Assembly: GCA_022841825.1 (NCBI GenBank) | Contig: JALHQT010000010.1 | Span: forward strand, 62,001 to 126,000 | DNA length: 64,000 nt | Reading direction: 5' to 3' | Source of the DNA: Anaerolineae bacterium | GTDB taxonomy: Bacteria; Chloroflexota; Anaerolineae; Aggregatilineales; Phototrophicaceae | Shown: positions 1 to 64,000 of the stretch, one piece after another | Position numbering within the stretch: the stretch's first letter is position 1 | Layout of the letters: each line of letters opens with the position of its first letter | The notes under the pieces: generated by a model | What the model was told of the DNA's origin: nothing | What the model saw: only the letters and a program-made list of their open reading frames with translations | The model's database searches: none | Program-made: the position numbers and the translations under genes

Positions 1-276
1 TCTCAGCGTGTTGCTAACCTTGCGTTGGCAGCCCTGGCAGCCCAAAGCGGCTGCCTCACGTTGGTCTTGGTGGTGGGTTCCCTGCTCGCCGGTTTGTGGC
101 TGGATGCGCAGTTCGGACAGCGTGGACCCTTCACCATCGGACTGCTGCTTCTGAGCATACCAGTGAGCTTATTTTTGATGGTTCGGGTCGCATTGGGTGC
201 TATCAAGCGTATTCAGCCCCCGCCCAGGAGCAACTCGTCCCAGCAGTATTCGGACGAAGAGGAGGAGTTACGTTGA
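1..276 (+). CDS. AtpZ/AtpI-family ATP synthase accessory protein (5' partial)
   Basis: The reading frame is open back to base 1, so the gene begins before the window; a TTG at 25 is only an internal candidate start. Two hydrophobic helices are separated by the short segment GLWLDAQFG, the pattern of the small AtpZ/AtpI membrane proteins that precede F0 genes and are thought to help c-ring assembly or cation supply. The tail is polar and acidic. It ends 37 bases before atpB, and an AGGAG site for atpB lies in that gap, so it reads as the first visible gene of the F0 operon. Family assignment rests on size, the helix hairpin and position. Confidence 0.75.
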   Translation, partial: SQRVANLALAALAAQSGCLTLVLVVGSLLAGLWLDAQFGQRGPFTIGLLLLSIPVSLFLMVRVALGAIKRIQPPPRSNSSQQYSDEEEELR

Positions 277-313
277 GAGACGCGCGACAACGTCTTTGTA
301 AAGGAGTGCGCCA

Positions 314-1630
314 ATGAACGCAACCGTTCGTGGCTTAATGATCTTTGGCGGTTTGGTGCTGTTCATTGCGGCGTGCGCGTGGCTGACCTTCAGCTTCCTG
401 CCTAGCAACAATGTGTCGGTCGCCGTCCCCGTCATCACCGTCCCAGGCGAGTCGTTCGGCGGCGCGCTGCCCGATGATCCGGCGTATGGCGTGCAGAACT
501 TCCTGGGCGGGTGGACGAACACCTTCCTGGCGATGCTGCTTGCCGACGCGCTGGTCATCATCTTCGCCCTCTGGGCGCGCAGCAGCTCCAAGAATTGGAC
601 CCGCGAAGTGCCGACCCGCATCCAGGGCTGGGCAGAGTTGCTCGGCAACTTCATCTATTCGCAGGTGCAGAACTTCGCCGGGCGCAAGCCGCTGGCGCTG
701 AACTGGCTCTTCCCGCTCGCGGCGACGATCTTCGTCTTCCTGCTGGCGGTCAACTGGATGAAGCTGCTGCCCGGCATCGAGTCGGTCGGCGTCATCCACT
801 GCGCGCACGGCGGCTTCACGGGCTACCCCGCGATCAAGCTGAATGACGGCGCGTATCAGCTCTATGTCGATAGCCCGCTGAACTCCGGCGTCGGCGCGAC
901 CGAAGAGAGCTATCACGACTGCGAGCACTACAAGGAACACCCGGAAGAACGCCCATCGAGCGAAGAAAAGGGCGCGATGGTCGAACTGCTGGCGGAAGAA
1001 GAAGCGGTGCTGCGTGAACAGCTCACCGCCGAAGGCATCACCGATGCTGCCGAGATTGACACGCGCGTCAATGCGCTGCGCCTCGAAGTCATCGAAACCG
1101 CCTACCCGCACGCCACGCTGCCGCTCTCTCCCGAGCAGTTGAAGGAAGGCGCGCTGCCTTACATCTTCGCCGTCACGCCGTATGTGCGTGGTGGTTCGAC
1201 AGACCTCAACCTGACGCTCGGTCTGGCGCTGGTCGCCTTCTTCGCCTTCCAGGTCTTCGGCGTCGCGGCGCAGGGTCCGGCGTACTTCATGAAGTTCATC
1301 AACGTCAATGCGTTGGGCAACATTCAGAAGAAGCCGCTGGGGGCGATTGACTTCATCGTCGGCTTGATCGAGATCATCTCCGAAATCGGGAAGATCATCT
1401 CGCTTGCCTTCCGTCTATTTGGCAATATGTTCGCGGGCGGTATTTTGCTGGCGGTTATGTCATTCCTGGTCGCCTTCATCGTCCCAGCGATCTTCATCGG
1501 TCTGGAAGTCATCATCACGACGATCCAGGCGCTGGTGTTCGCCATTCTCACAATTGTGTTCTCGGCGCAGGCGATGGAAGGTCATCACGGCGACGACGAG
1601 CATCACGAGGAACACGCGGAAGCGCACTAA
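314..1630 (+). CDS. atpB: ATP synthase F0 subunit a, with large insertion
   Basis: Subunit a forms the proton half-channels beside the c-ring. The C-terminal half holds the diagnostic helix with SLAFRLFGNMFAGG; Arg367 is the equivalent of the essential channel arginine. STDLNLTLGLALVAF (about 295-309) is the conserved preceding helix. At 438 residues it is far longer than the usual 230-300. The extra length is a charged, Glu-rich segment at about 155-285 placed between membrane helices, with two Cys and several His, plus a His/Asp/Glu-rich tail (421-438). Both extras are hydrophilic and probably protrude from the membrane. The ATG follows an AGGAG site. The next gene is atpE. Confidence 0.95.
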   Translation: MNATVRGLMIFGGLVLFIAACAWLTFSFLPSNNVSVAVPVITVPGESFGGALPDDPAYGVQNFLGGWTNTFLAMLLADALVIIFALWARSSSKNWTREVPTRIQGWAELLGNFIYSQVQNFAGRKPLALNWLFPLAATIFVFLLAVNWMKLLPGIESVGVIHCAHGGFTGYPAIKLNDGAYQLYVDSPLNSGVGATEESYHDCEHYKEHPEERPSSEEKGAMVELLAEEEAVLREQLTAEGITDAAEIDTRVNALRLEVIETAYPHATLPLSPEQLKEGALPYIFAVTPYVRGGSTDLNLTLGLALVAFFAFQVFGVAAQGPAYFMKFINVNALGNIQKKPLGAIDFIVGLIEIISEIGKIISLAFRLFGNMFAGGILLAVMSFLVAFIVPAIFIGLEVIITTIQALVFAILTIVFSAQAMEGHHGDDEHHEEHAEAH

Positions 1631-1632
1631 TT

Positions 1633-1711
1633 CGTGCGCGGTGCGACGTGCGACGTGCGAAACGACTGTCGTTCGCACCACACTCTACGCACACTGCACC
1701 TGAAGGTGCAT
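1633..1711. repeat. GTGCG-heptamer inverted repeat in atpB-atpE gap
   Basis: The left part is a run of GTGCGNN units and the right part carries the complementary CGCAC words, so the RNA could fold back on itself around 1660-1690. A second small hairpin, TGCACCT-GA-AGGTGCA, sits at 1696-1711. Similar units recur at about 5165-5205 and 6519-6581. There is no T-tract, so it is not a simple terminator; an effect on the atpB/atpE expression ratio is only a guess. Confidence 0.55.
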
Positions 1712-1767
1712 CACGCTCTGAACGTTTGAACTTGAGTACATCTACGCAAATCTAAGGAGAGAGTTCG

Positions 1768-1998
1768 ATGGAATTGGAAGTTGGTCTGAAGGCAATCGGC
1801 GCTGGTCTCGCGATGGTCGGCGCTTTTGGTCCTGGCATCGGTATCGGTCTGCTGGTGCAGGGTGCAATGCAGGGCATCAGCCGTAACCCGGATGCAGCGG
1901 GTCAGATCCAGGCGAACATGATTCTCGGTATCGTGTTCACCGAAGCGATCTCGATTTACGCGCTCGTCGTCGCCCTCATCATCCTCTTCGTGCTTTAG
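1768..1998 (+). CDS. atpE: ATP synthase F0 subunit c
   Basis: A 76-residue two-helix proteolipid that oligomerises into the rotor ring. The polar loop is SRNP at 38-41 and the ion-binding carboxylate is Glu59 in GIVFTEAISIYALV. The helix-1 position that is Gln in sodium rings is Ile here (GPGIGIG), and Glu59 is followed by Ala rather than Ser/Thr, so the ring should carry protons. A good AGGAG site precedes the ATG. It lies between atpB and atpF, the standard order. Confidence 0.97.
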   Translation: MELEVGLKAIGAGLAMVGAFGPGIGIGLLVQGAMQGISRNPDAAGQIQANMILGIVFTEAISIYALVVALIILFVL

Positions 1999-2029
1999 CC
2001 ATCTGCGCACGACCCAAGGAGGGCACCTA

Positions 2030-2911
2030 ATGCGTCGAAACAAGTCTATTCTCCTGCTCATCCTCGTCCTGCTCCTGAGCGCGCTGGTCATCGCACCATT
2101 CGCTCATGCGCAGGAAGGCGAAGCTACTCCCGAAGGTGAAGCTGCCGCCGTCGAAGGCGAAGCCGCTGCCGAGGGCGAAGCGGCTGCCGAACCCGCCGCG
2201 AACCCGTTGACGCCGCTCGGTATCAACGTCGGCTTCCTGATCGCGCAGATCGTCAACTTCCTGTTGATCTTCCTGCTGCTCCGCTCCCTGCTCTGGAAGC
2301 CGCTGAGCAACATGCTCGACTCGCGCTCGGCGAAGATCGCCAAGGGCTTGGAAGATGCGGCAGCGGCGGCGAATGCCCGCAAGAATGCCGAAGCCGAAGC
2401 TGAAAAGATCCTCGCCGCCGCCCGTGCGGACGCCGCTCGCGAAGTCGAGCAGGCGCGCGGTCGTGGCGAAGAAGTCGCCAAGCAGGTCATCGCCGAAGCG
2501 AACACCGAAGCGGAACGCATCCGCACCGACGCCCGCGCACGCGGCGAAGAAGAACGCAACAAGCAGCTCGCCGAAATGCGCAGCCAGGTTGCCAACATCT
2601 CGGTCGCCGTCGCCAACCGCCTGCTCCAGGACAACCTGGATGCCAAGAAGCAGCAGTCGCTGATCGACAGCTTCTTCTCCAACATCCCGGCGGGTGCATC
2701 GGTGATGAAGGGCGCGTCGGTCGAGGTCGTCAGCGCGATGCCGTTGAGCGATGCCGAACAGAACAAGGTCAAGAAGGAACTCGGCGTCAGCGAAGCCACC
2801 TTCTCCGTCGATCCGAGCATCCTCGGCGGTCTGGTCGTGCGCGGTGCAGACCGGGTCGTCGATGGCAGCGTCCGCAGCGGCTTGAACGAGCTGGCTGGGC
2901 GGCTGCGCTAG
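2030..2911 (+). CDS. atpF: ATP synthase b subunit fused to delta C-terminal domain
   Basis: Residues 1-27 look like a cleavable signal peptide ending AHA. A linker of EGEAAA repeats (about 29-58) follows, then the b-subunit membrane helix (about 64-85) and a long Ala/Glu/Arg coiled coil (about 95-215) forming the peripheral stalk. Residues about 229-291 match the C-terminal half of subunit delta: VEVVSAMPLSDAEQ, then GGLVVRGADRVVDGSVR and LNELAGRL. The N-terminal helical domain of delta, which normally docks on alpha, is absent. Length is 293 against about 160 for b alone. A GGAGG-type site precedes the ATG. A terminator follows and no F1 genes come after it, so F1 must be encoded elsewhere. 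Confidence 0.9.
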   Translation: MRRNKSILLLILVLLLSALVIAPFAHAQEGEATPEGEAAAVEGEAAAEGEAAAEPAANPLTPLGINVGFLIAQIVNFLLIFLLLRSLLWKPLSNMLDSRSAKIAKGLEDAAAAANARKNAEAEAEKILAAARADAAREVEQARGRGEEVAKQVIAEANTEAERIRTDARARGEEERNKQLAEMRSQVANISVAVANRLLQDNLDAKKQQSLIDSFFSNIPAGASVMKGASVEVVSAMPLSDAEQNKVKKELGVSEATFSVDPSILGGLVVRGADRVVDGSVRSGLNELAGRLR

Positions 2912-2927
2912 GTAGCGAATTGTCTTG

Positions 2928-2959
2928 TTGTAGGGGCGCAATATATTGCGCCCCTACAA
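2928..2959. repeat. Perfect 32-bp palindrome, dispersed GTAGGG family
   Basis: The two 16-base arms are exact reverse complements, beginning TTGTAGGGG and ending CCCCTACAA. It lies 17 bases after the atpF stop. It has the same outer GTAGGGG/CCCCTAC words as many other palindromes in this window. Confidence 0.85.
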
Positions 2960-2971
2960 CCGCGACTCACG

Positions 2972-3000
2972 AAGAGCGTCCGACAACGGGCGCTCTTTTT
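2972..3000 (+). terminator. Intrinsic terminator of the F0 operon
   Basis: AAGAGCG (2972-2978) pairs with CGCTCTT (2991-2997) and a short T-run ends at 3000. It ends the atp transcription unit after atpF, supporting physical separation from F1 genes. Confidence 0.7.
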
Positions 3001-3018
3001 GTTGGGCGCGGCGGCGGC

Positions 3019-3044
3019 GGGCAGACACATGGGTCTGCCCCTAC
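3019..3044. repeat. Dispersed palindrome (GGGCAGAC stem)
   Basis: GGGCAGAC at 3019-3026 and GTCTGCCC at 3033-3040 flank an ACATGG loop, followed by CTAC. It belongs to the covarying palindrome family described in the findings. Confidence 0.8.
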
Positions 3045-3082
3045 GGTGTATTCCTCATCACCTCATACCTCATCTCCCCTCC

Positions 3083-3117
3083 TTGACATTTACATACGTA
3101 CACGATAGTATGTATAT
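3083..3117 (+). promoter_or_regulatory. tetR promoter with TACATAC/GTATGTA operator
   Basis: TTGACA at 3083-3088 is followed 17 bases later by TAGTAT (3106-3111). The inverted repeat TACATAC (3091-3097) / GTATGTA (3108-3114) covers the spacer and -10, as expected for an autorepressor site. Related words occur before the next gene at 3781-3803. Confidence 0.7.
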
Positions 3118-3126
3118 TGAGGTGCA

Positions 3127-3741
3127 ATGATGGTGCGCAGAACGAAAGAGGAAGCCGAAGGGACCCGGCAGGCGCTGCTCAAAGCCGCGCTCGCCGTCTT
3201 CAGCCACCAGGGCTATGCCGCCACGCGCCTGGAAGACATCGCCGCAGAAGCAGGCGTGACGCGCGGCGCGATCTACCACCATTTTGGCTCCAAGCCGGAG
3301 CTGTACACCGAGATGGTGGTCGAGTACAGCAAGCCGCTCATGCAAATCGTCGAGGACGCGCTCGCCGCAAGCGGGACGACGACCGAGTTCCTGCGCCGTA
3401 TCTTCATCGATATGTGTGGAGCGATGGAAGACGACGCCGAACTGCGCGCTATTCAGGAGATCAGCACGACCAAGACCGAGATGACGCCGGAGCTTGCCGA
3501 GGGCATCTATACCAAGCTGAACTCAATTGAGCAGCAGGTAAGTTCCCTGACCGAGGGTATAGCGGAAGCAATCGCGCAGGGTGAATTTCGCGCGGAGCAT
3601 GATCCGGAAGATGTCGCCCGCGCCTACTTTTCGTATCTCAACGGTTATATGCTGCTGTGGCTGCTGGATCAATCGGCGTTTTCGATCAAAGCGCGCGCGC
3701 CGCAGATGATCGACATTTTCCTGCGGGGATTGCTCCCTTAA
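3127..3741 (+). CDS. TetR/AcrR-family transcriptional regulator
   Basis: 204 residues. The N-terminal helix-turn-helix is typical: GYAATRLEDIAAEAGVTRG followed by AIYHHFGSKPELY. The remainder is a helical ligand-binding domain of the AcrR kind. The gene's own promoter contains an inverted repeat, and a related repeat precedes the hydrolase gene downstream, so it likely represses itself and that gene. An ATG at 3130 (MVRRTK) is an alternative start one codon later. It ends at an intrinsic terminator. The ligand is unknown. Confidence 0.93.
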   Translation: MMVRRTKEEAEGTRQALLKAALAVFSHQGYAATRLEDIAAEAGVTRGAIYHHFGSKPELYTEMVVEYSKPLMQIVEDALAASGTTTEFLRRIFIDMCGAMEDDAELRAIQEISTTKTEMTPELAEGIYTKLNSIEQQVSSLTEGIAEAIAQGEFRAEHDPEDVARAYFSYLNGYMLLWLLDQSAFSIKARAPQMIDIFLRGLLP

Positions 3742-3749
3742 TCAGAATT

Positions 3750-3772
3750 CCGCCATAAGGCGGTCTTTTTTT
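3750..3772 (+). terminator. Intrinsic terminator after tetR
   Basis: CCGCC-ATAA-GGCGG stem-loop (3750-3763) followed by TCTTTTTTT. Confidence 0.85.
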
Positions 3773-3780
3773 GCGCAACT

Positions 3781-3806
3781 TACATACATACTTGTACGTA
3801 TATAAG
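3781..3806 (+). promoter_or_regulatory. Putative TetR operator before the hydrolase gene
   Basis: Overlapping TACATAC words (3781-3787 and 3785-3791) face GTACGTA (3794-3800), then TATATAAG, a likely -10. TTACATACRTAC is shared with the tetR operator, but the spacing between half-sites differs. No clear -35 is seen. Confidence 0.5.
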
Positions 3807-3836
3807 TGATGTAAGCTGAAGACGAGGAGAAAGACG

Positions 3837-5174
3837 ATGTTTGCCGAGAAGATCATCGACAATCTGTTGGGCAGGAGCAGCACGACGCGCGAACTCGATG
3901 CGCTGGTGCGCGCGTATGCGAAGCAGGGGCGCTTCAGCGGGGCGGTGCTGGTCGCACGGGGCGAAACAGTGCTGCTGCGCAAGGGCTGCGGCTATGCGCA
4001 GCAGGACGGCGACTGGGAGAAGAATACGCCCACGACCGCTTTCCGCATCGGTTCGATGAGCAAGATGTTCACCGCCATCGTCGTCATGCAGCTCGTGTCT
4101 GCCGAGCGGCTGTCGTTGGACGATACGGTCGCGCACTACATTCCCGATTACCCGCAGGGTGCGCGCATCACGCTCCGCCATCTCCTGAGCAACCGCAGCG
4201 GGATCGAGGACTACATCGGACTGCCCGCCTACCAGGCGCTCCAGACGCGCCGCGTGACCCACGACGCGCTGATCGCCCTCTTCCGCAATCTGCCGCTGCG
4301 CTTCGAGCCGGGCAGCGACTACGGCTACAGCAACTCGAACTGGGTGCTGCTGGCGGAAATCGTGGAGCGCGTGACCCGGCAGCCGTTCGAGCGCATCATC
4401 CGTGATCGCATCCTGACGCCCGCCGGGATGCGCGACAGCGGCACAGAGTGGGCGATGGCGCGGCAGCGCGCGGTCGGCACCATCGACACGGGCGCGGGAA
4501 TGCAACCCGCCGACGTGCTCGATTCGTCCACCATGCGCGGCGGCGGCGACATCCACAGCACGCTGGATGACCTCCATCGCTTTGCAGAGGCGCTGCGCGA
4601 CGGGGAGCTGCTGCCCCGCAGCGTACTGGATGGCATGACCGACCCGCACACCCAGATCGGCGACGCAGGCTACGGCTTGGGATTCGAGACGCACACGTTT
4701 CACGATCGTGCGGCATTCGGTCATTCAGGAGGGATGCCAGGGTTCGTCTCTAACTTCGCCCACTTCCCCGCAGAAGACGTGACGATCATCCTCGTGAGCA
4801 ACCTGGGCAGCGCCGCCTACGAGGCGATCACCCGCGACCTTGCTGCCATCGTCTTTGGCGCGTCCTATGAACTACCTGGGGCGCGGACATTTGTGAATGT
4901 TTCGCCGGATTTGCTGCACGATTACGAGGGTGCGTATCGCATGGAGTACTTCGGGCGCACGGCGGTGCTGCGCTTCGAGGTCGAGGATGGGCGGCTGGTC
5001 ATGGAGACCCAGGGCTTGCCGAAAGCGACGCTCAGTGCGCTGTCCGAGACCACCTTCTACGGGCGCTCGAAAGGCGAAGTTGAACTGACCTTCGTCCGTG
5101 AACACGATGGCAGCGTGCAGCGTATAGACCTCGTGTGGGGTGGTTATCGGTTGAATGCAATGAGGAGTGCGTAG
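3837..5174 (+). CDS. Serine hydrolase, class C beta-lactamase/PBP-like family
   Basis: 445 residues with all three motifs of the AmpC/esterase EstB fold: SMSK at 73-76 (nucleophile Ser73, base Lys76), YSN at 164-166 and HSGG at 296-299. Residues from about 335 form a separate beta-rich C-terminal domain common in these hydrolases. There is no signal peptide, which argues for a cytoplasmic esterase or peptidase rather than a cell-wall enzyme. A GAGGAG site precedes the ATG. It sits behind a TetR gene with a shared operator motif, so it is probably induced by that regulator's ligand. The substrate cannot be read from sequence. Confidence 0.9.
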   Translation: MFAEKIIDNLLGRSSTTRELDALVRAYAKQGRFSGAVLVARGETVLLRKGCGYAQQDGDWEKNTPTTAFRIGSMSKMFTAIVVMQLVSAERLSLDDTVAHYIPDYPQGARITLRHLLSNRSGIEDYIGLPAYQALQTRRVTHDALIALFRNLPLRFEPGSDYGYSNSNWVLLAEIVERVTRQPFERIIRDRILTPAGMRDSGTEWAMARQRAVGTIDTGAGMQPADVLDSSTMRGGGDIHSTLDDLHRFAEALRDGELLPRSVLDGMTDPHTQIGDAGYGLGFETHTFHDRAAFGHSGGMPGFVSNFAHFPAEDVTIILVSNLGSAAYEAITRDLAAIVFGASYELPGARTFVNVSPDLLHDYEGAYRMEYFGRTAVLRFEVEDGRLVMETQGLPKATLSALSETTFYGRSKGEVELTFVREHDGSVQRIDLVWGGYRLNAMRSA

Positions 5175-5493
5175 TGAAGAGTGCGTGGTGCGAGGTGCGA
5201 AAGAACAGGGAATGCTTGGGCAGCATGAATGGTGTCCCTTATGCAGCAAGATTAGCCAACGCAATGTGTGTTGCGGCGAACGACCCCTCCCTAAATCCCT
5301 CCCCACTCCGCAAGCTGCGTGGAGAGGGACTTCCAGACGGACGAGGCATGCCTCGTCCCTACACCCCTCTCCACGCCAGTGGCGACCGAGTGCAAGTGCC
5401 GAGGGAGGGGCTGGGGGAGGGGTTGTCAGGACGCATAGCACGTCCATTCACTTATCTTGCTTCATGCCGGACGCCATTCATGGCGTCCCTACA
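5165..5493. repeat. Composite intergenic repeat block
   Basis: This gap of about 350 bases has no gene. It opens with GTGCGNN heptamers (5165-5205). A three-tier nested inverted repeat follows: outer C-rich/G-rich arms 5284-5304 and 5403-5422, middle arms GCGTGGAGAGGG (5317-5328) / CCCTCTCCACGC (5365-5376), and an inner perfect 20-bp palindrome of the GACGAGG type (5339-5358). A further family member, GGACGCCAT-TC-ATGGCGTCC, lies at 5469-5488. Confidence 0.8.
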
Positions 5494-5528
5494 AACAGCA
5501 GGAATGAATCACAGGAGAGGCGAGATCC

Positions 5529-6515
5529 ATGAATATCATCGAAACGCAGGGGCTGACCAAGACCTTCAAGAGTCGGGTTGGCAAGGGCAAAGAGGCAAAA
5601 GTGGTCGAAGCCGTCAAAGGCGTCGATATGCAGGTACGCCAGGGTGAAATCTTCGGCTTCCTGGGTCCCAACGGCGCGGGCAAATCGACCACCATGCGGA
5701 TGCTGGCGACGTTACTCACGCCGACCAGCGGACACGCCATCGTCGTTGGGCATGATCTGGCGATAGCGCCGGAACAGGTGCGCGAGCGCATCGGCTATGT
5801 CGGGCAGGCGGGCGGCACGGAAGAGAGCCTGACGGGGATGGAGAACCTGATGCTGCAGGCGCAGCTTTACCGCCTGAGCTACGCGGACGCGAAGAAACGC
5901 GCCGATCTGTTGATCGACAAACTGGAACTGGCGCAGTTTGCGACGCGCCTGGTGAAGACCTATTCTGGCGGGCAGCGCCGCCGCCTCGACCTGGCGATGG
6001 GCATGGTGCATCATCCGACGCTGCTCTTCCTCGACGAGCCGACGACCGGGCTGGACCCGCAGAGCCGCGCCCGTCTGTGGGAAGAAGTGCGCAAGCTGCG
6101 CGACGAAGGGACGACGATCTTCATCACGACCCACTACCTGGACGAGGCAGACGCGCTCGCCGACCGCCTCGCCATTATCGACGGCGGCAGGATTGTCTCG
6201 GAAGGCACGCCGGATGCGCTCAAGCGGCAGATCGGTGGCGATGTCATCTCGCTGGGCTTCGACGCGCAGAACGGCGCGCGTGACCGCGCCGGCGACTTGC
6301 TGCGTGCGCAGCCTTTCGTGCGTGAGGTACGCCAGGCGGAGCACGGCATCAGCCTGATCGTCGAAGGCGGCGATTCGGCGCTGCCGAATGTCCTGCGCCT
6401 GCTGGACGGCGCGGGCATGCCCATCCAGACGGTGAGCATGGCGCGCCCCTCGCTCGACGACGTTTTCCTGCGCCTGACCGGACATTCGCTGCGGGAAGCA
6501 CCAGAAGGTGCATAG
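5529..6515 (+). CDS. DrrA-type ABC exporter ATP-binding protein
   Basis: 328 residues. Walker A GPNGAGKST at 46-54, signature YSGGQ at 145-149, Walker B LLFLDEP at 165-171 and an ITTHYLDEADALADR H-loop. The C-terminal 80 residues (ending in the MARPSLDDVFLRLTGHSLRE segment) are the extra domain typical of daunorubicin-resistance/antibiotic exporter ATPases. It pairs with the ABC-2 permease 109 bases downstream. GGAGAGG precedes the ATG. It energises export of a drug or lipid; the substrate is unknown. Confidence 0.93.
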   Translation: MNIIETQGLTKTFKSRVGKGKEAKVVEAVKGVDMQVRQGEIFGFLGPNGAGKSTTMRMLATLLTPTSGHAIVVGHDLAIAPEQVRERIGYVGQAGGTEESLTGMENLMLQAQLYRLSYADAKKRADLLIDKLELAQFATRLVKTYSGGQRRRLDLAMGMVHHPTLLFLDEPTTGLDPQSRARLWEEVRKLRDEGTTIFITTHYLDEADALADRLAIIDGGRIVSEGTPDALKRQIGGDVISLGFDAQNGARDRAGDLLRAQPFVREVRQAEHGISLIVEGGDSALPNVLRLLDGAGMPIQTVSMARPSLDDVFLRLTGHSLREAPEGA

Positions 6516-6518
6516 TAC

Positions 6519-6581
6519 AAAGTGCGAGGTGCGAAAAAACAAGATCCCGCATTTTCGCACCACGCACCACGCACTTCGCAC
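6519..6581. repeat. GTGCG-heptamer hairpin between exporter genes
   Basis: AGTGCGAGGTGCGAAAA at 6521-6537 is complementary, with two mismatches, to the TTTTCGCACC... arm starting at 6552. The right arm carries additional CGCACC units. Same element type as at 1633. Confidence 0.65.
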
Positions 6582-6623
6582 CCGATTATCGTCTGTAGCA
6601 ATTATAATGATGGAGTAACCCCT

Positions 6624-7379
6624 ATGACCCACCTGTTCAACGATACCCGCCTGATCTTCCTGTCGTCGATCAAGGAGACGCTGCGCAACCCCGTCTGGAT
6701 CATCGTCGGCATGACGCAGCCGATCATGTACCTGCTGCTGTACGCCCCACTGCTGGAAAACGTACCGGGCTTGGGCGGCGCGAACGCCTACAACACCTTC
6801 GTGCCAGGGCTGCTGATCATGACCGCGCTGTTTGGCTCGCTGTTCGTCGGCTTCGACATCCTCAGCAAGCTGCGCAGCGGCGTGATCGAACGCCTGCGCG
6901 TGACGCCCGTCAACCGTCTGGCGATTGTGATGGGGATGGTGCTGCGCGATGTGCTGATGCTGCTGCTGCAATGCACGGTGCTGTGCGGCGCGGCGCTGTT
7001 TTTTGGCTTCCGCCCCAACCTGACGGGCGTCTTCATCCTCTACGCGCTGATGGCGCTGGTCGGCGTCTCGATGTCGTCGCTGTCGTATGCACTGGCGCTG
7101 GCGGTCAAAGACGAGAACGCGCTGGCATCGTCAGTCAACATGTTCTCACTGCCGCTGCTGCTGCTGTCCGGCGTCTTCCTGCCGCTCTCGTTCGCGCCGC
7201 GCTGGATGCAGATCGCCGCTGAGGTCAACCCGATGGCGCACGCCATCAATGCGTCGCGCGCGCTGGTCGATGGTGCGTTGACCGACACCTCGGTCATCAT
7301 CGGTTTTGTCGCATTCCTCGTGTTGGGCGTGGCATTCGCCTATTGGCTGTCGCGCTCGATCCGCCAGGCGACGGCGTAG
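6624..7379 (+). CDS. DrrB-type ABC-2 exporter permease
   Basis: 251 residues from the ATG at 6624, chosen because GGAG lies 8 bases upstream and the frame before it runs through a hairpin repeat. Six hydrophobic segments are visible, with the ABC-2 layout: an N-terminal helix after a short cytoplasmic stretch, paired helices, and a final helix just before the ATA end. It forms the membrane half of the exporter with the ATPase upstream. Its last 97 bases plus 31 bases of 3' flank are present again at 10624-10751, beyond the TIR-WD40 gene. Confidence 0.92.
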   Translation: MTHLFNDTRLIFLSSIKETLRNPVWIIVGMTQPIMYLLLYAPLLENVPGLGGANAYNTFVPGLLIMTALFGSLFVGFDILSKLRSGVIERLRVTPVNRLAIVMGMVLRDVLMLLLQCTVLCGAALFFGFRPNLTGVFILYALMALVGVSMSSLSYALALAVKDENALASSVNMFSLPLLLLSGVFLPLSFAPRWMQIAAEVNPMAHAINASRALVDGALTDTSVIIGFVAFLVLGVAFAYWLSRSIRQATA

Positions 7380-7410
7380 GAAGGGCTGTGTCTCGATTTC
7401 GGTTGATTTG
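7283..7410 (+). repeat. Direct repeat copy A (3' end of exporter permease)
   Basis: 128 bases spanning the last 32 codons, stop and 3' flank of the permease. They align without gaps to 10624-10751 with 9 differences. See the finding on the TIR-WD40 island. Confidence 0.95.
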
Positions 7411-7428
7411 CCGTGTTGTCGCTATTGC

Positions 7429-7476
7429 GCCGCCTTCGGTTTTGGTGCGCAGCAAGCAAAGCTTACCGAAGGCGGC
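7429..7476. repeat. 12-bp inverted repeat in the gap before the TIR-WD40 gene
   Basis: GCCGCCTTCGGT (7429-7440) and ACCGAAGGCGGC (7465-7476) are perfect reverse complements. No T-tract follows. The rest of the 338-base gap (7380-7717) has no gene I can support; a TATACT at 7623 is a possible -10. Confidence 0.7.
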
Positions 7477-7717
7477 TATTTGAGGTGGCAAGCCGCCAAA
7501 AGCGGCTCTGCCCCGCCCGGCGTTCGGAGGCTCCGTTGGCGGTGTGGGAGGTTACCGTTCGGGGGGGGAAGGCTTGCAGGTTAAAGTTTCGTGGGACGTG
7601 GTTCGATATCCGCGTTTTTCGCTATACTGCTAATATTGTTATGCCTTGGAATCATTCACAGGCTTTTTGCCTCCATCTCTACCATCGTGAGTTGCTTAAT
7701 TATCCCCCGGAGATGTC

Positions 7718-10615
7718 ATGTCGGACTTGTTCATTTCGTATGCAAAGGCAGATAACCTCAACGGATCAATCACCGACCTCGTCCAAAAGCTCAAAGCTAC
7801 GGCGTCTCCTGCTGGAACAGACAAGAAGATCACAGTCTGGTTTGATGAAGCAGGCATTCGAAAGGGCGAACATTGGGCAAAAGAGATCGAGATAGGGCTG
7901 GAGAAAGCTCATACGGTAGCGATTTTCATCAGCTCTCATTACTTCGCCAGCATGGTGTGCAATCAGGAACTCCAGCTAGCGCTCCAACTTGGCAAGAAGC
8001 TGATCCCTGTGTGGGTCGATGCTGTAAGCGCGGCAGCCGTTGAAGAGGAGATTGGTAAGCGCCAAAGGGAGGGGAAGGAAACTGCTTCTCTTGCCGATGC
8101 CATGCAAAACTATGGCTTGATCCGTGATCGTCAGGCTATCCGTTTTGACCAGGATACCACGCCTAACAGGCAGCAAACTCTCACTGAACTGGTAAATGCG
8201 ATCTTTGAAAATGCCGCATTGGATGACGGAGCAACCGAATGGCTCGAAAGAGCATTGGCAAAAGAGCGCGGAACCGGCAGTTGGTTGAGCGGCGATGATC
8301 TCAGACAAGCCGAACGCTGGTTGGAAAGTGCAACCAAATCCCCTAACTCTATTATCCTTGATAAGACCAAAGTGTATATTCAGGTCAGTCGCAGAACCGC
8401 AAGCACACGACGGTTCACGTTGGGTATGATCGCTTCAACCGCCATCATCGTTATCATGACCGTCGGATATGTTGCCTGGCAACAGAACATACAACGAGAA
8501 GCTAATGCCCAGATCGCGATTCAGAACGAGCGCGAGTCTGAAAGTCGCAGATTGGGAAACGAAGCGGTTAATATTCTAAGTGACCAATCAGGAAACTACG
8601 AGCTTGCAGCTTTGCTCGGAATTAGTGCACTCCGAATCACTTACACGGAACAAGCTGATGCTGCCTTGGTGGAAGCAGTTGACAGATTGTTTACCCTTCA
8701 GGTACTCCACGGACTCCAGCATGGCGGTGACAGTGCGGTATTCAGCCCTGACGGGCGCTTTGTTCTTGCAGCTGGTGCTGATGCGACACCGCGAGTCTGG
8801 GATGCCAGTACCGGCGAGACGGTGCTTATCCTAGAGGGTGACGAGAGTGCTGTCAAGAGCGCGTCGTACAGCCCTGACGGGCACTTTATTCTCACTGCCA
8901 GTAACCGCGCCGCTCGCATTTGGCGCTCTTCCACTGGTGAGCAATTGCACATCCTAGGCGGTCATGATGATGGGGTACAAAGCGCGGCATTTAGCCCTGA
9001 CGGTCGCTTCTCAGCCGTAGCCCTTATTGATGGGACTGTTACAGAATGGGACGTTGTTTCTGGAACAAATATGCGTTCCGCTAATGAAAATGAGAGTGGA
9101 GTGTGCTGTGTTGTTTATAGTCCAGATGGTAATCTCATGACTGCATCTAATTACGGTTTTGATGGCACTAGTCTTACGTGGGATGGAAGTTTTTATGTGC
9201 GAGAAATATTAACAGGTACTCAAGAAATCTTATTAGTTGGAAATGAAGACATGGTCACAGGGTTGACTTACAGTCCTGACGGAAGATTGATCCTCACATC
9301 GGGCTTTGACCGAACAGCACGCATTTGGGACTCTGTCACCGGAAACCAAGTCCAACTGCTTCGTGGGCATGATGATAGGGTAAACAGCGCGACATATAGT
9401 CCTGATGGTCGATACATCGTTACCGCAAGTGGCGATCATACTGCGCGAATCTGGGATTCATCGACAGGTGAGCAAGTACGCATTCTGAGCGGGCATGATG
9501 ATAGTGTAGTGAGCGCGACATATAGCCCTGATGGTCGATACATCGTTACCGGAAGTCAGGCAATATATGATAGAGTTAATACTGTTCGTATATGGGATGC
9601 AACCCTTGAGACAGATACGCGCATTTTTAGCGGGCATGGCGATTGGGTACTTAGTGCTGCGTTTAGTCCTGATGGACACCTCGTCGTAACGACCAGTAGC
9701 GATGGTGCTGCGTACCTTTGGAGTAGTATAACTGGCGAACTGGTAAATGTTCTGAGTGGGCATCAAGATGAGGTGAACGCAGCAGTGTTCAGCCCTGACG
9801 GACGCTTTATTGTTACGGCAAGTAGCGACCGTACCGCGCGCATATGGGGTACAGCGACAGGCGAGCTTGTTTACATACTTAGACATCCGGATTGGGTAAA
9901 CGGAGTCGCCTACAGTCCCGACGGGCGTTTCATCGTTACCGCTAGCGGCCGTTCCTTTGAACCCGACAACACAGTGCGAATCTGGAATGCGTTAAATGGT
10001 GAAGAATTACTAATCCTTGATGGACATGAGGATTGGGTACAAAGTGCAGCATATAGTCCAGATGGTCGGTTGATAGTCAGCGCTAGTTCTGACAACACCG
10101 TGCGGATATGGGATGCGACCAGTGGCGATCTTGTGCACATTCTAAGTGGGCACGAGTTTGAGGTGCAAAGTGCAACATTCAGCCCGGATGGGCGATTTAT
10201 TGTCACAGCAAGTTCTGATAATTCCGTACGGATCTGGGACACCACAACTGGACAGATAGTCAGAGTCCTTGCTGGCCATTTGGAGGCTGTATGGTCTGCC
10301 ACTTATAGCCCGGATGGGCACTTTATAGTTACTGCGAGCATTGATGGAAGAGTGCGTGTATGGAAGGCGGACACAGGTGAATTAGTTCGCGTCATTCAGG
10401 CACACGAAAGCCCAGTTACAGATGCCGCGTACAGCCCAGATGGACAGTTCATTGCCACCGCTAGTTTTGACATGACGGCGCGCATATGGGATGCCACAGT
10501 CGAGCAGTTCATCGCCTACGCCTGCACACGCGTCTTCCGCGACTTCACGCCGGAAGAACGCGCGAAGTATGGCATTGACGACACGCCAACCTGCCCGCAG
10601 TTCGCTGGGGGATGA
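7718..10615 (+). CDS. TIR domain - transmembrane - 14-blade WD40 protein
   Basis: 965 residues. A TIR domain occupies about 1-105 (MSDLFISYAKADN; VWFDEAGIRKGEHW; VCNQELQLALQ). Glu84 lies where NAD-cleaving TIRs keep the catalytic glutamate. A hydrophobic helix at about 234-254 predicts membrane anchoring, followed by a polar stretch with QNERESES and then fourteen WD40 units, each with an SPDG turn (343 to 906), enough for two seven-bladed propellers. The C-terminal tail has two Cys (936 and 959). No STAND NTPase lies between TIR and WD40. Codon use is visibly lower in GC than the neighbours. Likely role is ligand-triggered NAD depletion in defence or signalling; this is inference. Confidence 0.9.
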   Translation: MSDLFISYAKADNLNGSITDLVQKLKATASPAGTDKKITVWFDEAGIRKGEHWAKEIEIGLEKAHTVAIFISSHYFASMVCNQELQLALQLGKKLIPVWVDAVSAAAVEEEIGKRQREGKETASLADAMQNYGLIRDRQAIRFDQDTTPNRQQTLTELVNAIFENAALDDGATEWLERALAKERGTGSWLSGDDLRQAERWLESATKSPNSIILDKTKVYIQVSRRTASTRRFTLGMIASTAIIVIMTVGYVAWQQNIQREANAQIAIQNERESESRRLGNEAVNILSDQSGNYELAALLGISALRITYTEQADAALVEAVDRLFTLQVLHGLQHGGDSAVFSPDGRFVLAAGADATPRVWDASTGETVLILEGDESAVKSASYSPDGHFILTASNRAARIWRSSTGEQLHILGGHDDGVQSAAFSPDGRFSAVALIDGTVTEWDVVSGTNMRSANENESGVCCVVYSPDGNLMTASNYGFDGTSLTWDGSFYVREILTGTQEILLVGNEDMVTGLTYSPDGRLILTSGFDRTARIWDSVTGNQVQLLRGHDDRVNSATYSPDGRYIVTASGDHTARIWDSSTGEQVRILSGHDDSVVSATYSPDGRYIVTGSQAIYDRVNTVRIWDATLETDTRIFSGHGDWVLSAAFSPDGHLVVTTSSDGAAYLWSSITGELVNVLSGHQDEVNAAVFSPDGRFIVTASSDRTARIWGTATGELVYILRHPDWVNGVAYSPDGRFIVTASGRSFEPDNTVRIWNALNGEELLILDGHEDWVQSAAYSPDGRLIVSASSDNTVRIWDATSGDLVHILSGHEFEVQSATFSPDGRFIVTASSDNSVRIWDTTTGQIVRVLAGHLEAVWSATYSPDGHFIVTASIDGRVRVWKADTGELVRVIQAHESPVTDAAYSPDGQFIATASFDMTARIWDATVEQFIAYACTRVFRDFTPEERAKYGIDDTPTCPQFAGG

Positions 10616-10623
10616 CCTCCAAT

Positions 10624-10751
10624 CGACACCTCGGTCGTCATCGGCTTCGTGGCATTTCTCGTGCTGGGCGTGGCATTTGCCTATTGGCTGTCGCGCTCGA
10701 TCCGCCAGGCGACGGCGTAGGAAGGGCTGCGCCTCGATTTCGGTTGATTTG
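10624..10751 (+). pseudogene. Diverged copy of the exporter permease 3' end (direct repeat copy B)
   Basis: The last 32 codons and stop (TAG at 10718-10720) of a DrrB-type permease, plus the same 3' flank as copy A. Of 7 coding differences from copy A, 6 are synonymous and one is Ile to Val. There is no start or upstream part, so it is a remnant. Confidence 0.92.
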
Positions 10752-10798
10752 GTGTATCGTCCACTGGGACACTGACGCCGCTACGCAGCGCTGCCCGC

Positions 10799-12235
10799 TT
10801 ACGTGAAGATCGGCTTCAGTGTCTTGTTGACGAACCGGTGGTCGGGATCAACGCCTAGTTCTGCCTTGATGCGGTTGAAGCGATCAATATTGGCACCCAT
10901 ATTCTGCTTGATGTGCGCGACAATGCCGGGGACCTGCGCGTATTCTTTTGCCCAGTGGATCATCCCACCGCGTAAAGAGAGCCACTCGCGTCCAAGTTCA
11001 CCGGAATAACGCTGCCATTCAGCATCCTTAGCGCGGCTCAACACTTCAATATAGCAGGTATGCCCCTCCCCATAAGCGGGTGACAGCCACGCTGTGCTGT
11101 TATGGATAAAGCGCACGTTGAGGGTCACGTTCATCGGGTATTCACGTTTGGCGGCATAGCGATTCGTAATATCAAAGCACATCGCAATCGCTTCGCGCAC
11201 ATTCGCGAAGTCTGGATCAACTTTGAAGGCGACTTCTATGCAGCCCATGCGCGTGATTTCAATACCCCGTCGGTAGTGGATCGCTTCAACAATCGGCAGC
11301 ACCTGGTCACGCTTGGAGGGCGAAAAGGCGAAGGTCACGGGGCTGAGCAGCGGCGTGCTGCGCGGCACGTTGCGCTGTAATTCAAGTATTTGCTGATAAG
11401 CGAGCATTTCGATATGAGAACGGGCACGCTCTACTTTTGAGTAGCGCGGACGAGCGGTGACCGGTGCGTCCGTGCGCGTCCATGATTTGACCCAGAACTT
11501 GCTGGAGAGGGGCCACCAGAAGAGATCAAGGTTATCGTTCTGCTGCACCCATTCGGGCAGGTGCTCGAGCGCGGCTTGAACGGGGATGCGCTGATCTTTG
11601 GCATGAACATTCCATGTCGGCTGCACGTTGAGCGTCATACGGTAGATCAAGCCGAACATGCCTAAGTGCAGGCGAGCAGCGTTCATCACCTCTTCGCTGT
11701 CGATGCCCGTTTCAAAGCGGCGCAGCGTCCCGGATGCGTCGATGATTTCAATGGCATGGACGAGATCTGAGAGCGTATGATTGTTCCAGCCTGATCCATG
11801 ACTGCCGGTCGCAATCAAACCACCGAAGCGCACACTTTCAAGCACCACATTGCAAGGAAGCGCGTAGCCCGCCGCTTCCAGCACATGGTTGACTTCCTCT
11901 ACTGTCGCGCCACATTCCATCGTGACACGCGGCGCAGCCGGATCGTTCAGATCAAGAGCTACACGGTTCAAGGCGGTGATGTCCACCAGGATTTCATCTG
12001 TCGCCACAATCGCCGACCATGAATGTCCAGTCGCCACTGCACGGAGATGGCGACCCGTTTCGCGGGCAAAGTGAACAATCTGACTCAGGTCGTCGGCGGT
12101 ACGGGCGAAAAAAGTGTATTCCGGCGTACACTGCACAGTTTTCGCCCAGTTCTTCCAGACACGCTGCCGATCATGATGAATCGACGGGGCGCTTGCGGCG
12201 GATACACGACGTTGTACTGGGGGAATGATGTCCAA
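10799..12235 (-). CDS. FAD-dependent oxidoreductase, sugar-lactone oxidase (ALO/GULO) family
   Basis: 478 residues of the vanillyl-alcohol-oxidase fold. The FAD-binding N-terminal half has the RAVATGHSWSAI loop and the GSHGSGWNNHTLSD segment that contacts flavin. The C-terminal half ends with the HWAKEYA-type region typical of aldonolactone oxidases such as L-gulono- and D-arabinono-lactone oxidase. It probably oxidises a sugar lactone or alditol. The gene is convergent with the TIR-WD40 locus and followed on the same strand by nothing closer than the permease remnant. The exact substrate is not determinable. Confidence 0.85.
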   Translation of the reverse strand: MDIIPPVQRRVSAASAPSIHHDRQRVWKNWAKTVQCTPEYTFFARTADDLSQIVHFARETGRHLRAVATGHSWSAIVATDEILVDITALNRVALDLNDPAAPRVTMECGATVEEVNHVLEAAGYALPCNVVLESVRFGGLIATGSHGSGWNNHTLSDLVHAIEIIDASGTLRRFETGIDSEEVMNAARLHLGMFGLIYRMTLNVQPTWNVHAKDQRIPVQAALEHLPEWVQQNDNLDLFWWPLSSKFWVKSWTRTDAPVTARPRYSKVERARSHIEMLAYQQILELQRNVPRSTPLLSPVTFAFSPSKRDQVLPIVEAIHYRRGIEITRMGCIEVAFKVDPDFANVREAIAMCFDITNRYAAKREYPMNVTLNVRFIHNSTAWLSPAYGEGHTCYIEVLSRAKDAEWQRYSGELGREWLSLRGGMIHWAKEYAQVPGIVAHIKQNMGANIDRFNRIKAELGVDPDHRFVNKTLKPIFT

Positions 12236-12278
12236 GCGATGTGCTCCTCAACACAATCCGAGATTATCTAAGCGTGTT

Positions 12279-12731
12279 TCATGACGAATGGGCGATACGT
12301 TCTGCTTCAGCTTTGATCGATTCGCATTCGGTTTGCAGCCCCGCCGCAAGTTGGGGACGCATCAACCCGACGACGAGACGGGCAAGGCTGCCTTGCATGA
12401 TTTCGGTTTCGCGGAAGCGCGTCGAGCCATCGGGCAGCGGTTCAAGCACCCGACAGCGCGTTCCACGCACGAGAAATTGATACCAGTTGAGTGATACCCA
12501 GCACAAACGCCGCTGAGGACTCACTTCCAGCACGCGGTTATTGACACGCTGTGTGCTGCTGCCCAAACGCACCACAATCTCGACTTCGCCACCGACGACA
12601 AGCTGACCGTGCGCCTGAAGGGCATAGCGATTCCACGACGGGTAATCATCCAGTCTGGTCAGGACATCCCAGACGAGGGCGACAGGGGCATTGATGAGGA
12701 CTTCATGCTCAATGGTCGTCGAGGTGTGCAT
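12279..12731 (-). CDS. SRPBCC/polyketide-cyclase-like protein
   Basis: About 150 residues from the ATG at 12731 (MHTSTTIEHEVLINAPVALV); an ATG 27 bases further upstream is possible. The opening strand and VWDVLTRLDDYPSWNRY are the START-like helix-grip pattern of SRPBCC proteins that bind a hydrophobic ligand. It lies 43 bases from the FAD oxidase on the same strand, so the two may share a transcript. The ligand is unknown. Confidence 0.8.
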   Translation of the reverse strand: MHTSTTIEHEVLINAPVALVWDVLTRLDDYPSWNRYALQAHGQLVVGGEVEIVVRLGSSTQRVNNRVLEVSPQRRLCWVSLNWYQFLVRGTRCRVLEPLPDGSTRFRETEIMQGSLARLVVGLMRPQLAAGLQTECESIKAEAERIAHSS

Positions 12732-12891
12732 CGATGAGCAATCCGGAGATATAAACAATGGAATGAAATGCGCGTGCTATCGATCCCGCGCGGTGGATGA
12801 GATGCTCATGGGTCTTCGCGCCGAAGCAGTGCCGCAGTTGCTGCCGCACCCAGTAGACGCGCCGCTGGGTGATGCCGAGGTCGCGGGCGAG
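12709..12891 (-). pseudogene. LuxR-like helix-turn-helix fragment abutting tRNA-Gln
   Basis: Directly 3' of the tRNA the minus strand reads LARDLGITQRRVYWVRQQLR and then FGAKTHEHLIHRA, the shape of a LuxR-type DNA-binding helix set. No start codon or upstream domain exists in frame, since the frame runs into the tRNA, and its tail overlaps the SRPBCC start. I read it as a fragment; chance similarity is possible. Confidence 0.35.
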
Positions 12892-12962
12892 CTGGGGGAC
12901 CTGGATTCGAACCAGGATTAGTGGCTCCAAAGGCCATCGTTCTGCCGTTGAACTATCCCCCA
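12892..12962 (-). tRNA. tRNA-Gln (anticodon TTG)
   Basis: Folded by eye on the minus strand: acceptor TGGGGGA with TCCCCCA, D-arm GTTC/GAAC with GG in the loop, anticodon loop CTTTGGA (TTG, positions 34-36), T-arm CCTGG-TTCGAAT-CCAGG, discriminator G. The anticodon stem has one mismatch at its first pair (A-C). CCA is not encoded. 71 bases long. Confidence 0.93.
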
Positions 12963-13125
12963 ATCTGCGAGTCATTGTAGCGAGAATTACTCCCCGCTTC
13001 AATCCGCAACCTGGCTGCGTCATTCAACGTTCAATAATGTCACTTGTCACCCTCGCCAGGTGACCACCATCGCGCGCTTGTCCGCGATAATAGAGATATA
13101 GTGCACAGGCGAGGGAGGTTTTGAG

Positions 13126-13620
13126 ATGTATACCCATGTTTTGGTTCCTCTGGATGGTTCTGGGATCAGCGAGGAAGCGCTGAACGAAGCGCGGCGTATG
13201 CTCGATGTCGGCGGCACGATCACCCTGGTGACGGCGGTCGATGTGCCTGAACTGCCCGCGCACAGCTTTGATCTGTACGGCGGCGTGATCATGTCGGACA
13301 GCGAGACGCAGCGGCAGATGGAAGAATGGGCGAAGCATTATCTGGACAGCACCGCAGCGCTGCTTGCCGATGAAGGCTTCAAAGTCAACAAAGTCGTGAA
13401 CATCGGCGACCCGGCGAAGATCATCGCCGATACCGCCGTCCTGGAAAAGGTCGATGCTATCGTCATGACCACGCACGGGCGCTCAGGCGTCAGCCGCTGG
13501 CTCTTTGGCAGCATCACCAACAAAGTCCTCAGCATTGCCACGCGCCCGGTCGTGGTCGTGCCGAGCAAGGAAAAGCTGAAGATGCTGGAGAAGAACGCGC
13601 CGGAAGCGTTCTACGGCTAG
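13126..13620 (+). CDS. Universal stress protein (UspA family)
   Basis: 164 residues: HVLVPLDGS at the N-terminus and MTTHGRSGVSRWLFGSITNK near residues 114-133, the ATP-binding loop of UspA proteins (HG-x9-GS), then RPVVVVPS. A cytoplasmic nucleotide-binding stress protein. A 30-residue insertion around 44-72 and a 15-residue tail (KLKMLEKNAPEAFYG) are family-typical variations. GGGAGG precedes the ATG. Confidence 0.93.
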   Translation: MYTHVLVPLDGSGISEEALNEARRMLDVGGTITLVTAVDVPELPAHSFDLYGGVIMSDSETQRQMEEWAKHYLDSTAALLADEGFKVNKVVNIGDPAKIIADTAVLEKVDAIVMTTHGRSGVSRWLFGSITNKVLSIATRPVVVVPSKEKLKMLEKNAPEAFYG

Positions 13621-13726
13621 ACGATAAACCAACAAGCCACGCCCCGGACTGCCGGAACCCTCGCGCCCGAACGGATGTATAATGCAAACGGGTATCAGGT
13701 ACGGCGGATGAGACGGGGCGTGCGCA

Positions 13727-14197
13727 ATGGGCGAGAACAATGTCGGGTTGCTGATCGGGATCGCGGGGTTCGCCGTCGTCTGCGCCGGGCTGCTGTTCGT
13801 CGCCCTGCTGATCATCCTGCGCGTGACCGGGCGCAGTGCCATGTCCTTCTTCAGCCTGTTCATTCGCGGCGCGGTCGCCGATAAGGGCGAAGACGAGATC
13901 TCGTATATTCCGCGCCCGCAGCCAAACCTGCGGCAGATCGCCGACTCGGTCGATTTTGATGCGGCGGTCGCCAAGCACGTCGTCGAGCAGAGGGAGTTCG
14001 GCGAAAGCGCCGCGCCGCCGCCCAACACCGATCCCGAAGCCCACGACTCATGGCAAGACCTCAACACGCCGAGCCTGGAACGCGCGCAGCGGATGTCGAA
14101 GCAGCGCGGCATCCGCCGCCGCCCGGAGGACTATGACAACGACGAGGTCTTCGGCGGGCTGCTGGACAACGACGGTGACGGCAAGGTGGATTATTAG
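13727..14197 (+). CDS. Single-pass membrane protein with C-terminal DxDxDG loop
   Basis: 156 residues, family not recognised. One hydrophobic helix at about 7-31, then a basic/polar region. The C-terminus contains DNDGDGKVDY, matching the calcium-binding loop consensus of EF-hand/dockerin motifs, as one unpaired copy. The helix orientation would decide whether this loop lies in the cytoplasm. It follows the universal stress gene by 106 bases and converges on an unknown minus-strand gene. Confidence 0.65.
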   Translation: MGENNVGLLIGIAGFAVVCAGLLFVALLIILRVTGRSAMSFFSLFIRGAVADKGEDEISYIPRPQPNLRQIADSVDFDAAVAKHVVEQREFGESAAPPPNTDPEAHDSWQDLNTPSLERAQRMSKQRGIRRRPEDYDNDEVFGGLLDNDGDGKVDY

Positions 14198-14214
14198 GGG
14201 ACACGGCACCCCCA

Positions 14215-14715
14215 TTAGCCTAGCCCGATGAGCGCTTCTTTCACCTGCGCGCGCAGCGCCAGCCGCTCCGCTTCGTCGTAGATCACGTCGAGCGCAGGCT
14301 GGCTGGGCGGCGAACCATCATCCCCATAATACAGGTCGAAGTTCTTCCGGATTAGCTTGTGATACGCTTCCGCCTCGTAGAAGGGGGCGCGATAGTGCAA
14401 CCGCTTGACACCGACCATCACCCGCGCCGCCTCGCTTGCCTGCGCCCAGACGCCGCGCACCGTCAGCACGCGGTAGCCGTCATAGCCTGGCGCGCGCGCC
14501 CAGATGACCACGCCGACCCAGGGCACGGGCTGAATGCCGCTGACCGCTTTGGGACCCCACGACAGCAGACGCGGCAGCCCCGCCAGAACGGTCTCGACCG
14601 CCCGCCACGCATCCAAGCCATCCAGGATGGCGGCGAGCTGCGTTCGCGCAGGCTCCGCGCGCAGCAGGCGCACCTGCTGGAGGATGGAAGCGGGCGTATG
14701 CAGGGATCGGCGCAT
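14215..14715 (-). CDS. Hypothetical protein
   Basis: 166 residues from the ATG at 14715, chosen because AGGAG lies six bases upstream; a longer frame to 14892 runs into a repeat element. It is rich in Leu, Ala and Trp with no signal peptide or clear membrane helix. An N-terminal helical segment (SILQQVRLLRAEPARTQLAA) precedes a compact region with GPKAVSGIQPVPWVGVVIWA. I do not recognise the family. Confidence 0.55.
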   Translation of the reverse strand: MRRSLHTPASILQQVRLLRAEPARTQLAAILDGLDAWRAVETVLAGLPRLLSWGPKAVSGIQPVPWVGVVIWARAPGYDGYRVLTVRGVWAQASEAARVMVGVKRLHYRAPFYEAEAYHKLIRKNFDLYYGDDGSPPSQPALDVIYDEAERLALRAQVKEALIGLG

Positions 14716-14857
14716 GGCGGACTCCTGTAGCGTGAAAACGACCTTTCCTATCCATGATAGCGAAAAGTTGCGCGCGGTCGAGAACCCGCCTGACTGGCAT
14801 GCACCGCCTGTTCTCCACGCTGGCGCCCGCAACGGGCGGAGACACGGGTTCGGGACC

Positions 14858-15058
14858 ATCGCTTCAAACGTATCTCGCCGCCTGAAGCTCAAAGCTTCAG
14901 GCTACAAAACCAGCCAAAAGCCGCTAAAGCGGCTCTCAATCCGCATGGTTCGATAATCTGCTCCTTGTAGAGCCACTTCCAGTGGCTTTTTCCGCCATTC
15001 TAGCTGGAAGCTTTGAGCTTCCAGCATCGAGAAGGCGTGTCTGCGATTTTGAAGCGAT
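14858..15058. mobile_element. 201-bp multi-hairpin inverted-repeat element, copy 1
   Basis: Ends are a perfect 11-bp inverted repeat: ATCGCTTCAAA (14858-14868) and TTTGAAGCGAT (15048-15058). Inside are four hairpins: GCCTGAAGCT/AGCTTCAGGC (14880-14902), AGCCGCT/AGCGGCT (14919-14934), AGCCACT/AGTGGCT (14971-14987, then TTTT) and GCTGGAAGCT/AGCTTCCAGC (15003-15025). The first and fourth hairpins, and the second and third, are also partly complementary to each other, so the whole element is one long imperfect inverted repeat. A second copy is at 54180-54381. It has no coding capacity. Confidence 0.85.
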
Positions 15059-15147
15059 TACCCTCCACCTGCCTCCCTCCCTACTGGTCATCTCGTGCCG
15101 ACGCCTGTACAATGCAGCACATCATTTTTACGATCTGAACTTCACGC

Positions 15148-16002
15148 ATGAGCGAACCATTGCACTGGTCAAGCTATGACCTGATCTTCTTCGACTGTGA
15201 CAGTACCTTGTCCAGCATCGAAGGCATTGACGAGCTTGCACGCTTCAAGGGCAAGGAGCAGCGCGTCGCCGTGCTGACGCAGAAGGCGATGGATGGCGAC
15301 CTCGATCTCGCCGAAGTCTATGGCAAGCGCTTGCAGGCAATCCGCCCGACGCGCGGGCAGCTCAAGGCAATCGAGGAACGCTATTACGAGACGCTTGTCC
15401 CCGATGCGCAGGCAGTGCTGGATGCGCTGCGCTTTTTGGGCAAGCAGGTCTTCATCATCAGCGGCGGTTTGGCGGAACCCGTGCGCGGCTTGGGCGTGCG
15501 CCTGGGTGTGCCGCCGGAAAACATCCGCGCCGTCGAATTGGAATACAATCAGCTTTCCGGCGATTGGTGGCGCTACTACGAACCGAGCGAGCGCAACCAT
15601 CAGACCTATCTCGACTACGACGAGGGACCGCTCACTGTCTCCAGCGGCAAGCCGATGATCGTGCGCGAGCTGGCGAATGGCAAGCACGGACGTAAGATGA
15701 TGATCGGCGATGGTGCCAGCGACCTGGCGACGCGCGCGGTGGTCGATCTATTCGTCGGCTTCGGCGGCGTCGTCGCGCGGCAGAAGGTGCGCGACGAGGC
15801 GGATGTCTTCGTGCGCGTCAACTCGCTCGCGCCGATCCTGCCGCTCGCTGCCGGGCTGCTCGGCTATGTCAAAGTCCTCGGCACGCCGCACCAGCCCGTC
15901 TTCGAGCGCGGCTTGAGCCTGATCCGTGAGGCAGGCATCACGATCAACAATCCCGACCTGCATAGCGCATTTGAAAAGGCGTTTGAACCTGATGAAGAAT
16001 GA
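15148..16002 (+). CDS. HAD-superfamily phosphatase, phosphoserine-phosphatase-like
   Basis: 284 residues. Motif I is FFDCDSTL with Asp16 (nucleophile) and Asp18; motif II is IISGG; motif III/IV includes KMMIGDGASDLAT. The DCDST form and the small cap (FKGKEQRVAVLTQKAMDGDL) are those of the SerB subfamily, which dephosphorylates L-phosphoserine. About 60 extra C-terminal residues exceed a minimal SerB. It overlaps the next HAD gene by 11 bases and lies just upstream of a SerA-like dehydrogenase, which supports a role in serine synthesis. Confidence 0.85.
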   Translation: MSEPLHWSSYDLIFFDCDSTLSSIEGIDELARFKGKEQRVAVLTQKAMDGDLDLAEVYGKRLQAIRPTRGQLKAIEERYYETLVPDAQAVLDALRFLGKQVFIISGGLAEPVRGLGVRLGVPPENIRAVELEYNQLSGDWWRYYEPSERNHQTYLDYDEGPLTVSSGKPMIVRELANGKHGRKMMIGDGASDLATRAVVDLFVGFGGVVARQKVRDEADVFVRVNSLAPILPLAAGLLGYVKVLGTPHQPVFERGLSLIREAGITINNPDLHSAFEKAFEPDEE

Positions 16003-16654
16003 GTTTGAGGCAGTCATCTTCGATCTTGATGGCACGTTGGTGGATACCGAGGTCGTCTGGCATGTGGCGGAAGACCAGCTCGTGCGCGCGCGCGGGCACA
16101 TTTACACGCTGGAAGCGCGCTCGCACCTCATCGGGCTGCGCATCGATGAGGGGCTGGTCAAGCTCAAGGCACATTACGATTTCAAAGACACGGTGCAGGA
16201 ACTGATCGACGAACTCAACCGCAATCTGATGGCGCTGATCGATGCGGAAGGCGTGCGCGTCAATCCGGGCATCCCCGACATCCTCAATTGGGTCGTCGCG
16301 AACAACCTGCCGCGTGCGATTGCCACTGCTGCGCCCCCATTCCTGCTCGAAGCGATCGTGGATCGAATGGGCTGGGATGACTTGTTCAAAGTCCGCTGCA
16401 CATGTAATGAAGAGATCAACAGCAAGCCTGCGCCGGATGTCTATCTGACGGCGGCGCGCAAGCTCGGCGTCGATCCGACGAAGTGCCTGGCGCTCGAAGA
16501 CACGATCAACGGCGCGCGCGCGGCGGTGGCGGCGGGCATGACGACATTCGTCGTGCCGGATCATCAGTACACCAATCCGGACATGCTGCGCCTGGTGACA
16601 CCGCACGTCTTCACGAGTATGCACGAGGTGTATGCGAGATTGACGGCATCGTAG
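15992..16654 (+). CDS. HAD-superfamily hydrolase, beta-phosphoglucomutase-like
   Basis: 220 residues from the ATG at 15992, inside the end of the previous gene, implying coupled translation. Motif I VIFDLDGTLVDTE (Asp11, Asp13), a helical cap, a motif-II-like region IATAAPP, Lys in NSKPAPDVYL and the ALEDTINGARAAVAAGM motif that marks the phosphoglucomutase/phosphatase subgroup. It probably hydrolyses a small sugar phosphate. A cluster of palindromic repeats follows before serA. Confidence 0.85.
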   Translation: MKNEFEAVIFDLDGTLVDTEVVWHVAEDQLVRARGHIYTLEARSHLIGLRIDEGLVKLKAHYDFKDTVQELIDELNRNLMALIDAEGVRVNPGIPDILNWVVANNLPRAIATAAPPFLLEAIVDRMGWDDLFKVRCTCNEEINSKPAPDVYLTAARKLGVDPTKCLALEDTINGARAAVAAGMTTFVVPDHQYTNPDMLRLVTPHVFTSMHEVYARLTAS

Positions 16655-16788
16655 GGGCGCACCCATGTGTGCGCCCGTTCCTGCGGATGAGACAAGCGGG
16701 CAGACACATGGTGCAAGCGGGCAGACACATGGGTCTGCCCCTACAAAAGGTCGCACTTGATCGAGGGGCGAGGTATGCCTCGTCCGCG
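16651..16788. repeat. Cluster of dispersed palindromes before serA
   Basis: Three family members: GGGCGCAC/GTGCGCCC (16655-16676), GGGCAGAC/GTCTGCCC (to about 16744, with a duplicated left arm at about 16697-16712), and GGCGAGG/CCTCGTC (about 16765-16782). The stem words differ but stay self-complementary. Confidence 0.8.
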
Positions 16789-16810
16789 TAAGGAAAAGAC
16801 GAACGTGTCT

Positions 16811-18400
16811 ATGCATACAATCATCATCGCCGCGGATTTGACTGACGAGGGGCTGCGCCTCCTCACCAGCGCCGACGACCTGAGTGTCGAAGTCGTCGCG
16901 CCCAGCGCCCCTGGACTGCGCGAAAAGATCAAGCGCGCGCACGCGGTGATCTCGCGCGAAGATGTGCCGCTCGACGCCGACCTGATCGCCAGCGCCAAAG
17001 ACCTGCGCGTCATCGGGCGGCTGGGCGCGAGCGTGAGCGGGATCGACCTCGACGCCGCCACCTCGCGCGGCATCATCGTCACCAACACACCGGGGGCGAA
17101 CGCCATTGCCGCCGCCGAGCATACCCTGACGCTGATGCTCGCCCTCAGCCGCCGCCTGATCAGCGCGCACATCAGCCTGAAGGAGGGGTTCTGGCTGCTC
17201 GACCGCAAGGCGAAGCAGGGCACACAGCTTTATGGCAAGACGCTGGGCGTGGTGGGCTATGGGCGTGTCGGGCGTCTGGTGGCGGGTTATGCGCTGGCGC
17301 TGGGTATGAACGTGATCGCACACGACCCGTATGTAGGCGAAAGCCAGCGCGATGACGAGCGCGTCCAGCTCGCCACGCTGCGCGAACTGGTCGCTCAGAG
17401 TGACATCGTGACCCTGCACGCGCCGCCGACGCGCGAGACCAAGGGCATGTTCAACGATACGCTCATCCGCCAGATGAAACCCGGCGCGATGCTGATCAAC
17501 GCGGCGCACGGCTCGCTGCTCGACGACCGCGCGCTGGCAGAGGCGATTCGCGGCGGGCGGCTGGCGGGCGCGGCGGTCGATGTCTACCCGGAAGAACCGC
17601 CTTACAACAGCCCGCTGATCGGCATGGAGCAGGTCATTCACACGCCGCACATCGGCGATAACACCGTCGAGGCGGCGCAGGGCGTGTCGATCCTGATCGC
17701 CACGCAGGTGATTGACGCGCTGCGCGGCGACGACTACCGCAACGTGGTTAACCTGCCGTTCATGCCGGGCATGGATTACGAGCAGATCCACCCCAGCCTG
17801 AAGCTGGCGGAGCACATCGGCGCGCTGCAAACGGCGCTGGCGCGCAGCCCGATCCGCAAGGTGGCGGTCGAGTATCGCGGCGAAGAGATGAGTGGACTGG
17901 TCAAGCCGCTGACGGTGGCACTGCTGCGCGGCTTGCTCGCGCCCGCGCTGGGCGAGAAGGTCAATTACATCAATGCGCCCGTGCTGGCGCAGGAACGCAG
18001 CATCACGGTGACGCAGGCGAAGGGCTTGAAGACGGGCGATTACACCAACCTCGTCTCGTGCGAGGTGACGTGGGAGAGCGGCTCGACCGTCGTCATGGCA
18101 GGGACGCTGCTGGATGGACGCGAGCCGCACATCGTGCAGATGGATCAGTACCGCATGAACTTCGTACCGGAGGGCTACCTGCTGTTCATGGGCAGCTACG
18201 ATCAACCGGGTGTGATCGGCAAGGTGGGCACGTTCATGGCGGAGAACGGCGTCAACATCGCGTCGTGGCAGACGGGGCGCGCCGAGCCGGGCGGCAACAC
18301 GCTGACGGTGATGACGCTCGACGCGCCGATTGACGAGGCGCTGCTGGAGGCGCTGCGCGGGAAAGAATTCGTGCGGCACGCGGTACAGATTAAGTTGTGA
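16811..18400 (+). CDS. serA: D-3-phosphoglycerate dehydrogenase-like protein with ACT domain
   Basis: 529 residues from ATG 16811; the upstream frame runs through repeats. The substrate domain, the NAD domain (GVVGYGRVGRLVAGYALALG, about 146-165), the intervening ASB-type domain and a C-terminal ACT domain (LFMGSYDQPGVIGKVGTFMA) match long SerA. The acid/base His280 (TPHIGDNT) and the EE261-262 region are present. The motif normally N-x-x-R-G is INAAHGSLLD, so the catalytic arginine position is His233. It would make 3-phosphohydroxypyruvate for serine if active. It follows two HAD phosphatases, one of them SerB-like. Confidence 0.87.
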   Translation: MHTIIIAADLTDEGLRLLTSADDLSVEVVAPSAPGLREKIKRAHAVISREDVPLDADLIASAKDLRVIGRLGASVSGIDLDAATSRGIIVTNTPGANAIAAAEHTLTLMLALSRRLISAHISLKEGFWLLDRKAKQGTQLYGKTLGVVGYGRVGRLVAGYALALGMNVIAHDPYVGESQRDDERVQLATLRELVAQSDIVTLHAPPTRETKGMFNDTLIRQMKPGAMLINAAHGSLLDDRALAEAIRGGRLAGAAVDVYPEEPPYNSPLIGMEQVIHTPHIGDNTVEAAQGVSILIATQVIDALRGDDYRNVVNLPFMPGMDYEQIHPSLKLAEHIGALQTALARSPIRKVAVEYRGEEMSGLVKPLTVALLRGLLAPALGEKVNYINAPVLAQERSITVTQAKGLKTGDYTNLVSCEVTWESGSTVVMAGTLLDGREPHIVQMDQYRMNFVPEGYLLFMGSYDQPGVIGKVGTFMAENGVNIASWQTGRAEPGGNTLTVMTLDAPIDEALLEALRGKEFVRHAVQIKL

Positions 18401-18417
18401 GAGGGAGAACATCTGCC

Positions 18418-19173
18418 ATGGACTTCACCAACACCCCGCTTGCCGAGCCGCTGCCCGATGACCCCGTCGCCCGCATCCACCGCTTTGCGCGCGATCTGGC
18501 GTGGGGCGCTGCGAATGGCTTGTGGTCATCCGAAGTGAACGCGGAGTTCAACTATTACGACGGCAAGCTCGAAACCCATATGACAAACCTCGATTCGGAT
18601 GTTGAACTCATCCACTATATCGAGAAGACGTGGGGAAACATCCGCTCAGAGCCGGTCGCTGCCGAGAGCTTCGGCTATCTGAACCAGGTACACGCCAGTG
18701 AGAACGGCTCTTTCCGAAAGTATCGTCTGACGCAGAGAGCCTTCGCCCTGCTTGAGAAACCGCTGACCGCGCCCAGAGTCTTCATCTCGTACCGCCGCAG
18801 CGAAAGCAGCGCCTTTGGCTTGCTGCTAGTCGCGCGCCTGAAGGCGGTTGGCGTACAGAACCCGTTCATCGACATGAACATCCCGGCGGGTGACGATTGG
18901 CATCCCCATCTGCGCGAAGTCGTGGGGCGCAGCCGCTATTTCATCCTGCTCGTCGGCAAGACGACACTGGAGTCCGATTATGTGCAGGAGGAAATCCGCT
19001 GGGCGTTCGAGACGCCGGGCACGGTCATTATCCCGGTGCTGCACGACGGTGTGACCGCCAGCAAGCTCACCGACGACCTGCGGGCGAAGCAGTCCGTCAT
19101 CGTGCGCGACGAAAGCGCGGCGGAATACGAGCTGGCGGTCGTCAAGGTGCTGAATCGGCTGGGATATACATAG
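18418..19173 (+). CDS. TIR-domain protein
   Basis: 251 residues from the ATG at 18418 with GGGAG 10 bases upstream, 17 bases after serA. Residues 1-117 are unrecognised; KYRLTQRAFALLEKP could be the end of a winged helix. From 118 a TIR domain: APRVFISYRRSESSAFG, then IDMNIPAGDDWHPHLREVVG, YFILLVG and SDYVQEEIRWAFE. Glu191/Glu192 sit where TIR NADases keep their glutamate. It lacks any partner effector nearby. Co-directional tight spacing suggests transcription with serA. Confidence 0.85.
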   Translation: MDFTNTPLAEPLPDDPVARIHRFARDLAWGAANGLWSSEVNAEFNYYDGKLETHMTNLDSDVELIHYIEKTWGNIRSEPVAAESFGYLNQVHASENGSFRKYRLTQRAFALLEKPLTAPRVFISYRRSESSAFGLLLVARLKAVGVQNPFIDMNIPAGDDWHPHLREVVGRSRYFILLVGKTTLESDYVQEEIRWAFETPGTVIIPVLHDGVTASKLTDDLRAKQSVIVRDESAAEYELAVVKVLNRLGYT

Positions 19174-19191
19174 CGAGAGGAGACGCCACAG

Positions 19192-19746
19192 CTACGCCGC
19201 CGCCGCGCCCTCTTTGCGCGTCCGGCGGATGCCCGTCGCCACCGCCGCCACCAGCACGATCACCACTTCGATCCCCCAGTAGATGTAGGCGAGATTGTCC
19301 TTGATCTCGATGCTGCTGCTGGATGAGCTGCCCACGCGCCCGACTGTGAAGCCGACCTCGGCGTACTCCGCCAGGAATGCTGTGAAGCCGGTCGTGCCGT
19401 ACTCCTCCTGCTGGTACTCTGTAATCAGCGCCTGGATTTGTTCTGCTTTGGCGGGTGCGCCGCTGCTCGCGATGGCGTCGGCGATGGTCTTGTTATACGA
19501 GTCGTATTGCAGATACCAGTAGCCGCCCATCACCAACAGCCCACCAATGAGGGCGATGAGCGCGACCGGGACGATGGGCGCACCGCGCTTGAGCATCGGG
19601 AGCGCGGTCGCAAAGCCGACGATTGCCCCAGCGAGGATTGGCATAGCGACGATCAGGTAGAAACCCTGAAGATCGAGGAAAAAGAGCGCGATGCCCACGC
19701 CGATGCCGACGATAACCGAAAGCAGGAGAGATAAAACAAGGCGCAT
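19192..19746 (-). CDS. Hypothetical membrane protein, four helices
   Basis: 184 residues from ATG 19746 (AGGAG six bases upstream). Helices at about 3-25, 27-50, 56-76 and 153-174. A soluble extracytoplasmic or cytoplasmic stretch of about 75 residues separates helices 3 and 4 and ends in a run of six serines. The tail is Arg/Lys-rich. Family not recognised. It converges on the TIR gene with an 18-base gap. Confidence 0.6.
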   Translation of the reverse strand: MRLVLSLLLSVIVGIGVGIALFFLDLQGFYLIVAMPILAGAIVGFATALPMLKRGAPIVPVALIALIGGLLVMGGYWYLQYDSYNKTIADAIASSGAPAKAEQIQALITEYQQEEYGTTGFTAFLAEYAEVGFTVGRVGSSSSSSIEIKDNLAYIYWGIEVVIVLVAAVATGIRRTRKEGAAAA

Positions 19747-19859
19747 GATAAGCTCCTGAATGCAAAAAACCTTCCTTATTCTTGCACAGGTTGCGGCATC
19801 GTATTTCACAATTGTTGCGTGGTGCTGCGACGGATGTGCAGGCGTGTGGCTTCGATTGC

Positions 19860-21749
19860 CTACACCGTCTCTTTGATTGTCTCGGCGATCTTCTGCGTGA
19901 TGCCGGGGACGGCGGTCAGCTCCTCCACGCTGGCGCGGCGGATGGCGTCAATGCTGTTGCCAAACGCTTTGAGCAGTGCCTTGCGCTTGGCAGGCCCAAT
20001 CCCCGGCACCGTCTCCAACTGCGACGCCATCCCCAGCTTCGTCCGCTGCTGGCGATGCGTCGTGATGGCGAAGCGGTGCGCTTCGTCGCGGATGCGCTGC
20101 ACGAGGTACAAGGCATCGCCCCGGCGCGGCAGGATGAGCGGCGTCGGGTTGTTCGGGCGGTAGATCTCCTCGAACTGCTTGGCGAGCGAGACCAACGGCA
20201 CGCGCTCCGTGAGGCTAAACTCCGCCAGCACCTCCATCGCCACGCCAAGCTGCCCCTTGCCGCCATCGACCATCAGCATGTCGGGCAGCAGCCGCCACGT
20301 ATCCTCGCGGTCTTCCTTCGCGCCGGGCGGCGCTGGCTCCTGCGGCTGCTCCTGCAAATCCTTCCAGCGGGTGAAGCGCCGCGTCAGCGCCTCGCGCATC
20401 GACTGGTAGTCGTCTGACCCCTTGTGCGAGACCGTGCGGATGTTGTAGCGGCGGTACTCGTTCTTCTTCGGCACGCCCTGCACGAAGACAACGCGGCTGG
20501 CGACAATCGCCGTGCCCTGCGTGGTGCTGATGTCGTAGCACTCGATGCGGTTGGGCGGCTTGGGCAGCGCCAGCGCCTCTTGCAGCGCGGCGAGCGCGCT
20601 CGTCTGCTTGTGCGCGTCCGCCTCCCACTGCGCGCGGATCATATGCAGCGCTTCCTCGGCATTCTGCGAAGCGATATCGACCAGCTTCTTCTTGTCGCCA
20701 CGCTGCGGCACCGCGATCTGCACGCGCTGACCACGGCGTTTGTCGCGCAGCCAGCGTTCGAGGATGCGCGCCTCCTCGACATTCTGCGGCAGCATGATCT
20801 CCTGCGGCACCTCCGCCGTCTCGCTGTAAAATCGTTTGACAAACTCCGTCAGCACTTCCTCATCGCTCTCGCCCTGCGTCGCATTCAGCATCCGCGAGTC
20901 GCTTCCAATCAGCTTGCCATTGCGAATAAAGAGGATTTGCACGCAGGTGTCGTCGTTTTCGCGCGCCAGCGCGATCACATCGCGGTCAACGAAGTCGCTG
21001 CTGATCGCTTTGTGGCGCTGGGTGATGTATTCGATGGCGCGCAGTTGGTCGCGGATGGAGGCGGCACGCTCGAAGTCCAGTCCTTCCGCTGCATCTTCCA
21101 TCGCGGTCGTCAGCCGCGCGACAACCGGCTCGCTCTTGCCGCTCAACACATCCATCAGCTCCTGGATCATGGCGCGGTAGCCCGCCTGATCGACAGCACC
21201 GATGCACGGCGCATTGCACAAGCCGATGTCGTGGAAGAGGCAGGCACGCGGGTCTTTGCCGGTGATGTCACGGTCGCAGGTCAGGTAGGGGAACGCCTTG
21301 CGCAGCGTTTGCAGCGTGTTCTGCACCGCCCACATCGCCACATACGGACCGAAGTAGCGGCTGCCATCCTGCTCCAGGCGGCGCGTCGTCTCGACCTTCG
21401 GGAACGGCATATGCCACTGAACTTTGATGTAGGGGTACTTCTTGTCGTCCTTGAGGCTGATGTTGAAGCGCGGCTTGTAGCGCTTGATCAGCGTTTCTTC
21501 CAGGATGAGCGCGCGGACTTCGCTCTCCTCGACGATGAAGTCAATATCGACGATGCGCTCGCGGAGCTGCATCGTCTTCAGGCTGCTTTCGGCGCTGGAA
21601 TTGAAGTACGAGCGCACGCGGTTGCGCAGCTTTTTCGCCTTGCCGACGTAGATAATCTCGCCGCGCGCGTCCTTCATCAGGTAGACGCCGGGCTTCATCG
21701 GCAGGTTCTTGAGGATGGTCTGGATGTGGTCGGAAGGCGTGAAGGACAT
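19860..21749 (-). CDS. uvrC: Excinuclease ABC subunit C
   Basis: 629 residues, normal length. The GIY-YIG nuclease domain is at the N-terminus (KPGVYLMKDARGEIIYVGK, then AKKLRNRVRSYF), a UVR helical pair around 200-240 contacts UvrB, the RNase-H-like 5' nuclease has IECYDISTTQG, MLMVDGGKGQ and DEAHRFAITTHRQQR, and the C-terminus has tandem helix-hairpin-helix motifs (VPGIGPAKRKALLKAFG; VPGITQKIAETI). It makes both incisions in nucleotide excision repair. It appears to stand alone. Confidence 0.97.
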   Translation of the reverse strand: MSFTPSDHIQTILKNLPMKPGVYLMKDARGEIIYVGKAKKLRNRVRSYFNSSAESSLKTMQLRERIVDIDFIVEESEVRALILEETLIKRYKPRFNISLKDDKKYPYIKVQWHMPFPKVETTRRLEQDGSRYFGPYVAMWAVQNTLQTLRKAFPYLTCDRDITGKDPRACLFHDIGLCNAPCIGAVDQAGYRAMIQELMDVLSGKSEPVVARLTTAMEDAAEGLDFERAASIRDQLRAIEYITQRHKAISSDFVDRDVIALARENDDTCVQILFIRNGKLIGSDSRMLNATQGESDEEVLTEFVKRFYSETAEVPQEIMLPQNVEEARILERWLRDKRRGQRVQIAVPQRGDKKKLVDIASQNAEEALHMIRAQWEADAHKQTSALAALQEALALPKPPNRIECYDISTTQGTAIVASRVVFVQGVPKKNEYRRYNIRTVSHKGSDDYQSMREALTRRFTRWKDLQEQPQEPAPPGAKEDREDTWRLLPDMLMVDGGKGQLGVAMEVLAEFSLTERVPLVSLAKQFEEIYRPNNPTPLILPRRGDALYLVQRIRDEAHRFAITTHRQQRTKLGMASQLETVPGIGPAKRKALLKAFGNSIDAIRRASVEELTAVPGITQKIAETIKETV

Positions 21750-21922
21750 ATCGCTAGGTCTTGTCTGGAGATTGAATTTCCCGGCACAGGCGCGCGATCA
21801 CAAGTCACTCCAATAATACTCGAACTTGCGTTCCAACGTCACCCTGAAACTGCCCCGAGAGTGTAGGAGATGAGGGCGGAATGCACGAGGGCGTGTCGCG
21901 CAATGCGCTTCCCTCACACGGG

Positions 21923-23095
21923 CTACTTCACCGTGATGTAGCGCCAGACGACGAAGATCGCGACCAGGTTGAAGGCGGCGGCGACCAGGCAGTTCGCCAG
22001 CAGTCCGGAAGCGAACAGCACCGGAGCCACCGGCGTCAGTAGCGCGCGCCCCAGCGTCACGGCAGTCATCACGACCGTCAGATACATGGCGCGGGAGTTC
22101 GGACTGAGTTCGGTCGCCAGCGGGATGCTGGCGACGACGCTCAACTCGAACGTCAGATAGAAGAAGAACAGCCCCCCCAGCGCCAGATTCAGGTTTCCAC
22201 CCGTCAGCGGCAGCGCGAGACACGCCGCGATGTTGCCGATCACGCCGATTAGCACCAGGCGGCGCTTGCCGACCTTGTCGGCAAAGGCGGTCACGATGCC
22301 CTCGCCGCCCAGTTCAGACAGCCCGATGACCGCGGCTGCCACCGCCAGCGCCGCCAGTTGAATGCCGAAGGACGCTTCGATCCAGGTGCCAAAGACGACG
22401 CTGACCAGTTGATTGCCCGCGCTGATGCTGAAGCCGAGGCATAACCCGGCAAGCGCCATCGGGCTGCTGATGGCGGTGCGCAGCGCAGGAAGAAAAGCGA
22501 CACGCTGCACGACGGGCGCATCCGCCTCGATCCGCAGCAGCACAACCACGAAGCAGCCCACGACGAGGATCGCCAGCGCCAGAAACGGAGCCTGCCAGTT
22601 GTAGTTTGCGATCAGCCAGGTCATCGCCGGGACGCCAAGCAGAAACGCGCCCGACCACGCCAGCTCGACGAAACCCAGATACAACCCGCGCCGCTGGTAG
22701 GGCACTTTATCGCCAATGTATGCCTGGATCGCCGGGTTGAGCGCTGTCCTGGCGAGCGCGCCGAGCAGCAGGGCAATCGCCAGCCCGGTGAAGTCCGGCA
22801 GGATGAACACGCTGATCATGCCCAGCACATAGAGCAGCAGCCCCAGCAGAATCGTGAATCTGCGCCCGCGCTGTTCGGAGATTCTGCCCATAAACGGCGC
22901 GACCAACCCGAGCAACTGCATGAGCGCCAGGACGCTCACGATGCTGCTGACATCGACCTGCACCCCGCGCGCGAAGACCGGCAGCAGCGGGTAGATCATA
23001 CGAAAGCCCGTGTCAGTGATGGTGCGCGTCCCGGTCAGCAGCACGACCACTGGCAGCATGGGGGATGCCTTCCGCGTTTCGAGTCCAGACATCAT
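21923..23095 (-). CDS. Major facilitator superfamily transporter
   Basis: 390 residues with twelve hydrophobic segments. The cytoplasmic loop between helices 2 and 3 reads GRISEQRGRRFTILLG, close to the MFS signature G-x3-D-R-x-G-R-R/K. A second related loop, ADKVGKRRLVLIG, lies between helices 8 and 9. It is likely a drug or metabolite efflux permease. The 748-base gap upstream is occupied by the iteron-like repeat locus. Confidence 0.88.
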   Translation of the reverse strand: MMSGLETRKASPMLPVVVLLTGTRTITDTGFRMIYPLLPVFARGVQVDVSSIVSVLALMQLLGLVAPFMGRISEQRGRRFTILLGLLLYVLGMISVFILPDFTGLAIALLLGALARTALNPAIQAYIGDKVPYQRRGLYLGFVELAWSGAFLLGVPAMTWLIANYNWQAPFLALAILVVGCFVVVLLRIEADAPVVQRVAFLPALRTAISSPMALAGLCLGFSISAGNQLVSVVFGTWIEASFGIQLAALAVAAAVIGLSELGGEGIVTAFADKVGKRRLVLIGVIGNIAACLALPLTGGNLNLALGGLFFFYLTFELSVVASIPLATELSPNSRAMYLTVVMTAVTLGRALLTPVAPVLFASGLLANCLVAAAFNLVAIFVVWRYITVK

Positions 23096-23190
23096 GATCG
23101 CCGTCCTGAATCGGTGGGAATGGCTAGATGCTCAGTATGCTACACGATCTTGTGGAGGAGTGTTGTCACGGAGCTGCCAGGCGGCGCTTT

Positions 23191-23588
23191 TTATCCCAAG
23201 AATTGTCGCAAAAGTTTTGAACAGAACAAATAATCTGTTCAAAACTTCGACAGGATCACCAAATTCCTGTTCAAAACTCGCGCAGTTTGGGATATCTGCC
23301 TGTTCAAAACTCGGTCGAGCCTGTTCATAACTTTGAACAGGCTGTTCAAAACTCCGACCCCTTTGGGATAAAACATCGCTAGATTACGGATTATTTTCGG
23401 TTTGAACATATGGTCTGTAGAAACTGTTCAAAGTTATGAACAGGACCTGTTCAAAACTTTTGATCGAGATTCCGCGTTATTTCGCAACATTGGGTTATAT
23501 TTTGGGGATATTGGGTTATAATTTCCTTACGAAACGAATTATATCCCCCATCCGTCGTTTATCCCAAAAGTTTTGAACAGTTTCTACA
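23191..23588. repeat. Iteron-like locus of CTGTTCAAAACT and TTATCCCAA repeats
   Basis: Seven copies of CTGTTCAAAACT occur: inverted at 23213-23224 and 23569-23580; direct at 23235, 23267, 23300, 23342 and 23447. Two 20-bp sites, CTGTTCATAACTTTGAACAG (23321-23340) and its exact reverse complement (23424-23443), are also present. Four (T)TATCCCAA words lie at 23191, 23286 (inverted), 23362 (inverted) and 23559. The region is AT-rich with ATTGGGTTATA repeated near 23490 and 23510. No ORF. Downstream to 23843 only a perfect TATAAT (23610-23615) without a clear -35 is seen. Confidence 0.85.
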
Positions 23589-23843
23589 GCCCTACTACTA
23601 CGACTACTCTATAATTCTCTCTTTTAAGAAATGTGATTCTTTTTTAAGAGACAAGGGCAGCAGCACACAAGAACCCTTAAGGATCAACCAGTCCGTAAAT
23701 TCGCCATCTCGCTGCGAAGCAAGCGCCAGGCGACTGCGCCCATGCCTCATCGTTCCGCTTGTCATCTTTTATTACTCCTCTTCTCACTCCGATGCTACAC
23801 TTAAAAACACGCGCAAGATGACTGGGCGCGATTTGAGGGTGTC

Positions 23844-25106
23844 ATGTCGGACAAAATCTCGCAGAAACAGTTAGTCAATCTTGAGCATCGTGTTTCGATC
23901 CTAACGCGGCTGGCAGAAATCAGTACGGTCATCAATTCGACCATGCGCCTGAAACCGCTGCTGGAACACATCATGGCATCTGCCGCGGAGATCACCAACG
24001 CGGAAGCGGCATCCGTCCTGTTATGGGAAAAACGCAGCAACACGCTGCGCTTCGCCGCCACCACGTCGGGCGTCAGCAATTCCCTGCTGGGGAAAGCCGT
24101 GCCGCTGGATGGCAGCATCGCGGGCACGGTCATGCGTGAGCGGCGCGTCGTCGTCGTCAACGAGGTGCGCGCAGAACCACAGCATTTCGACAAGTACGAT
24201 GAAGAGATTCGCTTTCAGACGCGCTCGGTGCTGGGCGTGCCGATGTTCTCGAAAGACCGTGTGATCGGCGTCATCGAAGCCGTCAACCGGCGGAAACTGC
24301 CCTGGACGGAAGACGATGTGCATTACCTCTCGATCCTCGCGGCGCAGGCTGCCGTCGCCATCGAAGGGGCGCAGTTGGTTTCTCGCCTGGAGAGCGCCAA
24401 CCAGGAACTCGAAAAAGTCGATCAGCTCAAGAACGACTTTATCGCGCTCGCCTCACACGAGCTGCGTACCCCGCTCGGCGTCATCCTCGGTTATGCCAGC
24501 TTCCTACAGGAAAGCCAGGACCCGGAAGTGACCGAACACGCTTCCAAGGTCGTCGGCAGCGCGCTCCAGCTTCGACGTATCATCGAAGACCTGACCAATC
24601 TGCGTTATCTTCAGCAGAACGAGGCGGAGCTGATGCGCGAGACGGTGACGCTCGACACGCTGATGAGCGAAATTCTGCCCGACGTGCGCACCTTCGCCGA
24701 GGCAAAGCACCACCGACTGCTGCTCAATATCACCCCTGGCATTCGCATCTATGTCGATCCGATCCGGATCAATATGGCGCTGACCAACATTCTGATGAAT
24801 GCGGTGCGCTTCACCCCCGATGGTGGCGAGATCACGCTGATCGGCGATTTTGCGCCGAAGCGGCAGATGATGCTGATGGTGCGTGACACAGGCATTGGCA
24901 TTGCGCCTGAAGAGATCGGGCGTATCTTCGATAAGTTCTACCAGGTCGAAGACCACATGACACGCCATCATGGCGGCTTGGGCATCGGGTTAAGCCTGGC
25001 AAAAGCGTTGATCGAGGCGCATGGCGGGCGTATTTCGGCGGAGAGCGCCGGCTTGAACAAAGGCTCGACGTTCACCATCATGCTGCCGCTGGCGGATGGC
25101 AAGTAG
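23844..25106 (+). CDS. GAF-domain sensor histidine kinase
   Basis: 420 residues, no membrane helix. GAF domain at about 25-178, short coiled coil, HisKA with phospho-acceptor His205 (ALASHELRTP), then the ATPase domain with N box (NILMNAVRFTPDGG), G1 (DTGIGIAPEE) and G2 (GGLGIGLSLAKALIEAHGG). A soluble cytoplasmic sensor of a small ligand. No response regulator is adjacent; nearest are at 39068 and 48337. The closely similar HisKA/ATPase pattern recurs at the end of the giant kinase at 40046. Confidence 0.93.
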   Translation: MSDKISQKQLVNLEHRVSILTRLAEISTVINSTMRLKPLLEHIMASAAEITNAEAASVLLWEKRSNTLRFAATTSGVSNSLLGKAVPLDGSIAGTVMRERRVVVVNEVRAEPQHFDKYDEEIRFQTRSVLGVPMFSKDRVIGVIEAVNRRKLPWTEDDVHYLSILAAQAAVAIEGAQLVSRLESANQELEKVDQLKNDFIALASHELRTPLGVILGYASFLQESQDPEVTEHASKVVGSALQLRRIIEDLTNLRYLQQNEAELMRETVTLDTLMSEILPDVRTFAEAKHHRLLLNITPGIRIYVDPIRINMALTNILMNAVRFTPDGGEITLIGDFAPKRQMMLMVRDTGIGIAPEEIGRIFDKFYQVEDHMTRHHGGLGIGLSLAKALIEAHGGRISAESAGLNKGSTFTIMLPLADGK

Positions 25107-25144
25107 AGGCGCAATACAGTGCACCCCTACCTACAGAATACAGA

Positions 25145-25228
25145 TAGGACTTACGCAGTTGAACCGAATTTCGAGCTTGAACAAGGGGCTTAATCTCCTT
25201 GTCCGCACGCTCAAATGCGTAACTTCTA
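25145..25228. repeat. 84-bp inverted-repeat element (MITE-like)
   Basis: TAGGACTTACGCA (25145-25157) and TGCGTAACTTCTA (25216-25228) are inverted with two mismatches. A CAAGG/CCTTG hairpin lies inside. It resembles the ends of an insertion sequence without a transposase. A degenerate GTAGGG-family palindrome precedes it at about 25106-25131. Confidence 0.45.
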
Positions 25229-25263
25229 ACTGAATTGGAATTCATAAAAAAGGAGGTCGTGCT

Positions 25264-25959
25264 ATGTCAATTGAGGTGACCTGGTTAGGGCATTCGGCGT
25301 TCCAATTTGCCCTGGATGGGCATTCGGTGCTGGTTGATCCGTTCCTGACGGGTAACCCCCTGGCGGCAGCGAGCGCGGACGCGATGAGCGCCGAGATCAT
25401 CTTTCTCTCGCACGCGCATGGCGATCACACGGGCGACGCGCTGATGATCGCCCAGCGGACGGGCGCGAAAATCGTCGCCAACCATGAGATCGCCACTTAC
25501 TACAGCCGTCACAAGAACGTGCAGACGCATGCGCAGAACCCCGGCGGCAGCTTTAATCACGGCTTCGTCACCGCCAAGTGGACGGTCGCTCATCACAGCT
25601 CGTCCTTCCCGGATGGCACCTATGGCGGGCAGCCGAACGGGTTCATCCTGACCTGCCACGACAGCGGGCTGAAGCTCTACTTCGCGGGCGATACCGCGCT
25701 GTTTTCCGACATGAAGCTGATCGGCGACCACAAGATCGACATCGCCTTTCTGCCGATTGGCGACAACTACACGATGGGTATTGACGATTCGGTGCTGGCG
25801 ACGCAGTTCATTCGCCCGCGTTATGTGCTGCCGATGCACTACAATACCTTCCCGCTGATCGCGCAGGATGCCCAGGCATGGGCGCGGCGCATCGCCGCCG
25901 AGACGGACGCGACGCCCGTCGTGCTCGATCCGGGTGGAAGCAAGCGATTTGACGGGTGA
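25264..25959 (+). CDS. Metal-dependent hydrolase, UPF0173/metallo-beta-lactamase fold
   Basis: 231 residues. The metal motif is LSHAHGDHTGD: His50, His52, Asp54 and His55. Further ligands lie in FAGDTALFSDM and PMHYNTFP. Size and WLGHSAFQ start are those of the UPF0173 group, whose physiological substrate is unknown. AAGGAGG precedes the ATG closely. It is 39 bases before a nucleoside phosphorylase gene and likely co-transcribed. Confidence 0.9.
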   Translation: MSIEVTWLGHSAFQFALDGHSVLVDPFLTGNPLAAASADAMSAEIIFLSHAHGDHTGDALMIAQRTGAKIVANHEIATYYSRHKNVQTHAQNPGGSFNHGFVTAKWTVAHHSSSFPDGTYGGQPNGFILTCHDSGLKLYFAGDTALFSDMKLIGDHKIDIAFLPIGDNYTMGIDDSVLATQFIRPRYVLPMHYNTFPLIAQDAQAWARRIAAETDATPVVLDPGGSKRFDG

Positions 25960-25998
25960 TCCATCGGGGATGTCCCGATTACTTAACGAGCGGAGATC

Positions 25999-26796
25999 AT
26001 GGCAGCGAAACAATATCACATCGGGTTTGGCGCGGATGACATCGCAGGGATCGATATCGCTTTTCTGAGCGGTGACCCGGAACGCGCTACGCGGATCGCC
26101 GAGCAGTATCTGACGCTCGAAAAGCCGCTTTCCACCGTGCGCGCGCTGAACAGCTACATCGGCGTCACTCCTGGCGGCAGGCGCATCGTGTCGGCGACCA
26201 GCGGCATGGGCGCGCCGTCGCTCAGTATCGTCGTCAATGAGCTGGCGCAGGCGGGCATCCGGCACATCATCCGCATCGGCACCTGCGGCTCCATTCAGCC
26301 GCACGTCCTGTCCGGCAGTGTGGTCATCAGCCGCGCCGCGCTGACGCGGCAGGGCGCTGCGGACGACATCGCCCCGCGCGAATACCCGGCGGCGGCGAAC
26401 CCGTTCTGGACGATGGCGCTGGTCGAGGCAGCGCAGAAGCGCGGCGCGGACTGGCATGTCGGCATCACGGCGTCGGTCGATACCTTCTACGAGGGGCAGG
26501 AGCGCACGGGCAGCTCGTACAAGCCGCTGCTGCTGCGCGAGCGCGTGGGGGCTATCGGGGAGTATCAGCACCTGCGCATCCTGAACTTCGAGATGGAGTC
26601 CGGCACGTTGTTCAAGATGGCGAGCGCCTACGGGCTAGCTGCTGCCTGCATCTGCGCGGTCATCGCGGCGCGGGTCGAGGCAGAAGCGCCATCTCACGAG
26701 GCGAAGGTCAAGGCGGAGGCGGAGGCGATCCGCATCGCTATCGGTGCCGTCGATGGGATCAATCCGCTCTACCTGGGCGAGTCGTACCGGTGGTGA
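25999..26796 (+). CDS. udp: Uridine phosphorylase-like nucleoside phosphorylase
   Basis: 265 residues of the NP-I family: phosphate loop GDPERATRIAE, SATSGMGAPSLSIVVNEL, IIRIGTCGSI, and FEMESGTLFKMAS near the base/ribose site. These match uridine phosphorylase rather than purine phosphorylase. It cleaves uridine with phosphate to uracil and ribose-1-phosphate in pyrimidine salvage. A dihydropyrimidinase for uracil catabolism lies 30 kb away, which fits but does not prove a pathway. GGAG precedes the ATG. Confidence 0.85.
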   Translation: MAAKQYHIGFGADDIAGIDIAFLSGDPERATRIAEQYLTLEKPLSTVRALNSYIGVTPGGRRIVSATSGMGAPSLSIVVNELAQAGIRHIIRIGTCGSIQPHVLSGSVVISRAALTRQGAADDIAPREYPAAANPFWTMALVEAAQKRGADWHVGITASVDTFYEGQERTGSSYKPLLLRERVGAIGEYQHLRILNFEMESGTLFKMASAYGLAAACICAVIAARVEAEAPSHEAKVKAEAEAIRIAIGAVDGINPLYLGESYRW

Positions 26797-26812
26797 GACA
26801 CCCTCCCTAACC

Positions 26813-27730
26813 TCACCGCGTCACCCGCAGCGCCTCCACCCGCCTCGGCGCTGCGTCGCCATCGGTCGCCGTGTAGGCATAATGCCAGTCGCCCGCCTTT
26901 TCGGGTCCGATGAATGCCACGCAGTGCCCGCCGAGCGCGTCGATGACGTGCAGTTGCAGCTCCGCGTCGCCCACGTCCGGCAGCGCCAGTACATCTCGCA
27001 GCGCCTCGTGCGCCGCCTCCTCGACCGTCCTGCCCATCTGCATCCGCATGATCGTCTGGCGCGCCAGCCCCGTGCGGATGGCGAGTTCGCCTTTGCCCAT
27101 GCATGCCGCCGCGCCATAACGGTTATCGGCGTAAAAGCCCGCGCCCGCGACCGGGGTATCGCCCAGCCGCCCCGGATATTTCCACGCCCAACCGCTGGTG
27201 CTGGTGGCGACGGCGATCTCGCCCTGCGCATCCTGCGTCAGGTAGACGGTCGTCTCGTCTTTGCGTCCGGGATCGCTGGATGTCCGTGCGGCTTCAATCA
27301 GGTCGAACACACCATCCGGGCGTACCCGTTTGGCGCGCCAGGCGGCATATTCCCCGCGCATATGATCGGTCAGCAGATCGCCGCCGAGCGCGGCGATCTC
27401 GTCGGCAAAGCGCGCCGCGCCCTCTCCTACCAGCAGCACATGCGGCAGCCGCTCCATGACGGCGTAGGCGACCTCAATCGGATGGAGAAAGCCGCGCAGC
27501 CCGCCGACCGCGCCGCTTCTGCGCGTGCGCCCCTCCATCACGCCCGCGTCGAGTTCAACCTCGCCGAGTGCGTTGGGGTAGCCGCCCCTGCCGACCGACC
27601 AATCCTCGACGTTCGCCTCGACCGCGCGGATGCCCAGGCGCATTGCCTCCAGCCCGCTCGCACCCGCGCGCAGCGCATCCCAGGCAATGGCAGTCCCGCT
27701 GTTCAGATAATCGCCTGCCAGAAGGAGCAA
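26813..27730 (-). CDS. Isoaspartyl peptidase / glycosylasparaginase (Ntn hydrolase)
   Basis: 305 residues. TSTSGWAWKYPGRLGDTPVA (176-195), followed by GAGFYAD, is the conserved core of the Ntn asparaginase family. Thr160, in KDETTVYL, is exactly sixteen residues before TSTSG as in glycosylasparaginase and would be the autocleavage site and nucleophile. It releases Asp or Asn from isoAsp-peptides or N-glycans. The only reasonable start is TTG at 27730, three bases after the stop of the SH3-protein gene, so the two are one transcription unit. Confidence 0.87.
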   Translation of the reverse strand: MLLLAGDYLNSGTAIAWDALRAGASGLEAMRLGIRAVEANVEDWSVGRGGYPNALGEVELDAGVMEGRTRRSGAVGGLRGFLHPIEVAYAVMERLPHVLLVGEGAARFADEIAALGGDLLTDHMRGEYAAWRAKRVRPDGVFDLIEAARTSSDPGRKDETTVYLTQDAQGEIAVATSTSGWAWKYPGRLGDTPVAGAGFYADNRYGAAACMGKGELAIRTGLARQTIMRMQMGRTVEEAAHEALRDVLALPDVGDAELQLHVIDALGGHCVAFIGPEKAGDWHYAYTATDGDAAPRRVEALRVTR

Positions 27731-27733
27731 GAT

Positions 27734-29101
27734 CTAGTTCCCGTTTTCGTTGGGATCGGGGAAGGCGTTGCCGAACGAGCCGGGGATGAGCGTCGGCGTC
27801 GGCTGCGGCGGCACATTGAAGTCGATGGGCAGCGCGTCCAGGTAGGCGCGCGTGTCGATGGTCAGCAGCGCCACCCAGCCGATCACGCCGCCCGCATCCA
27901 CCTTGACCCAGGGGCTGTAGGGCGAGCGCGCCAGCAGCGTGACGACCGCGCCGTTGTTGAGCGCCGCCATCGCCGGAAAGCCGGGGTCGGGACCGACGCG
28001 CAGGTTGACGCCGCTGGGCGCGGTGATGCGCCCGCTGCGCCCCAGCTCGCCAAAGCGCTGTGGGATCGACGGCGTCGCGTCATAAATCGCCTCGATTGCC
28101 CCGACGTTGAGCTGGAGCAGGTCGCCGCGCATCCAACCCGTCAAGCCGCCGGGCACCCGCACGTTGTACCAATCGCCCGCCGGGTTGCGCCCCAGCACCG
28201 TCGCCACCTGTCCCACGCCGACCTCCGCCACGATGCCCGCGTCGGTCGAGGGGAAAACGCGCAGATTGACCGTGCCCTGGGTCGTCACCGTCCCCGGTTG
28301 TGGCAGGATGAACGGGCGGTCGAACAGCGGCACGGGCAGGTAGCGCGTCAGCGCCGGGTCGAACGGCACGCCCTGTGCCGGCAGTCCGGAGGGGCGACTG
28401 TAATCACCCCCCGCGTGCGGCACGCTGATCTGCTGCCCGGTGAAGAGCGGCTGCTCCTGCCCATAGGCGATCACGCTCGACTGACCCGACAGCGCGACGA
28501 AGTTCGTCAGGTCGCCCATCGTGTTGACCAGCACCGTGCCGTTGAGCGCCAGCGATACCCCATTGACGGCGATGCGCGCGGGCGTATCGAGCTGGCTTTG
28601 CAGGACGACACCGTTCTTGGGGGCTGCCAGGCAGGTCGAGGGTTCCGGCGCGGTCTGGACAACCATCGACTGCCACGCCGGGAAGTCCGGCGGCGAAGCA
28701 TCGCGGATGGCGGCGCTGCCGAGCAGCAGCGCGGTGACGCGCTGCGGCTGTGCCATGCGCAGCCATGCCGCGCCGATCATGCCCATCTCCGGGCTGTTGG
28801 GCGGCGTCTGCACCACATCGACCAGCGCTGCCTCGACCAGCGCGCCGACCGGGGCGAGCGCGTTGGCGACCGGACCCGCAGGCTCGGCATAAGGAGTCGC
28901 GCCGCCGTTGCAGATGAAGCCTTCGGGACCGCCAATGCAGGCATCGCTGGCGGTCGTCCACAGCGCTTGCAGCGCCGCCGAACACGCGCTGCCGTCGCTG
29001 GCGGGCGCGAGGGTTGGCGCGGCATCCTGCGCGGAGACGGCGAGCGCCGCCGCTGCGAACATGACCAGAATGAGGGTGAGGAGCCAGGGTTTAGGGTGCA
29101 T
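27734..29101 (-). CDS. Secreted protein with two SH3b domains
   Basis: 455 residues. Signal peptide 1-24 (LALAVSAQ-type end at ...LAVSAQ). Residues about 40-250 are unrecognised, with an N-terminal Cys-containing region. Two bacterial SH3 repeats follow: TVNLRVFPSTDAGIVAEVG with DWYNVRVPGGLTGWM, and GVNLRVGPDPGFPAM with PWVKVDAGGVIGWV. The tail is Pro/Asn-rich. SH3b domains commonly bind peptidoglycan or cell-surface ligands, so this is an extracytoplasmic protein. It is transcribed with the downstream asparaginase. Confidence 0.8.
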   Translation of the reverse strand: MHPKPWLLTLILVMFAAAALAVSAQDAAPTLAPASDGSACSAALQALWTTASDACIGGPEGFICNGGATPYAEPAGPVANALAPVGALVEAALVDVVQTPPNSPEMGMIGAAWLRMAQPQRVTALLLGSAAIRDASPPDFPAWQSMVVQTAPEPSTCLAAPKNGVVLQSQLDTPARIAVNGVSLALNGTVLVNTMGDLTNFVALSGQSSVIAYGQEQPLFTGQQISVPHAGGDYSRPSGLPAQGVPFDPALTRYLPVPLFDRPFILPQPGTVTTQGTVNLRVFPSTDAGIVAEVGVGQVATVLGRNPAGDWYNVRVPGGLTGWMRGDLLQLNVGAIEAIYDATPSIPQRFGELGRSGRITAPSGVNLRVGPDPGFPAMAALNNGAVVTLLARSPYSPWVKVDAGGVIGWVALLTIDTRAYLDALPIDFNVPPQPTPTLIPGSFGNAFPDPNENGN

Positions 29102-29144
29102 AGAGTTTATTGTAACGAAAAGTTTGCACCACGCGCATTGTCGC

Positions 29145-30320
29145 TCATCCGACGTTCACAACCTGCCGATAAACATCCTCCCACGCCGCCGCGACGCTGC
29201 TCCATGCGAAGCGTTCGCGCGCCAGCGTGCGCCCCGCCGCCGCCATCCGCTCGCGCTGCGCGGCGTCGCCCAGCAGCGAACGCAGCGCCGCCGCCAGCGG
29301 CGCGACTTCCGGCGTTACGATTAGCCCTGCGCCCGCCGCTTCCGCCTCCGGCAGGTAACAGCCGGGCGAAAGCAGCAGCGGCAGCCCCGCCGCCAGCGCT
29401 TCCAGCGCCGCCATCGACATGCCTTCGCCCGTCGCGGGCAGGGCGAAGACATCCGCCGCCGCCAGCGCATCCAGGCGCGCCGCGCCATCCAGGAAGCCTG
29501 TCAGGACGATGCGCGGGTCCGCCGCCGCCAGCGCGCGCAGGGTCGGCATCATCCCCTCGTCAGGTCCCGCGATGACGAGACGTGCCTCGCCCGTCACCTG
29601 CGAAAACGCGCGCGCCAGCACATCGACCCCCTTGCGCGCGTGCAGCCGTCCCAGGAAGAGCACGACCGGCGCATCGCCGAGCGCCCAGGCTTCCCGGAAC
29701 CTCGTCCGCCCCGGCAGATGCGAGAATGACGCGGCGTCGATGCCGTTGGGGATGGTGGCAAAGCGCACGCCTTGCGCATCGCCTCGATGCTCCATCATCC
29801 GCCGAATGAAGGATTCTGCCTCGTGCGTCTCATCGGCGTTTAGCCCGACGACCGCAGCCAGATGGCGCACGACGCGCGGACTGAGCGCCGCATCCCAAAC
29901 CCGCTTGAGCGTACCGCGCCCCGTCGCAGTCGTCAGGGTGCCGTGTGGCGAAAGCACGACCGGGATGCCGCGCTGCGCCGCTTCCGGCGTGACGAGCAGC
30001 GCTTCGAGCGTGCGCAGCTCGTGCAGGTGGACGACCGCGACATCGCCCATCAGCTCGGCGGCTGCCCGCCGCATCCCCAATGGCGTCGAGAGGTTGAAGC
30101 GGCGCAGGAACAGATTGGGAATGCGCACCACGCGCACGCCATCCTCGTCGCGGTTCCGCGCGCCCTCGCAGCGAGTACTCGGCGTCAGCGCGTCGGTCGT
30201 CAGCACAGTGACGCGCAGCCCGCGCGCGACCTGCGCCCGCGCCAAGCCCTCGACCGCGCGCACCACGCCACCAAAGGCATATGCAGGGCTGTAGTAAGGG
30301 GTCAGGTGTAGGATATGCAT
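29145..30320 (-). CDS. Glycosyltransferase family 4 protein
   Basis: 391 residues of the GT-B fold. The N-terminus HILHLTPYYSPAYAFGGVVR is the glycine-rich acceptor loop, VLFLGRLHARKGVDVLARAF opens the nucleotide-sugar domain and EGMSMAALEALAAG provides the E-x7-E motif. A retaining transferase that adds a sugar to a lipid, polysaccharide or protein acceptor. The ATG overlaps by two bases the longest frame of the divergent neighbour, whose true start is further in. Confidence 0.92.
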   Translation of the reverse strand: MHILHLTPYYSPAYAFGGVVRAVEGLARAQVARGLRVTVLTTDALTPSTRCEGARNRDEDGVRVVRIPNLFLRRFNLSTPLGMRRAAAELMGDVAVVHLHELRTLEALLVTPEAAQRGIPVVLSPHGTLTTATGRGTLKRVWDAALSPRVVRHLAAVVGLNADETHEAESFIRRMMEHRGDAQGVRFATIPNGIDAASFSHLPGRTRFREAWALGDAPVVLFLGRLHARKGVDVLARAFSQVTGEARLVIAGPDEGMMPTLRALAAADPRIVLTGFLDGAARLDALAAADVFALPATGEGMSMAALEALAAGLPLLLSPGCYLPEAEAAGAGLIVTPEVAPLAAALRSLLGDAAQRERMAAAGRTLARERFAWSSVAAAWEDVYRQVVNVG

Positions 30321-30447
30321 GGTGAGGAATTATACGGGATATGCGGCAGTTTGTTGTGTCAGCCTAGTTGGCAGCGAGAAGCAGTGGATAATGGGTGACG
30401 AACGGGCGACCTGCCAGGCGCTCATTACTTCAGAAGGGGACATCGTT

Positions 30448-31518
30448 TTGAAACGGATTTTCGACATCACCCGGACACTCACGTTTGGCGTCATCCTGAT
30501 CTACGTGACCGGGTTATTCGTCTTCCTGGCGCTGCGGCTGAACATCGGCGACGGCACCTGGTGGATGGGCTTCCTCAACAATTTCGCCCACTGGGCGTTC
30601 CTGCCCGCTTTCTTCCTGCTGCTGGCGGCGTTCATCCTGCGCGCGTGGCGCGGCGTGCTGCTCGTCCTGCCTGCGATCATCCTCGCGCTGGTCTGGTATG
30701 CACCGTACTTCGCTCCACGCGCCCGCGCCGCCCTCCCGGTCACCGCGCCTCAGCTTCGGATTGCCACCTTCAACACCTGGGGACGTAACCGCGCTCATGC
30801 GGAAAGCGCGGGTTACGAAGCCATCGGCGATTGGCTGCGCACGCTCGACGCCGATCTCATCCTCTTGCAGGAAGTGCCGATCAGCCAGCGGACGCGCGAA
30901 GATGGCGTCCTGGGGTTGGGCGATCTGTATCCAGACCAGTTCAGCGCCCTGACCGAGCGCTGGGTCAACGTCACGCTCACCCGGTTGCCGGTCATCGACC
31001 ATGTCACCCACCTGCCCAAGCTGCGAACTCCCAGCTATCAGCGCACCGTCGTCGAGTTTGAGGGGCAGCAGATTGCCATCTACACCGTCCACAACAATAT
31101 CCCGTTCCGGGAGGAGCCGCGTTTTTTGCTGCCCATCGACAACTTCGTGACCCAGTTTGCCGCCCGTTATGACCCGACGCTGCGCGATACCCGCCTGCGT
31201 TCGTTCCTCGAGCTGCTGCGCGCCGAGACGCTGCCCTTTGTCGTGGGCGGCGACTTCAACATGAGCGACCAGAGCCTGATCTACGGCGAAGTCGCCGTCG
31301 TGATGAACGACAGTTTTCGCAGCGCAGGTTGGGGCTTCGGCACGAGTTGGCGCGTGGATGTGGAGCGGCAGGGGCGGGGGCTGCCCCCGTTGATCCGCAT
31401 CGATTACCTATGGCACAGCGACGAATTTGTCGCGCTGACGAGCGAGCAGGGACCGTTCCTCGGCTCGGATCATCTGCCGCTGATGAGCACGCTGGCGCTC
31501 GTCCAACCGGGCGACTGA
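30448..31518 (+). CDS. Membrane-anchored endonuclease/exonuclease/phosphatase-family protein
   Basis: 356 residues from the TTG at 30448, preferred because AGAAGGGG lies just upstream; an ATG at 30391 is an alternative. Three hydrophobic helices fill about the first 90 residues. The EEP catalytic domain follows: IATFNTWG, LILLQEV, VGGDFNMS and GSDHLPLMS give the Asn, Glu, Asp and Asp/His metal and catalytic residues. The domain probably faces outward and cleaves a phosphodiester. This arrangement is common in Gram-positive-type and Chloroflexota genomes. Confidence 0.83.
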   Translation: MKRIFDITRTLTFGVILIYVTGLFVFLALRLNIGDGTWWMGFLNNFAHWAFLPAFFLLLAAFILRAWRGVLLVLPAIILALVWYAPYFAPRARAALPVTAPQLRIATFNTWGRNRAHAESAGYEAIGDWLRTLDADLILLQEVPISQRTREDGVLGLGDLYPDQFSALTERWVNVTLTRLPVIDHVTHLPKLRTPSYQRTVVEFEGQQIAIYTVHNNIPFREEPRFLLPIDNFVTQFAARYDPTLRDTRLRSFLELLRAETLPFVVGGDFNMSDQSLIYGEVAVVMNDSFRSAGWGFGTSWRVDVERQGRGLPPLIRIDYLWHSDEFVALTSEQGPFLGSDHLPLMSTLALVQPGD

Positions 31519-31594
31519 TCGCGAGGATTAGGGTGACGGGTTGAAGCGCTATCCGTCGTTCAAGTAGGTTCTCGAAAGAAATCCACGAAGGCAC

Positions 31595-31760
31595 GGACGA
31601 GGCACGCCTCGTCCCTACGGAAAACCATCGTGCCTGTAGGGACGAGGCATGCCTCGTCCGCCAGCTTCGCAATGCAAAATGAACCGCCAGGACGCCCACA
31701 ACGCCAGGAATACGTGTTCTTTCCATGGCGCCCATGGCGCCCATGGCGTCCCTGGCGGTT
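31595..31760. repeat. Palindromes and a 9-bp tandem inside a longer hairpin
   Basis: Two GACGAGG-type palindromes (31595-31614 and 31640-31659; the second is identical to the one at 5339-5358). Arms AACCGCCAGGACGCC (31682-31696) and GGCGTCCCTGGCGGTT (31745-31760) enclose CCATGGCGC repeated three times with one end change (31723-31749). The gap has no gene. Confidence 0.75.
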
Positions 31761-31786
31761 TCATCAGCGACCGAAAACTTGCCGGA

Positions 31787-32506
31787 TCAGGCGGTTCTAT
31801 TGCCCGTCGTCTGCGCGTAAATGCCGATCAGCGCCTGCGCCTCATGGTCGGCGGTCTGGTCGTAGGCGACCTGCCCGCGCGCCAGGATCAGGACGCGCGA
31901 AGCCAGCCGCGCCGCGCGGTCGAGTTCGTGTGTCGAGAGGATGACCGTGCGCCCTCCGCCGCGCGCCTCGTGGATGACGCCGTCCAGCATCGCCGATCCA
32001 TCCTGATCCAGCCCGGTATACGGCTCATCCAGCAGCAGGACATCCGGCTCATGCAGCAGCGCGCGGGCGATGCTCAGGCGCTGCTGCATCCCGCGCGAAA
32101 AGCCGCGCACCCGGTCCTCGCCGCGCTTGCCCAGCCCGACGCGCTCCAGCAGCGCCGTGATGCGGGCGTCGCGGTTCTGCGCGGGCAGGTTGTAGAGCCG
32201 CGCGAAGAAGTGCAGGTTTTCGCGCGCCGTCAGGGTCTCGTAGATCAGCCCCTTGTGACCGACCATGCCGATTTGCCCGCGCACGGCGGCGGCTTCGCGC
32301 GGGAGTTCCCAGCCGCCGACGTTGATCGTGCCGCCCGTCGGCTTGCTCATGCCGCTCAGGAGGCGCAGCAGGGTCGATTTGCCGCTGCCGTTCGCGCCGA
32401 GCAGGGCGACGCACTCGCCGCGCGCGATGTCGAGGTCGATCTTGCGCAGCACTGGCAGCAGGTCGTAGGCTTTCGTGAGCGCGCGAATCTGGATCAGGGA
32501 AGTCAT
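31787..32506 (-). CDS. ccmA: ABC transporter ATPase, heme-exporter CcmA-like
   Basis: 239 residues from ATG 32506, whose ATGA overlaps the stop of the 40-residue ORF before it. Walker A LLGANGSGKST, signature FSRGMQQRLSIARAL, Walker B VLLLDEP and STHELDRA. The short length and FSRGMQQR signature match CcmA, the ATPase used in cytochrome c maturation. A c-type cytochrome lies two genes upstream, but no ccmB/C/E/F is in the window. Another single-domain exporter ATPase remains possible. Confidence 0.75.
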   Translation of the reverse strand: MTSLIQIRALTKAYDLLPVLRKIDLDIARGECVALLGANGSGKSTLLRLLSGMSKPTGGTINVGGWELPREAAAVRGQIGMVGHKGLIYETLTARENLHFFARLYNLPAQNRDARITALLERVGLGKRGEDRVRGFSRGMQQRLSIARALLHEPDVLLLDEPYTGLDQDGSAMLDGVIHEARGGGRTVILSTHELDRAARLASRVLILARGQVAYDQTADHEAQALIGIYAQTTGNRTA

Positions 32507-32625
32507 GATGGCTGCATTTCCAGTTTGCCGATGTTGAGCAGGTTGGGTATTTCGAAGCCAATGGCGTTGATCTGGACTTGGCATGACGCAAACAACAGCC
32601 CTCGGCGAATTCGAAGCGCGGTCAT
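32503..32625 (-). CDS. 40-residue translation-coupled ORF, possible retropepsin-like remnant
   Basis: The start overlaps the previous stop (ATGA at 32622-32625) and its stop overlaps the ATPase start (ATGA at 32503-32506), so it is translated in a chain. It begins MTALRIRRGLLFAS and ends IGFEIPNLLNIGKLEMQPS. From memory, the start resembles small retroviral-type aspartic proteases (xLPxxxGLLF) and the end resembles their last strand, with the DTGS centre missing. An in-frame internal deletion is therefore plausible; it may also be an unrelated peptide. Confidence 0.45.
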   Translation of the reverse strand: MTALRIRRGLLFASCQVQINAIGFEIPNLLNIGKLEMQPS

Positions 32626-32891
32626 GTTTTACCTTCTTCCATGCGAAGGAAGGCGTCCATTACCGTGATCTCAATCCGCTCGTTCTCAGTGTTAATGACA
32701 TAGAATTCGCGATCAGGATAATGTGTATGCCACCCCACATACGCATCCCAGGCGACATACCAGTCATCAGCGAAGGCATCGATCAGCACAAGGCTTGGCA
32801 CCATGCGCATACCCTGTTCCGTGTAAGCGTCAATTGCTTCTACCAGTACCCAACGATCTGGATATGTTTCGCGGATTTTCTGCCAGTCCAC
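32622..32891 (-). CDS. Small conserved-type hypothetical protein
   Basis: 89 residues: YPDRWVLVEAIDAYTEQGMR at the start and ITVMDAFLRMEEGKT at the end. It resembles, from memory, the small proteins that precede clan-AA aspartic protease genes in cyanobacteria and Chloroflexota. It is acidic and Tyr/Trp-rich, without signal or membrane segments. It is coupled to the 40-residue ORF by an ATGA overlap and follows the cytochrome gene by 16 bases. Confidence 0.6.
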   Translation of the reverse strand: MDWQKIRETYPDRWVLVEAIDAYTEQGMRMVPSLVLIDAFADDWYVAWDAYVGWHTHYPDREFYVINTENERIEITVMDAFLRMEEGKT

Positions 32892-32907
32892 CGTGTCTCT
32901 CCTCGTC

Positions 32908-34800
32908 TTATTTCTCCATCAGTTCCGTGAGGCGCGCTTTGAGGATGGCGCGCTGGCGCTGATAGGCGTCTTCCGCGATCTCGCCGCGTTCGTGCTGACC
33001 GTCCAGCTCCGCGATCTGCCGCACCAGCCCGTCCATCAGCAGCGGGTCGGCAGCGGCAGGGTGCGCCGTGCTGGCGCTCGCCGTCGCGCGCGTGCTGCGC
33101 CGCCGCCGCCACCACAGATACAGACCCGCGACCAGCAAAATCTCGCCGATGATGACGATCACGATCAGTGGCAGCAGGTTGTTGGAGGTGACGACGCTGT
33201 TATCGCGGCTGCCGGCATCCTGCGCCGCGCCCGACAGCTCGTAGCGCAGCACATCGCCCGCCGCCAGCGTCAGCACGCCGCCGTAGCCGTTCCACTGCGA
33301 TTGTCCGACCGTCTCGGCACCCGTCGCGGGCAGCCTGTCCCCCGTCAGCGTGACGCCCTCCGGGCGGACGAGGATGCGAACAGGACCGCTGACCGCATAA
33401 TTGACCGGCTGCTCGATGATGGCGCTCCCGTCGTAGGGAATCAGGTAGACAACGGCGACGATGTGTTCTGCCCCCGGCAGCACTGGAGCCGTATCCTGGA
33501 TCGCGGTGCCATCCGCTGACGCTGCGAAGCGCGCGCCGCCCTCCGGGAAACCGACGACGACCGCGCCTGGCGGCAGCGGGATGGTCAACGAGATCGGGCG
33601 ACCATCGGCGGTCACCTGCGCGGTCGAAAAGGCGCGGTCACTGTTGTTGCGCAGGGTGAAAAGCTGCGTCACCTCCAGGCTGTCGCCGATGGCGGTCACC
33701 TGCGCCACCATGCCCGTGATGCTGAGGGCGGCGGGGTCTTCCGTTAATTCGTAGATCGTGATGTTCAGGTTGAGCGTGCCGTCGGCGCTGCCCGCGACGG
33801 GCGGATTGAAGAACGAGCGCTCGTTGTGCGTGGCGATTGCCGCGTATTGGAAGGCTGCGCTCATCGGCACATTCTCGAAGACAAACGTGCCGCTGGCGTC
33901 GGCGGTCGTCGTCCGCGTCGATTCGCGCAGATCGGCGTCATAGAAGAACAGGGTGATCGGCAGGTCGGGCGGTACAGGCGCGCCCGCCGTGCCATTGACG
34001 ACCTGACCGCGCACCGTTCCACTCGTCTCCGCCGAGACTTCCGGGGTTTCGGCGGGCTGGGCGGCGCTGATGGGTGTCGTGCCCACGCTCTCGGCGTTCG
34101 CCAACGCCAGCGTGCGGGTGTAGGCGACGACATCGCGGCGTTCGTCGTCGCTCATCTCCTCGACGAAGCTCATCATCTCGCTGCCCTGCCCCTCGGTGAC
34201 GATGGCGTAAAGCGCGTCATCGCTCAGGATGGAGATCGTCTCCAGGTTGACCAGGCTGGGCAGCGCGCCGTCATATTCCACCGCGCGTTCGCCGTCGCCC
34301 GCGCCGCCCAAGCCATGACACTCCACGCAGTGCGTCGCATAGAGTTCGCGCCCGCGCGCCAGGCTGTCCGGCGTGTAATGGAGGGTGTAGGTGTAGAGCG
34401 CGACCGCCCAGCGCTCGTCTTCGCTGAGGGCATTCCGCCAGGGCGGCATCAGCCGCTCCAGGTTGCCGTTGGTGATCGTCGCATACCAATCGCTCGGTCG
34501 CTGCCCGCGCGCTGTCTCGGCGATGCGGAAGTTGCGGGCGTCCTGGACTTCGCCGCTCTGCACCAGCGCGCCATCGCCCGCGCCGGTGATGCCGTGACAA
34601 TCGGTGCAGTTGCGGGCGAAAAGCGCCGCGCCCAGCGCGACATCGGGCGCGGCGAGCGGGAAGCCGCGCTCGGCGACGGTGGGCGTTGGCGGGACCAGCG
34701 TGCTGACGATGCGGGGTTCGCTGCCCAGACCGCTGCACGCGGTGAGGACTGCGAGCAGCAGGAGAGCGGCGAGCGGGTGTAGGCGCGGGAGGTGGCTCAA
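32908..34800 (-). CDS. Diheme cytochrome c lipoprotein with C-terminal anchor
   Basis: 630 residues from TTG 34800 (GGAG seven bases upstream); the longer frame overlaps aroE. Lipobox LAVLTAC with Cys22. Two class-I cytochrome c modules: CTDCHG (Cys65, Cys68, His69; likely Met118 in RLMPPW) and CVECHG (Cys158, Cys161, His162). A beta-sandwich carboxypeptidase-regulatory-like region follows, a long unrecognised beta domain, one helix near the C-terminus (PLIVIVIIGEILLVAGLYLW) and a charged cytoplasmic coiled tail. It should be an electron carrier on the outer face of the membrane, tethered at both ends. Confidence 0.83.
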   Translation of the reverse strand: MSHLPRLHPLAALLLLAVLTACSGLGSEPRIVSTLVPPTPTVAERGFPLAAPDVALGAALFARNCTDCHGITGAGDGALVQSGEVQDARNFRIAETARGQRPSDWYATITNGNLERLMPPWRNALSEDERWAVALYTYTLHYTPDSLARGRELYATHCVECHGLGGAGDGERAVEYDGALPSLVNLETISILSDDALYAIVTEGQGSEMMSFVEEMSDDERRDVVAYTRTLALANAESVGTTPISAAQPAETPEVSAETSGTVRGQVVNGTAGAPVPPDLPITLFFYDADLRESTRTTTADASGTFVFENVPMSAAFQYAAIATHNERSFFNPPVAGSADGTLNLNITIYELTEDPAALSITGMVAQVTAIGDSLEVTQLFTLRNNSDRAFSTAQVTADGRPISLTIPLPPGAVVVGFPEGGARFAASADGTAIQDTAPVLPGAEHIVAVVYLIPYDGSAIIEQPVNYAVSGPVRILVRPEGVTLTGDRLPATGAETVGQSQWNGYGGVLTLAAGDVLRYELSGAAQDAGSRDNSVVTSNNLLPLIVIVIIGEILLVAGLYLWWRRRRSTRATASASTAHPAAADPLLMDGLVRQIAELDGQHERGEIAEDAYQRQRAILKARLTELMEK

Positions 34801-34867
34801 GGGCGGTTGCTCCGGTTGCGAGATGCGTGCCGCCCATGTTACCACGCGGCGCGCGCGCGTGCTGTGT

Positions 34868-35725
34868 TTACGCCTCAAACGCCTTTTCCAGCGCTGCCTT
34901 CATGACGGCTTCCGGCGGCGTCTGCCCCGTCCACATCTGGAAGCCGATCACGCCCTGGTAGACCAGCATCGACAAGCCGTTGAGCGTCGGCAGCCCGCGC
35001 GCCTGTGCCGCCCGCAGAAACGGCGTCTCCGGCGGGTTGGGGATGACATCGCAGACCAGCAGATGCGGCGCGGCGTCGTCCAGCGCCACATCCGGCATGG
35101 CGTCCACGTCGGGATACAAGCCGATGCTGGTCGCGTTGACGAGGATGTCGGCGTCGTGCGGCACGCGGTAGGTCTCCGTCCACACCTTGAAGGCGACCGA
35201 GACTCCGGTGCGCGAATGCAGGTCATCCGCCATCGCCGCCCCGCGCGCCTCGCTGCGGTTGAGCACCTCGATATGCGCCGCGCCCGCCAGCGCCAGCTCG
35301 ACCGCGATGGCGCGCGCCGCCCCGCCCGCGCCGAGCAGCGCCACCCGCTTGCCCGCCGGGTCGATCCCCGCGCCTTCGCGGACGCCGCGCAGGAAGCCCT
35401 TGCCATCGGTGTTCTCGCCGATGAAACGGTCACCCTCACGCCGTACGGTGTTGACCGCGCCGATCATGCGCGCGTCGGGCGCGATGTCGTCCAGCAGTGC
35501 CATGATGGCGACCTTGTGCGGGATGGTCAGGTTGATGCCCCGGAAGCCCATCGCCTTCGCGCCTGCCAGGGCGGTCGGCAGGTTGTCCGGCATGACTTCG
35601 ATGGTCAGGTAGCGCCACTGCAAGCCGAGCGCGTCGAAGGCTGCCTGCTGCATGACACAGGTCGGGTTTTCCGCGACCGGATAGCCAAAGACGCCGGTCA
35701 GATGTTCGAGGTAATTTGTGTTCAT
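34868..35725 (-). CDS. aroE: Shikimate dehydrogenase
   Basis: 285 residues. Substrate lysine in NLTIPHKVAI, Asp in GENTDGKGFLRGV, Rossmann loop LLGAGGAARAIAVELALAGA and NRSEARG for NADP binding. It reduces 3-dehydroshikimate in aromatic amino acid synthesis. No other aro gene is in the window. Typical length. Confidence 0.96.
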   Translation of the reverse strand: MNTNYLEHLTGVFGYPVAENPTCVMQQAAFDALGLQWRYLTIEVMPDNLPTALAGAKAMGFRGINLTIPHKVAIMALLDDIAPDARMIGAVNTVRREGDRFIGENTDGKGFLRGVREGAGIDPAGKRVALLGAGGAARAIAVELALAGAAHIEVLNRSEARGAAMADDLHSRTGVSVAFKVWTETYRVPHDADILVNATSIGLYPDVDAMPDVALDDAAPHLLVCDVIPNPPETPFLRAAQARGLPTLNGLSMLVYQGVIGFQMWTGQTPPEAVMKAALEKAFEA

Positions 35726-35912
35726 GATGAAATCCTTTTGACATCACACAAGGCTGGGCGAATTGTAGAGTCATCGGGTGGGATGAGTCGAATTTGCGCG
35801 TATCCAGCGCAGGCGAGCGGTGGCGTAAACAGGGCATCGGAATGTCGCCCGATTCGCTGGCATCGCCGCGTGCGATAATGGAGATCAACACTATCGAGGA
35901 TGAGGGCACGCC

Positions 35913-37571
35913 ATGTCCGCAATCACACGATTCGCCGCGTTCACCGTCGTCGCGCTGCTGCTGATGCATGCCGCCTCGCTGCCCGCGCAAGACACAGGCG
36001 GGTACACGACCGACGAGGTGATCGCCGCTTACGAAGCCGGGCAGTTCCGAGTGATTCCGACACGCAGCGAAAGGATTTCTCTTAGCCCTGGGGGGACATT
36101 CATTCGAGCCTTAGACGATGGCATTTACCGGATCTCCGATGGCACATATTTGGGAAGGCTCGACACGCCATTATTCAGCAGAAATGATACTTACGTCTAT
36201 GATGAGGGGAACGGCATTTATCGAACGAGTGACTTTCAGCTTGTAGTGCCCGTCCGTAGGGAACGCATATCGCCGGGTTTCTTGACAGGCTACATTCGAT
36301 TCAGCCAGGATGAACAGTATGTGGCGATTGATGGTGCGGGGCGTCTACGCGCACAAGCAGAGTCTCAATCGACGGAAGGCTATGGAGTCTTTCGTCTGAG
36401 TGATGGAGTCCAGCTCATAGAATCGGATAGTCAGACGATCCACTTCAGCCCGAGCAGTCAATATGCTGCGACCGAAGAAGGCATCTTTCTCCTGGAAGAT
36501 GGCTCGCTAATCTGGCGAAATGTGCTTAATCGACGAAACACTGCGACGTTCAGCCAAGACAGTGTTTTCGCCAACACCTACTATGGCATTATTCGGCTGG
36601 CAGATCGGCGCCTTATCACAACAGGATACTATCCTTATGAAGCCTGGTTCAGTCCCGATGGACAATACGTCGTTGATCCAATGACCGGTGTCTATCGACT
36701 CAACGACGGACAGAGACAGTATGAGCTGAGACACGATAGTATTGACTATGTGATGCCGCCTCGCTTTACCAGCGATGGGCGATATGTCGCTTTCCATGAC
36801 CAAAGTGAAACCAGTGAGTCTGGGCGAAAGTTCATTTATCGTGTCGCGGATGGAAGACAACTCTTTGAATTCGAAGCCTACTATGATTTCAGCCCAAATG
36901 GTGCCTTGATTGCGATTGGTGATGATGGCGTTTATCGACTCAGCGATAGAGAAAAGCTATTCGAAATCGAAGGACTGTTGCCAGACTTTTCAGAAGACGG
37001 TCAATTCCTGACGACCTATGCGAATATTTATCGCGTCTCCGATGGCACGCGCCTCATGAGTGTTTCGAATATCCCTGAATTGAGTCCTGATGGGCGCTAT
37101 GTTGCCTTATCGGGCGAGGGGGTATTCACGCTATCCGATGGGAAGCAATTATTTGAAGTGGATGATAGAGAATGGTGGTTAGATTTTACCTACGATAGCA
37201 AATATGTCATGGCTAGAGGGGATGGGGACTCAAGCGTCTATCGAGTCGCAGATGGCACACGCTATCCTGGTGCCGAACTCTTTGATGTTCAACAAGGTAT
37301 TCTGAGAGCTGGCAACTCGGTTCTGGTTGTTGACCCGACCGTGCGAGGACAGCAGTTCGACATGATTTATGTCGTCAGTGACTCCACCGTATATGCTGAA
37401 CCCGATAGCACGAGTGAGCTTCAAGGTTACGTCAACATGTATTCCTACCTGGACATCCTTGACGCAATCGATGGTTGGTACAAGGTGGATACTTATGATG
37501 AAACAGGCTGGGTGCGCGCCGAAGACGTGACGCGCGTCACGTTCCCGCTGGTGGAGCACGCGACTCGATGA
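35913..37571 (+). CDS. Secreted repeat (propeller-like) protein with C-terminal SH3 domain
   Basis: 552 residues. Signal peptide about 1-26 (SLPAQ). Eleven repeats of about 35-50 residues, each with a variant of G-[IV]-[YF]-R-x-S-D-G (for example DGIYRISDGTYL, DGVYRLSDREKL, EGVFTLSDGKQL), separated by FSPDG/FSQD-like turns, suggesting a beta-propeller of unfamiliar type. The last 70 residues form an SH3-like domain (YVVSDSTVYAEPDSTSE; GWYKVDTYDETGWVRAEDV). The centre is much lower in GC than both gene ends and neighbours. Function unknown; extracytoplasmic. Confidence 0.7.
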   Translation: MSAITRFAAFTVVALLLMHAASLPAQDTGGYTTDEVIAAYEAGQFRVIPTRSERISLSPGGTFIRALDDGIYRISDGTYLGRLDTPLFSRNDTYVYDEGNGIYRTSDFQLVVPVRRERISPGFLTGYIRFSQDEQYVAIDGAGRLRAQAESQSTEGYGVFRLSDGVQLIESDSQTIHFSPSSQYAATEEGIFLLEDGSLIWRNVLNRRNTATFSQDSVFANTYYGIIRLADRRLITTGYYPYEAWFSPDGQYVVDPMTGVYRLNDGQRQYELRHDSIDYVMPPRFTSDGRYVAFHDQSETSESGRKFIYRVADGRQLFEFEAYYDFSPNGALIAIGDDGVYRLSDREKLFEIEGLLPDFSEDGQFLTTYANIYRVSDGTRLMSVSNIPELSPDGRYVALSGEGVFTLSDGKQLFEVDDREWWLDFTYDSKYVMARGDGDSSVYRVADGTRYPGAELFDVQQGILRAGNSVLVVDPTVRGQQFDMIYVVSDSTVYAEPDSTSELQGYVNMYSYLDILDAIDGWYKVDTYDETGWVRAEDVTRVTFPLVEHATR

Positions 37572-37581
37572 TGGAAATGAC

Positions 37582-37603
37582 GGGCGCACACATGGGTGCG
37601 CCC
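37582..37603. repeat. Dispersed palindrome (GGGCGCAC stem)
   Basis: GGGCGCAC (37582-37589) and GTGCGCCC (37596-37603) around ACATGG. Confidence 0.8.
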
Positions 37604-37753
37604 GCCACGCCCGCCCTCTTTCACCCCATCTGCACCTTTAACCCTTCACCCCAATCGCGTTAACGCTTGTCGATCTCTATGGTCTCCCTTGCGTCCATCT
37701 GTTATGATGATCCTATTCATCAGATGTATTAAGACGCCGACGGAACTCATTCC

Positions 37754-38635
37754 ATGACCGAACGCCCCCTCATCCTGTTCACCAACGACGACGGCATCGC
37801 CTCGCCTGGTCTGTGGGCTGCTGTCGAAGCCTTCGCGCCATTTGCCGAAGTTCTCGTCTGCGCGCCGCGCCTTCAGCAGAGCGGGATGGGGCGCTCGATG
37901 CCTGTCGCCAGCGAAGGACGCATCCACGCCGAAAAGCGGGCGATCCTCGGCGTCGAAACGACCGTCTACGCGATTGATGGCACGCCTGCCCAAGCGGTCC
38001 AGCACGGCATCATCGAGCTTGCGCCGCGCCCGGTCGATCTGGTCGTCAGCGGCATCAACTACGGCGAAAACGTCGGCAACGGCATCACCATCTCCGGCAC
38101 GGTCGGCGCGGCGCTGGAAGCTGCCAGCTTCGGCATTCCCGCGCTCGCCGTCTCGCAGGTCACTCGCCGCGATCTCCATCTGAGCTATTCTAACGAAGTC
38201 GATTTCGCGCCCGCCGCGTACTTCACACGCAAGTTCGGCGAATGGGCGATGGAGAGCCGTCGCCCCGACGATGTCGATGTCCTGAAGCTGGAGATCCCCT
38301 TGCTGGCGACCCCCGACACGCCCTGGAAGGTCACACGGCTTTCGCGCCGCCGCGTCTACTGGCCCACGCGACCGGAACGCATCGCGCTCCACGACGTAGG
38401 GCGCTTGGGCTACCGCTTCGATTATGATCCCAGCAAGGCGGAACCGGACAGCGATGTCTACTGCGTGCTGCACGAGAAGCAGGTTTCCGTCACGCCGATC
38501 AGCCTCGACATGACCTCGCGCACCGATCTGTTCCGCCTGCGCCAGTTGATCGAAGGTGAGGCGCAGATCGAAGCGCCCAAGCGCGCCAAGCGGGCGAGCC
38601 GCAGCAATGGGGCAGTCGCGGTGGCAGGCGATTAA
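37754..38635 (+). CDS. surE: 5'-nucleotidase SurE
   Basis: 293 residues. LFTNDDGIASPGL holds the metal-binding Asp pair; APRLQQSGMGRS and DGTPAQAVQHGI are family blocks; DLVVSGINYGENVGNGITIS completes the metal site. SurE removes phosphate from nucleoside 5'- and 3'-monophosphates and short polyphosphate. About 35 extra C-terminal residues are Lys/Arg/Ala-rich and probably disordered. Confidence 0.95.
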   Translation: MTERPLILFTNDDGIASPGLWAAVEAFAPFAEVLVCAPRLQQSGMGRSMPVASEGRIHAEKRAILGVETTVYAIDGTPAQAVQHGIIELAPRPVDLVVSGINYGENVGNGITISGTVGAALEAASFGIPALAVSQVTRRDLHLSYSNEVDFAPAAYFTRKFGEWAMESRRPDDVDVLKLEIPLLATPDTPWKVTRLSRRRVYWPTRPERIALHDVGRLGYRFDYDPSKAEPDSDVYCVLHEKQVSVTPISLDMTSRTDLFRLRQLIEGEAQIEAPKRAKRASRSNGAVAVAGD

Positions 38636-38639
38636 GTAG

Positions 38640-38661
38640 GGGCGGACACATGTGTCCGCCC
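38640..38661. repeat. Perfect 22-bp palindrome of the dispersed family
   Basis: GGGCGGACACA followed by its exact complement TGTGTCCGCCC, preceded by GTAG. Confidence 0.85.
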
Positions 38662-38707
38662 GCCATGTCTCCGCCCGCCTATACGGGGAATAAAAACGAC
38701 TGCCTTT

Positions 38708-38939
38708 GATCGATCAAGATCGATAGATGCCCTTGATCCTTTCTCGATCATATCCCAACTTAACCCAAGTAATCCCACGAGCTTGATCGTGATCCGATCT
38801 CGCCCCCCTACGCCCCCCCAACGATCCCGCAAGCGATCGTAAACTCTAGAGGATCTTTCTGAACCGAATATTGATCTGATCTATACCGCGATCAAACCTG
38901 ATAGGGCAGTTTGATTGGGTTTTGCTACTGTTTATGATC
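38708..38939. other. GATC cluster: 15 GATC sites in 232 bp
   Basis: GATC begins at 38708, 38712, 38718, 38735, 38746, 38785, 38791, 38796, 38823, 38835, 38852, 38873, 38878, 38890 and 38936. Many are in the context TTGATC or CGATC. The stretch is AT-richer than its surroundings and contains TATCCCAA (38751-38758). It has no ORF and lies before the response-regulator gene at 39068. Confidence 0.85.
38911..38938 (+). promoter_or_regulatory. Putative promoter for the response regulator
   Basis: TTGATT (38911-38916), 16-base spacer, TATGAT (38933-38938), which overlaps the last GATC. The alternative TATACT at 38958 lacks a -35. Confidence 0.4.
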
Positions 38940-39067
38940 TGTAATGCCATCCTGCGCTATACTGTGTAGACGGGAGGCATGCGCCTGCCGCTCGTTTTTG
39001 CGTCAATCCTGACCGCCAGCCTCCGGGGCAGCGGTAGAACCTTCGAGACGTAGTTCAAGAGGTCGCC

Positions 39068-40000
39068 ATGAGCAAAGGTCGCATACTGGTCGTTGAGGAT
39101 GACTTCGATATTTCCAACATGCTGCGCATCTACTTCGGTGCGCAGGGCTACGAGGTGCAGGTCGCACCGCGTGGCAACGACGCACTGACCATGACGCGCA
39201 AGCAGCTCCCGAACCTGATCATGCTCGACATCATGCTGCCCGACATGAACGGTTACGATGTCTGTCGCGAACTGCGTACCACCACGCGCACCAGCCATAT
39301 CCCGATCATCTTCCTGACGCAGCGCGACGAACGCAGCGACAAGATTCAGGGGTTGGAACTCGGCGCGGACGACTACATCACCAAGCCGTTCGACATCGAA
39401 GAACTCAAGCTGCGCGTCCAGAATGCCATCTCCGCCGCCCAGCGCCAGACGCAGATCGACTCGCGGTCCAACCTGCCCACCGGGCGGCTGATCGAAGATC
39501 AGCTCCGCAACCTGATGCGCACCCGCCGCGACTGGGCATATCTCGACCTCAAGGTCAACTACTTCGATATGTTCACCGATGTCTACGGCTTCGTCGCCGG
39601 AGACGAGGTCATCCGCTTCATGTCGCTGCTGATCGGGGAAGTCATCGACGAGTGCGGCACGTCGGAAGACTACGCCGGGCATCCGGGGCGCGATAACTTC
39701 GTCGTCATCACCCATGGCGAAGATGCCGAATACATGCGCCAGCGGCTCACCCAGCGCTTCAACGACGAAGTCTTGCAGCACTACTCGTTCATCGACCGCG
39801 AGCGCGGCTACCTGCTCGTCCCCGACCCGGTGTATGGCGAGCGCCAGGTGCCGCTGATGTCGCTCTCGATTGGGCTGGTCTCCACCCGCACACATCAGTT
39901 TTCCGACATCCGTGAGATCACAGAACTCGCCGCAGAAGACCGTCGGCGAGGACTCGGTGGCGAAGACACTGGCAGTTCGGGCATCCTGACGGCATGGTGA
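39068..40000 (+). CDS. Response regulator with degenerate GGDEF-like output domain
   Basis: 310 residues. The receiver domain has Asp11/Asp12, phospho-acceptor Asp54 (IMLDIMLPDMNGYD) and Lys106 (YITKPFD). Residues about 140-300 follow the GGDEF fold (DLKVNYFDMFTDVYGFVAGDEVI; LSIGLVS), but the signature reads HPGRDNFVVI, so diguanylate cyclase activity is unlikely. The gene is 45 bases before the giant kinase and probably part of its relay. Confidence 0.85.
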   Translation: MSKGRILVVEDDFDISNMLRIYFGAQGYEVQVAPRGNDALTMTRKQLPNLIMLDIMLPDMNGYDVCRELRTTTRTSHIPIIFLTQRDERSDKIQGLELGADDYITKPFDIEELKLRVQNAISAAQRQTQIDSRSNLPTGRLIEDQLRNLMRTRRDWAYLDLKVNYFDMFTDVYGFVAGDEVIRFMSLLIGEVIDECGTSEDYAGHPGRDNFVVITHGEDAEYMRQRLTQRFNDEVLQHYSFIDRERGYLLVPDPVYGERQVPLMSLSIGLVSTRTHQFSDIREITELAAEDRRRGLGGEDTGSSGILTAW

Positions 40001-40045
40001 TCATCTGACTACCCCGACCACAGGTCATAGACCGAGGACTCTACG

Positions 40046-43000
40046 ATGGCTCCAGGGCTAATCATTTTCCTGCTGGTGGGCGCGTTGGCGCTCCTCGGTT
40101 GGGTCTTCCTGACCATCCGGCAGCGCGCGCACAGCGACTCTGACCCCATCGCCGAGACGCTGCCCAAGCGCGTCATGCGGCTGGCGGGCAAGGGCGATGC
40201 CCTGCTCGTCGCCAGCGAACATGGGCGGCTGCTCCATCTCAACGAGACGGCGTCGGACTGGCTGGAACTGGGCAGCGGTGATCTCAACCTCGAACTGCTG
40301 GCAGAACGCGCCACCCCCAGCGACAGCTTCCTGGAACTGTTCGCGGGCGAGAACCGCGCCACCTTTCAGATCGCCGGGCGCTGGGTTGAAGCCACCTCGC
40401 ACCGCATCCCGGCGGGCAGCGCCGCGCGCACCGTCGTCGTCATGCGCGCGGTCGTCCAGGAGACGCACGAACGTCACCGCTACGATCTCTCTCGCGCACT
40501 CAACATCGTCAACGCCATCGGCGAATCCATCGACGCCAGCCTGAGCATCGAGCAGGTCTTGCAGGCGCTCCTGACGATCACCATCCGTGAAATCCCGGCG
40601 GATGCTGGCGAAATTTCGCTCTTCGACCCGGAAACCAGCATGCTGCTGCCGCGCGGCTGGGTTGGCAACACCAGCTATGTCATCTCGCTGGCAGAAGCGG
40701 GCGGCGCGTACAAACTCGGCGAGGGCATCACCGGCTGGATCGCGCGCCATCGCAAGCCCGCGCTGGTCGGCGACCGCCTCGATCCGACCGCCATCCGCCC
40801 CCTGCTCCCGGAACCGCCCTACCGCAGTTTCATCGGCGTTCCGCTCATCCAGGGCGACCGCCTGATCGGGACGTTTGAGCTGGCGAGCGAGAAACCCAAC
40901 ACCTTTACCCAGAGCGATATCGCCCTGCTGACCGCCCTCTCGGCGGCGTTCGTCACGACCATCCACAACACCACGCTCTACAGCGACCAGTCGCGCCGCA
41001 TGGAAGACTTCGCCGCGCTGCCTTCGATGGCGCTGCGCGGCGGCGGCGATGAGACCGCTGTCTACAAGGCGCTGGTGGAACGCATCGCCCGCCTGATGGA
41101 CGTGCAGATCGCGGGCATCCTGCTGTACGACGACCGCCGCGCGATCCTGATTGCTCAGGAGCCGTTCATCGGCTTGCCCACCACTATCGTCCGCTCCTAC
41201 CGCATCCCCCTGCCGCCAGACAGCGAGCAGCGTGATATCTTCGACAGCGCGCCCTCATGGTCGTCGGCAGATCTGGCGGATGAACCGCTGGCGGTCGCCA
41301 TGAAGCTGGACATCCTGACCAACGCGGCGGGCGTGCGCGACATCCTGCTCGTGCCGATGCTGATCGGCAGCCGCCGCATCGGGATGCTTCAGGTCAGCAA
41401 TCGCAACGCCCCCGGTGGTTTTACCTCGCGCGATGAGCAGAACCTGCGCCTGCTGGCGGCACAGGCGGCGGTCGTCGTCGAAGAGCTGCGCCTGCGCGAA
41501 CAGGACATCCTGCGCGAGAGCGAGATGATGAGCCTGCAAGAGATCACGCAGGCTTTCGGCGCGCTGGCGCACTCCGGCGATGTCTACGTCAATACCAACG
41601 CTCAGGTCGCACGGCTGATGGGCGTGGAAAAATGCGGCATCCTGCTCTTTGATGAGAACGACTCGCGCCTGGTCGCCCAAACGCCGATCTATGGGCTGGA
41701 AGACGAGTTCACCCGGCTCTACCAGATCCCGGTCGAGCCAAACGGCTACCTCTGGCATATGTACCACGAGCAGGACTTCTGGTTCAGCAACGACCTGGCG
41801 GTCGATCCGGTCGCCGTCGGCGCGGGCTTGACCGATCTGGCGGAAGCGGTCGGCGTCAACCGCACCCTGCTTGTCCCGCTGTCGTCCGGCGGGCGGCGCT
41901 TCGGCTTGCTGCAAGTCTCGAACAAGCTGGACGGCGAGGGATTCACGGAAAAGGACGCGCGCCTGCTGGCGATTTTCGCCGCGCAGGTCGCCGCGATGAT
42001 CGAAAACACCCGCCTGTTCCGCGAGGCACAGCGCCGCGCCGACGAAGCGGACTCGATGCGCCACATCGCCGAACTGTCGGGCAAGATCCTCACAGTCGAT
42101 GATCCGTTTGCCCCGGTGCTTGCCGAGCTGATGCGCCTGATGGACAGCAAGTTCGCTTACATGAACGTCATCAATGCGCAGACGGGCGAACTCGTCACCT
42201 ACCCGCGCAACGTCTACGGCGCCATCGACTTCAGCGAACCCATCGCCATCGACAGCTTCAGCCCCGGCTTCGAGCACAGCGTCTTCATGGCGCGGCGCTC
42301 GTTCATGTCCAACGATGTCCTGAACGACAAGCGGGTGCTGCCCGCCTATGCACAGGCGGCGCGGCAGCTCGGCATCGAAAAGGCGGTTGTCGTGACTCTG
42401 GCGGTTGGCAAGACCAGCCTGGGCGAACTCGGCATCTGCAACCGCGAGCGTCCTTACGATGACGATGATGTCCGCGTCCTGGAGACGATTGCCCCACAAA
42501 TCGCCGCCGCGCTCGACCGTCTGCGCCTCTACGACGCGACCGGGCAGAACCTCAGCCGCCGCGTGCGCGAGATGGACGCCATCAGCCGTGTGACGACCGA
42601 GCTGGCGCAAACGCTTGACATGGATACGCTCCTCAATGTCGTCCGCGTGGAGACGCAGCGCGTCACCGAGGCGACCGGCGCGACGCTGGTGCTTTTCGAG
42701 ACGGATGAACATCCTGACCGAGGACTGACGCTCGAACGCCGCCTGGGTGATCTGCAAAGCGACTCCATCGCCGACATCGAGCGCGAAGCTGCCGCGCTTG
42801 GCAGCAGCGCTGTCCTTGTCGAAGACTACAACAGCCAGCAGTCGCTGGCGGCGCACCCCGCCGAGATGCGGTCGGCGGTCGCGGCGTCCATCCTCTACGA
42901 AGACCGGGTCGTCGGCGCGCTTCATCTCTACAGCGAGCAGCCGCGCAGATTCGACGCGCAGGTCGGCGATTTCGTCGTCACGATGGCGGCAAAGGCGTCC

Positions 43001-46000
43001 ATCGGCTACGGCAACGCGGCGCGCTACCGCCTGAACAGCGAACACACCTTCCGCCTGCGCCGCCGCGCCGAGCAGCTCAACCAGATCTTCGAGCTGGGGC
43101 AAATCTTCCAGCACAACACCGACCGGGATAACCTGCTGGAAGCGATCTGCTACAGCATTCAGCAGAGCGTCGGCTTCGACATCGTGATGGTCGCGATGGT
43201 GGACGAGGCGAACGGCACGTTCCGACGTATCGCCCAGGCGGGCATGCCCATCGACAGCTTCGTCAGGTCGCTGCATCACACCGTCTCCCGAAAGATGGTC
43301 GAAGAGAGCCTGAAGCCGGCTTACCGGGCGAGCGAATCGTACTTCCTGCCCTTTGAGAAAGTCACCGATTGGAACTTCAAGGGGCTGCAAACCTTCAGCG
43401 TCAGCTTTGACGGGCGGCGCACCCTCCATCCCAAGGGGCGCAACGACTGGCGCGACGGCGACATGCTGCTCGTCCCGCTGCGCGGCATCGACGGCGAGCT
43501 GATGGGTATCATCAGCCTCGACCGCCCGTTCGACGGCAGACGCCCCGAACGCAGCACCATCGAAGTCCTGGAGATCTTCGCGCAGCAGGCGAGCAGTGCA
43601 CTGGAAAACGCGCGCATCTACGGCATCAGCACCCAAAACGCCGAGCAGCAGGCACGACTGAACGAAGTGCTGGAGGCAATCGCCCGCACGCTCGACGTGC
43701 GCGAGATTGTCCATGCGGTCGCCAGCGGCATCCAGAAGCTCGCGCCCTACCAGCGCATGACCTTCGCGCTGCAAGACCCGGAGCAGAACAGCTTCCAGGT
43801 GCTCACCGTCACCCCCGGCGACGGCGACGTGCTCAACGTGCAGCGCGAACGCCGCGCCGACTTGCAGCGCACCGCCCTGGGACGCGCCTACCTCTCCAAG
43901 GCGGACATCCTCTATACAGGCGACGATACCGTCGATATCGACTTTGAGGATCTGCGTACCTGGCGCAACGAGGGCGAGCGCACCAGCCTGATCGTCCCGC
44001 TCATCACTGGCGGCTTGGTGCTGGGCGCGATCCATGTGGGCACCAACGAACAGAGCGAAAACACTTACGAAGCGGTGCGCCCGCTCGTGCGCCGTATCGC
44101 CAATCTCGCCGCGGTCGCCCTCCAGAACGGGCGGCTCTTCAATCAGGCGATCAATCTGCGCCTGTTTAACGAGTCGGTCGTCGATTCGATCCAGCAGGGC
44201 ATCGTCGTGCTCGACAGCTCCGGCTTGATCATGACGGTCAACGACTACATGAAGCGCAAGTACGGCTGGAGCGACCGCGCGCTGCGCCAGGATTTGTTCG
44301 CGTACCGCGCCGCCCTCAAACCCGTCCTGGGCGACATCGTCCAGAAGGTCATCACGACCGCCGAGCCGCACGAACTGCTGCGCCAGAACATCCTGGAAGC
44401 CGGCGGCGCGCACATCGAGAACCTCTATCTCTATCCCCTGGTCGCCGCCGACACCGTGCGCGGCGTCGTCCTGCTCGTCGAAGACCTGACGGAACGTGAG
44501 AGCCTGGAACGCCAACTGGAAGCGCGCGCGCGCCAGTTGACCGCGCTCAATGAAGCCTCCAGCCAGCTTTCGGCGGCGCTTGAGCGCGACGCCGTGCTGA
44601 CAACCATGTTTGATGCCATGCAGCGTATCCTCGCCTACGACTCGCTGACTCTCTGGCGCAAGGACGACGACGCGCTGGTGTTGGAGGCAGGACGTGGGGC
44701 GGATTACCTGAGCCAGGATATGCACCTGCCGCTGGAACATCATCCTGCGCTCAAAGCCGTGCTGGAGACCGGACGCGCCGCCTCCCTGACGGCATCCGAG
44801 GGCGAGCTGCCCGGCGGGCTGCGCGGGCGCAGTTGGCTGGGTGTGCCGCTTTCTCGCCAGAGCAGCAGCGGTGTCCTCATGCTGGCGAAAGACAGCCCCG
44901 ACTTCTACGACACGCAGGCGGAACAGGCGGCGCTGGCGTTCGCCAATCAGGTCGCCGTCGCGCTGCAAAACGCCGACCTGTTCAACGAGACGACGACGCA
45001 GATGGAGCGTTTACAGCTCATCAACCGCGTCTCAATCCAACTGGCGCAGTCGCTCGATACCGAAAACATCCTGGAAATCGCCCTGCGCGAACTCGCCAGC
45101 CTGCTCGGCGGCGACAAAGGACGCGCCTACGTGTTCGAGCGCGAGCTGTCGCTGGCGCGTGCGGTGGTCGATTACCCGCGCGGCGATGAACAACCGAGCG
45201 ACATCCTCAAGGTCAACGAGTACGCCGCCCTTCAGCACGCATTCAGCAGCCCCGCGCCGCTGCTCATCCCGGATGTGCGCGCGCTGCCGCCGGATCACCC
45301 GCTCGCCGCCGAGATGAAGGCGCGCCGGATGGACAGCTACGTGCTGATCCCGCTGGTCGTCGGCGGGCAGACCAGCGGCATGTTCGAGATGGAAGGGCAC
45401 AACGGCGCGCGCGATTTTGACAGTGTCAAGATCGACATGGCGATGCTGATCGCCAACCAGTCGTCCATCGCCGTCCTCAACGCCAACCTGCTTGAGCAGA
45501 CGATGGTCCGCACCCGCGAGCTGGAAACGCTGCTTGAGGCGGCGCAGGCGACCTCGTTCACGCTCGACCTCGCCGAAGTGCTGCAAAGCGTCGTCCGCCT
45601 GACGGTGCAGGCGCTCGATATGGACGACTGCCTCCTGATGCTCTACGACAACATCGAAGAGACGCTGGAGGTGATGGTCGATTTCAGCCGGATGGGGGAC
45701 CGCGATACCGAGATCGCCCCCGGCACGAATTTCGACCTGCTGCGGCATCTGACCAAGCGCCAGGCGATGCAGAACCTCCAGGTGACGATTGTGCGCATCG
45801 ACGGCGACGGCGGCGACCCGCAGGAAGCGGCGGACATGGCGGCGAAAGACGTTGTCACCCGCATCTTCATCCCGCTCAAGGCGCGTGACGAGGGGATCGG
45901 CTTGCTTCAGGTCGATTCCAAGAACCCGCTGCGCTTCTTCACCCACCGCGAGGCGCGCATGGCGCAGGCGCTGGGCGCGCAGGCGGCGATCTCGATTGAG

Positions 46001-48232
46001 AACGCCCGCCTTTCGACCGAGACCGCCAACCAGGTCTCGCAGTCGCTGGTCATCAACGATCTCAGCCGCGCCATTTCCGCGACGATGGATCTCAACGTGA
46101 TGATCCGCATCGTCCGCGAGCAGGTGCCGCAGCTCACCGACGCCGAAGATGTCTACCTGGCGATGTACGACCCGAAGACGCAGATCATCAGCTTCCCGAT
46201 GGCGGTGCGCCGGGGTGCCGAACTGGTCATCCCACCGCGCAAGATGGGCAGCGACGAAGTCTCGTTCGTCATCAAGATGCGTCGCCCGCTGCCGCTGGGT
46301 GGTGACCACCCGACCATCGACGAAGTGCGCAGCAACCTGGGCATCATCAATGGCGAGGGCGATGTCAAGCGCTACCTGGGTGTGCCGCTGATCGCGGGCG
46401 ACCAGGTGGTCGGCGTGCTGGCGGTGCGCGATGCCAACGCCTCGCGTCCGTTCGGTCTTAACGACCAGCGTATCCTGACGACCATCGGCACGCAGCTCGG
46501 CGCGACGATCCAGAACGCGCAGTTGTTCACCGAAATTAACGAGCGCGTCAAGGCGCGCACGCTCGAACTTCAGCAGGAGCGCGACCGCCTCGATGCGCTT
46601 TATCGCGTCACGTCGCAGCTCGTCAGCACCGTCGATATGCAGGGTGCGCTGGCGCGCGCGCTGCCGATTGTGGCGGAGGCGATTGGTGCGGACGAGGGGG
46701 TCGTCCTGCTCCACGACTCGCGCCGAGGCAGGCTGCTTCCGCACGTCCAGATGCGTGCCATCGAAGGCGCAGCCAACCACCCGGCGGACATGCTGGGCGA
46801 GTGGATGATGCAGCAGGGGCAGGCGGTCATCGTCGATGACCTGCACCGCGTCCCGTACTGGAACGAGCGTGTGGCTGGCGCGCAGGACTGGCGGAGCGCG
46901 GTCGGCGCGCCGCTGACCGGGCAGGATGAAGATCGCGGCGTGCTGATCTTCCTCAGCCGCGAGGTGCAGCACTTCAGCGAAGCACAGCTCAAGCTCGTCA
47001 GCGCCGCCGCGTTCCAGTTCGCCGCCGCGCTCAAGGATGCCGAACTCTATTCGCTCATCCGCTCGCAGAACGAACAGCTCACCAACCTGCTGCAATCCGA
47101 GCAGGAAGAACGCGGCAAGAGCGCGGCGATCCTGCAATCCATCACCGACGGCGTGGTCGTGGTGGACTCCAACGGCAAGATCGTGCTCGTCAACGAAGCT
47201 GCCGAAAGCATCCTGAATGCCACACGCAAGCTGACGGAAGACCAAACGCTGACACGCCTTGCCGCCACTAGTGGCAGTTCCAACACGAACTGGGCAGCAA
47301 AACTGATGGAATGGGTGCGCAGCGCACGCCAGCGCAGCGGCAGCCTCTACGCCGGGCGCATGGAACTGGGTGCGAAGATCATCGACGTGCAGCTTTCGCC
47401 CGTGATGATCGGCGACCAGACCCTGGGCACGGTCGCCGTCTTCCGCGACATCACGCGCGATATGGAACTCGACCGTCGCAAGAGCGAATTCATCGCCAAT
47501 GTCTCGCACGAACTGCGCACGCCGCTCACCAGCATCAAGGGTTACACCGACCTGATGGCGATGGGCGTGGGCGGGTCGATGAACGACCAGCAGGGGCGCT
47601 TCATGTCCACCATCCGCGAGAATACCGAGCGCATGACGACGCTGGTCAACGACCTGCTGCAAATCGCCGCGCTCGATGCGGGCGGCGAAGCGCTGGAGAC
47701 CGAAGCCGTCAATATCGGCGAGATCGTCCAGACGGTCGTGGAAACGGTGCGGGACGCCCCGGAGCATGTGAACAAGCCGATCCGGATCGAAGCAGACATC
47801 GCGCCGGGACTGCCCATGCTTCAGGCGGATCGCGCCAAGCTGACGCAGGCGTTGATCAATGTGGTCGATAACGCCTTCAACTTCACACCCGCCGAAGGCA
47901 GGATCGACATCCGCGCGGAGCAGCGCGCAGACTATCTGCTGCTGTCGATCAAGGACACCGGCATTGGCATCCCGGAAGAGTTTCATGAGCGCGTCTGGAA
48001 TCGTTTCGAGCGCGTTGAGCAGTCGGCGCTGGCGCTGGCGGTCTCCGGGACGGGCTTGGGTCTGCCGATTGCCAAGCAGGTGGTTGAGATGCATGGCGGG
48101 CGCATCTGGTTTGAATCGAAGATGAATGTTGGGACGACATTCTACATCGAGCTGCCGCTGCGCCCAAAGCAGGACCGGGCGACGAACGAGCATGAGTCCA
48201 TCGTCCCGGAAGGCAGTACGGTCAACTCTTAG
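40046..48232 (+). CDS. Giant multi-GAF hybrid-less sensor histidine kinase
   Basis: 2728 residues. One N-terminal helix (about 3-22). By eye, twelve GAF domains at roughly 150-310, 322-482, 495-656, 671-829, 843-995, 1011-1192, 1205-1365, 1498-1647, 1656-1815, 1826-1989, 2001-2159 and 2182-2334, most ending in a variant of ENARLF. PAS domains lie at about 1373-1485 and 2351-2477. HisKA has phospho-acceptor His2488 (NVSHELRTPLTSIKGYTDL), followed by the ATPase domain (DNAFNFTPAEG, DTGIGIPEE, GTGLGLPIAKQVVEMHGG). It senses many inputs and should phosphorylate the regulators at 39068 or 48337. No receiver domain is fused. Confidence 0.93.
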   Translation: MAPGLIIFLLVGALALLGWVFLTIRQRAHSDSDPIAETLPKRVMRLAGKGDALLVASEHGRLLHLNETASDWLELGSGDLNLELLAERATPSDSFLELFAGENRATFQIAGRWVEATSHRIPAGSAARTVVVMRAVVQETHERHRYDLSRALNIVNAIGESIDASLSIEQVLQALLTITIREIPADAGEISLFDPETSMLLPRGWVGNTSYVISLAEAGGAYKLGEGITGWIARHRKPALVGDRLDPTAIRPLLPEPPYRSFIGVPLIQGDRLIGTFELASEKPNTFTQSDIALLTALSAAFVTTIHNTTLYSDQSRRMEDFAALPSMALRGGGDETAVYKALVERIARLMDVQIAGILLYDDRRAILIAQEPFIGLPTTIVRSYRIPLPPDSEQRDIFDSAPSWSSADLADEPLAVAMKLDILTNAAGVRDILLVPMLIGSRRIGMLQVSNRNAPGGFTSRDEQNLRLLAAQAAVVVEELRLREQDILRESEMMSLQEITQAFGALAHSGDVYVNTNAQVARLMGVEKCGILLFDENDSRLVAQTPIYGLEDEFTRLYQIPVEPNGYLWHMYHEQDFWFSNDLAVDPVAVGAGLTDLAEAVGVNRTLLVPLSSGGRRFGLLQVSNKLDGEGFTEKDARLLAIFAAQVAAMIENTRLFREAQRRADEADSMRHIAELSGKILTVDDPFAPVLAELMRLMDSKFAYMNVINAQTGELVTYPRNVYGAIDFSEPIAIDSFSPGFEHSVFMARRSFMSNDVLNDKRVLPAYAQAARQLGIEKAVVVTLAVGKTSLGELGICNRERPYDDDDVRVLETIAPQIAAALDRLRLYDATGQNLSRRVREMDAISRVTTELAQTLDMDTLLNVVRVETQRVTEATGATLVLFETDEHPDRGLTLERRLGDLQSDSIADIEREAAALGSSAVLVEDYNSQQSLAAHPAEMRSAVAASILYEDRVVGALHLYSEQPRRFDAQVGDFVVTMAAKASIGYGNAARYRLNSEHTFRLRRRAEQLNQIFELGQIFQHNTDRDNLLEAICYSIQQSVGFDIVMVAMVDEANGTFRRIAQAGMPIDSFVRSLHHTVSRKMVEESLKPAYRASESYFLPFEKVTDWNFKGLQTFSVSFDGRRTLHPKGRNDWRDGDMLLVPLRGIDGELMGIISLDRPFDGRRPERSTIEVLEIFAQQASSALENARIYGISTQNAEQQARLNEVLEAIARTLDVREIVHAVASGIQKLAPYQRMTFALQDPEQNSFQVLTVTPGDGDVLNVQRERRADLQRTALGRAYLSKADILYTGDDTVDIDFEDLRTWRNEGERTSLIVPLITGGLVLGAIHVGTNEQSENTYEAVRPLVRRIANLAAVALQNGRLFNQAINLRLFNESVVDSIQQGIVVLDSSGLIMTVNDYMKRKYGWSDRALRQDLFAYRAALKPVLGDIVQKVITTAEPHELLRQNILEAGGAHIENLYLYPLVAADTVRGVVLLVEDLTERESLERQLEARARQLTALNEASSQLSAALERDAVLTTMFDAMQRILAYDSLTLWRKDDDALVLEAGRGADYLSQDMHLPLEHHPALKAVLETGRAASLTASEGELPGGLRGRSWLGVPLSRQSSSGVLMLAKDSPDFYDTQAEQAALAFANQVAVALQNADLFNETTTQMERLQLINRVSIQLAQSLDTENILEIALRELASLLGGDKGRAYVFERELSLARAVVDYPRGDEQPSDILKVNEYAALQHAFSSPAPLLIPDVRALPPDHPLAAEMKARRMDSYVLIPLVVGGQTSGMFEMEGHNGARDFDSVKIDMAMLIANQSSIAVLNANLLEQTMVRTRELETLLEAAQATSFTLDLAEVLQSVVRLTVQALDMDDCLLMLYDNIEETLEVMVDFSRMGDRDTEIAPGTNFDLLRHLTKRQAMQNLQVTIVRIDGDGGDPQEAADMAAKDVVTRIFIPLKARDEGIGLLQVDSKNPLRFFTHREARMAQALGAQAAISIENARLSTETANQVSQSLVINDLSRAISATMDLNVMIRIVREQVPQLTDAEDVYLAMYDPKTQIISFPMAVRRGAELVIPPRKMGSDEVSFVIKMRRPLPLGGDHPTIDEVRSNLGIINGEGDVKRYLGVPLIAGDQVVGVLAVRDANASRPFGLNDQRILTTIGTQLGATIQNAQLFTEINERVKARTLELQQERDRLDALYRVTSQLVSTVDMQGALARALPIVAEAIGADEGVVLLHDSRRGRLLPHVQMRAIEGAANHPADMLGEWMMQQGQAVIVDDLHRVPYWNERVAGAQDWRSAVGAPLTGQDEDRGVLIFLSREVQHFSEAQLKLVSAAAFQFAAALKDAELYSLIRSQNEQLTNLLQSEQEERGKSAAILQSITDGVVVVDSNGKIVLVNEAAESILNATRKLTEDQTLTRLAATSGSSNTNWAAKLMEWVRSARQRSGSLYAGRMELGAKIIDVQLSPVMIGDQTLGTVAVFRDITRDMELDRRKSEFIANVSHELRTPLTSIKGYTDLMAMGVGGSMNDQQGRFMSTIRENTERMTTLVNDLLQIAALDAGGEALETEAVNIGEIVQTVVETVRDAPEHVNKPIRIEADIAPGLPMLQADRAKLTQALINVVDNAFNFTPAEGRIDIRAEQRADYLLLSIKDTGIGIPEEFHERVWNRFERVEQSALALAVSGTGLGLPIAKQVVEMHGGRIWFESKMNVGTTFYIELPLRPKQDRATNEHESIVPEGSTVNS

Positions 48233-48336
48233 TAGGGCGTGAGATTTAGCGGATTTAGAAGTACACGGTTGGGTTCACGGGAAAGGGGCTTATGCCCCTT
48301 TGCATGCATCCTAGAATTAGGGGGCGATTCTCAAAC

Positions 48337-48702
48337 ATGGCAAGCATTCTGGTCGCCGAAGACGAACGAGACATCCGCGAGCTGCTCACCTTCACGCTCA
48401 CCTTTGCCGGGCACACGGTCGTCGCCGTATCGAACGGCGCGGAAGCGGTGGAAACGGCGCAGAAACAAGCGCCCGACGTGATCATTCTGGACGGGCGGAT
48501 GCCCAAGATGACGGGCTACGAAGCCTGCAAAGCGATCAAGGCGATGGACTCTCTCAAGCATATTCCGATCATCTTCCTGAGCGCCAAGGGGCAGGACGAA
48601 GAGATCAAAGAGGGCATCGCCGTCGGTGCCGCCGCCTACATCCTCAAGCCGTTCTCGCCGCAGGACTTGATCGAGCGCATCAGCAAACTGCTGCAAGGGT
48701 AA
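48337..48702 (+). CDS. Single-domain CheY-like response regulator
   Basis: 121 residues from ATG 48337 (MASILVAEDERDIRELL). Acidic pair Glu8/Asp9, phospho-acceptor Asp52 (IILDGRMPKMTG), Thr/Ser position LSAKG and Lys104 (YILKPFSPQD). There is no output domain, so it passes phosphate or binds a partner protein. It follows the giant kinase by 104 bases and precedes the alpha/beta hydrolase by 8. Confidence 0.9.
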   Translation: MASILVAEDERDIRELLTFTLTFAGHTVVAVSNGAEAVETAQKQAPDVIILDGRMPKMTGYEACKAIKAMDSLKHIPIIFLSAKGQDEEIKEGIAVGAAAYILKPFSPQDLIERISKLLQG

Positions 48703-48710
48703 CGCCGCCG

Positions 48711-49739
48711 ATGAGCGCACTCACGATTGATGGCGACCTGGTGCATTACGAGGTGCTGGGGCGCGGGCGTCCAGTCGTCCTGATTCATGGCTGGATCGGC
48801 TCATGGCGCTACTGGGTGCCGACGATGCAGCAGTTCCAGTCGAAGTTCCGCGTCTACGCGCTGGATCTGTTCGGTTTCGGCGACTCCAGCAAGAACCCCA
48901 CGCACTATTCGCTCGAACACCAGTTGAACATGCTGGCGGAATTCACGCGCGAGTTGGGGGTGCCCAAGACGGCGATGATCGGGCATGGGCTGGGTGCGCT
49001 GGTGGCGGCAGAATTCGCCAGGCGCTATCCGGATCGGGTGCCGCGCCTGGTGCTTGTCAGCGCCCCGCTCTTCGACCCCGGCGACCTGGACAAGCGCGCG
49101 CCCGCCGCTCGGATGATCCTGGAAAAAGTCATCCAGAAACCCGCCGTGCAGGACTTTGGACCCGACTCGCCGACCATCCTCAGCCCAAGCTCCGCCATGC
49201 GCGCCGCCCTCGCCGCCTACGGGCAGAGCGGGGCACGCCCGACCAACGCCGCCAAGCCGGAAGCGCCGATGCCGACCCTGCGCCGCTATGACGCGCCGGT
49301 CTTCAATCCCCTCACCAGCCTGTTCAGCCGCACGCCGCTCGATGCGCTGCTGGAACGCTGCTATAAGCGCGGAGAAGTGCTCTACGACAAGCTGTACGCC
49401 GATGTCGTCAAGACCGACCCGCGCGCCCTCCTCAGCAGCGCCGAAAACTTCGACGCCGGTCCGGTGCTGGATACGCTCTGGCTGCTGCCGATGCCGACGC
49501 TGGTTCTGCACGGCGCCAACGACAAAGTCATCGAACCGCCCAGCGAAGACATCCAGCGCCATGTGACGCATGACAAGGACACGCTGCTGATGCCGCCGCC
49601 GCTTTCCGGCACCGGGCACTTCCCCATGCTGGACGACCAGCGCTTCCCCGGCGTGGTCGCGGACTTCCTGGAAGCGCCGGAAGTCAGCAAGAAAGACGTG
49701 ACCGAAGTCAAGGAACGCTGGCGACGGCGGACGCGGTAG
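48711..49739 (+). CDS. Alpha/beta hydrolase-fold protein lacking the nucleophile serine
   Basis: 342 residues. VVLIHGWIGSWRYW is the oxyanion-side motif, then LDLFGFGDSS, the nucleophile elbow, NDKVIEPP with the acid and GTGHFPMLDD with the histidine. The elbow, normally G-x-S-x-G, is GHGLG at 91-95: Gly93 (codon GGG) stands in the serine position. About 80 extra residues sit in the cap (120-230). It may be a non-hydrolytic binding protein or use different chemistry. Co-directional with the CheY gene, 8 bases away, so functional linkage to signalling is plausible. Confidence 0.85.
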   Translation: MSALTIDGDLVHYEVLGRGRPVVLIHGWIGSWRYWVPTMQQFQSKFRVYALDLFGFGDSSKNPTHYSLEHQLNMLAEFTRELGVPKTAMIGHGLGALVAAEFARRYPDRVPRLVLVSAPLFDPGDLDKRAPAARMILEKVIQKPAVQDFGPDSPTILSPSSAMRAALAAYGQSGARPTNAAKPEAPMPTLRRYDAPVFNPLTSLFSRTPLDALLERCYKRGEVLYDKLYADVVKTDPRALLSSAENFDAGPVLDTLWLLPMPTLVLHGANDKVIEPPSEDIQRHVTHDKDTLLMPPPLSGTGHFPMLDDQRFPGVVADFLEAPEVSKKDVTEVKERWRRRTR

Positions 49740-50008
49740 AGCCAGCAGTCGAATGAGATCGTGCAGCGGACGCCATTCTTACCGTTCGTTCAACTGATAG
49801 GGGATATTGGCTTACAGCGTGAGGCAACCTATTACAGTTGGCTCTCTCATGGTTATCAAGCACTGATATCAGGCGTGACTTCGCCGTGATAGCCGTAGCA
49901 CCAGGACACGGACGCCACAGGGGAAGCAGGGTACCGTGGCGACGACCTACTCGACCCTCATCCGTGTGATGCCGACGCGCATACGTGGAGAGTAGATTCC
50001 GAGAGCTT

Positions 50009-50037
50009 TTGAAAAACGTATTCTCATTTGTTATATT
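50009..50037 (+). promoter_or_regulatory. Putative promoter of the epimerase gene
   Basis: TTGAAA (50009-50014), 17-base spacer, TATATT (50032-50037), about 40 bases before the ATG. The rest of the 338-base gap (49740-50077) holds nothing I recognise. Confidence 0.5.
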
Positions 50038-50077
50038 TCTCTGGCGATTACTCATTTCCGCCAGGGGCTTTCTCGTC

Positions 50078-51115
50078 ATGCGTATTCTCGTCACGGGCGG
50101 CGCGGGGATGCTCGGCTCCGCCATCGTCAGCACTTTGCAGCGTGCCGGGCACGCCGTCAAAAGCTTCGATCTCGACATCTCACCCGCTGCACCGCAAGAC
50201 TCGCTGATCGGCGACATCTGCCAGAGCGACTCGATCACCTATGCCTGCTACGGCATGGATGCGGTCATCCACACCGTCGCCATGATCAACCAATCGACGA
50301 CCCGCCCGACCGCGATGTTCGAGGTTAACGTGACGGGCACACGCAATGTGATCGCAGCATGCCAGGCGATGAATGTGCCGCGTCTGCTCTATACCAGCTC
50401 CATCGACGTGGTCTTCGACGGCACACCGATCCGCGATGGCGACGAGCGGCTGCCCTATCCGGAGCGGCATCTCGATTTCTACGGCAAGACGAAGATGCTG
50501 GCGGAAATGGCGATTTTGGAGGCGAATGGCGTCGGCGGGCTGGTGACCTGCTCGCTGCGGGCAGCGGGACTGTATGGTGCGGGTGACCGTCACCGCTTCC
50601 CCAGTATCCTGCCACGCACGATCCAGACCGGGCGCTACACAACGATTGGCGACGGCAAATCGAAGTTCACACACACTTACGTCGAGAATATGGCGCACGC
50701 CTTCGGGCTGGCGGTCGAGCGGCTGGATCGGCATAGCGCGTTGGCGGGGCAGTCGTATTTCATCACCGACTACGCGCCGTCCAATTTCTTCGCCTTCTTC
50801 AAGCCGTATCTCCAGGCGCTTGGCATTCGTTACAGCGAGCAGCGCCTGCCCGAACGGGTGGCGATGGCGCTGGCGCAGGCGGCGGAATGGGCGCACGAGC
50901 GCCACATCAGCGGCGCGCCGCTACTCTCGCGCTATGCGGTCGCGGCGACCGCGCACGACTTCTGGTTCAACCATCGCAAGGCTGCCCGCGACCTGGCTTA
51001 TGTACCCATCGTGAGCGAGGACGAGGCGTTCGCGCGCACGGTCGCCTGGGCACGCGCGACGTTTATGCCGGAGACAGCGACTCAGGAGGTGAAGGCGCCT
51101 GTCTTGACTCGCTGA
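50078..51115 (+). CDS. NAD-dependent epimerase/dehydratase (extended SDR)
   Basis: 345 residues from ATG 50078; the frame upstream lacks family similarity and contains the promoter. MRILVTGGAGMLGSAIVSTL gives the TGxxGxxG nucleotide loop; YTSSIDVVFDG precedes the catalytic YGKTK (Tyr-x3-Lys). The C-terminal half resembles 3-beta-hydroxysteroid dehydrogenase-type SDRs (GDRHRFPSILPRTIQTGRYT). It likely oxidises or epimerises a sugar-nucleotide, or a steroid/isoprenoid-like alcohol; I cannot choose. Confidence 0.83.
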   Translation: MRILVTGGAGMLGSAIVSTLQRAGHAVKSFDLDISPAAPQDSLIGDICQSDSITYACYGMDAVIHTVAMINQSTTRPTAMFEVNVTGTRNVIAACQAMNVPRLLYTSSIDVVFDGTPIRDGDERLPYPERHLDFYGKTKMLAEMAILEANGVGGLVTCSLRAAGLYGAGDRHRFPSILPRTIQTGRYTTIGDGKSKFTHTYVENMAHAFGLAVERLDRHSALAGQSYFITDYAPSNFFAFFKPYLQALGIRYSEQRLPERVAMALAQAAEWAHERHISGAPLLSRYAVAATAHDFWFNHRKAARDLAYVPIVSEDEAFARTVAWARATFMPETATQEVKAPVLTR

Positions 51116-51316
51116 CCCTCGCATGTCGTTCCCACGGACTTGCCATGGCGCACCGTTACAAGTGGGCGAGGTTGTAGAGATGCCGTGTAGGCTGCCTGCC
51201 AGATCTGATACGCTACTGCGACTGGTCGTCTGCGGCTGGTCAGCGCAGCGCGAACTACGCGACGATTTCCTCTTCCCGGTGCAGAAGACGTTGGGGAGCG
51301 AGAGCCGCGCACACGG

Positions 51317-51424
51317 TTGATCTTCCATCATGGTGGCATGGGGACCACGCACGCGGCGCTGTTCTATGGCATCCCGCAGATCGTCGTACCGCACGCGGCG
51401 GATCAGCGCGGGCAGGCGCGGTAG
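51317..51424 (+). pseudogene. C-terminal fragment of a GT1 (UGT/MGT-type) glycosyltransferase
   Basis: The frame reads LIFHHGGMGTTHAALFYGIP and then QIVVPHAADQRGQAR before TAG. HHGGxGTT and VPHxADQ form the sugar-nucleotide site of macrolide/sterol-type GT1 enzymes. No upstream domain or start is in frame. The surrounding 51116-51510 has no other gene; it is probably decayed coding sequence. Confidence 0.75.
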
Positions 51425-51510
51425 AGCCGAAGCAGCCCGTGCTGCGCGCAATCCTGATACAATACAATCCGCTTTCGCGGTGCAATCGCCGCGGCGTTGG
51501 AGAAAACACG

Positions 51511-52893
51511 GTGGCGAGATTACGCACCCGCTTCGTTTGTCAGAACTGCGGCAAGATCACCCCGCGCTACTTTGGGCGCTGCCCAAGCTGCGGCGAATTC
51601 AACACGATGATGGAAGAAACCGTCGAGACGGTCAAGTCAGGCGCGGCGAAGGGCATGGCGGCGCAGCGCAGCGGATTGCCCGCCACCAGCCCGCAGCGCC
51701 TGGGCGATGTGCAGATGCAGCAGTTCCAGCGCTTGCAGGTTCCCGGCATGGAGTTCAACCGTGTCATGGGCGGCGGCATCGTGCCGGGCAGCATCACGCT
51801 GATCGGCGGCGATCCAGGCATCGGCAAGACGACCATGCTGATGCAGGTCTCGACCGGGCTGGCAAACCACGCCGGGCGTGTGCTGTACGTCAGCGGCGAG
51901 GAGAGCACCAGCCAGATCAAGCTGCGCGCCGACCGGATGGGCTTGGCGGCGCATGAGCTGTTCTTGCTGACCGAGACCAACCTGAGCGACATCCTCGAAC
52001 ACGCCAGCCAGATCGACCCCGCCGTGCTGATCATCGACTCGATCCAGACGGTCTACAGCGAGGAAAGCGATTCGTCCCCCGGCAGCGTCTCGCAGGTGCG
52101 CGAATGCGCCTCGCGTTTGCAGATGCTCGCCAAGACCAGCGGCACGAGCGTCTTTTTGATCGGGCATGTCACCAAAGAGGGAGCGATTGCCGGTCCGCGC
52201 GTGCTGGAACACATCGTCGATACCGTGCTCTATCTGGAGGGTGACCCGTTCCAGGCGTATCGCCTGCTGCGCAGCGTGAAGAACCGCTTCGGCGCGACCA
52301 GCGAGGTCGGCGTCTTCGAGATGGTCGGTTCAGGTTTGATCGAGGTGCCCAACCCGTCCGAGGCGTTCCTGGCGGAGCGCTCGATGAACGCGGCAGGCAC
52401 GGCGATTGCGGTGACGATGGAGGGCACGCGCCCGCTGCTGGTCGAAATCCAGGCGCTCACCAGCCCGACCAGCTTCAGCAACCCGCGCCGCACGCCCAAC
52501 GGCATCGACATGAACCGCCTGCTGCTGATGGGCGCGGTGCTGGCGAAGCGCATGGGGTTGAAGCTGTTCGAGCAGGACATCTTTGTCAATGTGGTGGGCG
52601 GGATGAAGGTCGATGAACCCGCGTCGGATCTGGCGCTGGCAGCGGCGATTGCCTCGTCGTATTTCGACACGCCCGTTCCGCCCGATCTGGCGCTGATCGG
52701 CGAGGTGGGGTTGACGGGCGAGCTGCGCACGGTGGCGCATCTTCCGGCGCGGCTGGCGGAGGCGAGCAAGCTGGGTTTCAAGCGGGCGCTCATCCCGCGC
52801 CTGCGCCGCAAGCTGCCGGACGTCCCGCGCGATCTCAAGCTGATCGAGGCGCGCAACATCGGCGAGGCGCTGGCGACGGCGGTACCGAAGTAG
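51511..52893 (+). CDS. radA: DNA repair protein RadA
   Basis: 460 residues from the GTG at 51511, which restores the standard RadA start (MARLRTRFVCQNCGK) and has GGAG upstream. Zinc finger C-x2-C...C-x2-C (residues 9-24), Walker A GGDPGIGKTT, the KNRFGATSEVGVFEM RadA motif and a C-terminal Lon-like domain (GGMKVDEPASDLALAAAIAS). RadA drives branch migration in recombination repair. Confidence 0.96.
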   Translation: MARLRTRFVCQNCGKITPRYFGRCPSCGEFNTMMEETVETVKSGAAKGMAAQRSGLPATSPQRLGDVQMQQFQRLQVPGMEFNRVMGGGIVPGSITLIGGDPGIGKTTMLMQVSTGLANHAGRVLYVSGEESTSQIKLRADRMGLAAHELFLLTETNLSDILEHASQIDPAVLIIDSIQTVYSEESDSSPGSVSQVRECASRLQMLAKTSGTSVFLIGHVTKEGAIAGPRVLEHIVDTVLYLEGDPFQAYRLLRSVKNRFGATSEVGVFEMVGSGLIEVPNPSEAFLAERSMNAAGTAIAVTMEGTRPLLVEIQALTSPTSFSNPRRTPNGIDMNRLLLMGAVLAKRMGLKLFEQDIFVNVVGGMKVDEPASDLALAAAIASSYFDTPVPPDLALIGEVGLTGELRTVAHLPARLAEASKLGFKRALIPRLRRKLPDVPRDLKLIEARNIGEALATAVPK

Positions 52894-53068
52894 GGGCGTA
52901 CCAGGGCGTGCGCCCGTCTAGGTGATGAGGTGATGAGGCAAGAGGTGATCAGGGTGTTAGGAAATCGGGTCATCAGTTGGGGCGTACCTGTGTGCGCGCC
53001 CGTTTTAGCAAGATAACATGCCTGTACATCCGCAATGATCGACGGCGTAGGAACAGGATGCATCCTGT
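52892..53068. repeat. Intergenic repeats after radA
   Basis: Two degenerate GTAGGGG-family palindromes (about 52892-52918 and 52978-53004), a run of GGTGATGAG-like units (52920-52950) and a perfect 16-bp palindrome ACAGGATG/CATCCTGT at 53053-53068. No gene. Confidence 0.6.
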
Positions 53069-53087
53069 ACTATGGACGCCGAAGTTT

Positions 53088-53441
53088 CTAACCTATCGAT
53101 ACACATCCATTGACTTTACGCGCAACCTCAATTGCATTCAAGATGTTGTTGGCATAAAAGATCACAAAGCGTTCTCCAATCTTGGTCGCTTTATCAATCT
53201 CTGCCGAGTGCTGAAGTATTGTCTTCGCTTCTTCCTCCAGGCGTTGAAGTGACTTATCATCTTCCGCCTGGATTCCGTAGATGTAACGCAATTCAGGGAG
53301 CATGGTGAGACCGAGTTCTGACATAATGTCCGCTCCCCAAAATTGTGCGCGATAGGTTTCGAACCCAGCCAAGCTTCTTCCCGACCCTAAATCGTAGTGA
53401 GTGTCACCATCATGAGATGTCACATGTATGCTTAAAGTCAT
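53088..53441 (-). CDS. Hypothetical protein
   Basis: 117 residues, no signal or membrane helix, family not recognised. It starts MTLSIHVTSHDGDTHYDLGS and has a helical charged middle (EAEDDKSLQRLEEEAKTIL-like). Lower GC than radA and rpsD around it. Divergent from the next gene by 75 bases. Confidence 0.5.
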   Translation of the reverse strand: MTLSIHVTSHDGDTHYDLGSGRSLAGFETYRAQFWGADIMSELGLTMLPELRYIYGIQAEDDKSLQRLEEEAKTILQHSAEIDKATKIGERFVIFYANNILNAIEVARKVNGCVSIG

Positions 53442-53516
53442 GTCGCTATGATCCGATCTGCGTAGCTTTTAGGATAACATGTATAAAGCTGCGAGAGGCG
53501 CAAGCATCCAGGAAAA

Positions 53517-54149
53517 ATGAAGACAAAGATGATGCAGCTTACAGACGACGAAAAAGCGCTGCTCGAAGAGATCGATGCCGCTTTCAAGAACGTCCCGCAC
53601 TATGGCAAGGACATAGGCTTGAGCCATGAGATTACCGAATTCGTCGGAAAAACGAGCGGTGAAATCACTTTGGCTGATATGTGTAATAGTGCATGGTATC
53701 TTAATTTTTTCAGCGCAAAAGCGATGCACTATTTCATGCGCTGTTTTCTGACGCTTCCCTTTCTGGATCGTGAGACGTTCAAGAGAAGTGATCTCCCTTA
53801 CAACCTGCTCCGCTTTCTTGCAAACCCCGATAGGCTGATTTGCATCGATGGATACTGTAGAAGGAATGAGCAAGGTCGGCAGCTCAAGCAGTTCTTCTCG
53901 CCAGATGAGCGCGCCGTCATTGTTGCCTTTCTCAGGCAATATAGCACATCGTTCCCGGTGAAATACGTGTTTCGCTATGATCGCAAAGCAAAGGGCAGTC
54001 CATCGGAACAGAAACAGCGTCTTGAGGATGGTCAGAAACGTGAGCAGCGCGAGCAAAACGAATTGATCATCGCCGCGATGGACTATTGGATGACGCCGCC
54101 AAAGGAGCCGTTCAAATCGCCAAGAGCGGGCAAGAACAAGAAGCGATAG
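53517..54149 (+). CDS. Hypothetical protein, DUF6714-like
   Basis: 210 residues. LTDDEKALLEEIDAAFKNVP at the N-terminus, WYLNFFSAKAMHYFMRCFLT and QFFSPDERAVIVAFL match, as I recall, the pattern of the DUF6714 family of unknown function. The C-terminal 50 residues are Lys/Arg/Glu-rich. Low GC. It is followed directly by copy 2 of the multi-hairpin element. Confidence 0.55.
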   Translation: MKTKMMQLTDDEKALLEEIDAAFKNVPHYGKDIGLSHEITEFVGKTSGEITLADMCNSAWYLNFFSAKAMHYFMRCFLTLPFLDRETFKRSDLPYNLLRFLANPDRLICIDGYCRRNEQGRQLKQFFSPDERAVIVAFLRQYSTSFPVKYVFRYDRKAKGSPSEQKQRLEDGQKREQREQNELIIAAMDYWMTPPKEPFKSPRAGKNKKR

Positions 54150-54179
54150 GCAAGGGCTGAGTACTGAGGGGACAGGGCA

Positions 54180-54381
54180 AACGCATCAAACTTATTTCGC
54201 CGCCTGAAGCTCGAAGCTTCAGGCTATAAGCCCAGCCGAAAGCCGCTGAAGCGGCTCTCTAACCCGTGCTTTCGAAATGAAGAAGGGCTTTGGAGCCACT
54301 TCCAGTGGCTTTTTCCGTCATTCAAGCTGGAAGCTTTGAGCTTCCAGCGACGCGAAAACGTGGCTGTGGTTTTGATGCGTT
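54180..54381. mobile_element. 202-bp multi-hairpin inverted-repeat element, copy 2
   Basis: Same four-hairpin order and orientation as 14858-15058. The 11-bp ends are AACGCATCAAA (54180-54190) and TTTGATGCGTT (54371-54381). Compared with copy 1, two bases changed in the left end and both partners changed in the right end, so pairing is kept. No ORF inside. Confidence 0.85.
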
Positions 54382-54411
54382 CGCCCTGGCTGAGGGGATG
54401 AGAGGCTGTAG

Positions 54412-54433
54412 GGGACGACACATGGGTCGTCCC
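54412..54433. repeat. Dispersed palindrome (GGGACGAC stem)
   Basis: GGGACGAC (54412-54419) and GTCGTCCC (54426-54433) around ACATGG. Confidence 0.8.
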
Positions 54434-54491
54434 GCGTGAGGTCGCCTGTCGTGTTTGCGGTTGCGTCGGCGGGCGGAGCCACAAACGAAAA

Positions 54492-54513
54492 GGGCGGAGC
54501 CATGGCTCCGCCC
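54492..54513 (-). terminator. Perfect 22-bp palindrome, probable rpsD terminator
   Basis: GGGCGGAGCCA and its complement TGGCTCCGCCC. On the minus strand, 20 bases after the rpsD stop, the hairpin is followed by TTTTCGTTTG, so a member of the dispersed palindrome family may serve as terminator. Confidence 0.5.
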
Positions 54514-54533
54514 CTACACCATGGTCTGATGGA

Positions 54534-55160
54534 TTAGACCAGGCGGTTGTAGAACTCGACGATGAGCTGTTCCTGGATCGGCACGGGGATGTCGGCACGT
54601 TCCGGGATGTGCGAGAGCTGGGCGACGTAGGCGTTCTTGTCGACCGGCAGGTACGACAGATTATGCACCGCGCCCGCCATCGATTCGATGACGTGGACAT
54701 TCTTGCGCATCTGCTCGTTGACCTGGATCATCTGCCCAGGGTTGACCTGGTACGACGGCAGGTCGAGGCGCTGTCCATCGACATTCACATGCCCATGCTT
54801 GACGAGCTGGCGCGCTGCCCAGATGGTCGCCGCGAAGCCCGCACGATAGACGATGTTATCCAGGCGGCGTTCCAGGAGCTGGAGCAGGTTGCTGCCGGTG
54901 TTGCCGGGCATACGACGCGCCTTGGTGAAGTAGCGGCGGAGCTGCGACTCACGGATGTTGTAAATGAACGACAGCTTCTGCTTTTCGTTGAGCTGCGTGC
55001 CGTAGTCGCTGCGGCGACCGCTGCGGAACGCTTTTTCCTTGCCGTGCTCGCCAGGCGGATACCCGCGCTTTTCGACGATCTTGTGATACTTGGCACGCGG
55101 AATGAGGACTTCACCGAAACGGCGCATCACCCGCGCTTTGGGTCCGTGATAGGATGCCAT
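54534..55160 (-). CDS. rpsD: 30S ribosomal protein S4
   Basis: 208 residues from ATG 55160 (MASYHGPKARVMRRFGEVL) with AAGGG upstream. EKQKLSFIYNIRESQLRRYF, the S4 RNA-binding domain LERRLDNIVYRAGFAATIWA and VKHGHVNVDGQRLD are all present. It has no cysteines in the N-terminal region, so it is the zinc-free form. It stands alone rather than with rpsK/rpsM/rpoA. A GCCGC-CGA-GCGGC hairpin lies in the leader. Confidence 0.97.
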   Translation of the reverse strand: MASYHGPKARVMRRFGEVLIPRAKYHKIVEKRGYPPGEHGKEKAFRSGRRSDYGTQLNEKQKLSFIYNIRESQLRRYFTKARRMPGNTGSNLLQLLERRLDNIVYRAGFAATIWAARQLVKHGHVNVDGQRLDLPSYQVNPGQMIQVNEQMRKNVHVIESMAGAVHNLSYLPVDKNAYVAQLSHIPERADIPVPIQEQLIVEFYNRLV

Positions 55161-55213
55161 GCAATAACCCTTGTGAACGCCGCTCGGCGGCAATCTTTAC
55201 CAACGTACCGTGT

Positions 55214-55241
55214 ATTGTAATTGCGCGCGCGCGAATTTCCA
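55214..55241 (-). promoter_or_regulatory. Putative rpsD promoter
   Basis: On the minus strand TGGAAA and TACAAT are separated by 16 bases, ending about 54 bases before the ATG. An alternating GC run fills the spacer. Confidence 0.4.
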
Positions 55242-55255
55242 GGGTCATTACGCCG

Positions 55256-56497
55256 TTAGGATGCATTTCCGCAGGCGGGAATGACGGCGACCTCCTGCGG
55301 ACGCGGCTGAAGAAGGACGGGAACATCGATGGCGACATCGCCCCGCACCACGCTCAGGATGATTTCATCATTCGCGTTCGTGTTCAGCATCAGGTAGTAG
55401 AGCAGGTCATCCATTGACGTGACGAACGTGTCGTTGATGGCGACGATGATGTCGCCGCCCGCGCACACCCGCCGCCCACGCACGATCACCTCGCGCGTGC
55501 CGCCGCGCAGCCCTGCCAGTTCGGCAGGCGACCCGCCCGCCACGCCTGCCACCAGCACACCGGAACGCACGGGCAGGTTCAGTGGATCTGCCAGTGCGCT
55601 CACGCCGAAGCCGTCGTTCGTCACGGCGCTGGAGACGCCCAACCAGGCGTAATCGACCCGTCCGCCCATGATGAGTGCGGGGATGACGCGCTGCACCGTG
55701 CGAACAGGCACCGCGAAGCCGACGCCCTGGAAGGTGCCGCTGTCGGTCGTGATGGCGGTCGTGACGCCGATCACTTCGCCGTGCGAATTGAGCAGCGGAC
55801 CCCCGCTGCTGCCGGGGTTGATCGCGGCATCGAACTGGATGATCGCCGGGTTGCGGAAGTCGCTCGCCGTGTCGCCCATCAGCTCTGCCGAGGGGAGCTG
55901 ACGTCCCAAGCCGCTGATGATGCCGACCGTCATCGAGCTGGACAAGCCGAACGGGTTGCCGATGGCGATGGCGCGTTCGCCGACATGCAGGGCGTCGCTG
56001 CTGCCAAAGACGACGGGCATCAGCCGCGAATCGGGCGAGAGGACGCGCAGCACCGCCAGATCGCTGAAGACATCGCTGCCGACCAGGACGGCGTTGGCGA
56101 CAAACCCATCATGAAAGGTCACGCTGATCGTGTCCGCACCCTGAACGAGATGGGCGTTGGTCAGGATATGCCCGTCCCCATCCAGCACGAATCCAGAGCC
56201 GCTGGAGGTGCCCTGCTGACCCTGGTCCATGTCTCCGACCGCGTCGATGTTGACCACCGAGGGCGACACACGCGCGTAAATGTTCGAGAGAACAAGGTAT
56301 TCCGCGTCCGCCGCGTTGATGATGCGCTCCGGCAGGTCTGTTGGCGTCGGTTGTGCAACGCGGTCGATCTGGGACGAGATCGGCAGCGCAGCAATCGGCG
56401 TTCCTGCGACTTCGCGCACGAAGGCAGTGGGCGGGACTTGTGACTGACAGGCGGCAAGCAGCACGCCGATCAGGATGGTGCACACTCTTGTCGTCAC
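55256..56497 (-). CDS. HtrA/DegP-like serine protease lipoprotein with PDZ domain
   Basis: 413 residues. Lipobox GVLLAAC, Cys17. Trypsin-like triad: His116 (ILTNAHLV), Asp146 (SDLAVLRV) and Ser231 (NPGSSGGPLLN). One PDZ domain at about 300-395 (ELAGLRGGTREVIVRGRRVC; DDLLYYLML). It degrades misfolded proteins outside the cytoplasm, anchored to the membrane by lipid. Residues 18-70 form an unstructured linker. Confidence 0.93.
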   Translation of the reverse strand: MTTRVCTILIGVLLAACQSQVPPTAFVREVAGTPIAALPISSQIDRVAQPTPTDLPERIINAADAEYLVLSNIYARVSPSVVNIDAVGDMDQGQQGTSSGSGFVLDGDGHILTNAHLVQGADTISVTFHDGFVANAVLVGSDVFSDLAVLRVLSPDSRLMPVVFGSSDALHVGERAIAIGNPFGLSSSMTVGIISGLGRQLPSAELMGDTASDFRNPAIIQFDAAINPGSSGGPLLNSHGEVIGVTTAITTDSGTFQGVGFAVPVRTVQRVIPALIMGGRVDYAWLGVSSAVTNDGFGVSALADPLNLPVRSGVLVAGVAGGSPAELAGLRGGTREVIVRGRRVCAGGDIIVAINDTFVTSMDDLLYYLMLNTNANDEIILSVVRGDVAIDVPVLLQPRPQEVAVIPACGNAS

Positions 56498-56669
56498 AGC
56501 TCCCCCTTTTTGACCCTGTGACGGACGTTATGCGTAGTGTACACCCAATCGATAAAGATTAAAAGAAAATGAGAGAAAAATAGGAATATTGTGAGATTCG
56601 CGGGGGGTGCAGTGGCGGGTGAAACGCCTCCCTGCTCTGCAAGTTAAGTCAATCCAGAATAAGCCGGAC

Positions 56670-56729
56670 GGACGCCATAAATGGCGTCCCTACAGAATCG
56701 TGATTGTAGGGACGGCATTCATGCCGTCC
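56670..56729. repeat. Two facing dispersed palindromes
   Basis: GGACGCCAT-AA-ATGGCGTCC then CTAC (56670-56693) and GTAG then GGACGGCAT-TC-ATGCCGTCC (56710-56729), arranged head to head with their CTAC/GTAG ends inward. The remainder of the gap 56498-56754 is AT-rich near the protease promoter and otherwise featureless. Confidence 0.8.
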
Positions 56730-56754
56730 GGCGAAAAACAACACGGGCATCCGC

Positions 56755-58230
56755 TCAAATCACCGGCGCGTGCGTGCTGCGGGCGATGTACTGCCCACCG
56801 CCGTTGTGCCCGAACCACTGGTCGCCCTCGACCAGCTTGTTGCCGCGCTGGTAGACCACGACGGGCATCCCTGTGATCTTCATCCCCTCGAACAGGTTGT
56901 AATCACAGCGCATGTGCTGCGTCTTGGCGCTCAGGGTCTTCTTCGCCTTGGGGTCCCAGACGACGATGTCGGCATCCGCGCCGACGCTGATCGTGCCCTT
57001 ACGCGGGTACATGCCGAAGATCTTCGCCGGATTGGTGCAGTTGAGTTCGACGAAGCGCATCGGCGAGATTTTGCCGCTGTTGACGCCAAGCTGCCAGACG
57101 ACCATCATGCGGTCTTCGATGGCGGGCAAGCCGTTGGGGATTTTGGCGAAGTTGCCCTTGCCAAGTTCCTTGCCGGGGCGGCGATACGAGGGGTCTTGCT
57201 TCTCGTACTCGACCCAGTTCCCGCCATTGTGCTTCTTCGACCATTCCTGCCAGGGACCGACACCGCCCTCATACCAGAAATCGCAGTGGTCGGTACTGAC
57301 GACCTGGAGCGTGCCATCGCGCACCGCCTGCCAGAGGATGGCGTGATGCTCGTCGTTGCGGACGGGCGGCGAGCAGACGTACTTGGCACCCTCGAAGCCC
57401 TTCGCGCCCAGGTGCTTATCGCGGGTGATGTGGAAGTACTGCACGCAGGTTTCCCCCATCACCGGGTAGCCCAGCGCGCGCCCACGCCGCAGCGCATCGA
57501 CCGATTCCTGACACGTCATATGCACGACGTAGAGCGAGCAACCCGCCAGCCCCGCCATCACGACCGCGCGGTTGGTTGCTTCGCCTTCGACTTCAGGCGG
57601 GCGCGTATCGTAGTGGTAGATCGGGTCGAGCTTGCCCGCCGCGATGTGGTCGGTGATTAGCTCCTGAACGACATCGCCGTTTTCGGCATGCACCATGACG
57701 ATCATGCCGTTCGCCGCCGCCTGCTTCATGGCGCGGAAGAGCGTGGTGTCATCGACCTGGAAGACATTCTTGTACGCCATGAACAGCTTGAGGCTGGTGA
57801 TGCCTTCTTTCGCCATCGACGGAATTTCTTCCAGAACGTCTTCGCGCAGGTCGGTGACCGCCATGTGAAAGCCGTAGTCGATTTGCGCGGGCTTCGCCTT
57901 TTCGCGCCAGGTCCGCAGCCCGTCGTGCAGCGTGCCGCCTTTGGGCTGGATGACGAAATCGATGTGCATCGTCGTGCCGCCGAATGCCGCCGCCTTGTGC
58001 CCGGTGTCGAAGTCGTCGTTGCTATACGTGCCGCCGAATGGCAGATCGAGATGCGTATGCACGTCGATGCCGCCGGGCATGAGGTACTTGCCCTTGCAGT
58101 TGACGACCTCGTGCCCGCGCTTGGAGATGTCTTTGCCGATGAGGGTGATCACCTCGCCCTCGACCAGGACATCCGCCTGAACCATTTCGGACGCCGTGAC
58201 CAGCGTCCCGCCTTTGAAGAGTGTGCCCAT
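56755..58230 (-). CDS. hydA: Dihydropyrimidinase (D-hydantoinase family)
   Basis: 491 residues from ATG 58230 with AGGGG upstream. Amidohydrolase metal site: PGGIDVHTHLDLPFGG (HxH), GITSLKLFMAYKN (lysine to be carboxylated), VMVHAENGD, LYVVHMTCQ and VSTDHCDFW (Asp). YVCSPPVRNDEHH is the substrate loop of dihydropyrimidinases. It opens dihydrouracil or hydantoin rings. No other reductive pyrimidine catabolic gene is adjacent. Confidence 0.93.
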   Translation of the reverse strand: MGTLFKGGTLVTASEMVQADVLVEGEVITLIGKDISKRGHEVVNCKGKYLMPGGIDVHTHLDLPFGGTYSNDDFDTGHKAAAFGGTTMHIDFVIQPKGGTLHDGLRTWREKAKPAQIDYGFHMAVTDLREDVLEEIPSMAKEGITSLKLFMAYKNVFQVDDTTLFRAMKQAAANGMIVMVHAENGDVVQELITDHIAAGKLDPIYHYDTRPPEVEGEATNRAVVMAGLAGCSLYVVHMTCQESVDALRRGRALGYPVMGETCVQYFHITRDKHLGAKGFEGAKYVCSPPVRNDEHHAILWQAVRDGTLQVVSTDHCDFWYEGGVGPWQEWSKKHNGGNWVEYEKQDPSYRRPGKELGKGNFAKIPNGLPAIEDRMMVVWQLGVNSGKISPMRFVELNCTNPAKIFGMYPRKGTISVGADADIVVWDPKAKKTLSAKTQHMRCDYNLFEGMKITGMPVVVYQRGNKLVEGDQWFGHNGGGQYIARSTHAPVI

Positions 58231-58374
58231 CGCAAAAACCCCTGGATGAATGCCGAGTACCGAGTAGAGTGCAAAGCGAAAGAGACTAACATGTGCTCCG
58301 TCTACTGTGACTCTTCCTGTTGACCGATGCAAGGATGTGATACGACAGGCGAGCGAGAGAGGGTCAAACGTATT

Positions 58375-59028
58375 TCATTGAGCGCCGCCTAGCCCTGCTT
58401 CACGCGCCCGTATTGCCGCCTGCGCCCGATCAGCGACCTGAAGCTTGCTGAAGATATTCGATACATGGTTGCGTACGGTCTTCGCGCTGATGACCAGTCT
58501 TTCGGCGATTTCAATGTTGGTCTGTCCATCCGCGATGAACGATAGGATTTCTCGTTCGCGCTCGGTCAGCTCCGGGAATAGCTCTGGGCGCGATGCTGGC
58601 TCCAGACTGGCGAAGAACTGCATCAACCGGGCGGCGATCTCCGGGCTGAACAACGACTCGCCGTTGGCGACGGCGCGCACCGCCCGCAGCAGCACGCCCT
58701 GGTCAGCGCCCTTGAGAACGTAGCCGCGCGCCCCGGCACGCATCACCGCGAAAACGGAATCGTCATCCTGGAACATCGTCAGGACGACGATCCCAATGTG
58801 GGGGCTGGTACGCAGAATCTGGCGCGTCGCCTCGATCCCATTGAGGTCAGGCATCTGGATGTCCATCAGGATCACCTCAGGCTGGTGTTCAGCCGCCAGC
58901 TTCAAAGCCTCCCTGCCGCTGGCGGCTTCGCCGACCACCTCGATGTCCGGGATAGAAGCCAGCAGCGACCGCAACCCGTCCCGAAACAGGGTGTGGTCAT
59001 CGGCGATTAAAACGCGAATCGTATCCAT
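58375..59028 (-). CDS. NarL/LuxR-type response regulator
   Basis: 217 residues from ATG 59028 (AGGA upstream); the ATG at 59037, which overlaps the kinase stop as ATGA, is equally possible. Receiver domain with RVLIADDHTLFRDGL, phospho-acceptor in VILMDIQMPDLNG and Lys in GYVLKGAD. C-terminal LuxR helix-turn-helix: LTEREREILSFIADGQTNIE and IAERLVISAKTVRNHVSNIF. Cognate partner of the kinase that overlaps it. Confidence 0.94.
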   Translation of the reverse strand: MDTIRVLIADDHTLFRDGLRSLLASIPDIEVVGEAASGREALKLAAEHQPEVILMDIQMPDLNGIEATRQILRTSPHIGIVVLTMFQDDDSVFAVMRAGARGYVLKGADQGVLLRAVRAVANGESLFSPEIAARLMQFFASLEPASRPELFPELTEREREILSFIADGQTNIEIAERLVISAKTVRNHVSNIFSKLQVADRAQAAIRAREAGLGGAQ

Positions 59029-59033
59029 GACGG

Positions 59034-61127
59034 TCATCCTGTCGTGGCGGCATAGCTTGGCGAGAGGGGCAGACGCGCCACCACACCCGTTCCGCCCTGT
59101 GGCATTGCTTCCGCTCGACACATGCCACCCAACTCCTCCGCGCGTTCACGCATCGAGGTCAATCCGACCCCTGCCCGCAGCGCCTTGGGCAAACCGTGCC
59201 CATCATCCACGATTTCCAGGCGCAGATCGTCGAACAGCGAAAGCCTTACCCGGCAGTGTCGTGCCCCGGCGTGACGGCTGACGTTGGTCATCGCTTCCAG
59301 GGCGATGCGATAGGCGGCGACTTCGACGGCGGCAGGCAGCGGCGGCGGGTTTTCGGGCGCTTCCAGCGTGATATGCAATCCCTGCGCCTGATTGCATGAC
59401 GCGATGTGCTCCTTCAATGCGCCGACCAGTCCAAGCTCATCCAGCGCGGGCGGACGCAGGTTATAGGCGATACGCCGGATGTCCGCCAGCGCCTCCTGCA
59501 TCTGCGCCTTCAGCTCGGTCGCCATCTTCCTGACCGCGCCTGCATCCCGATCTGCCAGATTGTGGACAGCATCCAGCTTGAAAGACATCGCGGCAAGGAC
59601 GGGTCCAAGTCCATCATGCAGATCGCGGCGCAGTCGGCGGCGCTCTTCTTCTCGCGTCGTCACCAGCCGCTCGCGGGAGCGCTGTAAATCCTGCGTCAGC
59701 CGCACATTGTAGGCGGCGACCCCCGCTTGCCGCGCGATGGTTTCCAGCAGGCGTCTATCGGCGTCAGAGAAGGATTCGCCGGGCGCACGGGGTGCGAGGA
59801 TCAACTGTCCGATGGTCTCTGACTGATAAACCAGTGGCAGGATTTCCAGACTGCCACTGTCCCGGAGTGCAGACGCAGAGGAGCGCACATACTCGGCGGC
59901 GATGGGGAACTGCTCCCCTTCTTTCAGCGCAATCGCTGCATAAGGCAGTCTGAAGGCTTCTCCAATAGTCTCCGCAATCGTCGGGAGCACCGACTGCGAA
60001 GCCGCGACGAGCTCGAGCCGCTGTGACAGGCGGCCCAATACCGCGTAGGGGTCGTCGCGCTCGCCATACATCAATCGATTGACGTCGCGCTGCAAGCGTT
60101 CTCGCAGCGGTTGAAAGGAGACGGCGACGATGCCCGTTCCCAGAAGCGAGACGGGAAGACTCCCGCCTGCTTGAAGCAGTGTCCCCAACCCACCGACTAT
60201 GACGATATAGGTGCCGACCACGATGGCGGTCAGTGTCCCGTAGACCAACGCCCGATTGACGAGGATGTGAATATCCCACAAGCGGTAACGCAGGATGGCG
60301 ACTCCGGTGGCGAGGACGATGCCGACAAGCGTCAGATCGGTGGCAACGATGCTCAGCTCCTGAGTCATCGGATTGTCGGGCGAGATGAGCCAGGGAATGC
60401 CGCCCAGAATATTGCCGACAACGACAATAACCCCCGCGATCGCTAGCCCCTTCAACTGCGCCCGTTCTATGCCAACCGCTTTGCGAAAGCGGACGACGAT
60501 GGATGCAATAGAGCCGAAAATGCCCACCAGAAGAAAGGGAGCCACGAGTGTCATCAGCGCGTTCATTACCCCTGCGCTGCCTGGAATTCCATAAGGGTTG
60601 GATGCCGGAATCGCCAGCGCTTCGAGCGATCCGGGGTAGAAAGCCATAATGAACGTATATGCAGCAATGCCTAGCCCCGCTGCCCAGGCGACGGCTCGCC
60701 AGCGCGGAGACAGGACTTTCCCGTCAGGGAACAGAAGCAGGGTAAACGTGATGGGGAGCAGCGCGTTCGGAATCCATATCCAGATGCTAAACCAGCGCGC
60801 CAATGCCTCGCCGGGCATCGGCATGACAAGTTCGCTGTAGAGCGCATAGCCCGCCGACAGCATGTTCAACGCGCTCAAGAACCCAATGACGCAGAAAATC
60901 CAGCCGATGGGATTGCGCGGATGACGCGAAGCGACCAGCGCGCCGACCACGCCGTAGGTCAGGGTCAGCAGAGGGGTAAAGAATTGGTGGCTGAAGGTCA
61001 CGCCGCGTCCACTGACGGTCAGCGCCAGGATGCTGATGACCAGTCCGGTCATGACTATCAAGACGGACAGCCCCGCGATTGACCAGGACAGGGGTCGGGC
61101 AGTTTTCTCGCTCACAAGAGTTTTCAT
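59034..61127 (-). CDS. NarX/DegS-type sensor histidine kinase
   Basis: 697 residues. Nine or more hydrophobic helices fill about 15-340, a GAF-like domain spans about 370-480, then a HisKA_3 dimerisation domain with His504 (RRRLRRDLHDGLGPVLAAMS) and an ATPase domain (VDDGHGLP; GVGLTSMRERAEELGG). The multi-helix sensor suggests a membrane or hydrophobic signal. Its stop overlaps the regulator start region, so the pair is translationally coupled. Confidence 0.93.
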   Translation of the reverse strand: MKTLVSEKTARPLSWSIAGLSVLIVMTGLVISILALTVSGRGVTFSHQFFTPLLTLTYGVVGALVASRHPRNPIGWIFCVIGFLSALNMLSAGYALYSELVMPMPGEALARWFSIWIWIPNALLPITFTLLLFPDGKVLSPRWRAVAWAAGLGIAAYTFIMAFYPGSLEALAIPASNPYGIPGSAGVMNALMTLVAPFLLVGIFGSIASIVVRFRKAVGIERAQLKGLAIAGVIVVVGNILGGIPWLISPDNPMTQELSIVATDLTLVGIVLATGVAILRYRLWDIHILVNRALVYGTLTAIVVGTYIVIVGGLGTLLQAGGSLPVSLLGTGIVAVSFQPLRERLQRDVNRLMYGERDDPYAVLGRLSQRLELVAASQSVLPTIAETIGEAFRLPYAAIALKEGEQFPIAAEYVRSSASALRDSGSLEILPLVYQSETIGQLILAPRAPGESFSDADRRLLETIARQAGVAAYNVRLTQDLQRSRERLVTTREEERRRLRRDLHDGLGPVLAAMSFKLDAVHNLADRDAGAVRKMATELKAQMQEALADIRRIAYNLRPPALDELGLVGALKEHIASCNQAQGLHITLEAPENPPPLPAAVEVAAYRIALEAMTNVSRHAGARHCRVRLSLFDDLRLEIVDDGHGLPKALRAGVGLTSMRERAEELGGMCRAEAMPQGGTGVVARLPLSPSYAATTG

Positions 61128-61165
61128 TCCGAATCTTTTCGCATCGATGTGTATGCACTATCGTA

Positions 61166-61627
61166 TCATGAGCGGTTGGTTGATGGCATGAGGGGGTTAC
61201 GAACGCCTCTCTTCTCCAGGGCATTTTTGATGTGCGCCATATTCTGCTTCTCGGCGCGCTTCAATTGCCGAAGAATTATCGGAAAGAATAACTGCATCAA
61301 TCCACGAGGACGAACATCGAAACGTGATGCTACCAGGGTTGCGTTTCCCTGCGATGTGAGCGTAATGTCAAAAACAACAGTGAGTGGCCCGCCGTTCGAG
61401 TAAGCCCAGCGGTGGGGGCGCTCGAACCGTATGCATTCAACCTCGATCAGTTTGCTTTGCTTCCATTTAGCAAGAAACTTGGTCCCAACACCGATTGGGT
61501 CATCGGTTATCTTCGCCATTGACTGCACGTCGGGGTTCCATTCCAGTTCGTTGCGCAGGTCAACCAGATAATCGAATACCTCTTCAGGCGAGCGGTCAAT
61601 CTGAACGCTATTCTCAATGACTGCCAT
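61166..61627 (-). CDS. SRPBCC-family protein
   Basis: 153 residues. MAVIENSVQIDRSPEEVFDY followed by LVDLRNELEWNPDVQSM is the common opening of SRPBCC/polyketide-cyclase-like proteins. The last 40 residues are basic. AAGGAG precedes the ATG. It heads or joins a minus-strand run with the next membrane-protein gene; the ligand is unknown. Confidence 0.82.
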   Translation of the reverse strand: MAVIENSVQIDRSPEEVFDYLVDLRNELEWNPDVQSMAKITDDPIGVGTKFLAKWKQSKLIEVECIRFERPHRWAYSNGGPLTVVFDITLTSQGNATLVASRFDVRPRGLMQLFFPIILRQLKRAEKQNMAHIKNALEKRGVRNPLMPSTNRS

Positions 61628-61665
61628 ATCAAATCTCCTTGAAACGGATCAAATGCCTCGAATAG

Positions 61666-62307
61666 TCACCTCACCAACAGCGCGACCCCAATGATGAGCG
61701 GCGCTACATGGTGGAGTACGGGAAAGTAGATGTCAGGCGGACGCACCACGACCATGACCAGCAGCCACCCTAAACTCCAAATCACCGTCCCCCATCCCAC
61801 CCAATCCGCCACCAGTCCGGTTCGCAGCAGTGCCGCTCCAAAAGCTGCCTGAGCCAGAAACGCCAGGATGACGTACAGCACGATCTGCGGGTAAATCCAG
61901 TCACGTTTGGCGACATAGGCGGTTTCGGCAACGATTACAACTAACGCGCCGACGAGATACGTCATCATGCCCAATCGTGACAGCACAGGCTCGCCCGCAG
62001 CGCGCAGCATGTCCTCCAGCAGCGCCAGACCAAGCACTGTTGTGAGAACTGCAGCGATGACGAAGCCCCGTTCCCAGAGCAAATGAGCAGAGGTCTCGGC
62101 GATCTGCCACTTCAAGAACGCTCTGCCCGTGAAGAGCGCGCCGCCGAAAATAAACACGACAAAACACAGGACAAGCAGGCTGGCGGCAAGGGTGCGTGTC
62201 GATAAACCCTGAGCGACAAGCGCCCTCAGGAGCGCCAAGCCGGCTCCGATGGCGATGAGGCTGGTGAGTGTAAGAGTTCCAGTCCGCGAGGCAAGCCAGG
62301 TTAACAT
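61666..62307 (-). CDS. Hypothetical seven-helix membrane protein
   Basis: 213 residues with about seven hydrophobic helices (near 12-32, 40-58, 80-98, 113-130, 139-160, 165-187 and 195-212). LLWERGFVIAAVLTTVLGLA and RPPDIYFPVLHHVAPLIIG are distinctive, but I do not recognise the family. GGAG is close to the ATG. Located between the SRPBCC gene and the BNR-repeat gene. Confidence 0.7.
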   Translation of the reverse strand: MLTWLASRTGTLTLTSLIAIGAGLALLRALVAQGLSTRTLAASLLVLCFVVFIFGGALFTGRAFLKWQIAETSAHLLWERGFVIAAVLTTVLGLALLEDMLRAAGEPVLSRLGMMTYLVGALVVIVAETAYVAKRDWIYPQIVLYVILAFLAQAAFGAALLRTGLVADWVGWGTVIWSLGWLLVMVVVRPPDIYFPVLHHVAPLIIGVALLVR

Positions 62308-62334
62308 GCGATTTCTCCTCTCGCTCTACAGTCA

Positions 62335-63327
62335 TTACAGCATGATCATCGCCGTCCAGATACTTCCCAGGTTGACGGGGAGCTGCTGCCAGTGATCGCC
62401 GTAATCCGTCGTGTGCCAGACATCGCCGTTGCTTAATCCGGCAACCAGGTGTCCGGGCGCTGCGGGATCGGTGAGAAGCGCATAGGGCATATGGTTCAAC
62501 GGCTGCGGCAAGCCGCCGTTCAGCTTTTCCCACCGGTCGCCGCCCATCGAGCGGAAGATGTACGCTTGGGCATTGTCCCCACTATGCGCCTTCATGGGAC
62601 CGGGTGACAGGGAGACATACATCACTTCCGGGCGCGCAGGGTCTGCTGCCGCTGCCCAACCGTAGTGGCGATCAAGCCCCTGCTTGATCTGCGCCCAGGT
62701 GTTTCCGGCATCGCGGCTGAAGGCGACGCCCGCGCCCGTTCCGCCACCCTCGTAGACCCAATCGCTATTCGTGGCATGAAACCTGATCGAATGGCAGTCG
62801 CGCAACGCGCCCTTGCGGTGATCCTGCCAGGTTTTGCCACCGTCCGCGCTGCGGACGACCGAACCAAACTCCACCCCGACCAAGATCACATCCGGGTTTG
62901 TGGGCGAGGGTGCAATGCCCTGCACGTACGCCGTGAATGGCTTCTCGGCAGGCGAGAACCACCACAAGCGCCGCATCTTGCGGAACGACTCAAGCGCTGT
63001 CCACTGCTGACCGCCGTCGCGTGAGACGTAAATCATCGGCGGCTTGGTTCCGGCGAAAATCAAACCGGGCTGCGCCGGACTGACGGCGATGGATTTGACG
63101 ATTTGCCCCTCCATCCCCGCAGGCTGCCACGTTCTGCCCCGGTCATCCGACCGCAGCACGCCACTGCCCTCTGTCCCGGCGTAGACGACGTTCGGGTTGT
63201 GCGGATCAGCAGCGAGGCAGCGCACGTTCGTGCCTTCGAGCAAGAATTCGACTGACCACTGCCCATTCCCACCACATTCCGCGCGTGCCAGCCGGCTGCC
63301 GTTGGTTGAGAGGAAAATCCTGTTCAT
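62335..63327 (-). CDS. BNR/Asp-box repeat protein (sialidase-like propeller)
   Basis: 330 residues from ATG 63327 (AGAGG upstream). Asp-box motifs recur: VLRSDDRGRTWQPA, YVSRDGGQQWTAL, VRSADGGKTWQDH, AFSRDAGNTWAQI and HTTDYGDHWQQL, spaced by propeller strands. This is the fold of sialidases and of WD40/YVTN-like exoproteins, but no sialidase catalytic set is evident and no signal peptide is visible. Function unknown. Next to a cytochrome c gene, 31 bases away. Confidence 0.83.
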   Translation of the reverse strand: MNRIFLSTNGSRLARAECGGNGQWSVEFLLEGTNVRCLAADPHNPNVVYAGTEGSGVLRSDDRGRTWQPAGMEGQIVKSIAVSPAQPGLIFAGTKPPMIYVSRDGGQQWTALESFRKMRRLWWFSPAEKPFTAYVQGIAPSPTNPDVILVGVEFGSVVRSADGGKTWQDHRKGALRDCHSIRFHATNSDWVYEGGGTGAGVAFSRDAGNTWAQIKQGLDRHYGWAAAADPARPEVMYVSLSPGPMKAHSGDNAQAYIFRSMGGDRWEKLNGGLPQPLNHMPYALLTDPAAPGHLVAGLSNGDVWHTTDYGDHWQQLPVNLGSIWTAMIML

Positions 63328-63357
63328 CTTCACTGCCTCTAGAGAATCGGACAAAAC

Positions 63358-63747
63358 CTACAGGGTGAGCAGATACGCGATCAGGTCTTCAATGTCTTGT
63401 TCCGTAAGATGTGTGCGGTAGTCGGGATACATGATGTCCCGATAACCAGAGACAACGTAGCTGTGCGGTTCCAGGATGCTTTGGCGTAGGTATTCCGCTG
63501 CGTCCATCCCGACCACCCGCGTCCCGGCGCGTTCAGCGATCCCGGCGAGAGACGGACCGATACTGAAGCCATACTGACCCGTTACGGTGTGATGGCAGGT
63601 CGAACACGCTGGCGCATCCGCCCACCCCTGCGTAAAGATTTGTGCGCCGCGCTCAGCATCGCCGGATGCAGCGGCGGATAGGACGGACAAGGGGGTGCAT
63701 CGGGCAAGCAGGAGAGCAACACACAGAGAGATGACGATGTTGATCAT
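63358..63747 (-). CDS. Monoheme cytochrome c lipoprotein
   Basis: 129 residues. Lipobox-like ALLLARC with Cys17. CSTCHH (Cys48, Cys51, His52) binds heme and Met106 (RDIMYPDY) is the likely sixth ligand. LTEQDIEDLIAYLLTL is the usual last helix. A small electron carrier on the outer membrane face. It lies between a BNR protein and a ScyD/E-like protein, a grouping seen with extracellular oxidation functions. Confidence 0.87.
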   Translation of the reverse strand: MINIVISLCVALLLARCTPLSVLSAAASGDAERGAQIFTQGWADAPACSTCHHTVTGQYGFSIGPSLAGIAERAGTRVVGMDAAEYLRQSILEPHSYVVSGYRDIMYPDYRTHLTEQDIEDLIAYLLTL

Positions 63748-63820
63748 CGCTGTTCTTCTTGTCCGGCGGGCGCATCCACGAGAGCAGATGTGCCCGCCTC
63801 AATCACCTATGTGCGGTGGA

Positions 63821-64000
63821 CTACATCGCCAACCGGAGGACACCGCCGGTCATGCCGGGCGCGAAAGCAATCGTGCCGAAGCTGACGTAGAGCGCGCCGT
63901 CCGCGTCCATCGCCAGCGCGAAGGGCGTAGGGATTCCCTCCGCGATGGGGGTCGCGCCATCCGTACTCACGGCGACCACGTTGCCGGGACCAGGACCCTG
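63821..64000 (-). CDS. ScyD/ScyE-like propeller protein (partial, C-terminal end)
   Basis: The minus strand is open from base 64000 to a TAG at 63821-63823 and reads GPGNVVAVSTDGATPIAEGI, PTPFALAMDADGALYVS and GGVLRLAM. These match the last blade of ScyD/ScyE or NHL/SMP-30-like propellers, in particular the PxGLAxxxDGALYVS turn. The N-terminal portion lies beyond the window, so domain content and signal peptide cannot be judged. Confidence 0.65.
   Translation of the reverse strand, partial: QGPGPGNVVAVSTDGATPIAEGIPTPFALAMDADGALYVSFGTIAFAPGMTGGVLRLAM

Follow-up and report, generated by a model that had tools for sequence, protein, structure and literature searches.

An intergenic repeat element and its neighbours

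The window, by which we mean the whole 64-kb stretch of Anaerolineae bacterium DNA analysed here, carries a repeat element at 23180-23620. The element is intergenic and lies between an MFS transporter gene on the minus strand and the gene of a GAF-histidine kinase on the plus strand. It contains seven exact copies of the 12-mer CTGTTCAAAACT, spanning 23213-23580, as a sequence-only reading of the same DNA had reported, and four more 12-mers with one or two mismatches. Nested in the 12-mer is the nonamer TTTTGAACA, which resembles a DnaA box: the 12-mer contains TTWTGAACA, one base away from the DnaA box TTWTNCACA. Nine TTWTGAACA words occur in the element and 13 TTWTNNACA words in the whole window; position 6 of the window nonamers is A, instead of the C of the classical TTWTNCACA. 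A second word, TATCCCAA, is interspersed with these boxes.

21923..23095, minus strand: MFS transporter, on the other flank
23180..23620, no strand: whole element, candidate oriC (on clustering, relatives and the relatives' skew)
23191..23199, plus strand: TTATCCCAA box, exact
23215..23223, plus strand: DnaA-box-like TTTTGAACA, facing the next box in opposite orientation
23236..23244, minus strand: TTTTGAACA, array box 1 of 5
23268..23276, minus strand: TTTTGAACA, array box 2, 32 bp further
23287..23295, minus strand: ATATCCCAA box, a variant of TTATCCCAA
23301..23309, minus strand: TTTTGAACA, array box 3, 33 bp further
23322..23330, minus strand: TTATGAACA, array box 4, 21 bp further, within a 21-nt perfect inverted pair
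23343..23351, minus strand: TTTTGAACA, array box 5, 21 bp further
23363..23371, minus strand: TTATCCCAA box, exact
23434..23442, plus strand: TTATGAACA, opening box of the central opposed pair, within the 21-nt perfect inverted pair
23448..23456, minus strand: TTTTGAACA, closing box of the central opposed pair, at the edge of the AT-rich patch
23459..23558, no strand: candidate unwinding region (putative function), moderately AT-rich, with TTGGGTTATA at 23490 and 23511 and TTTTGGGGATAT between them
23559..23567, plus strand: TTATCCCAA box, exact
23571..23579, plus strand: TTTTGAACA, far-side box beyond the AT-rich patch
23844..25106, plus strand: GAF-HisKA-HATPase histidine kinase beside the candidate origin
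25264..25959, plus strand: metallo-beta-lactamase-fold protein; of the 98 loci compared, 31 gave matches, mostly directly after the kinase

The clustering is far above chance. In 500 shuffles of 23171-23620, the 12-mer had a mean count of 0.00 (7 observed), TTWTNNACA a mean of 0.31 and a largest count of 3 (9 observed), and TATCCCAA a mean of 0.01 (4 observed). All seven exact 12-mers of the 5.9-Mb genome lie at the element, with no copy elsewhere and none of the reversed control pattern, so that the cluster is not repeated at many loci. The nine TTWTGAACA words and the confinement of the 12-mer agree with the single box cluster per chromosome expected of an oriC.

What the sequence-only reading had described at the element could be found again. 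Its inverted pairs arise because the boxes occur in both orientations: the two reverse-complement 20-mers form a 21-nt perfect pair (23320-23340/23424-23444), the perfect pair at 23212-23247 is 14 nt long (23212-23225/23234-23247), and the longer pair is a 21-nt pair (95%) at 23412-23432/23572-23592. Three of its four TTATCCCAA words are exact, at 23191 (plus), 23363 (minus) and 23559 (plus); the fourth, at 23287 on the minus strand, reads ATATCCCAA. The AT-rich patch is present and modest, with an AT content of 64-68% in 50-bp windows over 23450-23549 in surrounding DNA of about 60% GC. That reading had overlooked the DnaA-box likeness of the 12-mer core and the TTGGGTTATA repeat. It had taken TTATCCCAA for the DnaA box; we regard the 12-mer core as the better candidate and TTATCCCAA as the second word. 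A structured RNA was rejected: 22900-24000 gave no Rfam match at the gathering threshold. A LexA operator was rejected as well. The LexA box of GAACN4GTTC type is GAACNNNNGTTC, and its sole exact match in the window, at 21822, falls outside the element.

The flanking genes differ in their conservation among 98 genomes of the window's family, which served as the set of relatives. A kinase relative at no less than 45% identity is present in 58 of them, the window's own included, and absent at this identity from 33 genomes of genus g22 and three of g12. The MFS transporter gave no tblastn match at E 1e-10 in the other 97 loci compared; thus the left neighbour is not conserved. The 66 named loci recovered with the kinase query bear labels that are nearly all Chloroflexi or Anaerolineae, among them three Aggregatilineales and one Phototrophicales, together with one Bacteroidetes and one weak Volucribacter match. 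In other Chloroflexota loci (L155, L161, L164, L166, L169, L175), a kinase relative stands divergently beside dnaN, with no array; this arrangement may mean that the kinase has long been adjacent to dnaN.

The array in relatives and its position on the chromosome

By blastn, the element had a match in 33 of the 98 family genomes, the window's own included. The array was surveyed at one locus for each of 57 of the 98, mostly the region upstream of the kinase; seven of these loci (G017, G019, G031, G032, G040, G041, G057) were taken from element blastn matches and are biased towards having the array. Genus g22 accounts for 33, and g12 for three, of the 41 genomes beyond this survey. At least three TTWTNNACA words were found at 54 of the 57 loci, and TATCCCAA in addition at 51; the surveyed loci of G008, G011 and G056 carried no array. 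A loss in relatives, which would have weakened the origin reading, is therefore not what we see. The word TAACCCAA is present at 25 of the 57 loci. GA-type pairs matched in 17 family genomes, each time at one place only, and, with the exception of G062, are absent from g22 and g12; in G050 their place differs from the kinase-side array and is thus a second locus.

In several relatives, the array is linked to replication genes. It lies between dnaN and the kinase at eight loci (L120, L128, L135, L178, L243, L250, L257, L364) from six genomes (G002, G004, G006, G016, G049, G097). At two named MAG loci, L141 and L142, it is flanked by dnaA on one side and the kinase on the other. The layout of L141 is like that of the window: five boxes point the same way, a middle group follows after a gap, and an opposed box stands about 105 bp beyond that group; more words occur at 3530 and 3863. 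L142 resembles it in the middle group and in the box on the far side. The arrays of both loci consist mostly of TTATC[GAT]ACA words (in L141 mostly TTATCGACA and TTATCAACA, with Asn at position 433 of its DnaA), and TATCCCAA is absent from both. Bacterial origins are often linked to dnaA or dnaN, as in Bacillus, an association that is common but not universal. The loci with dnaN or dnaA next to the array tie it to the classical site of such origins. In the window itself this association is missing, since the genome's own dnaA and dnaN are located on another contig, C2.

GC skew was examined in G058, a single contig of 5,631,885 bp, by sampling 40 chunks of 20 kb (800 kb in all). The chunks were negative in 7/7 cases between 1 and 790 kb, positive in 20/22 cases between 834 and 3660 kb, and negative in 11/11 cases from 3780 kb onwards. 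The orthologous element is located at 844.46-845.03 kb, and the cumulative skew, followed in 1-kb steps, climbs from 844 kb; the opposite switch lies about half a genome away. None of the other sampled chunks held an equally dense array, and in G058 the record opens with dnaA, 844 kb away from the element. Contig C9 of G037 gave the same picture, with 10/10 chunks negative to the left of 670 kb, 5/5 positive to the right of 676 kb, and the element in between. Hence the orthologous elements of G058 and G037 lie at the skew minimum, as expected of an oriC. GC skew gave no clear switch in the window, along the contig C10 to which it belongs, or along contig C2 of G036, so that the skew evidence comes from relatives and not from the window's genome.

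Detection of dnaA itself is uneven in the family. In genus g22 (G061-G094), a DnaA DNA-binding domain was found in 6 of 34 genomes and dnaN in 34 of 34, 32 of the 34 being at least 90% complete; either dnaA was lost in much of this genus or it is repeatedly missing from the assemblies. Free-living bacteria devoid of dnaA have been reported in cyanobacteria (PMC7198777). The assembly of G036 (g1) lacks dnaA and yet has an 11-word array, and the retention of this array speaks for assembly gaps in G036. A separate observation concerns a 501-aa protein encoded at L012:4628-6133, on the genome's own contig C4. It has two tandem DnaA/IstB/DnaI-like AAA+ stretches, side-by-side matches that recur in 6/6 relatives searched, and judged from its domains it is a candidate two-domain helicase loader.

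Box variation, DnaA residue 433 and the second word

The classical DnaA box in its relaxed form is TTWTNCACA (excerpts of PMC7561715 and PMC5043019). Positions 5-6 of the array words vary between genomes: among 491 words they read GA in 251, CG in 74, GC in 60, CA in 37, CT in 36 and CC in 2. Four relatives have arrays made mostly of TTWTGCACA, an exact match to TTWTNCACA (G044, 11/11; G057, 10/10; G042, 7/9; G052, 8/12). On this ground we identify the array words as putative DnaA boxes that have drifted at position 6.

D433 of DnaA is described as contacting position 7 of the box and as highly conserved among bacteria (excerpts of PMC8235120). The contacts used here were drawn from later papers, the list of residues (R399, D433, H434, T435) from PMC7561715, and columns were numbered by the E. 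coli sequence. In an alignment of DnaA from 65 of 66 family loci, the D433 equivalent is S in 26, T in 15, K in 9, A in 8, R in 4, Q in 2 and N in 1, and Asp in none. The equivalents of R399, R407 and H434 are each kept in 65/65, and at the T435 equivalent 24 have T and 41 have S; the DnaA of the window's genome has K at 433 and S at 435. By contrast, Asp is found at the 433 equivalent in 46 of 48 distinct outgroup genomes: in 29/29 of one set, which are best Pfam-model matches and biased to the classical form, and in 18/20 of another, hand-picked from mostly weak matches (G107 is in both sets). The exceptions are G201, of the same order, with N, and G160, with S.

The identity of residue 433 appears to be associated with the array dinucleotide. 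The GA share of the array averages 0.01 in the eight Ala-433 genomes versus 0.48-0.76 where the residue is S, T, R or K, and within genus g10 the array of G043 (T) has GA in 10/10 words while that of G044 (A) has GC in 11/11. The link is loose: neither the S nor the T genomes are uniform, and GA does not dominate in G026 (K), in G042 and G097 (R), or in G010 and G020 (T). In the DnaA tree, which has many weak forks, the Ala cases fall in two or three places, with G044 outside the tree. In view of these exceptions and of the few independent origins, the association is used as supporting evidence only.

The second word behaves differently. Upstream of dnaA, TATCCCAA is found in 47 of 51 regions, with 155 sites as opposed to 1.6 in shuffles, whereas DnaA-box-like TTWT[GC]NACA words are not enriched in these regions (13 against 8.1 by chance). 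The 51 regions come from 66 loci, of which 13 failed the reading-frame criterion and two had less than 300 bp upstream; three g12 genomes are among the four without TATCCCAA. Six g22 dnaA loci examined apart, five of them outside the 51, have 3-7 copies each. No copy was found upstream of dnaA in the 20 hand-picked outgroup genomes, where the region covered was 1000 bp in 19 and 230 bp in one. Of the 98 family genomes, 89 contain direct pairs of the word, compared with seven reversed-control matches in all, and among the matches listed for G001-G024 many are 9-11 or about 21 bp apart. Pairs are located upstream of gyrA (L366, L368, L371, L399) and directly downstream of xseA (L362, L365, L393), where L383 has just one copy; in L392 one copy lies upstream of dnaN and a pair directly downstream of the gene, and in L417 a pair lies directly upstream of dnaN. 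Of these genes, gyrA in L399, dnaN in L392 and xseA in L393 were identified by family models, dnaN in L417 by a dnaN search and the rest by their start sequence. The sites at gyrA, dnaN and xseA in relatives form a possible replication-gene regulon. The array regions of G040, G043 and G054 lack TATCCCAA.

Further copies of the word were seen elsewhere. A tandem ATATCCCAA-TTAACCCAA, 10 bp apart, lies at 38750-38768 of the window between surE and a response-regulator-GGDEF gene, which precedes the gene of a 2728-aa GAF-rich histidine kinase; it possibly belongs to the same regulon. G058 has four clustered copies at 4902930-4902983 (L113), away from the origin and from dnaA. The dnaA upstream region at L011:10560-11050 also contains, by eye, palindrome-like TGGG-N10-CCCA sites and a AACCTTAAAA...TTTTAAGGTT hairpin, and TAAGGTTGG recurs in 40 of the 51 dnaA upstream regions.

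A proposed origin, its rivals and known systems

Clustering, uniqueness in the genome, conservation in 54 genomes, coincidence with the skew minimum in two relatives, linkage to dnaA or dnaN in others and the loss of D433 together lead us to regard the element as the very probable chromosomal replication origin (oriC) of this Anaerolineae bacterium; the sequence-only reading, which had offered an origin as one of three possibilities, holds in this respect. It is likely, with somewhat less assurance, that the TTWTGAACA boxes are bound by DnaA. We infer DnaA binding, the unwinding site and the role of TATCCCAA from the layout and its conservation, and propose the following sequence of events. 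DnaA, encoded on contig C2, would bind the nine TTWTGAACA boxes: one opposed box, then five in the same orientation at 21-33 bp spacing, an opposed pair some 90 bp further and, across an AT-rich patch of about 110 bp, a single box. It would oligomerise on the array, with the AT-rich patch as the candidate site of unwinding. The deviation of the boxes from TTWTNCACA at position 6 co-occurs with a recognition helix that lacks the conserved Asp (K here, at the equivalent of E. coli D433). TATCCCAA, which is also present upstream of dnaA and, in relatives, at gyrA and dnaN loci, would probably link initiation with the expression of replication genes, either as a box of the ATP-DnaA type or as the site of another regulator.

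The two words could also be assigned the other way round, with TATCCCAA as the true DnaA box of the oriC and the 12-mers as iterons for a second initiator or regulator. Such an assignment draws on the presence of TATCCCAA upstream of dnaA, where the 12-mer core is not enriched, on its pairs upstream of gyrA and beside dnaN, on the confinement of the 12-mer to the origin in the window's genome, and on the C at position 7 of TTATCCCAA, as in ATP-DnaA or W-type boxes; such a C is given as the mark of ATP-DnaA boxes, position 7 being the one that D433 contacts (excerpts of PMC8235120). We nevertheless find it unlikely: the array words of four relatives are mostly exact TTWTNCACA, the dnaA-linked arrays of L141 and L142 and the array regions of G040, G043 and G054 do without TATCCCAA, and this word stays constant while residue 433 varies. 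Its constancy would be explained equally well by a separate regulator, so that TATCCCAA may be an ATP-DnaA-like box or the site of such a protein. A cell-cycle regulator that binds TATCCCAA and controls the origin together with dnaA, dnaN and gyrA is compatible with the oriC reading, and we give it a substantial chance, if somewhat short of even. CtrA and MtrA provide a model of how it would work; the excess of direct pairs over the reversed control suggests a regulon, and the recurrent spacings fit it too. No candidate regulator was found among the genes inspected beside TATCCCAA sites, however, and DnaA itself would explain the pattern, as the dnaA promoters of other bacteria also carry DnaA boxes. 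More tentatively still, loss of the Asp may have freed box position 6 to drift (GA, GC, CG, CT, CA), while the invariant TATCCCAA was gained and bound by a master regulator tying the origin to dnaA, dnaN and gyrA.

The sequence-only reading had also considered a multi-site operator and a partition centre, and had held that the flanking genes do not explain the repeats. Since the array lies within a few hundred bases upstream of the kinase at most kinase loci examined, an operator of the histidine kinase or of the MFS gene deserves attention. In G017, G031, G032 and G057, however, array and kinase lie apart and are hence not tied to each other, and the kinases of G031 and G032 (the best matches to the window's kinase outside its own genome) have no upstream 12-mer within 2 mismatches; in other relatives it lies beside dnaN or dnaA, and neither this linkage nor the skew would be explained. 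We therefore rejected the operator as main reading and consider it very improbable. A plasmid or chromid origin, or a parS partition centre, seems just as improbable. Although the direct repeats of the 12-mer resemble plasmid iterons, the genes on its two sides encode an MFS transporter and a kinase, and in G058, with one chromosome of 5.6 Mb, the same element occupies the skew minimum, on which ground a plasmid iteron origin was rejected. The parS site is a TGTTTCACGTGAAACA-like palindrome, to which the window has no match within 3 mismatches, and the partition centre was likewise abandoned.

Origins of Anaerolineae appear to be little described: the literature searched, mostly outside subscription journals, contained no description of them or of a code of drifted boxes and a second word. 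The oriC reading offers a way to place origins on the genomes of this group, where the position of dnaA can mislead, and it is directly testable, since one family member, taken to be Phototrophicus methaneseepsis ZRK33, is in culture.

The element shares with classical origins the cluster of DnaA-box-like nonamers and has a modest AT-rich patch, as well as the skew minimum in two relatives and the position beside dnaN or dnaA in several. It differs from them in that its own dnaA and dnaN are on another contig, in the use of TTWTGAACA instead of TTATCCACA, and in the invariant TATCCCAA interspersed. The origin of Caulobacter crescentus has an ATP-DnaA box of TCCC type, KMRTCCCSM (excerpts of PMC8235120), and here too a word of the candidate origin has TCCC and C at position 7. 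Unlike in Caulobacter, this word is invariant and also present at dnaA, dnaN and gyrA loci, and the DnaA of the family is devoid of the Asp that contacts position 7. In Thermotoga maritima, DnaA recognises a 12-bp box and lacks the usual base-contacting residues, according to the excerpts of PMC7561715, with Ser at the D433 position in the sequence of entry 2z4r/2z4s; in both cases, a DnaA without usual base-contacting residues pairs with a non-classical box, but the DnaAs of this family retain the R399 and H434 equivalents and the box is still a TTWTNNACA nonamer. The boxes of epsilonproteobacteria also show a clade-specific change in mid-box, which the authors attribute to substitutions in domain IV (excerpts of PMC5043019). 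Position 5 is fixed as T in that clade, whereas here positions 5-6 vary by genome and almost never read CC. The element would be an origin of a known kind, in this genome detached from dnaA, and what is new is the putative combination of a drifted box, in a family whose DnaA lacks the Asp, with an invariant second word that replication genes share.
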